Shown: in pieces, positions 1 through 45,432 of the stretch
How the letters are laid out: the number at the start of each line of letters is the position of its first letter
Numbering within the stretch: position 1 is the first letter of the stretch
NCBI GenBank assembly: GCA_018882975.1
Contig: VEQZ01000006.1
Location: 1 to 45,432 of the forward strand
Direction of reading: 5' to 3'
Source of the DNA: Rhodocyclaceae bacterium
Lineage (GTDB): Bacteria; Pseudomonadota; Gammaproteobacteria; Burkholderiales; UBA3065
DNA: 45,432 nt
Notes under the pieces: model-generated
Seen by the model: the letters and a program-made list of their open reading frames with translations, nothing else
The model's database searches: none
Told to the model about the DNA's origin: nothing
Program-made: the position numbers and the translations under genes

Positions 1-44
1 ACTCCGATGAGCTTGCCAAAGCGCTCACCCTGATCGATGGTTGA
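1..44 (+). CDS. Possible C-terminal tail of a truncated CDS
   Basis: One forward frame entering from the left edge reads SDELAKALTLIDG and then a TGA stop at 42-44. The composition looks coding, but only 13 residues are visible, so no function can be given. It may be the end of another gene of the glycan island, which would then converge on the large glycosyltransferase gene ending at 208. Confidence 0.25.
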   Translation, partial: SDELAKALTLIDG

Positions 45-207
45 TGGCCTCGTAACATTTTTTATGGCACCGGCCCTGAGTCTCGGAGGTGTTCGCCTGA
101 GGTTTTAGGCCAGGCGCAACTATGATTTATAGGAACCTGCTTGAAAGTTGTTGAACGGCAAACCAAGAATACTGCTAATAATAGTGTTATGCACCGACCT
201 AACCAAA
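45..207. other. Convergent intergenic gap with weak hairpin
   Basis: This short gap lies between the putative tail at the left edge and the stop of the large reverse-strand glycosyltransferase gene. CGCCTG and CAGGCG arms around 94-117 could pair as a weak stem. There is no convincing T-tract, so a terminator role is only a guess. Small open frames here look non-coding. Confidence 0.25.
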
Positions 208-3200
208 TCACTCTTCCGGTCGGGCCAAAACGCAGGAGCTTTTCAAAAGTCCGCTTGTATCGTGGGCGAGTATCCGTTTCACAGACACGCCATAGTAACC
301 CGACTCCGCGAACTTACACCAAAGATCGTGATGCTCGAGCCCGCCAAAAGATGAGTAACCACCGACAACGAGCAGTGTAGCTTTCTTGATCAACGCCATC
401 CCGCTTATAAAATCACCCTTTTTTAGCAATTCTCGGGACCATTCAACTGCACCCGATAAAAAGGGTGGAGGTCCGGCATGATGGACGAATGGGTATGCAA
501 AGGCGGCTCGTGATTTCAGAAGGGCGGAAAGACACTGTTCCAGGCACTCTGGTTCGATGGTCCCGGAATTTTCAATAGGGAATATAAAATCCGCATTGCT
601 GAGGTAAATTCCCGCATTGAGTGCAGGAATAGAGGGCTTTTTTACTGCAGTGTTCACCAGTAGCAGCCGCGCGAAGCGGGGGCTATTCTCGTTCGCCCAA
701 GACGCTACCTTTTTGCTATGCAAAAGGTCACTCGGGTCGATAATCACGATAAGTTCAATGTCAAAAAGCGATTGTCGCTGTACCGATTCCAACGTCTCCA
801 GCAAATCGCCTTCGAGGCCGCGGGCGGTAACCAATACGGACACCTGCGGTACCCGCATTGTTTCGTGAGCTAAAACAAGATCAAACGTGGGCACCGTCAT
901 CGGATCAATGTTTAAGCTCTGTGTCGGGTGGGCTTGGCTGTCTTCGTCTCCTTTGAGCAACTTCGTCTCAATTTCTTCAATGAAAGTTTTAGCTTGACGA
1001 ATCAGCGCGTCCGGGCCGTAATAGGCAACAGAAGTATTGAACGCTGACCGTCCGAGTCGTTTCCGCAGCGAGTCGTCCAAAACCAGTTTTTCCAAACAGT
1101 CGTACCACTCCTCCTCGCGCTCCGCCAAAAATCCATTAATACCATGTCGAATCGCGCCCGAAAAAGGTACTGTTGGCGATGCGACAGTGGGCACGCCAAC
1201 GATTGCCGATTCGAAGAATTTCAATTCGCTCTTCGCTTGGCAGTAAGAGTTTGCAACCTCGAGTGGGGCCAAATTGATGTCGAATCTGGAATATTCTAGG
1301 GGAAGTAACGGCTGAGGCACCACATTTCTCCATTCCACTCGGTGCCTCAACTCGGCAAGTTCCGGGTACTCCTCAAGACTCACCACAGCGTCAGAATAAT
1401 AGGGTGCTCGTTCCAACAAGGTATCGCTTCGAAACATGACCAAGCGAACCCTCGCGTATTTAGTTAGAATTTTCGCGATTGCACGGGCGGCAACCGCAAA
1501 ATCTTTTTGGTGGGAGCGAGTTCCCGCGGCGTAACCGATCCTCAACAAGCCCTGTGATTGCGAGTTTTCGCGTTGTTTAGCTGCGCGTTTTGATAAATCA
1601 AAAAAAAGGGAAGAATAGCCGTTTCGCAGGACGAAAACTCGTTTGGAGACTTTCCGCAAAGCCTCAGCCAAAGGGCCCGTTGTGCAGGTACAAAGATCCG
1701 CCACCGCAGCACAGTCCCTCATAGATTGGAAATATTCCATTATGTGCTGTCTTTCCCACGCTTGGGATCTCATAAAGTCGAGTTTTTCCGGCTCCGCGAG
1801 GGAAGGGTCAACGATGAGGTCGTCGATATCAAGCGCGACAATGCAGCGCTTTGTCCGGGCGAGTCGCAACAACTCTGCAACCGCGGCTGTGTGGGCCACA
1901 CGCCACAGTATCAGAACGTCACAATTTGTTGCCTCGTGTCGATAAGTAATGGCATCGGATAAATCAAAGATTTTGGTAATTATTCCAAGCGCCGACATCG
2001 CCTCAGCGTAGTTTTCTATTCTGTATTGGGCGCTGGCCCCGCGGCGTTCTCCGGCGACAAAGGACACATTGGATACGCGCCGCTGAAAGGCTCTTTGGGG
2101 GGCTAGTTCGCCCAGTGAGCGGCGACCGTCTGGGGGTGTGTCCGCAGATCGCGAGGGCGGAACTGGCGCGGGCTGTGTTCGGTAGTCCGGGGGCTCGGTC
2201 TGGACGTCCAATGCAGCAATCTGCTCGGGGGCCGATGCGCGTGGACTGAGGTTCGGCATGGCATCCGCTTCAACGCCCGCAAGCCATGGTCTCGCCAGAA
2301 GTTTTCGGGAGGCCCTTTGCGCGTTGCGCGCGATACGTTGTTGGTCGCGGAGGTTTAGTTTGCCGCTTGCGAGGAGTTGCAGACAGGCATCGAGGGTCTC
2401 CTGGTAGTGGCCGCTCCAGTAGGCGTTTACCGCAAACTCATCGCGTAGGCCGGTCTCATATATCCAGGGCTCGCCGAACAGGCAGCCTTCCGGATAGGTT
2501 GTTTTTAGCCCCATCCGAGCGAACTCGTAGCCCTGGTCGTACAGCTTTTTGGATCGGCAGAATCGGCTGGCACCATGTAGTGCCTCGAGCCGCGAGTCGC
2601 TCGCCGCAATGGCTGCACGATAGGCTTCAAGGACTTCGTTTGTCGGAGATTTCGTACGTTCCTTGAGCCGGGCGATCTGGTAGAGGCTATAGAACACCTC
2701 GTCTTCTTTGCCACCCTGCTCTTTGCGGTCCAAGTAGAATCGAATGGCTTCTTCGGCCTGCCCATTGGCTCCCAGGGTTTGCGCCAGGTAAAACGTGTAG
2801 CGCGAGCGCAAAAAGGGGTCTCGTTCTGTTTCAAGGGCGCGTCGCAAAATGGCGATGTCGCTTTCCAAGGTATTGGAGGTACGACGGCGCTTGCCGTCAT
2901 GGCCGCGGTGCATGGCGAGGCTAAGCGTTCCGGCGGTGTATGGCTCGCGCGTATCGATGAACTCGTGCAAAACGCCGCGGTAAAACCATTCGAGACGGTT
3001 GCTCACCAACTGCTTGCGACGATAGAGCAGCGGCGGATCGACGATATCGATGCTGTAGGCATCGAGTTGTAACGGCGGCATGACGAAGCTGTCGGGAATC
3101 TCGAGCGTGTCGTCTGCATCGATGATCAGCGAGTAATCCGCGCAAGGCCGTGCCAGCGCAAGGGCCTCAGTACGGTTGTGCGCAAAGTCGCGCCATTTTC

Positions 3201-3390
3201 GTCGGACAAGTTTGCCGGGTACACCCCTGAGGTGTTTGCGGATGACCGCCTGAGTGCCATCGGTTGAGCCGGTATCGACGATGATCCAGTGGTCGATGAT
3301 CGGCAGCACGCTGTCGAGGCAGCGCCGGATCACAGGCGCCTCATCCTTGACGATCATGCATAGACAAATGGTCTGGCTAGTTCGGTTCAT
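208..3390 (-). CDS. Multimodular glycosyltransferase GT2-helical repeat-GT4-GT2
   Basis: This 1060-residue protein carries several glycosyl transfer modules and probably builds or extends a surface glycan at the cytoplasmic side. Residues 1-150 form a GT2 (GT-A) domain, with the nucleotide-binding start CLCMIVKDEAPVIRRCLDS and the metal-binding DADD at 91-94. Residues about 165-365 look like TPR-type helical repeats (for example FYLAQTLGANGQAEEAIRFY). After a proline-rich linker, residues about 440-812 form a GT4-like GT-B domain with DIDDLIVDP, LLRIGYAAGT and FDINLAPLEV. Residues about 847-1055 resemble a second GT2 domain, but it lacks an obvious DXD. The GT4 part is related to the C-terminal module of the protein at 11993-14098. 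G+C is visibly lower towards the C-terminal end than in the core genes to the right. Donor and acceptor sugars cannot be told. Confidence 0.85.
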   Translation of the reverse strand: MNRTSQTICLCMIVKDEAPVIRRCLDSVLPIIDHWIIVDTGSTDGTQAVIRKHLRGVPGKLVRRKWRDFAHNRTEALALARPCADYSLIIDADDTLEIPDSFVMPPLQLDAYSIDIVDPPLLYRRKQLVSNRLEWFYRGVLHEFIDTREPYTAGTLSLAMHRGHDGKRRRTSNTLESDIAILRRALETERDPFLRSRYTFYLAQTLGANGQAEEAIRFYLDRKEQGGKEDEVFYSLYQIARLKERTKSPTNEVLEAYRAAIAASDSRLEALHGASRFCRSKKLYDQGYEFARMGLKTTYPEGCLFGEPWIYETGLRDEFAVNAYWSGHYQETLDACLQLLASGKLNLRDQQRIARNAQRASRKLLARPWLAGVEADAMPNLSPRASAPEQIAALDVQTEPPDYRTQPAPVPPSRSADTPPDGRRSLGELAPQRAFQRRVSNVSFVAGERRGASAQYRIENYAEAMSALGIITKIFDLSDAITYRHEATNCDVLILWRVAHTAAVAELLRLARTKRCIVALDIDDLIVDPSLAEPEKLDFMRSQAWERQHIMEYFQSMRDCAAVADLCTCTTGPLAEALRKVSKRVFVLRNGYSSLFFDLSKRAAKQRENSQSQGLLRIGYAAGTRSHQKDFAVAARAIAKILTKYARVRLVMFRSDTLLERAPYYSDAVVSLEEYPELAELRHRVEWRNVVPQPLLPLEYSRFDINLAPLEVANSYCQAKSELKFFESAIVGVPTVASPTVPFSGAIRHGINGFLAEREEEWYDCLEKLVLDDSLRKRLGRSAFNTSVAYYGPDALIRQAKTFIEEIETKLLKGDEDSQAHPTQSLNIDPMTVPTFDLVLAHETMRVPQVSVLVTARGLEGDLLETLESVQRQSLFDIELIVIIDPSDLLHSKKVASWANENSPRFARLLLVNTAVKKPSIPALNAGIYLSNADFIFPIENSGTIEPECLEQCLSALLKSRAAFAYPFVHHAGPPPFLSGAVEWSRELLKKGDFISGMALIKKATLLVVGGYSSFGGLEHHDLWCKFAESGYYGVSVKRILAHDTSGLLKSSCVLARPEE

Positions 3391-3809
3391 GGGAAATTTT
3401 CTGACGAGGGGCGGGGTGATGCGCGATTTCGGCGTCGAAACCCTGTTGTCCTTGCGGGTCAGCCGCGCCGCCGAGCATCACCGCCGCCGAATGCGAACCT
3501 CGAACCCGACGGAGCGCGCGGTACAGCAGGAGCACAAACGTTGTACAGTCAATAGGGGCCTTTTTGAGCGAGGAATCTCTCCTGCGTCTCACCAGCATCA
3601 TCCTCGTCGAGATCGACGAGAAATCGGCATCGGACACGAGGGCCTGCTCAAGTGGGAATGCCAGAATGCATGACCTGGTCTCGGAAAAATTTCCAGACAT
3701 CGGGTTTCTAATTCCATTTTCAGCCAACAGCTGCCGCCCGAGCCCTCAGGCCGCCACCAAGTTTTGAATACAGCTCGAGCGCGTGCGCATGTGAATTGAG
3801 GTTCGGAAA
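3391..3809. other. Gap between divergent glycan genes
   Basis: These 419 bases separate the reverse-strand multimodular glycosyltransferase from the forward NKWYS-type gene. I see no convincing gene: the open frames on both strands resemble no family and lack good starts. Both promoters should lie here. A GAGG ribosome-binding element sits 8 bases before the ATG at 3810. Base composition drops from GC-rich to AT-rich towards the right, which suggests the edge of a transferred segment. Confidence 0.4.
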
Positions 3810-4595
3810 ATGAAATCAGACGACTTTCTTGAACTCGATTACCTGGTGTTTAGTTCTCATAAGACGATGACGCAGTCTATCAAGGGGACGTTGAACCGAA
3901 GCGGCTTTAATTGCGTACATGCGCACCACCTTAAAAATATAGCGTTAGATGATGAGAAATTTAGAACATTTTGTTTGGATTATTGCTTAAAAAACAAAAG
4001 AAAATTAAAAATTATTAGCGTATTTAGGGAGCCGATGGAACGGATGATTTCGTCTTTTTTCCAATCACTGTCGGTAGACAAATTCGGGCGAACTCAATCG
4101 GCGGGAAAAATCTCACTTAGAGGGCTGACAGATGAACAAGCGATGGAGCATAGCATACTGTTTACGGAAAGCTTTGACACCATTCAGCAGAGATTTTGGT
4201 ACTATTGCGCCGTCAGAGATGGATTTGGAGAATCGATTGAAGAATTGATGAGGGTATTTGATGTCCAATATAGTGAAATATCATTTCATACATCCAATCC
4301 TTTCTCTAGGAATCAATTTGAGTGCTTCGATCTATATCTCTCCCGTTTTGACCTGCTCAAAGAAGCATTTCTGCCTTCACTTGAGCACCTCACAGGTACG
4401 AACCTAATAGAGTCTTCACGGAACCTTTCGGACAAAAAATGGTACTCAAGCAAATATGACGAATTTCGCAGCAGAGTCCGAGTGCCTAGTATTTTTCTCA
4501 CAAATATGTATGAATCTAGAAAACTGTTGGGTGAGGTTTTTTACGATGACTACGCGGCTTTGCTGAAAAGAAGCCTCGTGAACTTCGGTTTGTAG
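3810..4595 (+). CDS. NKWYS-type putative capsular polysaccharide protein (sulfotransferase-like)
   Basis: This 261-residue protein resembles the putative capsular polysaccharide synthesis (NKWYS) family, which is sulfotransferase-like. The N-terminus has FSSHKTMTQSIKGTL (14-28), placed like a 5'-phosphosulfate loop. ISVFREPMERMISSFF (69-84) resembles the 3'-phosphate motif R-(E/D)-P-x-x-R-x-x-S of PAPS-dependent sulfotransferases. KKWYS at 209-213 matches the family signature. The gene is clearly AT-rich compared with its neighbours and uses many AT-ending codons, which suggests recent horizontal transfer. It stands alone on the forward strand between reverse-strand genes. The exact substrate, and whether it really transfers sulfate, are not known. 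Confidence 0.65.
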   Translation: MKSDDFLELDYLVFSSHKTMTQSIKGTLNRSGFNCVHAHHLKNIALDDEKFRTFCLDYCLKNKRKLKIISVFREPMERMISSFFQSLSVDKFGRTQSAGKISLRGLTDEQAMEHSILFTESFDTIQQRFWYYCAVRDGFGESIEELMRVFDVQYSEISFHTSNPFSRNQFECFDLYLSRFDLLKEAFLPSLEHLTGTNLIESSRNLSDKKWYSSKYDEFRSRVRVPSIFLTNMYESRKLLGEVFYDDYAALLKRSLVNFGL

Positions 4596-4971
4596 GCAGC
4601 GCACGGAAAGATTGTAATTCACGATGGTTCTGTTCTGTTTTCAAGTGGGAACCTGAGGCAGCGCATAGGTGAGGAAGTGGGCGGGTGAGAGCGCATCGCC
4701 TTCACGCTCGATCATGCAACGCGAACCGAGTTCGCTCGGGAGTTTTCAGGCTGCGGCGGCGCGGGGAGCGCGGCTTTGCTTCCGGTTCGGTACTGTCCAG
4801 AGTTTTGCGTCCATTTGAATTGGGCTGAGCGGGACTCATTCAGGGCTCAGGCAGTTGCTTCGTAGTGATCGCGCTGCAGTTCCATCGATAGATAGCGTTG
4901 CATCGGCCATGCGCTACAAGGACATTTCAACGAGAATTTTCCATTTCCAACTTGCGCATTCGACTGGGGAG
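4596..4971. other. Gap with possible insertion-sequence relic
   Basis: No intact gene is present in these 376 bases. On the reverse strand, about 4910 to 4847 reads MQRYLSMELQRDHYEATA and then a TGA stop, which could be the C-terminal end of a transposase. Just beyond it, at about 4791-4813, is a sequence reading TACTGTCCAGAGTTTTGCG that could be an insertion-sequence end. The family cannot be named, and the remnant is too short to be certain. Confidence 0.3.
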
Positions 4972-5817
4972 CTAGGCCTGTTCGAAAAGAGCCTCGACGG
5001 ACTTACGGTCATAGACTTTCCAGCATGGTGAATCCCTATCCAAAAGTCGTCTTGCGATATCTTTCGCTTTTGGGTCATGTCTTATAAATAGAGTATTTCG
5101 AGATGTTAGTGGTTCATCGAGTTGGCGACCGACGGGATCTAGCATCGATAGCGCGCTGCCACGCGTGCGGATGATATCTTCATAACGCAAGACGCTGCGA
5201 GGAATACAGTCGAGATATCTAGCAAAACAGTAATCAAGCCAGATGAACTGCCGTTCCAGCGTGTCGTCCTCTGCCGATAGTGCTGCGGCGAGCGAGGTGT
5301 CGTACATTTCGGCGGCCGGAACTCTCCCCTCGGCAACCGGCACGCTGGAACTACGCCAAGAAAGCAAAACTGCTAGTGGGTTGCGGACGATCGCATGGCA
5401 CTGGTAGCCTTCTACAAGCACTGGCAAGGCTGCAGTGAAGATTGCCGGGTGTTTGATGAACATCCTGAAGGTTGGAGCCGTGACATTGTCGACACGGATC
5501 TCCTTACCGTCAGACAGGCTCTTCCGAACGCCCGATTTGTCTGGATCGCCGATACTGTTAGTGGGAACCCGACCAACCGTTGACTTGCTGGTGGCCTTGC
5601 AATCGCGCCTGACGATCGCGCGTTGCTCATCAAAGAAATGCCCAATCTTGGCAATTAGGTCCGCTGGAGCCAATCCAACCAGTGCGCGTGGGTCAATCGG
5701 CTCGTGAAGGGCGACACAGTTTGGCAGTTTGTTCAAGAGGTGGCAGGTCAGCGTCGTTCCAGATCGGGCCAAGCCAGTCAATAAAATGTTGTCAGGGTCC
5801 GCTTCCGTCGCCCTCAT
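4972..5817 (-). CDS. Sulfotransferase family protein
   Basis: This 281-residue protein has the layout of a cytosolic PAPS-dependent sulfotransferase. ILLTGLARSGTTLTCHLLN (11-29) contains the 5'-phosphosulfate-binding loop LARSGTT. HAIVRNPLAVLLSWRSS (141-157) gives the Arg and Ser of the 3'-phosphate-binding motif. HEPIDPR (38-44) follows the first loop, as is common in the family. The ATG overlaps the stop of the upstream glycosyltransferase by four bases (ATGA at 5817-5814), so the two are translationally coupled and probably act on the same glycan. The acceptor is unknown. Confidence 0.75.
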   Translation of the reverse strand: MRATEADPDNILLTGLARSGTTLTCHLLNKLPNCVALHEPIDPRALVGLAPADLIAKIGHFFDEQRAIVRRDCKATSKSTVGRVPTNSIGDPDKSGVRKSLSDGKEIRVDNVTAPTFRMFIKHPAIFTAALPVLVEGYQCHAIVRNPLAVLLSWRSSSVPVAEGRVPAAEMYDTSLAAALSAEDDTLERQFIWLDYCFARYLDCIPRSVLRYEDIIRTRGSALSMLDPVGRQLDEPLTSRNTLFIRHDPKAKDIARRLLDRDSPCWKVYDRKSVEALFEQA

Positions 5818-6728
5818 GCCGCCTCCCGCAATATCCGCTGATACACGGCGCGCTCTACGCCAATATCGAAACCCTCGCTGACCGACAGTGCCCGATTACG
5901 CAGTCCTTCTGCAAGTTCGGGTGAACTCCTGATTCGCGCTATCGCCGCCTCGATCGCTGCGGCATCAAATCCGGTTACCAGCGCAGTCACCTCATTTATG
6001 CAAAAGCCTCTATTGCCGATGCAGTCGGGGCAGATGACGACAGTTCCCATCGCCATTGCCTCCAAGGCGGGCATGTAGAAACCCTCTTCCTCATACGGCA
6101 ACAGGACAGCCACCTTCGCATTCGACATACGGGTGAGAAAAGTTGACCGCGGCAGTGCCATGATTGCGCAGTCGACCGAGAGCCCGGCAAGCGCCAGCCG
6201 AACTGCCACTTCCTTCGCGAGGTCGGGTCTCTTGTTGCCGCTTACGAAAACATCCACAGGTCGGTCCACCCTAAACTTCGGTAGGAGTGTTCGATTGATG
6301 CAGTTCGGGCTGACATGGATTGGGCCGTTGCAGATGCCAGTTGCGCAAAGAGCATCGGCGACCTCACTGCTCACACAAATCCTGGTTGCCCGCCGCCGCA
6401 GGAACCGGTAAAGCGGGTGGGTGGGTGAGGCATGTCGCATACCCTGAATCAAGTTGATCACTGGAATCCGTTCCTCAATGCCTGGATACGGATCAAGCGC
6501 CTGCCAATCAAGCCCGGCAATGAATAAGCCATCGGCCTCCATTGGCATGTAACGTCGAACCAGACCGGCCTCGGTTTCCCAAGGGTGACCGAGCTGACTG
6601 TCCGGCGTCAAATAGATTTCGGCGCGGTATCCAGGGGTAGACTGCGTGTGCCGAAAGTAATCGAAAACCTTCAAATGACCACCTGTTAACCGCTGATAGT
6701 TTCGGTGGAATAAGATTTTTTTAATCAC
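5814..6728 (-). CDS. Glycosyltransferase family 4 (GT-B) protein
   Basis: The protein begins KKILFHRNYQRLTGGHLKVF, a usual start for GT-B enzymes. It ends with a donor-binding half containing LLPYEEEGFYMPALEAMAMG (about 220-240), the E-x7-E-type nucleotide-sugar motif. I place the start at GTG 6728 because AAGG lies six bases upstream and the family-like sequence begins there. The frame stays open to an ATG at 6791, but that stretch overlaps an IS3-family remnant on the other strand. The start gives 304 residues, somewhat short for GT4. The gene precedes and overlaps the sulfotransferase gene, forming a two-gene glycosyl transfer and sulfation unit. The IS debris immediately upstream may have removed its native promoter. 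Confidence 0.75.
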   Translation of the reverse strand: MIKKILFHRNYQRLTGGHLKVFDYFRHTQSTPGYRAEIYLTPDSQLGHPWETEAGLVRRYMPMEADGLFIAGLDWQALDPYPGIEERIPVINLIQGMRHASPTHPLYRFLRRRATRICVSSEVADALCATGICNGPIHVSPNCINRTLLPKFRVDRPVDVFVSGNKRPDLAKEVAVRLALAGLSVDCAIMALPRSTFLTRMSNAKVAVLLPYEEEGFYMPALEAMAMGTVVICPDCIGNRGFCINEVTALVTGFDAAAIEAAIARIRSSPELAEGLRNRALSVSEGFDIGVERAVYQRILREAA

Positions 6729-6744
6729 AGCTGGCCTTGCGCAA

Positions 6745-7107
6745 AGCACTGGTAGCAAATTCCGCATCGTGACGGTCGAGCATGTGTTCACCCGCGAGGC
6801 TTTGGCGGTGCATGCCGGCCATCGGCTCTGGGTCGAGCATGTGATTGACGTTCTAAATCGGCTGGTTCGCCATCATGGGGCGCCCAAGGCGATCTTCGCG
6901 GACAACGGCAGCGAGTTCACTGGGCGACTGGCTATGGGAGCCTATCACCATGACGTTCGGCTCGACTTCAGCCGGCCAGGCAAGCCCACAGACAACAGCG
7001 TCGTCGAGACTTTCAACGGTTCGTTGCGCGACGAGTGCTCGAACGTCCACTGGTTCGCGTCCTTGGCCGAGGCGAAGGGGCTTCTCGAGGCCTAGCGCCG
7101 GGACAAC
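6745..7107 (+). pseudogene. IS3-family transposase (OrfB integrase core) fragment
   Basis: The reading SKFRIVTVEHVFTREALAV, followed by IFADNGSEFTG and VVETFNGSLRDEC, is the C-terminal part of the rve integrase domain of an IS3-family OrfB. The second Asp (in DNGSEF) and the Glu (in VVETFNG) of the DDE triad are visible. The first Asp and everything N-terminal are missing. A TAG at 7093-7095 replaces the Trp expected in the usual EAWRRDYN context. Family similarity fades right after RRDN. No terminal inverted repeats were found, so the element is dead. It lies head to head with the glycosyltransferase ending at 5814 and converges on the sulfotransferase at 7163-7954. Confidence 0.8.
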
Positions 7108-7162
7108 ACGCCTACCACCGACCGTGATTTGGCAATCATGAGTTGTGACACAGTAAAAGTAG

Positions 7163-7954
7163 TCAGCCGTAGAGAAAACGGTCGAGGATCCGGTGGTACT
7201 CGGTGTGGCGGTCAGCCCGGAGACGGTCGAGTTCTGCATCGACGTCGAACGCAGCGTCGGGGAGTCGGCCAATTGGACGGCGGAAGACGCGGTCGATGCC
7301 GTGCCGGTCGAGCAGGGCGAGGTCGTCGGCGTAGACGCGCTCGATCGTGCGGACGAGATCGGGCTCGAGGAGGAAATCGGCGAGTGGCGTGCCGGCGGCG
7401 TTTTCTCGATTCAACTGCACGGCGGCCGAGGGGGCGAGATCGGGTCGCAACGCTGCGACGATCGCCGGCAGTTCGTCTAGCCGGCTCGTGGGAAGGACCA
7501 GATCGAAAGCGGCGATGTCAGGAACAGTTAGCGACTGCGGTCGCCAGTGGATGTTCTCCCCGCGAAGGAAGCCGGCATCGGCGGCGAGTGTCTCGACGAA
7601 CCGCCGAAAGCCGGAGCGGATTTCGGTGAGGGATTCAAGGCGCGGATACCAGGGGGCGCGGAGGTAGCGAAAGATCCACTCGCCGACCGGGCTGGCGAGT
7701 ATCTTGCTTGCGTAGACCGAGACGACGCGGTCGACCGGATGCCGCAGTGTAGTGACGCGGAGCGTGCCGGGTGGCGCCGCTGCAATGCAGGACAGGTGGA
7801 GGCCGTTGCGAGGCGTGGCGGGCTGGCGGGGCGCTGCGAGCGAGCGCTCCACCTCGTTGGCCCACCGGGTGAGCGACGTGCAGCCCGCCTTCGGCACCCG
7901 GGCAAGCGCCAGCCGCGCGAGGGGAAAATATCGGTACGGAGTGTACCCGTTCAT
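7163..7954 (-). CDS. Sulfotransferase family 2-like protein
   Basis: This 263-residue protein has ALARVPKAGCTSLTRWANE (16-34), where PKAGCTS matches the 5'-phosphosulfate loop PKxGxTS of the carbohydrate sulfotransferase branch. RVTTLRHPVDRVVSVYASK (66-84) matches the 3'-phosphate motif RHPxxRxxSxY. These enzymes normally move sulfate from PAPS to a sugar. The ATG at 7954 has GGAG eight bases upstream. The gene is GC-rich, unlike the NKWYS gene. It is flanked on one side by an IS3 remnant and on the other by a decayed gene, so it may have arrived as a separate piece. The acceptor is unknown. Confidence 0.75.
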   Translation of the reverse strand: MNGYTPYRYFPLARLALARVPKAGCTSLTRWANEVERSLAAPRQPATPRNGLHLSCIAAAPPGTLRVTTLRHPVDRVVSVYASKILASPVGEWIFRYLRAPWYPRLESLTEIRSGFRRFVETLAADAGFLRGENIHWRPQSLTVPDIAAFDLVLPTSRLDELPAIVAALRPDLAPSAAVQLNRENAAGTPLADFLLEPDLVRTIERVYADDLALLDRHGIDRVFRRPIGRLPDAAFDVDAELDRLRADRHTEYHRILDRFLYG

Positions 7955-8229
7955 CGGCTCGGCTCCCCTTCGCCCGTCAGACGGTGCAACGTTTTGTGGT
8001 CGCTCTTGCCGATGCCGAGGTTCCGGACCGACGGTATTTCTTGCAATTCATCAAGCCGCGTTTCGCCGCAGTGGCCGTCGTCTTGACCGATTTCTGATGA
8101 GGTTAAAACAACGCGGGACCACGTCTTGACAGCATCGAGTGGCCAGCGTTTCTGAGATGGAGGCTAGCACAGGCTGCCATCGTCGGCTGGGCGCTGCGTA
8201 CCCACTCAGTCGCCGGCGAGCATCCGTGG
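7955..8229. other. Decayed or non-coding stretch upstream of a pseudogene
   Basis: No intact gene is present. One forward frame reads RFVVALADAEVPDRRYFLQF, then FIKPRFAAVAVVLTDF, before a TGA at 8096-8098. This looks coding but has no ATG in frame nearby. It may be the N-terminal part of the frameshifted gene that follows. Confidence 0.3.
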
Positions 8230-8792
8230 CACCATCGAGACCTTGCTTGCCGGGCTATCCGACGACGACTGGGTGTATTTGGTGCATCGACGACAAATAT
8301 GCGATCCGGCTTGGCCTGCCTCGGATCGAATCGATCGTCGCAGCCCTTGCCGACGGAGGCCCCGAGGACCTGAGCGGGGTGCTCTTCTGCCGCGCCCGGC
8401 GGATGCTGGAAGGAGGGCTTCTTGAGGGCAGCCGGAACATGCTTGGAGGCGAAGTCCTTCTCGAGCGCGCCGGCTACCACCAGATCTGGATTCACCAGTT
8501 CATCCGGGTCAAGGTCCTCCGCCATTTGTTTGCCGCGATGCCCGGGGCGCTCGATCCGGCTCGATCCATGGACGCGCTCAAGCATCGGGTTTCAAAACCT
8601 GTTACCACCGCCTGTGGGTGACCGAAACCAACCTTTCGATCTTCGGCGAGAGCATGGTGAGCGGTGTGATCACCGACAATTGCCGAGCAAGCATGCAGGC
8701 CCACGGTATACCGCTTCCCGCAGGGCAACCGGCAGAGCCCGCCCGCCCGCAAGATCATCATCGGGTCCATGCCGTTGGCGTCATCGTCATGA
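8230..8792 (+). pseudogene. Frameshifted conserved-looking gene of unknown family
   Basis: Coding signal continues across this stretch only by moving between all three forward frames. The first frame reads GTIETLLAGLSDDDWVYLV to about 8280. The next reads IDDKYAIRLGLPRIESIVAA, then ERAGYHQIWIHQFIRVKVL, to about 8590. A third reads FKTCYHRLWVTETNLSIFGE, then MVSGVITDNCRASMQAHG, to about 8715. The last reads ARKIIIGSMPLASSS and stops at 8790-8792. Such a chain is typical of a gene broken by at least three indels. I do not recognise the family. The position among glycosyl- and sulfotransferase genes suggests a former glycan enzyme, which is only inference. Sequencing error is an alternative to decay. 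Confidence 0.5.
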
Positions 8793-9040
8793 CGACCTGT
8801 GTACGGCGGATGCGAACACTGGAGGGCGCCGAGCGGTGCGGCTTTCGAATTTCTGTAGCTCCTGGAGGCTACAGATTCGGATTACATTGCAGCACATACC
8901 ACCTGTTAGCGTGGCCGATCTCGAGGCAGTTTGCGTTTCCGGGGCGCCCCGCCTGACTGGCCGCGAAAGCCAATGCCAGCCGCTGCCATGCGGGTAGTGG
9001 CCGGCACCGATAGACGAGGCCGACTCCATGGTGCATCGCT
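8793..9040. other. Intergenic region with 8-bp hairpin
   Basis: No gene was seen. TCTGTAGC at 8852-8859 and GCTACAGA at 8868-8875 form a perfect 8-bp inverted repeat with an 8-base loop. There is no T-run, so it is not a standard terminator. The promoter of the methyltransferase gene should be here, but no clear -35/-10 pair stands out. Confidence 0.4.
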
Positions 9041-10012
9041 GTGATGAATGACTGGAAATCCCTGATTCAAAGGCGGATCGCCAACGGTACTGTCGGCGTG
9101 GAAATCGGTCCGTTCTGCAACCCCCTTGCTCCAAAAAAGGAGGGTTACCAAACTGTCGTCGTGGATATCAAGAGCCGAGAGGACCTACATCTGGGTGCTC
9201 GGGTAAAGGGCGAGTCTGACCAGAGAATCGCAGCAATCGAAGACGTCGATGTGGTGGGCGACGCGTCCGACCTTGCTTGCCTCCTTCGCTCTCACGGCCG
9301 GACGGGGCCATTCAACTGGATCATCAGCTCTCACAACTTCGAGCATCTTCGGAATCCCTTGCGTTTTCTGCAGGATTGCGAGGGTCTTCTTGGCGAGAAC
9401 GGCCTCTTGATGATGGTCATACCCGATCATCGTTTTACTTTTGACCGATTCCACCCTCACACAATTACAGCGGATGTGATCCGGGCGTCCGCCGTGCCGC
9501 ACGACCCGGCTGCCGATGCGTGGGACTGCTTCCGGGGAGCCAGCCAGAAATGTCAGCTACAACTTGGCGAAGGGCCTCGAAGGCTCTGTTGGAGCGAAGC
9601 GCTGCACAGCGATCAGGCCTTGGTGATGCCGCAAAGCCTGGCCCGCCAATATCTCGTCTTGCAGGAACAGCTCGCCTCCGACCAATTCAGCTTCGCAGGA
9701 CATCGGTGGCACCTCACGCCTGCAGTCCTAGAGTTGCTGCTCTTCGATTTGGCCCACTTGCAGCTGATCGGCCTCCGGGCTTCGAAGATTCATTCCACCC
9801 GGAACTGTGACTTCCTGGCGATTATCGAGAAACGCCCGGCTGAGCCGCTGTCTGAGGCTGCCGCTTCGGCACGCCGGCATGCCCTCTGCTGCCTGATAGA
9901 GAACGAGCGGGCGGCCATCTCATCGCTTGCCCAGGAACAGGCTCGCCGTCTCGCTGCCCAGGAGCGGGAACTGCAGGAGCTGCGATCCCGGCTTGCGCCC
10001 GGGGACGCATGA
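9041..10012 (+). CDS. SAM-dependent methyltransferase with coiled-coil tail
   Basis: This 323-residue protein has a class I methyltransferase fold. VGVEIGPFCNPL (18-29) is the SAM-binding glycine motif. VVVDIKS (39-45) carries the acidic residue for ribose binding. DVVGDAS (70-76) and ISSHNFEHL (95-103) correspond to later motifs, and ENGLLMMVIPDHRFTFDRF follows, as in many glycan-cluster methyltransferases. Residues about 275-320 are rich in Ala, Glu, Arg and Gln and look like a coiled coil. The frame starts GTG-ATG, so the true start may be the ATG at 9044. It leads a forward run with the two sulfotransferase fusion genes and may cap or methylate the same glycan. The target is unknown. Confidence 0.75.
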   Translation: MMNDWKSLIQRRIANGTVGVEIGPFCNPLAPKKEGYQTVVVDIKSREDLHLGARVKGESDQRIAAIEDVDVVGDASDLACLLRSHGRTGPFNWIISSHNFEHLRNPLRFLQDCEGLLGENGLLMMVIPDHRFTFDRFHPHTITADVIRASAVPHDPAADAWDCFRGASQKCQLQLGEGPRRLCWSEALHSDQALVMPQSLARQYLVLQEQLASDQFSFAGHRWHLTPAVLELLLFDLAHLQLIGLRASKIHSTRNCDFLAIIEKRPAEPLSEAAASARRHALCCLIENERAAISSLAQEQARRLAAQERELQELRSRLAPGDA

Positions 10013-10156
10013 GTCCTGCGTTCACCGCTCCCCCTGCAGAATCATTGAAGCCCGTGGCGAAGACCCAGAACCCATCTGGCTACGCTCAAACGTCTTCGGG
10101 GAGGCCACTTGTCATTACGCGGGCTTTCCCGACGTTCCCTTGGAGGGTCACAACCG

Positions 10157-11983
10157 ATGGTCGATTTTCTAGGAATCGGCGTGCAGAAAGGAGGCACCAC
10201 GTGGCTGTTCCACCAACTCGCCCGTCATCCCCAGATCGCTTTTCCCGCCGGCAAGGAAGTCCATTTCTGGGACCGCGTGGACGGCAGTCTCGTCAAGCAG
10301 TGGCTTGAGATCCTTGAGCCCCCGTCGCGCAGCAATACAGCCGGGCAACCAATCCGCACCGGCGAGATCACCCCCGCCTACGCATCGCTTCCCACCGAGA
10401 CGATCCGTGCGATCCACGCGGCCTGTCCGGATATCCGCCTGTTCATAAGTTTCCGCAACCCGCTCGAGCGAGCCTGGTCCGCGGCGCGGATGGCGATGGT
10501 GCGGGCGCAGATGCTCGACTCGGAGGTGTCGGATCAGTGGTTCATCGACCATTTCCAATCGGCGGCCTCGAGGAGTGCTGGCGACTACTCGGCGATCATG
10601 GAGCGATGGCTGGCGGTCTTCCCGGAGGAGCAACTGCTCACCCTGCTCTGCGACGACATCGAGGATTGCCCCACTCGAATCCTTGATGCCATTTCCGAGC
10701 ATCTCGGCATCAATCCGAAGGGTTTCGCGGGACTTTCCGCGGCCGCTCTGGCGGAGCGCGTCGTGCCCCTGCTTACGGCCGATCAGGCCTACAAAAGGAA
10801 GCCGGATCTTCCGCCACGGCCCACGCTCGTGCCCGTGCTCAAGGACATGTACGCACCCGAGGTTGCGAGGATTGCCAGGTTCCTCGGCCGCGACCTGACT
10901 CACTGGGTAGACGGCTTCGGTGTCCCCGCCGCCTACAAGCGCCAGCCGCGTCGTGAGATCCGCATCGGCGCCAAGGGTGCCATGGCGGTCGACGCGTGGC
11001 TCGCCAAGGGGGGCACGCCCGCCGCGCCTCCCGCAACCCCCAGTGATGACGGCGCCCCGGGAGTCAACGCCCGCAGGACACGACCCGCGCTGTCGGTGAT
11101 CGCCGTCTTTCGCGACATGGCCCGAGAAGCGCCGCGGACGCTGTTTACCCTCTCACCGGGGTATCAACTCGGCGTCGATCCCTGGCGCTACGAGGTGATC
11201 GTCGTCGATGCCGGGTCGACGGTACCCCTCGACAGCGACGTCGTCGCCTCGTTCGGGCCCGGATTCACGCTTCTGCGCACGCCACCATCTCCCTCGCCCT
11301 CGGCGGCCATCAACGAGGCGGTGCGCCTTTCGACGGGCGAAGCGGTGATGATCTGCATCGACGGCGCAAGGATGCTCACGCCGGGGGTGGTGCGGCTCAC
11401 GCTCGATGCCTTCCGGACCTGGCCCGATCCCGTCGTGGCCACGCTGGCTTGGCACCTCGGCCCCAAGATCCAGAACGAATCGATGCTCGAGGGCTACGAC
11501 CAGGCCGTCGAGGATCGGCTCCTCGAGTCGGTCGACTGGCGGCGCGACGGCTATGAACTCTTCCGCATCGCCGCGTATGCCGGGTCAAGCAAGAAGGGAT
11601 GGTTCCTTCCCACATCCGAGAGCAACGCCGTGGCCGTGCGGCGGGAGACGTTCGATCGCCTCGGCGGTTTCGACGAGGGGTTCCAGACGCCCGGCGGAGG
11701 GCTCGTGAACCTCGACTTCCACCGCCGCGCCTGTGCCGCCGCGAGCCCCGTCATCCATCTCCTCGGCGAAGGGACCTTCCACCAGTTCCACGGCGGCGTG
11801 GCGACGAACGTGCCCCAGGCGCTCCATCCGTTCCAGACGTTCCATGAAGAATACAAGCGCCTCCGTGGCGAAGCTTTCTCGCCCCCGACCGCCATGCCCT
11901 TGGTGCTCGGAGGAATGCCGTGGCAGGCACTGCCATTCCTCGAGGCGTCGATTGCAGAGGCCCGTGCAGCCCATGAGGGATGA
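10157..11983 (+). CDS. Sulfotransferase-GT2 fusion protein
   Basis: This 608-residue protein joins two catalytic modules. Residues 1-260 are a sulfotransferase domain: FLGIGVQKGGTTWLFHQLA (4-22) holds the 5'-phosphosulfate loop, FPAGKEVHFWD (29-39) is the typical following motif, and LFISFRNPLERAWSAARMA (95-113) is the 3'-phosphate motif. After an Ala/Pro-rich linker (about 285-305), residues 308-600 form a GT2-like domain with ALSVIAVFRDMAREA, EVIVVDAGS (346-354) and ICIDGARML (399-407), where the usual DXD is IDGA. I chose ATG 10157 because GGAGGG lies just upstream and the conserved domain begins there. The frame also stays open to 10109. Only nine bases separate it from the next fusion gene, so they are likely co-transcribed. 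Confidence 0.8.
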   Translation: MVDFLGIGVQKGGTTWLFHQLARHPQIAFPAGKEVHFWDRVDGSLVKQWLEILEPPSRSNTAGQPIRTGEITPAYASLPTETIRAIHAACPDIRLFISFRNPLERAWSAARMAMVRAQMLDSEVSDQWFIDHFQSAASRSAGDYSAIMERWLAVFPEEQLLTLLCDDIEDCPTRILDAISEHLGINPKGFAGLSAAALAERVVPLLTADQAYKRKPDLPPRPTLVPVLKDMYAPEVARIARFLGRDLTHWVDGFGVPAAYKRQPRREIRIGAKGAMAVDAWLAKGGTPAAPPATPSDDGAPGVNARRTRPALSVIAVFRDMAREAPRTLFTLSPGYQLGVDPWRYEVIVVDAGSTVPLDSDVVASFGPGFTLLRTPPSPSPSAAINEAVRLSTGEAVMICIDGARMLTPGVVRLTLDAFRTWPDPVVATLAWHLGPKIQNESMLEGYDQAVEDRLLESVDWRRDGYELFRIAAYAGSSKKGWFLPTSESNAVAVRRETFDRLGGFDEGFQTPGGGLVNLDFHRRACAAASPVIHLLGEGTFHQFHGGVATNVPQALHPFQTFHEEYKRLRGEAFSPPTAMPLVLGGMPWQALPFLEASIAEARAAHEG

Positions 11984-11992
11984 GCAGGCTCC

Positions 11993-14098
11993 ATGAACCG
12001 ACGTGCGATCCTGATTCTCGGGATGCATCGTAGCGGCACCTCTGCGCTGGCGAGGGTCGTCGGCCATCTTGGCGCGAGCCTCCCGCTCGCCCCGATGCCG
12101 GAGACAGCCGACAACCCCTCTGGGTACTGGGAGTCTAGGCCGATCGCCCGCTTCAACACCCGGCTTCTAGAATCGGCCGGGACACGCTGGAACGACGATG
12201 GCCCCGTGACGGACGCCTGGTTTGCCGACGCTGCACGGCGCACGGATGTCTACGAGGCGGTGGAACTTCTGGCCGCCGAGTTTGGCGAGGTGCCTCTGTT
12301 GGTCCTCAAGGATCCGCGGATCTGCCGGCTGCTTCCGTTCTGGCGCGAAGTGCTGGCACGGGCAGGAATCGATGCCTGCGCCGTCCTCTCGCTCCGCGAC
12401 CCATGGGAGGTGGCCCGGTCCCTTCAGGCACGGCTGGCCGATACGGCGTTCCGCCCTGCGGCGATCGCCGCCCCCGAGCGCGGGCTGCTCCTTTGGCTAC
12501 GCCATGTATTGGATGCCGAGGCACGGTCGCGCGACATGCCCCGGACAGTGATCCACTATAAATCCCTCGTTGCCGATTGGCGCTCGGCGGTGCGCGAACT
12601 TCTCGACCTCGCGTCCCTGCCACCGGTTTCGGCCGAGGCGGCTGCCGCGGTCGAGCAATTCCTCACACCGGAACTCCGCCGGCAGCGCGACACTGATGCC
12701 GTTGACCAACGGTTGGCTCTCTCCGTCGAGGTCCTGCGAGCGATCGCCAAGGATGTACAGCAGGCCTCAATGAGTGCCTGCAGGGCGGAGCCGACACGTC
12801 GTCGGCTCGACACGATTGCACGGTCATTGGACCGCCTCGTTTTTGCCTACGCGCCGCTCCGTCAAGGGCCTGAGGCGACGACACCCGCAGACCCTTGGGC
12901 TGGAGCGATCCTCGCGGAGATCGGCCGTACACCGCAGCGCGCCGCCGCGCCGCCAAACCGGCGTCGGGCACTGTTCCTGTCGGGTGCCCCGTTGAGCGCG
13001 GGGCACGTCTACCGGGTGGAGCATGCGGTGGCCGCCCTCACCGTGCGGGGCTGGAAAACTTCCGTATTACCGCTTGACGACAGCGGCGTGGCTGAGGCGC
13101 TCAAGGCAGCCGATCTGGTCATGGTATTTCGCGCCAAGTGGGGTGAGCAGATGGCCCGCGTCCGCGAACGGGCGAGTGCCCGCAGGATTCCCCTAGCCTA
13201 CGACATCGACGACCTCGTCTTCGATCCAGCCGTGATGGCCACGGGGCAGATTGCCTTCATCGCAGGATTGCCCGAGACGCAGCGGCAGCGCTGGTTCGAC
13301 GACGCGGCCCTCTACCGCCGGGCTATCGCCGCGAGCGACGCCTGCATCGTGACCACGCCGGCCCTGGCCGCCGCAGTCGGTGGAATCGGCCCAGATGTCC
13401 ATCTCCTGCCCAACGGGCTGGGTACGAAAATGCTTGCCGCAGCAGAACAGTCCAGAGGCCTGCCGAAACCGTCGTCCTTGGATGGCCTCCTCCGAGTCGG
13501 CTTCGCCAGCGGCACGCCGACCCACCACCGCGATTTCGCAACGATCGCCCGCCCATTGGCCGACCTGCTTGCGCGCCGCGAGGACGTCCGACTCGTGATC
13601 GTCGGGCATCTCGATGTCGGAGCGGTACCGGAGCTCGCCGGTCACCTCGGGCGGATCGAGGTCCGCCCTGCGGTGTCACTCCTCGAGGTCTTCACTGAGG
13701 TGGCGCGGTTCGACATCAACCTCGCTCCCCTCGAAGTCGGCAATCCGTTCTGTGAGGCGAAGAGCCCGATCCGCTGCTTCACGGCGGCGGTCGTCGGGGT
13801 TCCGAGCATCGTGGCGGCGACCGGGCCACTTGTGGCCGCCGTGATCGACGCGGAGACCGGAACGGTCGCCCGCTCGGCCGAGGATTGGACGATGGCTATC
13901 GACAGCCTCCTCGACGACTCCGGGCGCCGCGAGCGGATGGGAGAAGCCGCGCGAATCGATGTGATCGCCCGCTCGGGGCCCGAGGCCATCGTCGAGCAGA
14001 CCGAGGGGGTTTACACGGGGATTCTCGCCTATTGGGCGCCGAAATCCTGGCCCAGCTCAGGCACTCCGCTTGGCGCACAGCGCGTTCGCTGCCGGTGA
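11993..14098 (+). CDS. Sulfotransferase-GT4 fusion protein
   Basis: This 701-residue protein begins with a sulfotransferase-like domain: ILILGMHRSGTSALARVVG (6-24) holds the 5'-phosphosulfate loop, NPSGYWESRPIARFN (41-55) follows, and AVLSLRDPWEVARSLQARL (130-148) is the 3'-phosphate motif. Residues about 320-685 are a GT4-like GT-B domain with LAYDIDDLVFDP (401-412), LLRVGFASGTPTHHRDF (499-515) and RFDINLAPLEVGNPFCEAKS (572-591). This second half is related to the GT4 part of the 1060-residue protein at 208-3390. Coupling of glycosyl transfer and sulfation on one chain is the natural inference, but the substrate is unknown. The last residues are low in similarity and reach close to the next small gene. 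Confidence 0.8.
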   Translation: MNRRAILILGMHRSGTSALARVVGHLGASLPLAPMPETADNPSGYWESRPIARFNTRLLESAGTRWNDDGPVTDAWFADAARRTDVYEAVELLAAEFGEVPLLVLKDPRICRLLPFWREVLARAGIDACAVLSLRDPWEVARSLQARLADTAFRPAAIAAPERGLLLWLRHVLDAEARSRDMPRTVIHYKSLVADWRSAVRELLDLASLPPVSAEAAAAVEQFLTPELRRQRDTDAVDQRLALSVEVLRAIAKDVQQASMSACRAEPTRRRLDTIARSLDRLVFAYAPLRQGPEATTPADPWAGAILAEIGRTPQRAAAPPNRRRALFLSGAPLSAGHVYRVEHAVAALTVRGWKTSVLPLDDSGVAEALKAADLVMVFRAKWGEQMARVRERASARRIPLAYDIDDLVFDPAVMATGQIAFIAGLPETQRQRWFDDAALYRRAIAASDACIVTTPALAAAVGGIGPDVHLLPNGLGTKMLAAAEQSRGLPKPSSLDGLLRVGFASGTPTHHRDFATIARPLADLLARREDVRLVIVGHLDVGAVPELAGHLGRIEVRPAVSLLEVFTEVARFDINLAPLEVGNPFCEAKSPIRCFTAAVVGVPSIVAATGPLVAAVIDAETGTVARSAEDWTMAIDSLLDDSGRRERMGEAARIDVIARSGPEAIVEQTEGVYTGILAYWAPKSWPSSGTPLGAQRVRCR

Positions 14099-14159
14099 TC
14101 ATACTTTCGGGGTCGCCCCAACCCTTCGATCCGGGGGCGGCGCTGCATATCTGGCGTGG

Positions 14160-14615
14160 ATGGAGAAGCCGGTGAGGGATGTTGCCAACCTGGTCACGGC
14201 CATTTCGCTGGCGGCCCAGTGCCGCGATTTGCCGGTCGATGCCTTGATGCCGGGCGATGGCCACGCGCGCCCGGTGCCGTCAGCTCATTCGGCGATGGCG
14301 TTGTCAGCCAAGGAGGGCGCATTCTGGTCGGAGTCGGTCGAGGCGATGCGGCACCGCCTGCGCTCCTACCTCGATGCGGTCGCCGGTTATGCACAACTCA
14401 TCGAGATGGAGCCCGACGATGCCACCCGCCAGGTCGGCGCCATCCGTGCCAAGGTCGACAAGATCTTCGGCGTGATTAACCGATACGTCTGGCAGTTTCG
14501 CAATCTGCTGGACCGCGAGCTGACCACGAAGTCCATGCCCACCGTGGCCCGCAGGTGGCCGCCGGGCTGCGGAGCGTGTCAAGTCAGCCCTGCAACCTCG
14601 CCGTCATCCGGCTAG
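14160..14615 (+). CDS. Small protein with HisKA-like H-box and no kinase domain
   Basis: This 151-residue protein contains RHRLRSYLDAVAGYAQLIE (64-82), close to the phospho-acceptor helix of histidine kinases (HELRTPLxAIxGYxxL), with the candidate phospho-His at residue 65. The acidic residue that normally follows the His is Arg. A second helix, about residues 90-118, follows as in a dimerisation domain. No ATP-binding N, G1 or G2 box is present. It could be an orphan phosphotransfer domain, a kinase remnant, or chance similarity in a helical protein. ATG 14160 is the first good start after the upstream gene, but no strong ribosome-binding site is visible. The frame is open back to 14070. Confidence 0.5.
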   Translation: MEKPVRDVANLVTAISLAAQCRDLPVDALMPGDGHARPVPSAHSAMALSAKEGAFWSESVEAMRHRLRSYLDAVAGYAQLIEMEPDDATRQVGAIRAKVDKIFGVINRYVWQFRNLLDRELTTKSMPTVARRWPPGCGACQVSPATSPSSG

Positions 14616-14627
14616 AATCACGGCCTC

Positions 14628-15908
14628 ATGGCCCGCATCCTTCTCGTTCACCAGAACTTCCCCGGACAGTTCAAGCACCTCGCGCCCACCCTCGTTCGCC
14701 AAGGTCACGAGGTGGTTGCCACGACCCTTCATAAGTCGCCCCCGGCGACGTGGAATGGGGTGCGTATGGTGCCGTATGCCATCGAGCGCGGCAGTACCCG
14801 CGGCATCCACGCCTGGGTATCCGATTTCGAGACCAAGGTCATTCGCGGCGAAGCGTTCTTCCGCAAGGCTCTTGAGTTGCGCGCCAAGGGGTACCAACCG
14901 GACTTGGTGATCGCCCATCACGGCTGGGGCGAGACGCTTTTCGTCAAGGACGTCTGGCCGCAGGCACGGCTCGCCATCTACTGCGAGTTCTACTACAAGC
15001 AGGAGGGCGCGGACAGTGGCTTCGACCCCGAATTCCCCAGTCGCGACATCGGTGACGTCTGCCGTCTGCGGCTCAAGAACCTCAACAACCTCTTGCATTT
15101 CAATCAGGCCGACGCCGGAATCTCGCCCACCGAGTGGCAGGCCAGCACCTTCCCGGAACCGTTCCGCTCGCGCATCAGCGTGATTCACGACGGCATCGAC
15201 ACTTTGGGCGTGTGCCCCGACCCTGCGGCCAGCGTGCGTTTGCCAGCCCACGGCATCGCCATGCCCGGGGTCGAAGCGCCAGCGCGCCAGTTGTCGCTGA
15301 GCCGCGAGGACGAGGTCATCACCTTCGTCAACCGCAATCTGGAGCCCTATCGCGGCTACCACACCTTCATGCGCGCCTTGCCGGCCCTGCTCAAGGCGCG
15401 CCCGCGGGCGCAGGTGGTCATCGTCGGGGGCGACGACGTGAGTTACGGCGCGCGGCCACGCGAGGGCAAGTGGAAGGACATCTTTGTCAACGAGGTGCGC
15501 GAGCGCATGACCGCGCAGCAGCGTGAGCGCGTGCATTTTGTCGGCCACCTGGCCTACCCGGGCTTTGTCAGCCTTTTGCAGGTCAGCACGGTGCACGTCT
15601 ACCTGACCTACCCCTTCGTGCTTAGCTGGTCACTGCTCGAATCCATGAGTGCGGGCTGCGCCATCGTGGCGAGCGACACGGCGCCGCTGCGCGAAGCGAT
15701 CCTCGAGGGCGAGACCGGCCGATTGGTTGATTTCTTCGATGCGCCGGCGCTTGCGCAGCGGGTTGCCGACCTCTGCGCGGACCCAGCGCAGCGGCAGCGC
15801 TTGGGCGCCGCCGCCAGAGCTTTCGCGGAAAAACACTACGACCTGCACACGGTGTGCTTGCCGCGGCAGGTCGCTTGGGTCAAGTCGCTACTGGCCGGCG
15901 GCGCCTGA
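14628..15908 (+). CDS. Glycosyltransferase family 4 protein
   Basis: This 426-residue protein starts ARILLVHQNFPGQFKHLAPT, the signature start of the GT4 subgroup with a PF12000-type N-terminal domain. Residues about 215-400 form the donor-binding Rossmann half: EVITFVNRNLEPYRGYHTF, AQVVIVGGDD, VHFVGHLAYPGFVSLLQVS, and SWSLLESMSAGCAIVASDTA with the conserved Glu. It most likely adds a sugar from a nucleotide donor to a surface glycan on the cytoplasmic side. The gene is uniformly GC-rich, like the core genes to the right, and closes the glycan island. The sugar and acceptor cannot be predicted. Confidence 0.88.
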   Translation: MARILLVHQNFPGQFKHLAPTLVRQGHEVVATTLHKSPPATWNGVRMVPYAIERGSTRGIHAWVSDFETKVIRGEAFFRKALELRAKGYQPDLVIAHHGWGETLFVKDVWPQARLAIYCEFYYKQEGADSGFDPEFPSRDIGDVCRLRLKNLNNLLHFNQADAGISPTEWQASTFPEPFRSRISVIHDGIDTLGVCPDPAASVRLPAHGIAMPGVEAPARQLSLSREDEVITFVNRNLEPYRGYHTFMRALPALLKARPRAQVVIVGGDDVSYGARPREGKWKDIFVNEVRERMTAQQRERVHFVGHLAYPGFVSLLQVSTVHVYLTYPFVLSWSLLESMSAGCAIVASDTAPLREAILEGETGRLVDFFDAPALAQRVADLCADPAQRQRLGAAARAFAEKHYDLHTVCLPRQVAWVKSLLAGGA

Positions 15909-15944
15909 TCCCTGGCCGGCGGACCCGCGGAACCGGGTCGTGCC

Positions 15945-16307
15945 TCAGGCCGCCTTGCTGACCTTGCGCATGCGCTCGGCAGCAGTAGCGGCCTCACTCA
16001 GCAGCTTGGCCCGGTTATCCAACAGCGCGATACCGCCCGCCGCGACTTCGACCAGACGCGTCCGCCGGTCGGTGCCGGTGGTGACCTTGATCAGGCCACG
16101 CTTCTCCATGTCCTGCAGGCGCTTGCTCAGCGTCGGCAAGGTGCCGAAGCGGTCGGCGCGCACCAGGTCGGTGATGCAGACTGGTTCGCGGGCTTCGTTC
16201 TGCTCGTAGATGTGGGCGAGAAGGGCATCGACCTCGGCGGACTCGGTCGACTGTTCGGCGTAAAGCTTCTGCACAAGGTTGGTAAAGCGTACGAACGTAT
16301 TTTTCAC
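15945..16307 (-). CDS. MarR-like winged-helix regulator
   Basis: This 120-residue protein has a winged-helix layout. A helical N-terminus is followed by VCITDLVRADRFGTLPTLS (43-61) and KRLQDMEKRGLIKVTTGTD (62-80), the recognition helix and wing, and then a helical dimerisation tail. The wing basic patch DRRTRLVEV is MarR-like. MarR proteins usually repress divergent or neighbouring genes and respond to small ligands. The GTG start at 16307 has AGGAG nine bases upstream. It is divergent from the nuclease gene, and the gap holds an inverted repeat that may be its operator. The ligand is unknown. Confidence 0.7.
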   Translation of the reverse strand: MKNTFVRFTNLVQKLYAEQSTESAEVDALLAHIYEQNEAREPVCITDLVRADRFGTLPTLSKRLQDMEKRGLIKVTTGTDRRTRLVEVAAGGIALLDNRAKLLSEAATAAERMRKVSKAA

Positions 16308-16375
16308 TGTGATGTCTCCTGATGTCTAGGACTGTGTCGCTTGTGAGGGAATCGCTGTATAAACAACGTCTAATC

Positions 16376-16396
16376 TAAGATATTTGCACCATCTTA
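16376..16396. promoter_or_regulatory. Inverted repeat, possible MarR-type operator
   Basis: TAAGAT at 16376-16381 and ATCTTA at 16391-16396 form a perfect 6-bp inverted repeat with a 9-base spacer. It lies in the AT-rich divergent region between the MarR-like gene and the nuclease gene. Size and position suit a MarR dimer site. This is inferred only from symmetry and location. Confidence 0.35.
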
Positions 16397-16452
16397 TCAC
16401 GGATATGCCCTCACAATGTAGCCTGTCTGTCGCAAACGTCTGAAAACAAGAA

Positions 16453-17082
16453 TTGATCTATAACAATCGTCCAGCAAATAAATCCGAAGCAAATCTTCGA
16501 CGTGGCCTTCGGCGGAAGGCCTTGCGGTCGGGATTCCCCGGGCTCCTGGTGCTGGTGGCCTTGGTTTGGCTGGGTTTTGGTGGCGATCTGCCGGCCAACC
16601 CGTCGTCGTCGCCCACGGTGGCAGCCCCCGGCGCCGTCGAGCGGGTGGTGGATGGCGACACCCTGCGTGTTGTCCTGGACAACGGTGATATGCGCACGCT
16701 CCGCCTCAAGGGTGTTGACGCGCCCGAGTCCGGCCAGCAGGGTGGCCCGGAGGCCGGCGAGTTCGTCGCCGCGCGGGTGTGTGCCGGGCGCGTGGCGTGG
16801 CTTCTGCATGGCGAGGACCGCTACGGTCGCAGTGTGGCCAGCGTCGAAGTCGATGGCGAGGACCTCGGTCTGCTGCTGGTGCGGGCCGGCATGGCGTGGC
16901 CGATTCGGCGCTACCTCGAGGGTCTGCCGGCCGACGTCGTGGCGGCCTATGACGCGGCATGGCGCCAGGCCCGCGCCACCCGCGTCGGCATCTGGGCCGG
17001 CGATCCGGAACCGCCCTGGCAATGGCGGCGCACCCACCGCCCGTCGTCGGGGCATGCGATTCGCTGCGCCGACCGCCGCTGA
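16453..17082 (+). CDS. Staphylococcal-nuclease-like thermonuclease
   Basis: This protein of about 209 residues has a membrane or signal segment GLLVLVALVWLGFGGDLPA (about 30-48) and then an SNase domain. VVDGDTLRVVL (about 66-76), LRLKGVDAPESG, DRYGRSVASVEVDGEDLGLL and LVRAGMAW carry the expected catalytic set: Arg in RLKG, Glu in APE and Arg in DRYGR. These enzymes cleave DNA and RNA with calcium, here probably outside the cytoplasm. The only plausible early start is TTG 16453 and no strong ribosome-binding site is seen, so the N-terminus is uncertain. It is divergent from the MarR-like gene. Confidence 0.8.
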   Translation: MIYNNRPANKSEANLRRGLRRKALRSGFPGLLVLVALVWLGFGGDLPANPSSSPTVAAPGAVERVVDGDTLRVVLDNGDMRTLRLKGVDAPESGQQGGPEAGEFVAARVCAGRVAWLLHGEDRYGRSVASVEVDGEDLGLLLVRAGMAWPIRRYLEGLPADVVAAYDAAWRQARATRVGIWAGDPEPPWQWRRTHRPSSGHAIRCADRR

Positions 17083-17183
17083 GCGCACTCGCGTCGGCGC
17101 GCGCACGCGTTGCGTCGGCGACGTCACCTGACTACATTGTCGGTCCGTGCCCCGCGCACGACACTTCCAGGACAGCACCCACC

Positions 17184-17762
17184 ATGAGCACTTCTGTCAT
17201 GTTCAACCATGGCATGCCCCCACTTGAGCCGGTGAGCACGTCGGCGCAGGAGAAGACCCTGCACATGACGCAACTGGCCACACCCGACATGGCGAATTTC
17301 TCGGGCCGGGTGCACGGTGGTTCGCTACTCAAGCTGCTCGACCAGGTGGCTTACGCCTGTGCCGCGCGTTACTGCAAGAGTTACTGCGTCACGGTCTCGC
17401 TCGACCACGTGTTCTTCAAGGAGCCGATCCAGGTCGGTGAACTGATGACCGTGCTCGCGCACGTCAACTACGTCGGCAGCTCTTCGCTGGAGGTCGGCGT
17501 CAAGGTGGTGGCCGAGAATCTCAAGACCCAGGCCAAACGGCATACCAATAGCTGCTACTTCACCATGGTCTGCATGGGTGACGATGGCAAGCCCAAGGCA
17601 GCGCCGCCGCTCATCCTCGAGACCGAAGCCGAGCGGCGCCTGTTCAAGGCGGCGCAGATGCGTCGCGAGCTGCGCAAGGAGGTGATGGCGCGCAATCAGG
17701 CGCTGCACGAGGCGGCCGGCGAAAGCCTGCCCGGCACTCAGGCCGAGGGGCCGGCGACCTGA
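17184..17762 (+). CDS. Acyl-CoA thioesterase (hotdog fold)
   Basis: This 192-residue protein hydrolyses acyl-CoA to free fatty acid and CoA in the cytosol. It carries a single hotdog domain with DMANFSGRVHGGSLLKLLD, where the HGG turn and the Asp in LLDQVAY are the usual active-site elements. SLDHVFFKEPIQVGE and SCYFTMVCMGDDGKP follow, as in the YciA/BACH-type group. ATG 17184 begins the conserved sequence. The frame is open far upstream, but that part has no family similarity. The stop lies 37 bases before the mfd start. Physiological chain length cannot be told. Confidence 0.85.
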   Translation: MSTSVMFNHGMPPLEPVSTSAQEKTLHMTQLATPDMANFSGRVHGGSLLKLLDQVAYACAARYCKSYCVTVSLDHVFFKEPIQVGELMTVLAHVNYVGSSSLEVGVKVVAENLKTQAKRHTNSCYFTMVCMGDDGKPKAAPPLILETEAERRLFKAAQMRRELRKEVMARNQALHEAAGESLPGTQAEGPAT

Positions 17763-17784
17763 CCGTGTGAGCGGGCGCGCGGCA

Positions 17785-17790
17785 TATAAT
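17785..17790 (+). promoter_or_regulatory. Consensus TATAAT -10 element close to mfd start
   Basis: A perfect TATAAT lies at 17785-17790, ten bases before the mfd ATG at 17800. If used, transcription would start about at the start codon and give a nearly leaderless mRNA. No good -35 hexamer is seen at 16-18 bases upstream, so this may be chance. Confidence 0.3.
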
Positions 17791-17799
17791 CCGCCGCCC

Positions 17800-20700
17800 A
17801 TGCACGACTTACCGCTTCCGCCGCCAGGCCGCAGCGCCGGCTGGCCCGCGCTGTCCGGCTCCGCCGATGCCTTCGCCATTGCCCGCGCCGCCGCGGGTCG
17901 GCGCCTGCTGCTGCTTACCGCCACCGGCCTCGACGCGCAGCGTCTGCACGACGAGATTGCTTGGTTCGCGCCCGGCCTGCGCGTCAATCTGCTGGCCGAT
18001 TGGGAGACGCTGCCCTACGACACGCTCTCGCCGCACCCGGATCTGGTGTCCGACCGCCTCGCCGCCCTCTACCAGTCGAGTCAGGCACAGTGCGACGTGC
18101 TGATCGTGCCGGTGACCACCGCCATGGTGCGGCTGGCGCCGGTGAGCTATGTCGCGGCGCGGACGTTCTTTCTGCAAAAGGGTGGTCGCCTCGACGAGAA
18201 GAAACTGCGCGAGCAGCTCACCGTGGCCGGCTACACGCACATGAGCCAAGTGCTGTCGCCGGGCGAGTTCTGCCTGCGCGGCAACCTCATCGACCTGTTC
18301 CCGATGGGCAGCGCGGTGCCCTACCGCATCGACCTGTTCGACGACGAGATCGAGTCGATCCGCACCTTCGACCCAGAGACGCAGCGCACCATCTATCCGG
18401 TCAACGACGTGCGCCTGCTACCGGCCCGCGAGTTCCCGCTCGACGATGCCGCGCGCACCGCCTTCCGCAGCCGTTACCGCGAGCGTTTCGAGGGCGATCC
18501 GAGCCGCTCGCGCATCTACCGGGACGTCAGCAACGGTGTGGCGCCGCCCGGCATCGAGTATTACCTGCCGCTGTTCTTCGACGGCCTGGCGACGCTGGCT
18601 GACTACCTGCCGGCCGACGCCACCGTGCTGCTGCATCACGACGTGCACGCCGCCGCCGAAGCCTTCTGGCGTGACACCAAGTCGCGCTACGACCTGTTCC
18701 GTGGTGACGCCGAACGGCCGCTGCTGCCACCGGGTGAGATCTTCCTCACCGCCGAGGCGCTTTTCGAGGCGCTGGGCGGGCGGGCGCAGGTGCGGCTACC
18801 GGCGGCGGACGCCGCCGATGGCCTGCCGCCGCTCATCATCGACCGCCGCGCCGAGGACCCGCTGGGCGCGCTCAAGCGCTTTGTCGCCGGATTTGCCGGC
18901 CGTGTGCTGGTGGTGGCGGAGTCGGCCGGCCGTCGCGAGACGCTGTCGCAACTGATGGCCGAGCACGGGCTGCGGCCCGGGGCGGTGGAGGGCTGGGCTG
19001 CTTTCGCCGCGGGCGACACGAGCTTCGCCATCACCGCCGGCCCGCTGGCGCAGGGCTGGCTCGATGCCGGTGGCGGTGGCGACACCGCCATCGCGGTCAT
19101 CACCGAGGCCGAGCTCTACGCTGCGCAGGTGCGGCAGACGCGCCGTCGCGACGACGCCCGCCGCAATGCCGAGGGCATGCTGCGCGACCTCAGCGAGTTG
19201 CGCGCCGACGACCCGGTGGTGCACGAGTCGCATGGGGTGGGGCGCTACCGTGGCCTCATCACCACCGATGTCGGCGAGGGCCCGGCCGAGTTCCTGCACA
19301 TCGAATACGCCGGCGGCGACACGCTCTATGTGCCGGTGTCGCAACTGCATGTGATCTCGCGCTACACCGGCGGCCCGCCCGAGTCGGCGCCGTGGCACAA
19401 GCTCGGCTCTGGTCAGTGGGAGAAGGCCAAGCGCCGCGCCGCCAAGGCGGTGCGCGACACCGCCGCCGAACTGCTCAATCTTTACGCTCAAAGGGCTGCG
19501 CGCGAGGGCCGCGCCTTCCCGCTCGCCGCCCACGACTACGCCGCCTTTGCCGAGGGCTTCGGCTTTGAGGAGACGCCCGACCAGGCTGCGGCGATCGGCG
19601 CCGTGCTGCAGGACCTCACAGCCGGCCGCCCGATGGACCGGCTGGTGTGCGGCGATGTCGGCTTCGGCAAGACCGAGGTGGCCATGCGCGCAGCTTTCAT
19701 CGCCCTGATGGCCGGCTACCAGGTGGCGGTGCTGGTGCCCACCACGCTGCTGGCCGAGCAGCACTTCCAGAATTTTTCCGACCGTCTCGCCGAATGGCCG
19801 ATCCGCGTCGCCGAGCTCTCGCGCTTCCGCACCGCCAAGGAGCAGGCTGCCGCGCTCAAGGGCCTGGAGGCGGGCACCATCGACCTCATCATCGGCACCC
19901 ACCGGCTGGTGCAGAAGGACGTCAAGTTCAAGAACCTCGGTCTTGTCATCATCGACGAGGAGCACCGTTTTGGCGTGCGGCAGAAGGAGGCGCTCAAGAG
20001 CCTGCGCGCCGAGGTCGACGTGCTCACCCTCACCGCCACGCCGATCCCGCGCACCTTGGCCATGAGTCTCGAAGGTCTGCGCGATTTCTCGGTGATTGCC
20101 ACGGCGCCGCAGCGGCGGCTCGCCATCAAGACGCTGGTGGTGCCCTACAGCGAGGGCCACATCCGCGAGGCGGTGCTGCGCGAGCTCAAGCGCGGCGGGC
20201 AGGTGTACTTCCTGCACAACGAGGTCGACACCATCCTGCACATGCGCGACAAGCTCGCGCAGATGGTGCCCGAGGCGCGCATCGGCGTGGCGCACGGGCA
20301 GATGGCCGAGCGCGAACTGGAACAGGTGATGCGCGACTTCTACCACCAGCGCCACAACCTGCTGCTGTGCACCACCATCATCGAGACCGGCATCGACGTG
20401 CCGACCGCCAACACCATCCTCATCAACCGCGCGGACCGCTTTGGCCTCGCGCAACTGCACCAGTTGCGTGGTCGGGTGGGGCGCAGCCACCACCAGGCCT
20501 ATGCCTACCTCATCACCGCTGGCGACGATGGCATGACCCCCGCTGCGCGCAAGCGCCTCGAGGCGATCCAGGCCATGGAGGAGCTTGGCTCGGGCTTCTA
20601 TCTGGCCATGCACGACCTCGAGATCCGCGGCGCCGGCGAGGTGCTGGGCGACAGCCAGTCGGGCCAGATGCAGGAGGTCGGCTTTGGCATGTACATCGAG

Positions 20701-21246
20701 ATGCTCAACGCCGCGGTGCGCTCGCTCAAGGCCGGTCGCGAGCCCGACCTCGAGGCGCCGCTGGCCGTCACCACCGAGATCCGCCTGCACGTGCCGGCGC
20801 TGCTGCCCGAGGACTACTGCGGCGACACGCACCAGCGCCTGATCCTCTACAAGCGGCTGGCCAACTGCGAGAGCGACGACGCGCTGGATCAGCTGCACGA
20901 GGAGTTGGTCGACCGCTTCGGCCAGCTTCCGGAGCCGGCACAGGCATTGCTCGAATGCCACCGCCTGCGTTTGGCCTGCAGCGGGCTCGGCATCGTCAAG
21001 CTGGACGCCTCGGAGGATGCGCTGTCGCTGCAGTTCCGCGGCGACACCACGGTCGACCCGGCGCGCCTGATGGAGCTGGTGCAGAAGCACCGCGGCGCGC
21101 GCTTCATGGGCGCGGACCGCGTGCGGTTGCCGATTCCGGTGGTGCCGCTGCAGGAGCGCGCGCGCATGGTCCGCGACCTGTGCCGCTCGCTCGTTGCGAA
21201 GGTTCAGGGGCCAAACGGCATCCATGTCGTCAGCACCCGAACCTGA
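17800..21246 (+). CDS. mfd: Transcription-repair coupling factor Mfd
   Basis: Mfd removes RNA polymerase stalled at DNA damage and recruits UvrA. The 1148 residues from ATG 17800 equal the usual family length. The N-terminal UvrB-like region covers about 1-350. The CarD-like RNA-polymerase-interaction domain begins near 460 (DPVVHESHGVGRYRGLITT). The translocase has Walker A GDVGFGKTEVAMRA near 618, the DEEH box IIDEEHRFGV near 716, and motif VI around QLRGRVGRSHHQAYAYL. The C-terminal TRCF domain spans about 990-1100. An in-frame GTG at 17767 would add 11 residues, but the sequence between is not family-like. It is followed by the DUF2322 gene on the same strand. Confidence 0.97.
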   Translation: MHDLPLPPPGRSAGWPALSGSADAFAIARAAAGRRLLLLTATGLDAQRLHDEIAWFAPGLRVNLLADWETLPYDTLSPHPDLVSDRLAALYQSSQAQCDVLIVPVTTAMVRLAPVSYVAARTFFLQKGGRLDEKKLREQLTVAGYTHMSQVLSPGEFCLRGNLIDLFPMGSAVPYRIDLFDDEIESIRTFDPETQRTIYPVNDVRLLPAREFPLDDAARTAFRSRYRERFEGDPSRSRIYRDVSNGVAPPGIEYYLPLFFDGLATLADYLPADATVLLHHDVHAAAEAFWRDTKSRYDLFRGDAERPLLPPGEIFLTAEALFEALGGRAQVRLPAADAADGLPPLIIDRRAEDPLGALKRFVAGFAGRVLVVAESAGRRETLSQLMAEHGLRPGAVEGWAAFAAGDTSFAITAGPLAQGWLDAGGGGDTAIAVITEAELYAAQVRQTRRRDDARRNAEGMLRDLSELRADDPVVHESHGVGRYRGLITTDVGEGPAEFLHIEYAGGDTLYVPVSQLHVISRYTGGPPESAPWHKLGSGQWEKAKRRAAKAVRDTAAELLNLYAQRAAREGRAFPLAAHDYAAFAEGFGFEETPDQAAAIGAVLQDLTAGRPMDRLVCGDVGFGKTEVAMRAAFIALMAGYQVAVLVPTTLLAEQHFQNFSDRLAEWPIRVAELSRFRTAKEQAAALKGLEAGTIDLIIGTHRLVQKDVKFKNLGLVIIDEEHRFGVRQKEALKSLRAEVDVLTLTATPIPRTLAMSLEGLRDFSVIATAPQRRLAIKTLVVPYSEGHIREAVLRELKRGGQVYFLHNEVDTILHMRDKLAQMVPEARIGVAHGQMAERELEQVMRDFYHQRHNLLLCTTIIETGIDVPTANTILINRADRFGLAQLHQLRGRVGRSHHQAYAYLITAGDDGMTPAARKRLEAIQAMEELGSGFYLAMHDLEIRGAGEVLGDSQSGQMQEVGFGMYIEMLNAAVRSLKAGREPDLEAPLAVTTEIRLHVPALLPEDYCGDTHQRLILYKRLANCESDDALDQLHEELVDRFGQLPEPAQALLECHRLRLACSGLGIVKLDASEDALSLQFRGDTTVDPARLMELVQKHRGARFMGADRVRLPIPVVPLQERARMVRDLCRSLVAKVQGPNGIHVVSTRT

Positions 21247-21327
21247 CCCGCGTCGCGCCGCACCCACACCGACCGGCGCCGGCATCGCGGGTGACTTGTC
21301 GATCGAACATCAACGCCCGGAGCCGAC

Positions 21328-21648
21328 ATGGCCTTTGCCGACAACCTCAAGCAACTCCCGCCGGTCTCGCATCTGGAGGGCCTCGACCTGCTCGACGAGG
21401 CCGGAGGCCTGGTCGCGAGCATCGACAACAAGCCGGGCCAGGCCGGCTCGCTGGCGGTCTACAACTTCCTCGGCCAGCACTTTGGCGCGATCACGCCGCT
21501 GGCGGCGCAGACCGGGCTCGAGCTCTACGCGGAACACACCGAGGACGCCCGCGCCAACCCCGGCAAGCACCCCAACATCGACCGGCTGACGAGGCTGGTG
21601 GCGAGTGGCGAGCGTCTGCGCGTCCGCCACCGCTTCGGCACCGGCTGA
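21328..21648 (+). CDS. DUF2322 family protein
   Basis: This 106-residue soluble protein resembles the DUF2322 family of uncharacterised proteobacterial proteins. Recognisable stretches are ASIDNKPGQAGSLAVYNFL and LYAEHTEDARANPGKHPNID. There is no signal peptide or membrane segment. A GGAG ribosome-binding site precedes the ATG. It sits 81 bases after mfd on the same strand and converges with the diguanylate cyclase gene. The function is unknown. Confidence 0.7.
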   Translation: MAFADNLKQLPPVSHLEGLDLLDEAGGLVASIDNKPGQAGSLAVYNFLGQHFGAITPLAAQTGLELYAEHTEDARANPGKHPNIDRLTRLVASGERLRVRHRFGTG

Positions 21649-21670
21649 GCCTGTCGCCTGCCGGCCGAGC

Positions 21671-23719
21671 CTATCGATTGCCGGCTTCGCCCACCAGTCG
21701 CAAGCTGGCAGCCGGCTGGACCACGCGCTCGACGTCGCCGTCGGCGACCATGACGCAGTCGCGGCCGGCGGCCTTGGCGGCATACAGCGCGGCGTCGGCG
21801 CGGGCGACGAGCTGCTCGGCAGACTCCGGCCCCGCCACTGCGAGGCCACCCGACAGGGTGACCACCGGCAACACCTGCCCGGCGTGGCGCAGCGACAGGG
21901 TGCTGGCCAGCTGCCGCATGGCCTGCAGCCGCGCCATGGCGGCGTCGAGCGAGCAACCCGGCAGCACGATGCAGAACTCCTCGCCGCCATAGCGGCAGGC
22001 GAGGTCGTAGCCGCGCACGCTCTCGTTGATGCAGCGCGCCACCGCGTGCAGCACCAGGTCGCCCGCCTCGTGGCCGTAGGTGTCGTTGAAGCGCTTGAAG
22101 TGGTCGATGTCCATCATCGCCAGCATCAGCGGCTGGCTGGTGCGTTGGCAGCGCACCAACTCGGCCGGCAGACGCTCGGCCAAGAGACGGCGGTTGTAGA
22201 GGCCAGTCAGGCCGTCGCGTATGGCCTGCTCCTGCAGGCTGGCGCGCAGACCGAGGTTGGAGAGCGAGAGCTTGAGCGTCTCGCCGAGGCGCTCGGCGCG
22301 CTCCATGGTTCGGACCACCTCGCCATCGATCACATGGGCATCGGCCATCAGGTGCAGCGCGCCGACCACCTTGCCATCGGCGACCATCGGCACGCACAGC
22401 GTGGCCTGCAACTCGCCCGAACAGTCAACGTGCTGGCAGGGCACACTGCGACGGCCGTCGAGGAAGGTGTGGCTGCGCCCGCGGCGCAGCGCCCAGCACT
22501 GCTCGTTGCCAAAGCTCGGCAGCAGACGCTGGGTCACCACGCCGCCCCACTGGTCGCGCACCGTGAGGTGGCCGGCGCTGTCGCTGGTGCTGATCGCCCC
22601 GCTCCAGCCCGGGAACATCACCTGCGCGGTGCGCTGCACAATGGCGCAGGCTTCGCCGATGTTCTTGGCCGAGTTGAGCATGTCGCCGGTCTGGTGCAGC
22701 AGCGTGCGCTCGTGTTCGGAATCGCGCAGATTGACCACCAGTTCCTCGAGCATGGCCTTCTGCGAGGCGATCTCCTGGTCGACCTGCTTGCGGTCCTCGA
22801 TGTCGATCAGGTAACCGACCAGTTCCGGCGGGTCGCTGCCGCGCACCACCTTGCCGTAGAGCGAATGCCAGCGGTAACTCTCGTCGTGCATGCGGTAGCG
22901 CAGTTCGGTCTGCAGGTGGCGGCCACCCGAGGCGATCACCTCGCGGTAGGTCGCCAGCGTGCGTTCGAGGTCGTCGGGGTGCACCAGGTCCGCGCGCCGA
23001 CAGCCGCGGTCGAGAGAGGCGCTCGGGTAGCCCCAGAGCTCATAGACATTGCTGGAGAAGTAGGTGTAGGTGGGGGCGTCGTCGAGGCGGATGCGGATGA
23101 CGATGACCGGGCCGCTGTTGAATAGCCGTCGCTCCTGTTCCAGCGCCATCTCCACCTGCTTGCGCGTTTCGATGTCGACGAGGGTGCCGCTCAGCCGTGT
23201 CGGCGCGCCGTCGGCGCTGCGCTCGACCACCACGGCGCGCGCCATGACCCAGCGCGGTTGCCGGTCGCGCGGCACCACCCGGTACTCGGCCTCGAACACC
23301 GGCGCCTTGCCGCGCATGTGGCCGTCGAGCAGGGCCCACATGCCGGCCTGGTCTTCGCTGTGGACGGCGCGGAACCAGACGTTGGACGGGATGCGGTCGC
23401 CATCAAAGCCAAAATCGGCGCCCTCGCCGAGGCTACCCTCGAAATGCACTTCGTCGCGCCCGAGGTCCCAGTCCCAGAAGCAGATGCCGGCGCCCGCCAT
23501 GATCAGGTGGTGGCGCGCCTTGCCAGCCTCCAGTTCGCGCGTCATCTGCTGCGCCAGTTCCAGGGCGCGCGTTTCGAGCCGCTGGTTGGCATCGCGCAGC
23601 TCGGCGATCTGCCGGGCCTTGCGCTGGCGGCTCCGCCACTGCAGCAGCAGGAACACGAATAGCCCCGCGATCAAGGTGCAGAGGACCGTAAGCAGGGCGG
23701 TGGAGGTGGATTCGGGCAC
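21671..23719 (-). CDS. Membrane-anchored PAS-PAS-GAF diguanylate cyclase
   Basis: This 682-residue protein makes c-di-GMP from two GTP. An N-terminal membrane helix (TALLTVLCTLIAGLFVFLL, 7-25) is followed by a coiled coil (about 30-70). Two PAS domains come next (about 70-185 and 190-315, with PAC-like ends LVDIETRKQ and LIDIEDRKQ). A GAF domain follows (about 335-480, with ALRRGRSHTFLDGRRSVPC). The GGDEF domain begins at about 495 with DGLTGLYNRRLL. Its active site is GGEEF at 578-582. The inhibitory RxxD site, RGYD, lies five residues upstream of it, so product feedback is expected. The start is GTG with GGAGG upstream. The signal sensed is unknown. Confidence 0.92.
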   Translation of the reverse strand: MPESTSTALLTVLCTLIAGLFVFLLLQWRSRQRKARQIAELRDANQRLETRALELAQQMTRELEAGKARHHLIMAGAGICFWDWDLGRDEVHFEGSLGEGADFGFDGDRIPSNVWFRAVHSEDQAGMWALLDGHMRGKAPVFEAEYRVVPRDRQPRWVMARAVVVERSADGAPTRLSGTLVDIETRKQVEMALEQERRLFNSGPVIVIRIRLDDAPTYTYFSSNVYELWGYPSASLDRGCRRADLVHPDDLERTLATYREVIASGGRHLQTELRYRMHDESYRWHSLYGKVVRGSDPPELVGYLIDIEDRKQVDQEIASQKAMLEELVVNLRDSEHERTLLHQTGDMLNSAKNIGEACAIVQRTAQVMFPGWSGAISTSDSAGHLTVRDQWGGVVTQRLLPSFGNEQCWALRRGRSHTFLDGRRSVPCQHVDCSGELQATLCVPMVADGKVVGALHLMADAHVIDGEVVRTMERAERLGETLKLSLSNLGLRASLQEQAIRDGLTGLYNRRLLAERLPAELVRCQRTSQPLMLAMMDIDHFKRFNDTYGHEAGDLVLHAVARCINESVRGYDLACRYGGEEFCIVLPGCSLDAAMARLQAMRQLASTLSLRHAGQVLPVVTLSGGLAVAGPESAEQLVARADAALYAAKAAGRDCVMVADGDVERVVQPAASLRLVGEAGNR

Positions 23720-23787
23720 GGCGTCCCTCCCGATGGGAACACCTTTAATCTAGCCCTCTTTCAAGCTTTTTGCATTAGATTTATGCG

Positions 23788-24723
23788 TTAAGTTGCTTTT
23801 GATTGTGTCTCGGCGTGGTAGCTCGAGCGCACCAGTGGCCCGCACGCGGCGCTGACAAAGCCCATTTCCAGCGCGACCTCGGTCCATGCCCTGAAGCGCT
23901 CCGGCGCCACGTAGCGGCGCACCGGCAGGTGGCCCGGCGAGGGCTGCAGATACTGACCCAAGGTGAGCATGGTCACGCCGTGCGCGCGCAGCTCGCGCAG
24001 CACTGCGTCCACCTCCTCATCAGTCTCGCCGAGCCCGAGCATCAGGCCTGATTTGGTCGGCAGCCCGGGACGGCGCGCGCGGAAATCGCGCAGCAGCGCC
24101 AGCGATTCGGCGTAGTCGGCACCCGGTCGCGCCTCGCGGTAAAGCCGCGGCACGGTCTCGAGGTTGTGGTTGAGCACGTCGGGCGGGCTGGCGGCGAGGA
24201 TCTCAAGCGCGCGCGCCTGGCGTCCGCGGAAGTCGGGTACCAGCACCTCGATGCGCGTGCCGGGCGAGGCGGCGCGGATCGCCGCGATGCACTCGGCAAA
24301 GTGCTGTGCGCCGCCATCGCGCAGGTCGTCGCGGTCGACGCTGGTGATCACCACATAACGCAACTGCAACGCGCTGATGGCCGCCGCCAGTTGCGCCGGT
24401 TCGGCGGCATCCGGCGGCAGCGGCCGACCATGGGCGACGTCGCAGAATGGACAACGACGGGTACAGATGTCGCCCAAGACCATGAAGGTGGCGGTGCCGC
24501 CGCCGAAGCACTCGCCGATGTTGGGGCAACTGGCCTCTTCGCAGACCGAGTGCAGACCGTGTTCGCGCAGCGTGCGCCGCACCGCCTCGAAGCGCTCGCC
24601 GCCGGGGGCGCGGGCGCGGATCCAGTCCGGCTTGGCGAGCGGCGCGCCGGCCGGCACGATGCGAATGGGGTTACGCGCGGTCTTGCTGCCGCTGCGCTGT
24701 TTGATGCCGGGCTTGAGGCTCAT
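23788..24723 (-). CDS. lipA: Lipoyl synthase
   Basis: LipA is a radical SAM enzyme that inserts two sulfurs into octanoyl groups on lipoyl-domain proteins. The 311 residues are standard length. Cys61, Cys66 and Cys72 ([12 protein letters not shown]) bind the sacrificial auxiliary 4Fe-4S cluster. Cys87, Cys91 and Cys94 (CTRRCPFC) bind the radical SAM cluster. The C-terminal RSSYHA supplies the Ser ligand of the auxiliary cluster. I use ATG 24723, which overlaps the lipB stop by four bases (ATGA), so the two are translationally coupled. The reaction releases 5'-deoxyadenosine, which the mtnA-aldolase pair near the right edge could recycle. Confidence 0.97.
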
Positions 24724-25343
24724 GCGGCGGCAGCGCAGTCGGTGCGCCGGGTGGCGAGGGCCGACGAGAGTTGCCCACACACCCGTGCGGCCCATGTCGC
24801 CACGCTGTCGTCGCAACCGAGGTCGGTGGTGCGCGTCACGCGCAGACCAGGCTGGCCGCAGGGGTCGATGCGGTCGAACGGGGCCAGGTCGCAGCACACG
24901 TTGAGCGCAAGCCCGTGGTAGCAGCAGCCGCGGCTGATGCGCAGGCCGAGCGCGGCGACCTTGGCGCCGTCCACGTAGACGCCCGGCGCATCGGCGCGCG
25001 CCACGCCGTGAATGCCGCTGCCGGCCAGCGCGGCGATGAGCGCATTCTCGAGCAGACTGACCGCGCCGCGCGCGGTGAGTCCGAGGCGGCGCAGGTCGAG
25101 CAGGGTGTAGACCACCAACTGGCCGGGGCCGTGCCAGGTCACCTGTCCGCCGCGGTCGGTGCGCACGACGGGAATCGGGCCCGGATCATGCAGGTGCTGC
25201 AGGCGACCGGCCTTGCCCAGCGTGTAGACCGGCGCGTGCTCGAGCCACCACAGTTGGTCGGCGTGCTTCGGCTCGCGCCCGGCGGTGAACGCCTGCATGG
25301 CATGCCAGACCGGGGTGTAGGCCTGTTGGCCAAGCGGGTGCAC
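24720..25343 (-). CDS. lipB: Octanoyl-[ACP]:protein octanoyltransferase
   Basis: LipB moves octanoate from acyl carrier protein to lipoyl domains, making the substrate for LipA. The 207 residues include the family signature [19 protein letters not shown] and [20 protein letters not shown] with the catalytic Lys. The catalytic Cys lies in the IDPCG motif. The start is GTG 25343. Upstream in frame there are no ATG or GTG codons before a stop, so this is the best start, although no clear ribosome-binding site is seen. It lies between the ybeD-type gene and lipA, the usual order in betaproteobacteria. Confidence 0.95.
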
Positions 25344-25445
25344 GGTCGGTGCGGCGGCCTCGCCGGCCGGCTGTGGCCGCGCGACGGCGGGCGTGGCCGC
25401 GTGGGCCAGGGGCAGCGCGTGCAGGCCGAACGCTCCGCTTGCGCC

Positions 25446-25718
25446 CTACAGCACCATCGCGACGGCAGGGTGCGTGCTCAGGTCGCGGTAGAGCTTGTCG
25501 AGCTGGTCGCGCGACACCGCGCGCACAGTGCAGGTCACCGACACGTATTTGCCGCCAGCCGAGGCGCGCGTGCGGATGGTGCTGCCGTCGAAGTCGGGCG
25601 CGTGCGCGCGCACCACATGGCAGACGATCCCGGCGAACTCCGCGCTCGCCAGGCCCATCACCTTGATCGGGAAGTCGCAGGGGTACTCGATCAGGCTGTC
25701 GGCCGCGTCGGCGCTCAT
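25446..25718 (-). CDS. ybeD: YbeD-like DUF493 protein
   Basis: This 90-residue protein belongs to the DUF493/YbeD family, small ferredoxin-like alpha-beta proteins found next to lipB and thought to influence lipoate metabolism, mechanism unknown. Visible family features are LIEYPCDFPIKVMGL at the start and KYVSVTCTVRAVSRDQLDKL in the middle. The start ATG overlaps the dat stop (ATGA at 25718-25715). About 100 bases separate it from lipB. Confidence 0.88.
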   Translation of the reverse strand: MSADAADSLIEYPCDFPIKVMGLASAEFAGIVCHVVRAHAPDFDGSTIRTRASAGGKYVSVTCTVRAVSRDQLDKLYRDLSTHPAVAMVL

Positions 25719-26554
25719 GGCGCGTCCTTGAGCGTCTGGTAGAGCGCCAGCAAGCGTCGCGCCAGCGGCCCCGCCGTGCCGCTGCCCACCGGTCGGCCGT
25801 CGAGGCGGGTGATGGGCAGGATCTCCTTGGTCGACGAGGTCAGCCAGAGTTCGTCGGCTTGGCGCACCTCGGCCTCGCTGATCTCGCGCACCTCGAGCGG
25901 GATGCCGTGTCCGCGCGCGAGTTCGATGACCGCGTCGTAGGTGATGCCGGGCAGCATCCGGTGGTTGCGCGGCGGCGCCAGCAGCGTGCCGTTCTTGACC
26001 GCGAAGATGTTGCTCGCAGCGCCCTCGGTGAGGTGGCCGTCGCGGAACAGGATGGATTCGGCGGCGCCCTCGTCCACTGCGAGTTGTCGCAGCAACACAT
26101 TGGCCAGCAGCGCGATCGACTTGATGTCGCAGCGCTGCCAGCGGTTGTCAGTGGTGCTCACTGCTGCCACACCGGCCTCGAACTGCGCCGGCGAGGGCGT
26201 GACCAGCGGATTGGCCATCATGAACACGGTGGGCGCCGCGCCCTGCGGGAAGGCATGGTCGCGCTTGGCCACGCCGCGCGTCACCTGCAGGTAGAGGTTC
26301 TGGTCGGCAAAGTCCTGTCGGCCGATGAGGTCGCCGATCAGCGCGGTCCAGCCGCCGGTGTCGTGCGGATTGGCCAGCCGGATGCCGTCGCAGCTGTTCT
26401 GCAGGCGCGCAAGATGTTGCGGCAGGCGGAATGGCCGGCGCGCGTAGACCGGAATGACCTCGTAGACGCCGTCGCCGAGCAGAAAGCCGCGGTCCAGGAC
26501 CGGCACCCTGGCTTCGCCGATGGGCAGGTATTCGCCATTGAGATAGACCGTCAT
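25715..26554 (-). CDS. dat: D-amino-acid (D-alanine) aminotransferase
   Basis: This 279-residue PLP enzyme belongs to the fold-type IV aminotransferases. The PLP-binding Lys145 lies in RWQRCDIKSIALLANV, the pattern of D-alanine transaminases. EGAASNIFAVKNG and LDRGFLLGDGVYEV are also typical. It probably interconverts D-alanine and D-glutamate for peptidoglycan, in the cytosol. Branched-chain aminotransferase or aminodeoxychorismate lyase are related alternatives, but CDIKS favours the D-alanine type. It starts one base after the dacC stop, matching a cell-wall link. Confidence 0.88.
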   Translation of the reverse strand: MTVYLNGEYLPIGEARVPVLDRGFLLGDGVYEVIPVYARRPFRLPQHLARLQNSCDGIRLANPHDTGGWTALIGDLIGRQDFADQNLYLQVTRGVAKRDHAFPQGAAPTVFMMANPLVTPSPAQFEAGVAAVSTTDNRWQRCDIKSIALLANVLLRQLAVDEGAAESILFRDGHLTEGAASNIFAVKNGTLLAPPRNHRMLPGITYDAVIELARGHGIPLEVREISEAEVRQADELWLTSSTKEILPITRLDGRPVGSGTAGPLARRLLALYQTLKDAP

Positions 26555-26555
26555 G

Positions 26556-27716
26556 TCATTGCAACCATAGCAGCGCGGTGTCGATCATGCGCCGCACGAA
26601 ACCACCCACCGCGACCGGTTCGCGTGCCACCAACGGGTATTCTGCCAAGGTCTGCCCGCCGGCGATCAGGCGCAGGCGGCCGAGTGTCTGCCCTGTACTC
26701 ACCGGCGCCTCGACCATTCCGCGCACCTCGATCACCGGCCGGATGGCGCCTTTGCGCTCGCGCGGCACCGCCAGCAGCGTCTCGCCAGCGAGACCGAGAC
26801 CTACCTCGCGCGCGTCGCCCTTCCACACCCGCACCCGCGCCAGATCCTTGCCGGCGCCGCCGACCCGCATCACCTCCCAACGGGTAAAGCCGAGGTTGAG
26901 CAGGCGCTGCGCCTCGCTGTGGCGGACGCGATCGGTGTCGGCACCGGCGAGGACGACGACCAGCCGGCGCTCGCCACGCTTGGCGGAGGCCACGATGCTG
27001 TAGCCGGACGCGGGGGTATGGCCGGTCATCAGGCCGTCGATGGTGGGGTCGCGCTGCAGCAGCCGGTTGCGTGCCGAGTGGTTGAGGCCGTTAAAGGTGA
27101 AGCGCGCGGCGCCAAACAGCTTGCTGTCGGCCGGGAAGTCGCGCAGCAGCGCCTCGGCCAGCCGCGCCATGTCGCGCGGCGTGCTGTGGTGTTGCGGTTC
27201 GGGACGTCCGCTGGCGTTGGCAAAGCGCGTGCCGCTCAGGCCCAGACGCTCGGCCTGCTGGTTCATGCGTTCGACGAACCGCGCCTCGCTGCCGGCCACA
27301 GTCTCGGCCAGCGCCACGGCGGCGTCGTTGGCGTTGACCGTGACCATGCCCTGTAGCAGTTGTTGCACCGTGGCGGGGTGACGCTCGTCGATATACATGC
27401 GCGCGCCGGCGGCGCGGGCTGCGGCGGCGGAGGGTCTGATCAGCTGCTGCCGCTTCAGTTCGCCACGCTCGATCGCCTGCAGCGCCAGATAGGCGGTCAT
27501 CAGCTTGGTCAGCGATGCCGGCTCGAAGCGCCGCTCCGGGTTGTGGCTGGCAAGGGCCTGGCGTGCCTCCATGTCGTAGAGCAGCCAGCCGCGCGCCGCG
27601 GCCTCGACCGGCGCGCCGGCGCTCGCAAGTGCTGGCAGCAACAGGGCAAGGCTGGCTGCGAGGCAGGCGATCAGCCGCCCCGGAGGCCAGCGGATGGGGG
27701 TCGTGGCGTGCGACAT
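26556..27716 (-). CDS. dacC: D-Ala-D-Ala carboxypeptidase family (PBP5/6-like) with altered motifs
   Basis: This 386-residue protein has a signal peptide (ACLAASLALLLPALASA, 17-33), an S11 peptidase domain, a PBP5-type C-terminal beta domain and a possible amphipathic anchor (IDTALLWLQ) at the end. The active-site S68-L-T-K71 is intact. The second motif, normally S-G-N, reads N128-A-N130. The third, normally K-T-G, reads M230-T-G232. Both were checked on the DNA (AAC GCC AAC and ATG ACC GGC). Loss of the KTG lysine and the SxN serine should strongly reduce carboxypeptidase activity, so it may be inactive, structural, or changed in specificity. It heads the dacC-dat-ybeD-lipB-lipA cluster. Confidence 0.9.
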   Translation of the reverse strand: MSHATTPIRWPPGRLIACLAASLALLLPALASAGAPVEAAARGWLLYDMEARQALASHNPERRFEPASLTKLMTAYLALQAIERGELKRQQLIRPSAAAARAAGARMYIDERHPATVQQLLQGMVTVNANDAAVALAETVAGSEARFVERMNQQAERLGLSGTRFANASGRPEPQHHSTPRDMARLAEALLRDFPADSKLFGAARFTFNGLNHSARNRLLQRDPTIDGLMTGHTPASGYSIVASAKRGERRLVVVLAGADTDRVRHSEAQRLLNLGFTRWEVMRVGGAGKDLARVRVWKGDAREVGLGLAGETLLAVPRERKGAIRPVIEVRGMVEAPVSTGQTLGRLRLIAGGQTLAEYPLVAREPVAVGGFVRRMIDTALLWLQ

Positions 27717-27824
27717 CAGGGCTGGGAGTATAGTCGCGGGGCGGGTGCGCGGCTTGCGCGCAGTTGCAGCAGGCGCCGCTCTCCGTTACCGTCCGCGCAT
27801 CTGCAGCGCGACAGGTTCCGCGAC

Positions 27825-28658
27825 ATGAAGTCTCCCACTCCTGCACCAACGGTCCGATTCGACGGCAAGACGCTCAAGGCGGTTGCCATCCGCTCCGCCG
27901 CCTATGCCGCCATCGCTTGGGTCGCGCCCGGCTTTGCCCTCTTTTACCTGCTCTGCGGCCTCTACGACGTGGCGCGCAACAGCCAACTCGACGGCTACAC
28001 CATCTACCAATATTTCTTTGGACGCGGCTTGGGCACCTGGATCCTGTCGCCCTTCAACATCGTCATGGACATCATTCATCTGCCGTTCTGGAACAAGGGC
28101 GTCTACCGCCTTGAGGACCTGCCGGCAGCGCACCAGCAGGAGATCCGCGCGTTGATCGACAGCATGCAGCGCGAGCAACTGGTCGAGAAGATTGAGACGC
28201 GACTCTCCGACAACCCGCGCGAGATGCTGTTCTTCAAGTGGTACGGCCAGAACATCGACGGCCCCATCGAGATTCCCGAGTTCCGCCAGCGCTACCCGCT
28301 GATCCGCACCATCGGCGTGTCGGTGTTCAACCGGCGCAAATCGACCAACCGGCACTTCGGCCCTTTGCGCATGACCATCCGCGTGCTCTACAACCTCAAC
28401 GACGTGAAGAGCGACGATGCCTGGATCGAGGTCGGCAAGCACGTCAATGTGTGGCGCGAGCAGAAGATGTTCATCTTTGACGACACGCTCATGCACCAGT
28501 CCTTCAACGAGACCGAGGCGCCGCGCTACTGCGCCTTCATCGACGTGGTGCGCCCGGGCCTGCTGACCAGCGCCATGGCGCGGCTGGTGGACTGGCTGGG
28601 CGGGGTGCTGATCCGCACCAACCATATTTTTTACAAGAACTGGTCCTTCATCCGCTGA
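27825..28658 (+). CDS. Aspartyl/asparaginyl beta-hydroxylase-like dioxygenase
   Basis: This 277-residue protein resembles the AspH/LpxO family of Fe(II)- and 2-oxoglutarate-dependent hydroxylases. A hydrophobic segment lies at about 18-45. In the catalytic core, RHFGPLRMTIRVLYNL gives the first His, with Gly instead of the Asp of the usual H-x-D triad, as in AspH. FDDTLMHQSFNETEAPRYC gives the second His and the Arg for 2-oxoglutarate. LpxO enzymes hydroxylate lipid A secondary acyl chains at the membrane, and the membrane segment would suit that. A protein substrate is also possible. ATG 27825 begins the conserved sequence. It is divergent from dacC. Confidence 0.8.
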   Translation: MKSPTPAPTVRFDGKTLKAVAIRSAAYAAIAWVAPGFALFYLLCGLYDVARNSQLDGYTIYQYFFGRGLGTWILSPFNIVMDIIHLPFWNKGVYRLEDLPAAHQQEIRALIDSMQREQLVEKIETRLSDNPREMLFFKWYGQNIDGPIEIPEFRQRYPLIRTIGVSVFNRRKSTNRHFGPLRMTIRVLYNLNDVKSDDAWIEVGKHVNVWREQKMFIFDDTLMHQSFNETEAPRYCAFIDVVRPGLLTSAMARLVDWLGGVLIRTNHIFYKNWSFIR

Positions 28659-28698
28659 GGCGGTCGCAAAACTGCTGCGGGGGTCATCTGCGGCGGCG

Positions 28699-29568
28699 TC
28701 AAACGGGCCGGCCGGCGGTTTCCGGTCCGGGCAGCTTCAGTCCGTCGCGCTGCACCGCCTCGACCATGGCGCGCAACAGCGCCCGACGCACCACCTGCTG
28801 CTCCAGCGCTGCCACGCGCAGCCGTGCGCGGAACACCATGCTGCCCTCGGTGAGGTGATCCACGCCGAGCAGTTCAAGGTCGCCGAGGATGCGCCCGACC
28901 CACTGCGGTTCCTTGCGCAGCGCCTCGCCGGCGGTGCGCAGACAGGCCAGTGTGCGCTCGATGTCGTTGCCGAAGACCACCGGCACGTCGACCACGGCGT
29001 AAGCGTATTCGCGGCTGCGGTTGGAGACGGTGCTGACCGTGCCGTTGGGCACGAAGTGCACGGCGCCCTCGAGGTCGCGCAGACGCACATAGCGCAGCGT
29101 CACCTCCTCCACCACCCCCGATTTCCCGCCGAGGTCGACCACGTCGCCGACCCGCACCTGGTTCTCGACGAGCATGACGAAGCCGGTGAAGTAGTCCTTG
29201 ACCAGGCTCTGTGCGCCAAAGCCCACCGCCACACCAGCAACCCCAGCAGTGGCGAGGATCGGCGCGATCGAGACACCGAGTTCGTTGAGCACCAGCATGA
29301 CCGTGACCACGCCCAGCACCACCGAGGCGATGTAGCGAAACACACGGCCGAGCGTCTGGATGCGTCGCCGGTCTTCGGCGCATTCGGCGGCGGCTTCCAT
29401 GCCGCTGATGGCCAACCGGATGACGCGCCGCGCCAGCGCCGTGAGCAACCACCACAGCAGAACGATCACGCTGACGCGCAGCAAGGCGAGCATGCCGTGC
29501 GCCCACGGCGGCAAGTGGTCGCTTTCGACAAGGACGCGCAGGGTGGCGAGCGAGAGGTCGGGAGTCAC
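28699..29568 (-). CDS. Small-conductance mechanosensitive channel (MscS family)
   Basis: This protein of about 289 residues opens under membrane tension to release solutes. Transmembrane helices lie around residues 15-45 and 60-95. The pore helix TM3 has the Ala/Gly-rich APILATAGVAGVAVGFGAQS, then LVKDYFTGFVMLVENQVRVG. The beta domain follows with FVPNGTVSTVSNRSREYAY. I use GTG 29568 because upstream sequence does not look like the family. No ribosome-binding site is obvious, so the start is uncertain. It converges with the hydroxylase gene. Confidence 0.88.
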   Translation of the reverse strand: MTPDLSLATLRVLVESDHLPPWAHGMLALLRVSVIVLLWWLLTALARRVIRLAISGMEAAAECAEDRRRIQTLGRVFRYIASVVLGVVTVMLVLNELGVSIAPILATAGVAGVAVGFGAQSLVKDYFTGFVMLVENQVRVGDVVDLGGKSGVVEEVTLRYVRLRDLEGAVHFVPNGTVSTVSNRSREYAYAVVDVPVVFGNDIERTLACLRTAGEALRKEPQWVGRILGDLELLGVDHLTEGSMVFRARLRVAALEQQVVRRALLRAMVEAVQRDGLKLPGPETAGRPV

Positions 29569-29771
29569 GAGGGGGCAGGGGTCGGGGCGCGAGTTTATAT
29601 GGCGTATTGTGCCCGTGCTGGCGGGAACACAGAGCGGGCGGGTACTGCCAAAGCCGAAGAGGATGACGCGCGTCAGGTCGCGGTGGGCGCCTCCGCGCCA
29701 AGCCTTTCGCGGCTCCACCCTTGACGGCAGGCGATCGACGCCTGGCATTCAATCAGACAGGAGGTGACCCC

Positions 29772-30203
29772 ATGCACAGCGTCGTACGCACAGGTTTTGG
29801 AGCCATTCGCCAGCCGATGTTTTTCGCCGCCGCCCTGATCGGGCTTGTCGGGCCGGGCCTCGCCTCGGCGGCCGAGGCGTACATCATCAGCCCGCAGGAT
29901 GGCGCGACGGTGAGTTCGCCCTTCGTGGTGCGGTTCGGCCTCAAGGGCATGGGCGTGGCGCCGGCCGGCGTCGACATGCCCGGCACCGGTCACCACCACC
30001 TCGTCATTGATGCGCCGCTGCCGCCAGCCGGCCAGCCGGTGCCCTTCGATGACAAGCACAAGCATTTTGGCAAGGGGCAGACCGAGACTGAACTCAGTCT
30101 GCCGCCCGGCGAGCACACCCTGCAACTGATTTTGGGCGACCACACCCATGTCCCGCATGACCCGCCGGTGACCTCGCCGCAGATCCGTGTCCGCGTGCGC
30201 TAG
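29772..30203 (+). CDS. Secreted DUF4399 protein
   Basis: This 143-residue protein has a signal peptide (PMFFAAALIGLVGPGLASAA) and a DUF4399 domain: YIISPQDGATVSSPFVVRF, GMGVAPAG, GTGHHHLVIDAP, KHFGKGQTETELSLPPGEHT and LILGDHTHVPHDPPV. The several histidines suggest metal binding, an inference only. AGGAGGTGA lies just before the ATG at 29772. It stands alone between the divergent mscS gene and the convergent DUF779 gene. The function is unknown. Confidence 0.8.
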   Translation: MHSVVRTGFGAIRQPMFFAAALIGLVGPGLASAAEAYIISPQDGATVSSPFVVRFGLKGMGVAPAGVDMPGTGHHHLVIDAPLPPAGQPVPFDDKHKHFGKGQTETELSLPPGEHTLQLILGDHTHVPHDPPVTSPQIRVRVR

Positions 30204-30253
30204 CGGATCGATACTGCGCGGACCCGGCGCCGTGAGGGCGCCCGGATGCCGGC

Positions 30254-30634
30254 TCAGCCCGCCAGGGTCGGCTCGGCCGCCACCAACTCGGCCCACTCGG
30301 CGTCGCTGAACAGCCGCGAGTCGGCGAGGAAGGCCTTGCCCTCCGAGGCCTCGATGCTGAAAGTGCCGCCGTGGCCGCCGTCGACCACGTCGATGATGAT
30401 CTGCGTGTGCTTCCAGTACTCGTATTGCGAGGCGCTGATGTAGAACGGGATGCCGCCGAGCTCGCCGAGCTTGACGTCGTTGAACACCATCACCTCGCCC
30501 TCCATGTAGAGGTTGGCCGCGCTGTTGTCGCAGCAGCCACCCGACTGGTGAAAGATCATGTTCGGCCCGTATTTGGCCTTGAGCGTCTCGATGAAGGCCA
30601 GTGCTGCTGGTGTCGCAACAACCTTGTCGACCAT
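30254..30634 (-). CDS. DUF779 protein, aldehyde dehydrogenase partner
   Basis: This 126-residue protein belongs to DUF779, almost always encoded beside acetaldehyde or aldehyde dehydrogenases. Visible family parts are MIFHQSGGCCDNSAANLYM with a paired Cys, and FYISASQYEYWKHTQIIIDV. The Cys pair and nearby His suggest metal or redox binding, but no activity is established. GGAGGAG lies just before the ATG. It follows the aldehyde dehydrogenase on the same strand, with a hairpin terminator between them that should lower its expression. Confidence 0.85.
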   Translation of the reverse strand: MVDKVVATPAALAFIETLKAKYGPNMIFHQSGGCCDNSAANLYMEGEVMVFNDVKLGELGGIPFYISASQYEYWKHTQIIIDVVDGGHGGTFSIEASEGKAFLADSRLFSDAEWAELVAAEPTLAG

Positions 30635-30652
30635 GGGGTCTCCTCCTTGCCG

Positions 30653-30705
30653 GTAAAACGGGGGCTGTTGCCAGCCGCCCAGTAAAACGGGGGCTGTTGC
30701 CAGCC
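30653..30705. repeat. Direct repeat of 24 bp between aldehyde dehydrogenase and DUF779 genes
   Basis: Two identical 24-base copies, at 30653-30676 and 30682-30705, begin GTAAAACGGGGGCTGTTG. Their starts are 29 bases apart. The second copy is part of a full terminator hairpin. The first keeps only the inner GGCTG/CAGCC stem. A local duplication of the terminator half is the simple explanation. Confidence 0.85.
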
Positions 30706-30710
30706 CCCGT
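30687..30710 (-). terminator. Rho-independent terminator downstream of aldehyde dehydrogenase
   Basis: ACGGGGGCTG and CAGCCCCCGT form a perfect 10-bp stem with a four-base loop. Read on the reverse strand, the stem runs into TTTTAC. It lies 27 bases after the aldehyde dehydrogenase stop and before the DUF779 gene, so it probably acts as a partial terminator inside the operon. Confidence 0.8.
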
Positions 30711-30736
30711 GGTACTTCGCCGTAGCCGACTTCGGA

Positions 30737-32257
<1,521 letters not shown>

Positions 32258-32629
32258 GCATTCCTCCATTGCAGGCTGGTTTTCACAGTAGCAACGCCCG
32301 GACCACCAACCCGTGGGCCCAGGCGAACGTCCGCTATGACCGGCAGCAACAGCCTTTCTCCATGCGGCATCTGGTCGGGGCCTGTGGCCCTCTTGCACAC
32401 GGGTCGGGACGACGCCCGGGGCCGGCTGTGCCGCTTTCTGTCTTGTAGCGGGTTGAGATTACACCTAATCGCGCCAGTGCGGCTGACATCGGTGCGGTCG
32501 ATGTTGGTGTGGCGAAGAACCGGCTGCCATTGCGCCGGCCCCGGCGATGCGTTGCGCCATCGACCCACCTAAAATGGCGCATCCCCGCCCGCGCGCCGCA
32601 TGGCGAACGGTGTCCATAAGGAGCTTGAC
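32258..32629. other. Divergent intergenic region, aldehyde dehydrogenase / modA
   Basis: These 372 bases hold the sigma-54 promoter of the aldehyde dehydrogenase at its left end and the modA ribosome-binding site at its right end. CCTGTG and CACACGGG around 32384-32406 form a loose inverted repeat that might be an activator site. No gene is seen here. No clear ModE-type box was recognised in front of modA. Confidence 0.5.
32291..32306 (-). promoter_or_regulatory. Sigma-54 promoter for aldehyde dehydrogenase
   Basis: The reverse strand reads TGGTCCG-GGCG-TTGCT, matching the -24/-12 consensus TGGCACG-N4-TTGCW at 10 of 12 positions, with GG and GC exactly ten bases apart. It would start transcription near 32280, about 23 bases before the start codon, leaving room for the GGAGG site. 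ExaC/AcoD-type aldehyde dehydrogenases are often RpoN-dependent. Confidence 0.7.
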
Positions 32630-33385
32630 GTGTCCCGCTGGCTGGTTCTGTTGTCGGTTTGCTTGTCTTTTGCGCGTCCTGCAGCGGCCGGCGAGGTGCA
32701 GGCGGCGGTGGCGGCCAACTTCACCGCGCCGATGCAGAAGCTGGCGCCGCTGTTTGAGCAGCAGACCGGCCATAGGGTGGTTGCGTCCTATGGCTCCACC
32801 GGCAAACTGGCGGCACAGATCCAGAACGGCGCGCCATTCGAGGTTTTCCTCGCCGCCGACGACGAGACACCGGCCAAGTTGGAGCGCAACGGTGCGGCGG
32901 TGAACGGCACCCGCTTTACCTATGCCATCGGTCGGCTGGTGCTGTGGAGCCGAGAGCCTGGCCGCGTGGATGGCAACGGCGAGGTGCTGCGCGGCGACAG
33001 TTTCGACCGGCTGGCCATCGCCGATCCCCGGCTCGCCCCGTATGGCGCGGCGGCGGTGCAGACGCTGCGCGCGCTGGGTCTGCACGAGCGATTGCAACCG
33101 CGTCTGGTCACCGGCGAGAACATCACCCAGGCGCACCAGTTCGTCGCCACCGGCAACGCGCAGTTGGGTTTTGTGGCGTTGTCGCAGGTGCAGGTCGATG
33201 GGCGCATCGCCGAAGGTTCGGCGTGGGTGGTGCCGGCGCGGTTGCATGAGTCCATTGTCCAGCATGCGGTGCTGCTGGCGATCGGCCAGGACAAGCCGGC
33301 CGCGCGAGCGCTGCTCGAGTTCCTGCGCAGCGAGCCGGCGCGCGCACTCATCCGCAAGCACGGCTACGACGTCCCCGGCGGATGA
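32630..33385 (+). CDS. modA: Molybdate ABC transporter substrate-binding protein
   Basis: ModA captures molybdate (or tungstate) in the periplasm. From GTG 32630 it has 251 residues with a signal peptide (RWLVLLSVCLSFARPAAAG). The family motifs are VAANFTAPMQKLAPLFEQ, SYGSTGKLAAQIQNGAPFEV, FLAADDETP and GENITQAHQFVATGNAQLGF. I prefer GTG 32630 because AAGGAG lies six bases before it. An ATG at 32600 would add ten residues that hide the signal peptide. The stop overlaps modB by four bases. Confidence 0.95.
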   Translation: MSRWLVLLSVCLSFARPAAAGEVQAAVAANFTAPMQKLAPLFEQQTGHRVVASYGSTGKLAAQIQNGAPFEVFLAADDETPAKLERNGAAVNGTRFTYAIGRLVLWSREPGRVDGNGEVLRGDSFDRLAIADPRLAPYGAAAVQTLRALGLHERLQPRLVTGENITQAHQFVATGNAQLGFVALSQVQVDGRIAEGSAWVVPARLHESIVQHAVLLAIGQDKPAARALLEFLRSEPARALIRKHGYDVPGG

Positions 33386-34074
33386 CCGCTGGCGTGCTGA
33401 GCCCGGCCGACCTCGCCGCCATCGGTCTGACCCTGCGTCTCGCGGCGGCCACCACCTTGGTGCTGCTGCTGGTCGCGCTGCCGCTGGCCTGGTGGCTGGC
33501 GAGCAGTTGTTCCAGACTGCGCGCGCCGGTGGCCGCGTTGGTCACGCTGCCGCTGGTGCTGCCGCCCACCGTCCTCGGGTTTTACCTGCTGGTCCTGATG
33601 GGTCCTGACGGGCCGCTCGGCCGGTTCACCCAGTCCATGGGCTGGGGGCTGCTCTCGTTCACCTTCACCGGCTTGCTGATCGGCTCGGTGGTGTATTCGC
33701 TGCCGTTCGCGGTGCAGCCGCTGCGTGACGCCTTCGAGGCGGCTGGGCGCCGGCCCCTTGAGGTGGCGCAGACACTCGGCGCCACGCCCCTGCAGGCCTT
33801 TGTCACGGTCGCGCTGCCGCTGGCGCGGCCGGGCCTGCTCACCGCGGCGGTGCTTAGCTTTGCCCACACCATCGGCGAGTTCGGCGTCGTGCTGATGATC
33901 GGCGGCAACATCCCGGGCCGCACCCAGGTGGTTTCGACGCAGATCTATGGCCACGTCGAAGCCATGGACTACGGCAACGCCCACACCTTGGCAGCGGTGC
34001 TGCTGCTGTTCTCGTTCGCCGTGTTGCTGGCGCTCTCGCTGCTCGGCCGGCGGCGCCTGCGGGTGCTGCCGTGA
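33382..34074 (+). CDS. modB: Molybdate ABC transporter permease
   Basis: This 230-residue inner-membrane protein forms the molybdate channel. Several hydrophobic helices are visible, including TTLVLLLVALPLAWWLASS and VLPPTVLGFYLLVLMG. The cytoplasmic coupling loop EAAGRRPLEVAQTLGATPLQ is the EAA motif that contacts ModC. It overlaps modA (ATGA) and modC (GTGA) by four bases each, so the three are translationally coupled. Confidence 0.95.
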   Translation: MTAGVLSPADLAAIGLTLRLAAATTLVLLLVALPLAWWLASSCSRLRAPVAALVTLPLVLPPTVLGFYLLVLMGPDGPLGRFTQSMGWGLLSFTFTGLLIGSVVYSLPFAVQPLRDAFEAAGRRPLEVAQTLGATPLQAFVTVALPLARPGLLTAAVLSFAHTIGEFGVVLMIGGNIPGRTQVVSTQIYGHVEAMDYGNAHTLAAVLLLFSFAVLLALSLLGRRRLRVLP

Positions 34075-34976
34075 GCGGCACGACCGCCGGGGGCAACCGG
34101 CGTCCGGCCGCAGCACACGGGCCTTCGGGGCCCGGCACCACGCCGGCCGCGACTGCCGGAGAACTGGATGTCTCGCTCCGCGTGGCGCGCCCCGACTTCC
34201 GCCTTGAGGTCGACCTGCGATTGCCATTGGCCGGCATCACGGTCCTGTTCGGCACCTCGGGTTCGGGCAAGACCACGCTGTTGCGCGCCATCGCCGGGTT
34301 GGAGCCCGATACGCGGGGGCGTGTGAGCATTGGCGGCAGGCCGTGGCAGGACGATGCCGCCGGGGTGCGTGTGCCGGTGTGGCAGCGGCGCGTCGGCTAC
34401 GTTTTCCAAGAGGCCAGCCTGTTCGAGCACCTCGACGTGCGCGGCAACGTCGAATATGGCTTGCGCTGGTTACGGGGCCGCAAGGCAGGCACCCGGCCGG
34501 ATCCCGGTAAGGCATCCTTCGCCGGTCGCGATGCCGGACCGCAAGCGATAGAGAGCGGGGCGGACCTCTCTGACTGCGACAGCCCCGAGGCCCTCGAAGC
34601 GCTGATCGACACCCTCGGCATCGGCGCGCTGAGGGGGCGCCGCGTCGATACGCTGTCGGGCGGACAGCGCCAGCGGGTGGCCATCGCCCGGGCGCTGGCG
34701 GTGCGGCCGGCGCTGCTGCTGCTCGACGAGCCGCTGGCGGCGCTGGACTTCGCGCGCCGCGACGAGATCATGGGCTGGTTGGAGGCGCTGCGCGACCGCA
34801 CCGGCACGCCGATGCTCTACGTCACGCACTCTCTGGAAGAACTCGAGCGGCTCGCCGGCCGCGTCGTCGTGCTCCGCGACGGCCAAGTTTCAGCTGTCGG
34901 GGCACCCGAAGGCGCGCTGCGCGCCGCCGGCCTCGACGCTGCCGCCGACCGGCTGCAGCGTCTGCGACTGCCCTGA
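34071..34976 (+). CDS. modC: Molybdate ABC transporter ATP-binding protein, short form
   Basis: ModC hydrolyses ATP for molybdate import. Walker A is GTSGSGKTTL (about 62-71), the signature is LSGGQRQRVAIARAL, Walker B is LLLLDEP, and the switch His is in YVTHS. At 301 residues it is shorter than usual (about 350) and ends at LQRLRLP without the C-terminal MOP/TOBE domain that normally binds molybdate. It also has an N-terminal extension of about 35 residues and an unusual polar insertion (KAGTRPDPGKASFAGRDAG) between the Q-loop and signature. Loss of the MOP domain would remove transinhibition by molybdate. The GTG start overlaps modB. Confidence 0.9.
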   Translation: MSGTTAGGNRRPAAAHGPSGPGTTPAATAGELDVSLRVARPDFRLEVDLRLPLAGITVLFGTSGSGKTTLLRAIAGLEPDTRGRVSIGGRPWQDDAAGVRVPVWQRRVGYVFQEASLFEHLDVRGNVEYGLRWLRGRKAGTRPDPGKASFAGRDAGPQAIESGADLSDCDSPEALEALIDTLGIGALRGRRVDTLSGGQRQRVAIARALAVRPALLLLDEPLAALDFARRDEIMGWLEALRDRTGTPMLYVTHSLEELERLAGRVVVLRDGQVSAVGAPEGALRAAGLDAAADRLQRLRLP

Positions 34977-34993
34977 GCCGCGGCCGCACCGCG

Positions 34994-35013
34994 CGCGGGG
35001 CAGTAGTCCCGCG
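34994..35013. terminator. Weak hairpin between convergent modC and fdsD
   Basis: CGCGGG and CCCGCG form a perfect 6-bp stem with an eight-base loop, in the 61-base gap between the modC stop and the fdsD stop. There is no T-tract, so termination here is only possible, not clear. Confidence 0.3.
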
Positions 35014-35037
35014 ATCGGGGGCGCGCGATGGAAGCGT

Positions 35038-35265
35038 TTAGTGCGCCGCTTCAGCCGTCTGCAGACGCAGGAACGCTTCGTAGACGGTCGGGTGCAGATC
35101 GGCCTTGGCGGCGTCGAGGTGACGCAGCATGGTCTCGCGCATGCGCGGTTCCCAGAACTTGCGCAGGTGGCCGGCGATCTCGTTCACAGCGAATTCGCGG
35201 TCGGGGTAGGCCTCGAAGAAACTGCCGATCTGGTTGGCCATCTTGCTCAGGTGGTGAATGTCCAT
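35038..35265 (-). CDS. fdsD: NAD-linked formate dehydrogenase delta subunit
   Basis: This 75-residue protein is the small FdsD subunit or assembly factor of soluble NAD-dependent formate dehydrogenase. Family parts are HHLSKMANQIGSFFEAYPD, EIAGHLRKFWEPRMR and LHPTVYEAFLR. FdsD is needed for activity in related systems, but its exact role is unclear. The ATG at 35265 is preceded by AGGAG. The frame is open far upstream, but only this part is family-like. It is the last gene of the operon, 86 bases after fdhD. Confidence 0.88.
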   Translation of the reverse strand: MDIHHLSKMANQIGSFFEAYPDREFAVNEIAGHLRKFWEPRMRETMLRHLDAAKADLHPTVYEAFLRLQTAEAAH

Positions 35266-35351
35266 CTCTGCTCCTCTCTGTGTCTCTGTTTGTCGTCTTT
35301 TGTCCGGTGTCGTGCCGACGGTGTTTCGGTCCGGCAAACTCGCGTCGCACC

Positions 35352-36239
35352 TCAGGCGGCGAACGCCTCCGCGTGCGTGTAGGTGGTGAGCCGATCGCCA
35401 CGCGCCCAGCAGGCCAGCGCCACGCCGGCCGCTTCGGCAACGCGCACCGCCAACGCCGTAGGCGCCGAGACTGCCACTAGCGCGCCGATGCCGGCACGCG
35501 CGGCCTTCTGCACCATCTCGTAGCTGGCGCGGCTGGAGATCAGCGCAAAGCCGCCGGCCGTGGCAATGCCCTGCCGCTGCATGGCGCCGATCAGCTTGTC
35601 GAGTGCGTTGTGGCGGCCGACATCCTCGCGGCACAGCCGCAGTTGGCCCTCGGCGTCGACCCAGCCCGCCGCATGCGTGGCGCCGGTGTCATTGCGGATC
35701 TGCTGCGCGTCGTCGAGCGCCTGCAGCGCCGCGTTGACGTGCGCCAGCGGCACCGTGGGGCGAGCCGCCACCTGTGCCACCGGCCGCACCGCCCGCTCCA
35801 GACTCTCGGCGCCGCAGATGCCGCAGCCGGTGCGCCCGGCGAGTTGCCGGCGCTGGTGTTTAAGCCCGGCGAAGGCGCGGCTGGCGAGTTCGACTTGCAC
35901 CTCGATGCCGCTACAGGTGGGCACCACCTCGCAGGCGCGAATCTCATCGGCGGACTCGACCACGCCCTCTGTCAATGAAAAGCCCAGCGCGAAGTCCTCG
36001 AGGTCGCAGGGCGTGGCCAGCATCACCACGTGGCTGATGCCGTTGTAGACCAGCGCCACCGGCACCTCTTCGGCCAGCCATTCGCTGGCCTGCGTTGTGC
36101 CACCGGCGCCGACGCGCCACACCGCGCGCGATGCCGTCACCACTGGGGCCGCGTAAGGCGAGCCCTCGCCGGCTGCCGCACCGCCGGCCTCTTCACCCCG
36201 CGCGAGCAAGGCAGAGAAGACCGGGCGGTCGTCGATCAC
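35352..36239 (-). CDS. fdhD: Formate dehydrogenase sulfurtransferase FdhD
   Basis: FdhD (FdsC in fds operons) passes sulfur from a cysteine desulfurase to the molybdenum cofactor, making the sulfido ligand needed by formate dehydrogenase. The 295 residues include the sulfur-carrying pair Cys139 and Cys142 in TGCGICGAESLERA, and EVPVALVYNG and LCREDVGRHNALDKLIG, typical of the family. The GTG start overlaps the fdsA stop by four bases (GTGA), which couples its synthesis to the catalytic subunit. Confidence 0.93.
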   Translation of the reverse strand: MIDDRPVFSALLARGEEAGGAAAGEGSPYAAPVVTASRAVWRVGAGGTTQASEWLAEEVPVALVYNGISHVVMLATPCDLEDFALGFSLTEGVVESADEIRACEVVPTCSGIEVQVELASRAFAGLKHQRRQLAGRTGCGICGAESLERAVRPVAQVAARPTVPLAHVNAALQALDDAQQIRNDTGATHAAGWVDAEGQLRLCREDVGRHNALDKLIGAMQRQGIATAGGFALISSRASYEMVQKAARAGIGALVAVSAPTALAVRVAEAAGVALACWARGDRLTTYTHAEAFAA

Positions 36240-39097
36240 ACCGTTTCCTTCTGGCGCTGCGGCAACTTGTCGAGTTGCTGCTCGCTGAACTTGCGGTAGC
36301 GCTCCTGCCAGTCGGACGGCTGTGTCACCTTGGTCACCTCGACCGCGGTCACCTTGTACTCAGGGCAGTTGGTCGCCCAGTCCGAGTTCTCGGTGGTGAT
36401 GACGTTGGCGCCCGAGAACGGATGGTGGAAGGTGGTGTAGACCACGCCCGGCTGCAGGCGGTCGCTCACGTTGGCACGCAGCACGGTGCTGCCAGCGCGG
36501 CTGGTGATGCCGACCCAGTCACCCGTGTTGATGCCACGTGCTTCGGCATCGGACGGGTGCAGGTCGAGGATGTCCTCCTCGTGCCAGCGCGAGTTCTCGG
36601 TGCGGCGCGTCTGCGCGCCGACGTTGTACTGGCTGAGGATGCGCCCGGTGGTGAGCACCAGCGGGAATTGCCGGTTGGTGCGCTCGTCGGTCGGCACGTA
36701 GGCGGTCGGCATGAAGTGGCCCTTGCCGCGCACGAACTCGCCAATGTGCATGGTCGGCGTGCCCTCCGGATGCTCGTCGTTGCAAGGCCACTGGATGCTG
36801 CCGAGGCGGTCGAGCTTCTCGTAGCTCACGCCGTGGAAGGTCGGCGTCAGGCGCGCGATCTCGTCCATGATCTCCGACGGGTGCTTGTAGTTCATCGGGT
36901 AGCCCAGCGCGTTGGAGAGCAACTGCGTCACCTCCCAGTCCTCGTAGCGGGCGAGCGGCTTCATCACCTTGCGCACCGGCGAGATGCGGCGCTCGGCGTT
37001 GGTGAAGGTACCGTTCTTCTCGAGGAAGCTCGAGCCCGGCAGGAAGACGTGCGCGAACTTGGCGGTCTCGTTGAGGAACAGGTCCTGCACGATGACGCAC
37101 TCCATGGCACGCAGCGCGGCCTCCACGTGCTGGGTGTTCGGGTCCGACTGAACGATGTCCTCACCTTCGCAGTACAGCGCCTTGAAGGTGCCGTCCATGG
37201 CGGCTTCGAACATATTGGGGATGCGCAGGCCCGGCTCGTCGTGCAGGGTGACGTTCCACTCCTTGCCGAACAGGGCGCGAGTGGCGGCGTCCGACACGTG
37301 GCGGTAGCCCGGCAGTTCGTGCGGGAAGGAGCCCATGTCGCAGGAGCCCTGAACGTTGTTCTGGCCGCGCAGCGGGTTCACCCCCACGCCTTCACGGCCG
37401 ATGTTGCCGGTGGCCATGGCGAGGTTGGCGATGCCGATCACCATCGTGGAACCTTGGCTGTGCTCGGTCACGCCCAGTCCGTAGTAGATGGCGCCGTTGC
37501 CGCCGGTGGCGAACAGGCGGGCGGCACCGCGCACCTGCTCGGCCGGCACACCGGTGATGGCCTCCATCGCCTCGGGCGAGTTCTCAGGCTTGCTGATGAA
37601 GTCGCGCCAGACCTGGAACGAGTCGGCCTCGCAGCGCTCAGCCACGAAGGCCTCGTCGATCAGGCCTTCCGTCGCAACCACGTGCGCCAGCGAGTTGATG
37701 ATCGCCACATTGGTGCTGGGCTTGAGTTGCAGGTGGAAGTCGGCCTTGTAATGCGGGCCCGAGACGCTCTCGGTGACGCGCGGGTCGATCACGATCAGCT
37801 TGGCGCCCTCACGCAGGCGACGCTTCATTTGCGAGGCGAACACCGGATGGCCGGCCGACGGGTTGGCGCCGATGATCATGATGACGTCGGACTTGAGCAC
37901 CGAGTCGAAGGTCTGCGTCCCGGCCGATTCGCCGAGCGTCTGCTTGAGACCGTAACCGGTGGGCGAGTGGCAGACGCGGGCGCAGGTGTCGACGTTGTTG
38001 TTGCCGAATGCCGCGCGCACCAGCTTCTGCACCAGATAGCCTTCTTCGTTGGTGCAGCGGCTGGAGACGATGCCGCCGACCGAGTGCTTGCCGTACTTGC
38101 CCTGGATGCGCTTGATCTCGCTGGCGGCGTGGTTGATCGCCTCTTCCCAGCTCACCTCTTGCCACGGGTCGTCGATGCTCTGGCGGATCATCGGCGTGGT
38201 GATGCGGTCCTTGTGCGTGGCGTAGCCAAAGGCAAAGCGACCCTTGACGCAGGAGTGGCCATGGTTGGCGTGGCCGTCCTTGTTCGGCACCAGACGCACG
38301 ACCTGATTGCCCTTGGTCTCGGCCTTGAACGAGCAGCCGACGCCGCAATACGCGCAGGTGGTGATGGTGCTCTTCTCGGCCTGGCCATGGTCGATGACCG
38401 ACTTCTCCATCAGCGTGGCGGTCGGGCAGGCCTGCACGCAGGCGCCGCAGCTCACGCATTCCGAATCCATGAACGGCTGGTCCATGCCCGGCGAGACGCG
38501 CGACTCAAAGCCGCGGCCGGAGATGGTCAACGCGAAGGTGCCCTGCGTCTCCTCGCAAGCGCGTACGCAACGGTTGCAGACGATGCACTTGCTCGGGTCG
38601 TAGGCAAAGTAGGGGTTGGAGAAATCCTTGACGGTGCCGGAACGGACGTCGAAGTGGTTCTTGCCCTCGTAGCCGTAACGCACCTCACGCAGGCCGACCA
38701 CGCCGGTCATGTCCTGCAACTCGCAGTTGCCGTTGGCCGAACAGGTCAGGCAGTCGAGCGGGTGGTCGGAGATGTAGAGCTCCATCACGCCCTTGCGGAT
38801 CTCGGCCAGTTTGGGCGACTGCGTCGTCACCTGCATGCCCGGCTCGACCAGCGTGGTGCAGGAGGCCGGGTAACCGCGACGGCCCTCGATCTCGACCAGA
38901 CACAGGCGGCAGGAACCGAACGGCTCCAGGCTGTCGGTGGCGCACAGCTTGGGGATGGCGTTGCCGGCATCCTGTGCAGCACGCATCACCGAGGTGCCGG
39001 CCGGCACCGAGACCTCGATGCCGTCGATGCTCAGGGTGACCAGTTTCTCGGATTCGCGGGCGGGGGTGCCGTAATCGACGTCGCGGGGCAGTGACAT
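36236..39097 (-). CDS. fdsA: NAD-linked formate dehydrogenase alpha (catalytic) subunit
   Basis: FdsA oxidises formate to CO2 at a bis-MGD molybdenum centre in the cytosol. The 953 residues begin with a 2Fe-2S domain (CATDSLEPFGSCRLC). Next come the HPLDCLTCSANGNCELQ region, two 4Fe-4S ferredoxin motifs (CIVCNRCVRACEE and CVSCGACVQACPT) and the Mo-domain cluster (CAYCGVGC). The molybdenum ligand is Cys376, followed by His377 (ARVCHSPTGYGL), so this is a cysteine rather than selenocysteine enzyme. ATG 39097 has GAGGAGG upstream. Electrons pass to NAD through FdsB. It depends on molybdate from the convergent modABC genes. Confidence 0.96.
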   Translation of the reverse strand: MSLPRDVDYGTPARESEKLVTLSIDGIEVSVPAGTSVMRAAQDAGNAIPKLCATDSLEPFGSCRLCLVEIEGRRGYPASCTTLVEPGMQVTTQSPKLAEIRKGVMELYISDHPLDCLTCSANGNCELQDMTGVVGLREVRYGYEGKNHFDVRSGTVKDFSNPYFAYDPSKCIVCNRCVRACEETQGTFALTISGRGFESRVSPGMDQPFMDSECVSCGACVQACPTATLMEKSVIDHGQAEKSTITTCAYCGVGCSFKAETKGNQVVRLVPNKDGHANHGHSCVKGRFAFGYATHKDRITTPMIRQSIDDPWQEVSWEEAINHAASEIKRIQGKYGKHSVGGIVSSRCTNEEGYLVQKLVRAAFGNNNVDTCARVCHSPTGYGLKQTLGESAGTQTFDSVLKSDVIMIIGANPSAGHPVFASQMKRRLREGAKLIVIDPRVTESVSGPHYKADFHLQLKPSTNVAIINSLAHVVATEGLIDEAFVAERCEADSFQVWRDFISKPENSPEAMEAITGVPAEQVRGAARLFATGGNGAIYYGLGVTEHSQGSTMVIGIANLAMATGNIGREGVGVNPLRGQNNVQGSCDMGSFPHELPGYRHVSDAATRALFGKEWNVTLHDEPGLRIPNMFEAAMDGTFKALYCEGEDIVQSDPNTQHVEAALRAMECVIVQDLFLNETAKFAHVFLPGSSFLEKNGTFTNAERRISPVRKVMKPLARYEDWEVTQLLSNALGYPMNYKHPSEIMDEIARLTPTFHGVSYEKLDRLGSIQWPCNDEHPEGTPTMHIGEFVRGKGHFMPTAYVPTDERTNRQFPLVLTTGRILSQYNVGAQTRRTENSRWHEEDILDLHPSDAEARGINTGDWVGITSRAGSTVLRANVSDRLQPGVVYTTFHHPFSGANVITTENSDWATNCPEYKVTAVEVTKVTQPSDWQERYRKFSEQQLDKLPQRQKETV

Positions 39098-39107
39098 GGG
39101 GGCCTCC

Positions 39108-40661
39108 TCAGGCAGCCGCGGCTTCGCGCTTGGGCGCAAAGTCCTCGGGGAAATGGTTGAGCGCGGACAGCACGGGGTAGGGCGCCATGCCGCCGAGCGC
39201 GCAGAGCGAGCCGTTGAGCATGGTGTCGCACAACGAACGCATGAGTGCGATATTGGCTTCGACGTCGACGCCCTTGATGATCTTGCTCATGACTTCGGTG
39301 CCGCGCGTCGAACCGATGCGGCAGGGCGTGCACTTGCCGCACGACTCGATGGCGCAGAACTCCATGGCGTAGCGGGCCTGCTCGGCCATGTCGACGCTGT
39401 CGTCGAACACCACCAGGCCGCCGTGGCCGATCATCGCGTTAACCTTGCTGTAAGCCTCGTAATCCAAAGGGATGTCGAACTGCGATTCCGGCACGTAGGC
39501 GCCAAGCGGACCGCCGACCTGCACCGCGCGGATCGGCCTGCCGGATGCGGAACCGCCGCCGTAGTCGTACAGCAACTCGTTGAGCGTCAGGCCGAAAGCC
39601 TTCTCGACCAGGCCGCCGTGCTTGATGTTGCCGGTGATCTGGAAGGGCAGGGTGCCGCGCGAACGGCCCATGCCGAAGTCCTGGTAGAACTTGCCGCCCT
39701 TGGCGAGGATGATCGGCACCGAGCACAGCGAGATGACGTTGTTGATGACCGTGGGCTTGCCGAACAGGCCCTCTATGGCCGGCAGCGGCGGCTTGAAGCG
39801 GACGATGCCGCGCTTGCCCTCGAGGCTCTCCAGCAGGCTGGTCTCCTCGCCGCAGATGTAGGCGCCAGCGCCGAGCCGCACTTCGAGCTCGAAGGCCTTG
39901 CCCGAGCCGAGCACGTCGGGGCCCAGATAGCCGGCCTCGCGGGCGCGGCGGATGGCTTCCTTGAGCGTCTTGAAGGCGTGCGGGTACTCCGAGCGCAGGT
40001 AGATGTAGCCCTGCGTGGCGCCCACCGCCACGCCGGCGATGGTCATGCCCTCGATCAGGGTATACGGGTCACCTTCCATCAGCATGCGGTCGGAGAAAGT
40101 GCCCGAGTCGCCCTCGTCGGCGTTGCAGACCACATACTTCTGCGCGCCCGGGGTGTTGAGCACGGTGTTCCACTTGATGCCGGTGGGGAAGGCGGCACCG
40201 CCGCGGCCGCGCAGGCCGGATTCGGTGACTTCCTTGACCACCTCGGCGCCGGACATGGCCACGGCATTGCGCAGGCCCTGCCAGCCACCATGCGCAGCGT
40301 AGGTGTCGAGGCACAGCGGGTCGCCCAGGCCGACGCGGGCGGCGGTCAGGCGCTCCTGGTTCTTGAGGTAGGCGATGTCTTCGGTCAGGCCGAGCGAGAG
40401 GGCGTGCTTGCCACCAGTGAGGAAGCCGGATTCGAACAGGCTTGCGACGTGCTTGGGCTGCACCGGGCCGTAGGCGACGCGGCCGGCCGGGGTTTGCACC
40501 TCGACCATCGGCTCGAGCCAGAACAGTCCGCGCGAACCGTTACGTACAAGGTTGATGTCGACGCCGCGGCGCGCGGCCTCGGCGGCGATGGCCTGCGCGG
40601 TCTTCTCGGCGCCGAGCGACAGCGCGCTCGAGTCGCAGGGGACGTAGACGGTGACGCTCAT
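39108..40661 (-). CDS. fdsB: NAD-linked formate dehydrogenase beta subunit
   Basis: FdsB is the NuoF-like diaphorase that reduces NAD with electrons from FdsA. Of 517 residues, the first 120 are thioredoxin-like. FMN and NAD are bound by RGRGGAAFPTGIKWN, NADEGDSGTFSDRMLMEGD and GAGAYICGEETSLLESLEG. The C-terminal SCGKCTPCRIGSTRG binds a 4Fe-4S cluster. The ATG overlaps the fdsG stop (ATGA), and the stop lies only 10 bases before the fdsA start. Confidence 0.96.
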   Translation of the reverse strand: MSVTVYVPCDSSALSLGAEKTAQAIAAEAARRGVDINLVRNGSRGLFWLEPMVEVQTPAGRVAYGPVQPKHVASLFESGFLTGGKHALSLGLTEDIAYLKNQERLTAARVGLGDPLCLDTYAAHGGWQGLRNAVAMSGAEVVKEVTESGLRGRGGAAFPTGIKWNTVLNTPGAQKYVVCNADEGDSGTFSDRMLMEGDPYTLIEGMTIAGVAVGATQGYIYLRSEYPHAFKTLKEAIRRAREAGYLGPDVLGSGKAFELEVRLGAGAYICGEETSLLESLEGKRGIVRFKPPLPAIEGLFGKPTVINNVISLCSVPIILAKGGKFYQDFGMGRSRGTLPFQITGNIKHGGLVEKAFGLTLNELLYDYGGGSASGRPIRAVQVGGPLGAYVPESQFDIPLDYEAYSKVNAMIGHGGLVVFDDSVDMAEQARYAMEFCAIESCGKCTPCRIGSTRGTEVMSKIIKGVDVEANIALMRSLCDTMLNGSLCALGGMAPYPVLSALNHFPEDFAPKREAAAA

Positions 40662-41143
40662 GCTTGGGCCTCCTGCTTGAGTTCGGCGATGACCTCGTCG
40701 AAGCGCGCCGGGGTGACGCGGCCGACGATCTCGTCATTGACGCGCATGGCCGGGGCGCAGGCGCAATTGCCCAAGCAGTAGACCGCTTCGAGCGTGACCG
40801 CGCCGTCGGCGCTGGTCTCGTGGTAATCGCAGCCGAGAGCCTTTTTGGCATGCGCCTCGAGCTGGCGCGCGCCCATCGACTGGCAGGCCTCGGCGCGGCA
40901 GATCTGCACCACGTGCTTGCCCGGCGCGTGGCGACGGTAGTGGTGGTAGAAGGTGACCACGCCGTGCACCTCGGCGCGCGACAGGTTGAGCCGTTCGGCG
41001 ATCATCGGCACGGCCTCGTCGGGCACGTAGCCGATGCCATCCTGGATGGCGTGCAGCATGGGCAGGGTGGCGCCGGGCAGGTCGACCAGCGGGTCGATCA
41101 GCGCCTCGATCTGGCGCACGATGGGCGGGACTTCAGCTTTCAA
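40658..41143 (-). CDS. fdsG: NAD-linked formate dehydrogenase gamma subunit
   Basis: FdsG is the NuoE-like 2Fe-2S subunit. CRAEACQSMGA and CLGNCACAPAMRV give the four cluster cysteines in the C-x4-C and C-x3-C pattern. HAIQDGIGYVPDEAVPMIAE and AEVHGVVTFYHHYR are typical of the family. I place the start at TTG 41143 because a strong GGAGGAG lies eight bases before it and family similarity begins there, giving 161 residues. The frame is open to 41335, but that part overlaps the promoter region. It heads the fdsGBA-fdhD-fdsD operon. Confidence 0.92.
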   Translation of the reverse strand: MKAEVPPIVRQIEALIDPLVDLPGATLPMLHAIQDGIGYVPDEAVPMIAERLNLSRAEVHGVVTFYHHYRRHAPGKHVVQICRAEACQSMGARQLEAHAKKALGCDYHETSADGAVTLEAVYCLGNCACAPAMRVNDEIVGRVTPARFDEVIAELKQEAQA

Positions 41144-41226
41144 TCCGGTCTCCTCCAGAAGGTGCTGCCACGGGCGTCCGTCCGGGGGGCGCCGCCTGCG
41201 ACTGCTGACGTTTTGCCGTCTTGGAT

Positions 41227-41259
41227 ATGCACCAGATTTGTAATTATGGTTTGGTGCAT
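41227..41259. promoter_or_regulatory. Inverted repeat in fds/regulator divergent region
   Basis: ATGCACCA at 41227-41234 and TGGTGCAT at 41252-41259 are perfect 8-bp arms around an AT-rich 17-base spacer. It lies 84 bases upstream of the fdsG start, in the gap shared with the divergent LysR/ModE-like regulator. It is the best candidate for that regulator's dimer site. Confidence 0.55.
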
Positions 41260-41296
41260 GTGCTTGTGGACTGAAGATTAACCGCGTGTTAGCCTC

Positions 41297-41323
41297 TTGG
41301 CTATATGAACTTTTGGTTATAAC
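41297..41323. promoter_or_regulatory. Direct repeats near regulator start
   Basis: TTGGCTATA at 41297-41305 and TTGGTTATA at 41313-41321 are 9-base repeats with one mismatch, 16 bases apart. The second overlaps the palindrome GTTATAAC (41316-41323). They lie 15-41 bases before the regulator's start codon, so they could be an autoregulation site or a ModE-like TATA-rich box. Confidence 0.45.
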
Positions 41324-41337
41324 TAGAAGGCCCATTC

Positions 41338-42426
41338 ATGCCCCGTATCAGCATCGAGCCGACGCTCAGTTTTCGCGATCATGCCGGCCATGACATCGAC
41401 CCGGTCCTGTTCAAGCTGCTGGCTGCAGTGCGTGACCATGGCCGGCTGACGGCGGCGAGTCGCGAGGTCGGTTACAGCTATCGGCATTGCTGGAACATGA
41501 TCCGCGACTGGTCGGCGTTTTTCGGCGCGCCCCTCGTAGACCTCACGCGCGGCCGCGGTGCCCGCCTCGCGCCGCTGGGCGAGGCGCTGGCGTGGTCGGT
41601 GGCGCGGGTCCAGGCGCGACTCGGGCCGCAACTGCACAACCTCGCGCAGGAGATCGACCGCGAGATCAACCGCGCCGTGCTCGACACCGAGCCCACCGTG
41701 CGAGTGGCGGCCAGCCATGGCTATGCGGTGGCGCTGCTGCCCGAACTGGTGGCGGCCGAGGGCGGTCTGCGCCTCGAGCTCAATTACCTCAATTCGCTCG
41801 ACGCGGTGGCGGCGATGGTGCGCGGCCAGGCCGATGTGGCCGGCTTCCATGTGCCCATCGGTCCGCTGGCCACGCTGCTGTTTGCGCGTTACGCCCGCTG
41901 GCTCAAGCCGCGCAGCCACGTGCTGGCGCGGCTGGTCACACGCGCGCAAGGGCTCATGCTGGCGCCGGGCAATCCGCTCGGCATCCACGGGGTGGCGGAC
42001 CTGGTCCGCCCCGGCGTGCGCTTCATCAACCGGCAGGAGGGCTCGGGCACCCGTGCCCTGCTCGACGGGATGCTCGAGATGCTGAATCTGGATCCGGCCA
42101 GCCTCAGCGGCTACGCCGACATCGAATTCACCCACGCCGCCGTGGCTGCGCACGTGGCCAGCGGGCAGGTCGATGCCGGCTTTGGCGTGGAGGCGGCTGC
42201 GGCCCGTTTCGGGCTCGATTTCATACCCTTGGCGACCGAGCGCTACGTGCTGGCCATGACCCGCGAAACGGCGCAGCAAAAGCCGGCGCAGCGTCTGCTC
42301 GCCATTCTGGCCGGCCAGCGTTTCGCCGACAGCGTGAGCGAATTGGCGGGTTACCGGGTGGTATCCCCGGGCAGCGAGATCAGCGCCGAAGACCTCGAGG
42401 CGGGCGCGCTCGACGTAGCTGACTGA
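41338..42426 (+). CDS. LysR/ModE-like regulator with PBP-like sensor domain (FdsR-like)
   Basis: This 362-residue one-component regulator has a ModE/LysR-type winged helix at residues about 20-90 (LLAAVRDHGRLTAASREVG, YSYRHCWNMIRDWSAFFGA, RGRGARLAPLGEAL). A periplasmic-binding-protein-like domain follows at about 118-345 (VRVAASHGYAVALLPELVA, RFINRQEGSGTRALLDGML, FTHAAVAAHVASGQVDAGFG). This arrangement is known from regulators of molybdenum enzymes that sense molybdate or a molybdopterin-type ligand. It is divergent from fdsG, as fdsR is in Cupriavidus, so control of the fds operon is the natural inference. The exact ligand is uncertain. Confidence 0.85.
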   Translation: MPRISIEPTLSFRDHAGHDIDPVLFKLLAAVRDHGRLTAASREVGYSYRHCWNMIRDWSAFFGAPLVDLTRGRGARLAPLGEALAWSVARVQARLGPQLHNLAQEIDREINRAVLDTEPTVRVAASHGYAVALLPELVAAEGGLRLELNYLNSLDAVAAMVRGQADVAGFHVPIGPLATLLFARYARWLKPRSHVLARLVTRAQGLMLAPGNPLGIHGVADLVRPGVRFINRQEGSGTRALLDGMLEMLNLDPASLSGYADIEFTHAAVAAHVASGQVDAGFGVEAAAARFGLDFIPLATERYVLAMTRETAQQKPAQRLLAILAGQRFADSVSELAGYRVVSPGSEISAEDLEAGALDVAD

Positions 42427-42503
42427 ACCCGCCGACCGGCTGGAGGCGGACCCGCTCGAGGCCGACCCACGCAAGCCAAGGCGCGCGGGGCCGCTTTCGC
42501 AAC

Positions 42504-42531
42504 AAAAAGCCCGCCGGTTGGCGGGCTTTTT
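42504..42531. terminator. Bidirectional rho-independent terminator
   Basis: AAAAAGCCCGCC and GGCGGGCTTTTT form a perfect 12-bp stem with loop GGTT. A-runs and T-runs on both sides let it work in either direction. It lies between the convergent regulator gene (stop 42426) and desaturase gene (stop 42551). Confidence 0.92.
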
Positions 42532-42550
42532 GCGGGCATTGCCGAGCAAG

Positions 42551-43720
42551 TCAGGCGCGGAAAGTGCGCAGACGCCGTGAGAAGATGACCAGCGCTTCGA
42601 TGCCACTGGCCTCGGCGCGATGGCACCAGTCGTTGAGCTGCTGCACCAGTTGCTCGGTGGTGGCGTTCGAACGGCTCCACAAACCATCCAAGTCCTTGCG
42701 CATGCGTTGCAGGGTCGTCAATACGGCGCTGTCCTCCAGCGCCTTGTCGACCCGCGCATGTTCGGCGGCCGGCAGGTTGACCTGGTCGAGGCGCAACCAT
42801 TTGCGTACCGTGGCCCAGCTGACGCCGCGCGGCGACTTGCGCGCCAGCGCTTCGAGTTCGCTGGCGCAGGTGCCGCGGATGTCACGCATGAACTGCTGCA
42901 GCACGGTCCAGCGGTGGGTGATCACGGCGTCAAGTATCTGCCGGTCGCATTCGCTCTTGGCGTCGCCGATGACCAGTTGCGGCGCGGTTTTCTTGACCTT
43001 GGCCAAGCCCACGATCTCCATGGTGCGGATGTAAAGCCAGCCGATATCGAACTCGAACCACTTGTTGGAGAGGCGCGCCGAGCTGGGGTAGGCGTGGTGG
43101 TTGTTGTGCAGCTCCTCGCCGCCAATGAGGATGCCCCACGGCACGATGTTGGTGCTGGCGTCGTCGCACTGGAAATTGCGGTAGCCCCAGTAGTGGCCGA
43201 TGCCGTTGACCACGCCGGCGGCGAATAACGGGATCCACATCATCTGCACCGCCCAGATGGTGGCGCCGAGCGGTCCGAAGAGGATCAGGTCGGTGACCAG
43301 CATCAGCACGATGCCGAGATTCTGGTGCGGCACGTAGAGATTCCGCTCGATCCAGTCGTCGGGGCAGCCGCGGCCAAAGGTGTCGAGCATGGCCTGATCG
43401 TTCTTGGCCGCCGAATAGAGTTCGGCACCCTCCCACAGCACCTTGCTGATGCCGAGCACCTGCGGGCTGTGCGGGTCCTCGGCGGTCTCGCAGCGGGCAT
43501 GGTGCTTGCGGTGAACCGCCGTCCACTGCTGTGTGCCCATCGAGGTGGTGAGCCACAGCCAGAACCGGAAAAAGTGCGCCGGCGCCGGGTGCAGGTCAAG
43601 AGCGCGGTGCGCCGAATGGCGGTGCAGATAGATGGTGACCGCCGCGATGGTGATGTGGGTGAAAGCGAGCGCGACGACGACATAGCCCCACCAAGGGAGC
43701 TCGATCAGACCATGCAGCAT
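42551..43720 (-). CDS. Acyl-CoA (delta-9 type) fatty acid desaturase
   Basis: This protein of about 389 residues introduces a double bond into fatty acyl chains in the membrane, using a di-iron centre. The three histidine boxes are HRHSAH, HRKHH and ELHNNHH. Hydrophobic helices flank them (WWGYVVVALAFTHITIAAVT and GIVLMLVTDLILFGPLGAT). The C-terminal 130 residues are helical and charged, as in many betaproteobacterial members. I prefer ATG 43720 because AAGGA lies seven bases before it. An in-frame ATG at 43738 adds six residues. It probably adjusts membrane fluidity. Electron donors are not encoded nearby. Confidence 0.9.
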   Translation of the reverse strand: MLHGLIELPWWGYVVVALAFTHITIAAVTIYLHRHSAHRALDLHPAPAHFFRFWLWLTTSMGTQQWTAVHRKHHARCETAEDPHSPQVLGISKVLWEGAELYSAAKNDQAMLDTFGRGCPDDWIERNLYVPHQNLGIVLMLVTDLILFGPLGATIWAVQMMWIPLFAAGVVNGIGHYWGYRNFQCDDASTNIVPWGILIGGEELHNNHHAYPSSARLSNKWFEFDIGWLYIRTMEIVGLAKVKKTAPQLVIGDAKSECDRQILDAVITHRWTVLQQFMRDIRGTCASELEALARKSPRGVSWATVRKWLRLDQVNLPAAEHARVDKALEDSAVLTTLQRMRKDLDGLWSRSNATTEQLVQQLNDWCHRAEASGIEALVIFSRRLRTFRA

Positions 43721-43806
43721 AAAGTCTTCCTTGAACATTTCGGATCATTCTACGCCCCCGACGAGATGGCGCAAAGGGCTTGAGGGTATCCGGCGGCTGA
43801 GATGCG

Positions 43807-44478
43807 TCAGTCGAGTTGCCCGCGGCGGTAGGCGTCGAAGCGCGCCAGTACCTCCTCGATGTCGGCATCGGTCAGCAGCACCGGCGTGCCGGCGGCGCGT
43901 GCCTTGAGGTAGGCCTCGCACAGGTGCTCGACCTCCACCGCCAGCGTCTCGGCGCGGCCCAGATCAGGTCCGCACGCGATCAGACCATGATTGGCCAGCA
44001 GGCAGGCCATGCGGCCCTGCAGCGCCTGCACGGCAGTCGCGCTGAGTGCCTCGGTGCCGAAGGTGGCGTAGTCCGAACAGCGGATGTCGCGGCCACCGGC
44101 CATCGCCACCATGTAATGGAACGGCGGCAGGTCCTCGCGCAGGCAGGCCAGCGCCACGGCATGCGTGGAGTGGGTGTGGACGATGGCGTGGATGTCCGGC
44201 CGGGCGAGGTAGATGTCGCGGTGAATGCGCCACTCGCTCGAGGGCTTGAGCGGGTTGCTGTAGCGCCCGTCCATGTCGACCTCGACCAGGGTCTCGGGGG
44301 TGAGCGCATCGGGCAGCAGGGCCGAGGGCGTGATCAGCATGCCGCGGCCGTGGCGCACGCTGGCGTTGCCGCTGGCACCACGGTTGACGCCTTGCGCGAC
44401 GAGGCGCTGCATGAGGCCGACGAGGCTGCGGTGCGGCGTGACGGTGTCCTCGAGGGTGGCGGGGTGCGGGCTGTTCAT
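43807..44478 (-). CDS. Class II aldolase (FucA-like, possible 5-deoxyribulose-1-phosphate aldolase)
   Basis: This 223-residue zinc aldolase has GVNRGASGNASVRHGRGML, PSSEWRIHRDIYLARPD, the metal-binding HTHSTHAVALACL, and CLLANHGLIACGPDLG with the third His. The family includes fuculose-phosphate aldolase and MtnB. The sequence pattern fits the FucA-like group better than MtnB. Overlap with mtnA (ATGA at 44478-44475) points to the DHAP shunt, in which the aldolase (Ald2/DrdA) splits 5-deoxyribulose-1-phosphate or methylthioribulose-1-phosphate to DHAP and an aldehyde. Substrate choice is inferred from the neighbour. Confidence 0.83.
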   Translation of the reverse strand: MNSPHPATLEDTVTPHRSLVGLMQRLVAQGVNRGASGNASVRHGRGMLITPSALLPDALTPETLVEVDMDGRYSNPLKPSSEWRIHRDIYLARPDIHAIVHTHSTHAVALACLREDLPPFHYMVAMAGGRDIRCSDYATFGTEALSATAVQALQGRMACLLANHGLIACGPDLGRAETLAVEVEHLCEAYLKARAAGTPVLLTDADIEEVLARFDAYRRGQLD

Positions 44479-45432
44479 GGCGACGAAGCGACTTTGCTGG
44501 CTTTGCTCAGGATGGCGTGCGCCACGCCGGCTGGCGTGGCCGGTACCGCGCCCCGCTCGGTGACGATGCGGCTGATCAGGCGGGCGGGCGTGACGTCGAA
44601 GGCGGGGTTGCGCGCCGCGCTGCCTTCGGGGGTGACGCGCACGCGGCGCCTCTGCCCTGACGCATCGACACCGGCGATCCAGTGCAGTTCATCGGCGTGG
44701 CGGTTCTCGATCGGGATCGCCGCGCCGTTGGCGAGGCTGGCATCGACCGTCGACACCGGTGCGGCGACCCAGAACGGCACACCGCAGTCATGGGCCGCAA
44801 GGGCCTTGAGGTAGGTGCCGATCTTGTTGGCGGCATCGCCATTGGCGGCGATGCGGTCGGCGCCGACGATCACCGCATCGACCTCGCCGGCCTGCATCAG
44901 GTGGCCGCCGGCGTTGTCGGCGATGACCGTGTGCGGCACGCCGTGCTGGCCGAGTTCCCAGGCGGTGAGCGCGGCGCCCTGGTTGCGCGGCCGCGTCTCG
45001 TCGACCCAGACATGGACGTCGATGCCCGCGTCGTGAGCCATGTAGATCGGCGCGGTGGCGGTGCCCCAGTCGACGGTGGCGAGCCACCCCGCGTTGCAAT
45101 GCGTGAGGATGTCGACCCTCCCCCCGCCCTTGCGCGCGGCCGCCGCGCGCACGAGCCCAAGCCCGTGCTCGCCGATGGCGCGGTTGATCGCGACGTCCTC
45201 GTCGCAGATCGCGTCGGCGAGCGCGAAGGCCGCCTCGGCGCGCGCGCGCGCCGGCAGCGGCGCCACGCCGTCGCGCACGCGGTCCAGCGCCCAGCGCAGG
45301 TTGACGGCGGTCGGCCGCGTGGCGAGGAGCGTGGCGTGGGCGTGGGCCAGCCCGGCGTCGGACGCATCGGCCCGGAGCGCGAGCCACAGGCCCCAGGCCG
45401 CGGTGGCGCCGATCAGCGGGGCGCCGCGCACG
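44475..45432 (-). CDS. mtnA: Methylthioribose-1-phosphate isomerase, partial
   Basis: MtnA isomerises 5-methylthioribose-1-phosphate, and in DHAP-shunt organisms 5-deoxyribose-1-phosphate, to the ribulose form. The 318 visible residues begin within RGAPLIGATAAWG, so about 40-50 N-terminal residues lie beyond the right edge. DILTHCNAGWLAT carries the catalytic Cys, and IVGADRIAANGDAANKIGTY carries the catalytic Asp. The related eIF2B-alpha fold is expected. The stop overlaps the aldolase start by four bases. A kinase or phosphorylase gene may lie upstream, outside the window. Confidence 0.93.
   Translation of the reverse strand, partial: VRGAPLIGATAAWGLWLALRADASDAGLAHAHATLLATRPTAVNLRWALDRVRDGVAPLPARARAEAAFALADAICDEDVAINRAIGEHGLGLVRAAAARKGGGRVDILTHCNAGWLATVDWGTATAPIYMAHDAGIDVHVWVDETRPRNQGAALTAWELGQHGVPHTVIADNAGGHLMQAGEVDAVIVGADRIAANGDAANKIGTYLKALAAHDCGVPFWVAAPVSTVDASLANGAAIPIENRHADELHWIAGVDASGQRRRVRVTPEGSAARNPAFDVTPARLISRIVTERGAVPATPAGVAHAILSKASKVASSP

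Follow-up and report, generated by a model that had tools for sequence, protein, structure and literature searches.

Sulfotransferase (ST) and glycosyltransferase (GT) domains are joined in single proteins in a gene island at the left end of the window, which is the whole 45,432-bp stretch of DNA that was analysed (contig C82 of G000, a 1.95-Mb draft genome, 91% complete, in 106 contigs, whose gene content suggests a member of the Pseudomonadota). The ST-GT fusion is a real and testable, yet not a unique, candidate route to sulfated sugars. The reading favoured here, with a probability of about 0.55, is that the island was acquired horizontally and is still recombining, and that its products build a short or lipid-linked glycan and sulfate it in the cytoplasm, some of the steps being tethered in one chain. 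When, and on what, bacterial glycans get sulfated is poorly known. The presence of sugar-adding and sulfate-adding domains in one chain makes the question of their coupling directly testable, and a natural control is offered by the sister species G004, where the same GT2 is unfused and adjoins the same ST-GT4 protein. The architecture is spread through Pseudomonadota, so that an answer for one fusion would bear on many uncharacterised loci.

The nine proteins of the region (P0001 to P0009) were translated and then scanned with Pfam and NCBIfam. These proteins and a transposase remnant are arranged as follows.

208 to 3390, minus strand: P0001, 1060 aa, GT2 (residues 10-96), TPR-like helical stretch, GT4 (618-770) and GT2-like domain (848-1040), by Pfam
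3810 to 4595, plus strand: P0002, 261 aa, NKWYS/sulfotransferase-like, single domain, GC3 0.45, by Pfam and motifs
4972 to 5817, minus strand: P0003, 281 aa, weakly sulfotransferase-like, single domain, by Sulfotransfer_3 (E 0.019), NoeE and motifs
5814 to 6791, minus strand: P0004, 325 aa, GT4 glycosyltransferase, by Pfam
6769 to 7141, plus strand: remnant of an rve (DDE) transposase with a broken frame, within the island (rve_3 E 3.6e-12 and rve E 2.7e-9 for 6769-7095; ORFs)
7163 to 7954, minus strand: P0005, 263 aa, Sulfotransfer_2, single domain (Pfam, 39.3 bits, cut-off 22)
9041 to 10012, plus strand: P0006, 323 aa, SAM methyltransferase, by Pfam; a similar methyltransferase opens the island of the sister species G004
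10109 to 11983, plus strand: P0007, 624 aa, sulfotransferase (about 15-210) joined to a GT2-like domain (about 328-618), by Pfam, heparan sulfate 3-O-sulfotransferases and 3rnl
11993 to 14098, plus strand: P0008, 701 aa, sulfotransferase (1-230) joined to GT4 (about 327-670), by Pfam, the G004 ortholog and a model of the ST half
14628 to 15908, plus strand: P0009, 426 aa, GT4 (Glyco_trans_4_3), a conserved chromosomal neighbour that bounds the island, to which each of the four sister genomes has an ortholog of 71-80% identity

P0007 and P0008 are the only two matches to Sulfotransfer_3 in the whole draft genome. The first-pass annotation had described P0007 as a sulfotransferase with a GT2 domain and the next protein, P0008, as a sulfotransferase with a GT4 domain, and had left the fold of their N-terminal halves to a domain search. 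Both descriptions are borne out by Pfam. In P0008 the two halves are over their cut-offs (Sulfotransfer_3 34.1 bits, cut-off 27; GT4 27.7 bits, cut-off 27). In P0007 the ST half reaches 41.4 bits, over the same Sulfotransfer_3 cut-off of 27, and the GT2 half 21.5 bits (E 2e-4), below its cut-off of 23.3. The latter half looks like a GT2 relative, as its homolog in G288 is over the cut-off at 36.3 bits. It has no canonical DxD motif (ICIDGARM stands at the usual place, and the G004 homolog is likewise without DxD), and its catalysis is therefore less certain. Among solved structures, the ST half of P0007 matches the bacterial sulfotransferase 3rnl (E 1e-11) and heparan sulfate 3-O-sulfotransferases (E 6.5e-9 and weaker), and its motif KEVHF is aligned to NEVHF of 3-OST-1, which contains the catalytic glutamate of that enzyme. 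The ST half of P0008, in a model built on an alignment of 7 rows (pLDDT mostly 75-93 at the N terminus), also matches solved sulfotransferases in Foldseek (E about 1e-5); the model is confident in this half alone and not in the GT half. The AlphaFold model of P0007 alone had a pLDDT of 36 and was left out of the evidence.

The sulfotransferases of the island are of unequal strength. P0005, P0007 and P0008, which exceed curated Pfam cut-offs, are predicted PAPS-dependent sulfotransferases. P0002 is over the cut-off as NKWYS (27.5 bits, cut-off 25.1), with a weak Sulfotransfer_1 match (13.1 bits, E 0.06) under its cut-off of 22. P0003 is under the cut-off of 27 for Sulfotransfer_3 (15.6 bits); it matches the NCBIfam NoeE (N-terminus) model with E 1e-4 over the P-loop, and no relative of it was found among solved structures. 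In simple pattern searches, a 5′-phosphosulfate-loop-like motif and a downstream R-x-P 3′-phosphate-like motif were found in all five. The earlier count of about five sulfotransferase-like domains thus stands for P0005, P0007 and P0008, and for P0002 as NKWYS, and for P0003 at the level of motifs only. It may be asked whether the ST domain of the fusions is instead catalytically silent and serves, by binding alone, to target or control the GT. The degenerate metal-binding motifs of the P0007 GT2, and the fact that no sulfated glycan is documented for the relatives in the literature searched, would fit this reading; however, the PAPS-loop motifs are kept, P0007 retains the glutamate-containing motif aligned to the 3-O-sulfotransferases, and an APS kinase adjoins two of the relatives, so that a mere binding role is very improbable.

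The island had been drawn over positions 208 to 15,908. This extent holds through about 14.5 kb; the remainder, 14628-15908, is P0009, which was rejected as an island member because it belongs to the core of the genus, being present in all five genomes, within a nuc-mfd block. As far as the sister contigs reach, the P0009 block consists of an HTH gene, nuc (thermonuclease-like), a thioesterase-like gene and mfd. On its other side, G001 and G002 have chemotaxis-like genes, G003 and G004 have Hsp20/groEL-like genes, and G000 has the ST-GT island. Since the far side of the block differs between the sister genomes, the island occupies a variable junction and ends near 14.5 kb, whereas its left border is the contig end, inside the island. 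GC climbs from 0.50 at the left, being 0.50-0.61 in the left island versus 0.65-0.72 in the flank. The low GC and the broken transposase are as expected for acquired surface-glycan DNA. At 7955-9040, about 1.1 kb of island DNA has no convincing gene; a decayed gene is possible there.

No match to Sulfotransfer_3 was found in the sister species G001, G002 or G003. The genome of G004 has an island at a different chromosomal place, which contains a P0006-like methyltransferase, a GT-D-like gene, Sulfotransfer_2, an ST-like gene, the P0008 ortholog, an Stf0-type ST and more methyltransferases, and which also encodes a 1,876-aa protein with ST, WbsX, GT2 and GT4. The P0008 ortholog covers residues 1-676 with 47% identity. 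The gene just upstream of it encodes a separate GT2, which shares 64% identity with the C-terminal half of P0007; stops in the same frame precede it, and it has no ST. As G004 has the P0008 ortholog, the P0008 fusion is common to two species. A longer rve transposase gene adjoins a second G004 locus, which encodes an ST-GT2-ST protein. Elsewhere in the order, in other families, each half of P0007 occurs as a single protein: G133 has the ST half (253 aa), with a P0009-type GT4 and a partial APS kinase nearby, and G288 has the GT2 half, with 48% identity, near flagellin-like, FlaF-like and FlbT-like genes. As a separate observation, three of the sister genomes share a conserved GT-like protein, about 955-969 aa long, whose gene is flanked by an ftsB-like gene and alaS (L023:7559-10423, L025:913-3777 and L026:8097-11003).

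A search of the 398 other genomes of the order gave no full-length match to P0007, whose ST-GT2 joint is known from a single lineage, in one MAG, only. On comparison with G004, the joint would either have arisen in this lineage or have been lost in G004. That it is an artefact of MAG assembly is suggested by this single occurrence, by the GT2 standing alone in the sister species and by the absence of a full-length match in the order; yet the joint lies in a single 1875-bp open frame with steady GC3 across it, ST fusions are frequent in the lineage and the neighbouring P0008 is independently confirmed by its G004 ortholog, which together render such an error exceedingly improbable.

A different explanation holds that the region is a degrading scrapyard of surface-glycan genes, in which the domains are real and much of the island is non-functional recombination debris. 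The mixed GC and strands, the transposase remnant, the 1.1 kb without clear gene, the lack of an exporter and the weakness of P0002 and P0003 would be consistent with decay. Conversely, the frames are long and intact, the order of GT2 followed by ST-GT4 is the same in G000 and G004 at 47-64% identity, and the ST motifs are intact in 5 of 5. Decay of this kind is unlikely, and a functional, glycan-modifying island is retained as the preferred reading.

The coupling of sulfation and glycosyl transfer by fusion had been called unusual, which is too strong. P0008 was searched against a sample of 397 Pseudomonadota genomes, and 41 matches outside G000 cover its ST part; of these, 16 lie in open frames of at least 1,000 aa. 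Ten of the 12 long frames with a P0008-type ST that were scanned also carry GT2, GT4, RgpF, WbsX, WsaF or TOD1-type domains, a count in which L157 and L164 are included on their P0008 match, as Pfam at E 0.001 lists no ST in them, and in which the ST of L154 is a weak Sulfotransfer_1. The remaining two, beside flgK, have ST only. A Planctomycetota MAG encodes ST-GT4-GT2 and a Rudaea MAG ST-GT2-GT2. Thus, by domain assignment, a predicted N-terminal ST joined to GT2, GT4, RgpF or WbsX recurs across Pseudomonadota and also in Planctomycetota. Such fusions (G004, G031, Rudaea L017, Planctomycetota L015, L153, L158-L161, L163 and L166) resemble P0007 and P0008 in having a GMHRSGTS-type ST followed by GT2, GT4, RgpF or WbsX, but most of them are larger, and many have ABC exporters or rml genes as neighbours. 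Indeed, ABC-2 permeases adjoin the ST-GT genes L154, L157, L160, L163 and L166, and L158 and L159 are flanked by rml-like genes and an APS kinase, the kinase of L159 being assigned from sequence likeness alone. On the Cereibacter plasmid pRSPH01 a P0008-type ST has ABC exporter and rfb genes close by; neither the P0007 nor the P0008 fusion was found in full length on plasmids at 80% coverage. The search for the same fusions in other genomes, which the first-pass annotation had proposed, therefore recovered the P0008 fusion in G004 and the ST-GT theme in many genomes, but no full-length P0007 in the order. No published experimental study of an ST-GT fusion was found in the literature searched, which is no proof of absence.

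Some candidates were not counted as ST-GT fusions. In the 1,059-aa "glycosyltransferase" of Paracoccus albus (L122) Pfam found no ST, though the P0008 ST aligns to its N terminus at 41%, followed by GT2 domains. The proteins beside flgK (L162 and L165) have no Pfam GT domain. These ST proteins, each about 1,170 aa long, are encoded directly after flgK and a flagellin-like gene in two congeneric genomes (L162:3852-7355 and L165:4095-7604); for their C-terminal 950 residues Pfam lists no family at E 0.001.

In the proposed mechanism, the GTs of the island would use nucleotide sugars to extend a glycan in the cytoplasm, and the STs would sulfate the same glycan with PAPS as donor. In P0007 and P0008 the tethered ST would act on a sugar that has just been added, or on the one next to it, while the glycan is still on the enzyme or in the cytoplasm. 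For the acceptor, a lipid-linked or LPS-type glycan is the more probable, as in the relatives with ABC exporters, the alternative being a protein such as flagellin. An APS kinase is encoded in G000 on another contig (C94), near ugd- and galU-like genes, and PAPS can thus probably be made.

The idea of a sulfated surface polymer is partly supported, by the APS kinase in the genome; single-chain coupling of sulfate and sugar transfer may be inferred. No self-contained pathway for such a polymer is seen: by Pfam, no polymerase, flippase, ABC exporter, sugar-nucleotide gene or PAPS gene was found in the island, inside which the contig ends, and neither Wzy_C nor a G031-type Wzm was found in the draft genome. 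Single matches to PF13440 (Polysacc_synt_3), which looks like MurJ and adjoins an rpsT-like gene, and to ABC2, which looks like a core permease and lies beside a murA-like gene, were rejected as polysaccharide exporters. Since about 9% of the genome is missing from the draft, and the island is cut by the contig end, the lack of an exporter is weak evidence against export. GTs and PAPS sulfotransferases are combined, as in the island, in the clusters for synechan (xss) of Synechocystis and for the sulfated capsule of Vibrio sp. KMM 8419 (PMC13125312, PMC11641403). The Vibrio cluster is described there as including PAPS genes, ABC export and mobile elements (PMC13125312, PMC11641403). By comparison with such sulfated EPS/capsule clusters, both of which have exporters and the Vibrio one also PAPS genes (PMC13125312, PMC11641403), the island locus has neither an exporter or polymerase nor PAPS synthesis genes. 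Term searches of the two papers returned no ST-GT fusion (PMC13125312, PMC11641403).

The absence of a standard exporter from the draft genome also bears on the acceptor, since the island could glycosylate and sulfate flagellin or another secreted protein in the cytoplasm, for which no Wzx, Wzy or ABC exporter is needed. Flagellin is present in all five members of the genus, but three sister species have it without Sulfotransfer_3, and the inspected flagellin loci of G000, G002, G003 and G004 have no adjoining ST or GT; in G000 the flagellin gene lies on the 9.2-kb contig C100. The 48% relative of the P0007 GT2 beside flagellin-like, FlaF-like and FlbT-like genes in G288 points to flagellin, as do two P0008-type ST proteins just downstream of flgK and a flagellin-like gene (G683 and G712), although the latter have no Pfam GT domain. 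The N-terminal GT2 of P0001 is closest to GmaR (E 5e-9) and SunS among solved structures, a likeness that lies mainly within the generic GT2 core. On balance a protein acceptor, the main rival to the favoured reading, is rather doubtful. A bolder form of this proposal is quite unlikely, namely that P0007 and P0008 are two-step enzymes that add and sulfate a sugar in place on a flagellin glycan within a single chain, giving sulfated flagella without a polysaccharide exporter, and that lineages shuffle ST and GT modules to change the glycan. A lipid-linked or short glycan is preferred as the product of the island.

P0001 was correctly described as GT2-helical repeat-GT4-GT2. Pfam gives 74 bits for GT2 in two stretches and 34.4 bits for GT4 (cut-off 27); the second GT2 is weak when taken alone (PF13641, 16.1 bits), and this C-terminal domain has weak matches to heparosan/chondroitin synthase structures. 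The GT4 regions of P0001 and P0008 are 32% identical. In joining a GT to a helical repeat, the N-terminal part of P0001 resembles the modular flagellin GTs FlmG of Caulobacter and GmaR of Listeria (PMC7591256, PMC9638930). No ST domain is mentioned for FlmG or GmaR in the text consulted, and flagellin is a tested substrate of FlmG (PMC7591256, PMC9638930), whereas for the island it is a guess. In G288 (L079:4837-10228), flagellin-like, FlbT-like and FlaF-like genes are directly followed by those for a 1,477-aa methyltransferase-GT2 protein and for a single GT2.

Sulfotransferases are also found in other multi-domain proteins. TPR-sulfotransferase proteins, frequent in the order sample, resemble the island fusions in carrying Sulfotransfer_3 within a larger chain but differ in having 200-650 residues ahead of the ST loop, this N-terminal part being presumably TPR. 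Most long Sulfotransfer_3 frames in the order were not counted as fusions for this reason, the loop being far from the N terminus. In G222, a 1,726-aa frame (L100:1680-6857) has two Sulfotransfer_3 loops, apparently a tandem, separated by about 1,170 residues. In the megasynthases (curacin 4gbm, olefin synthase 4gox and the NRPS L097), the ST is likewise a module of a multi-domain enzyme, but its partners are PKS or NRPS and not glycosyltransferases. The NRPS, a 2,850-aa protein of G290 (L097:2894-11446), has Sulfotransfer_3 between modules and resembles the curacin and olefin synthase STs, and a 953-aa protein of G314 (L096:3058-5919) unites AMP-binding, carrier-protein and Sulfotransfer_3 domains.
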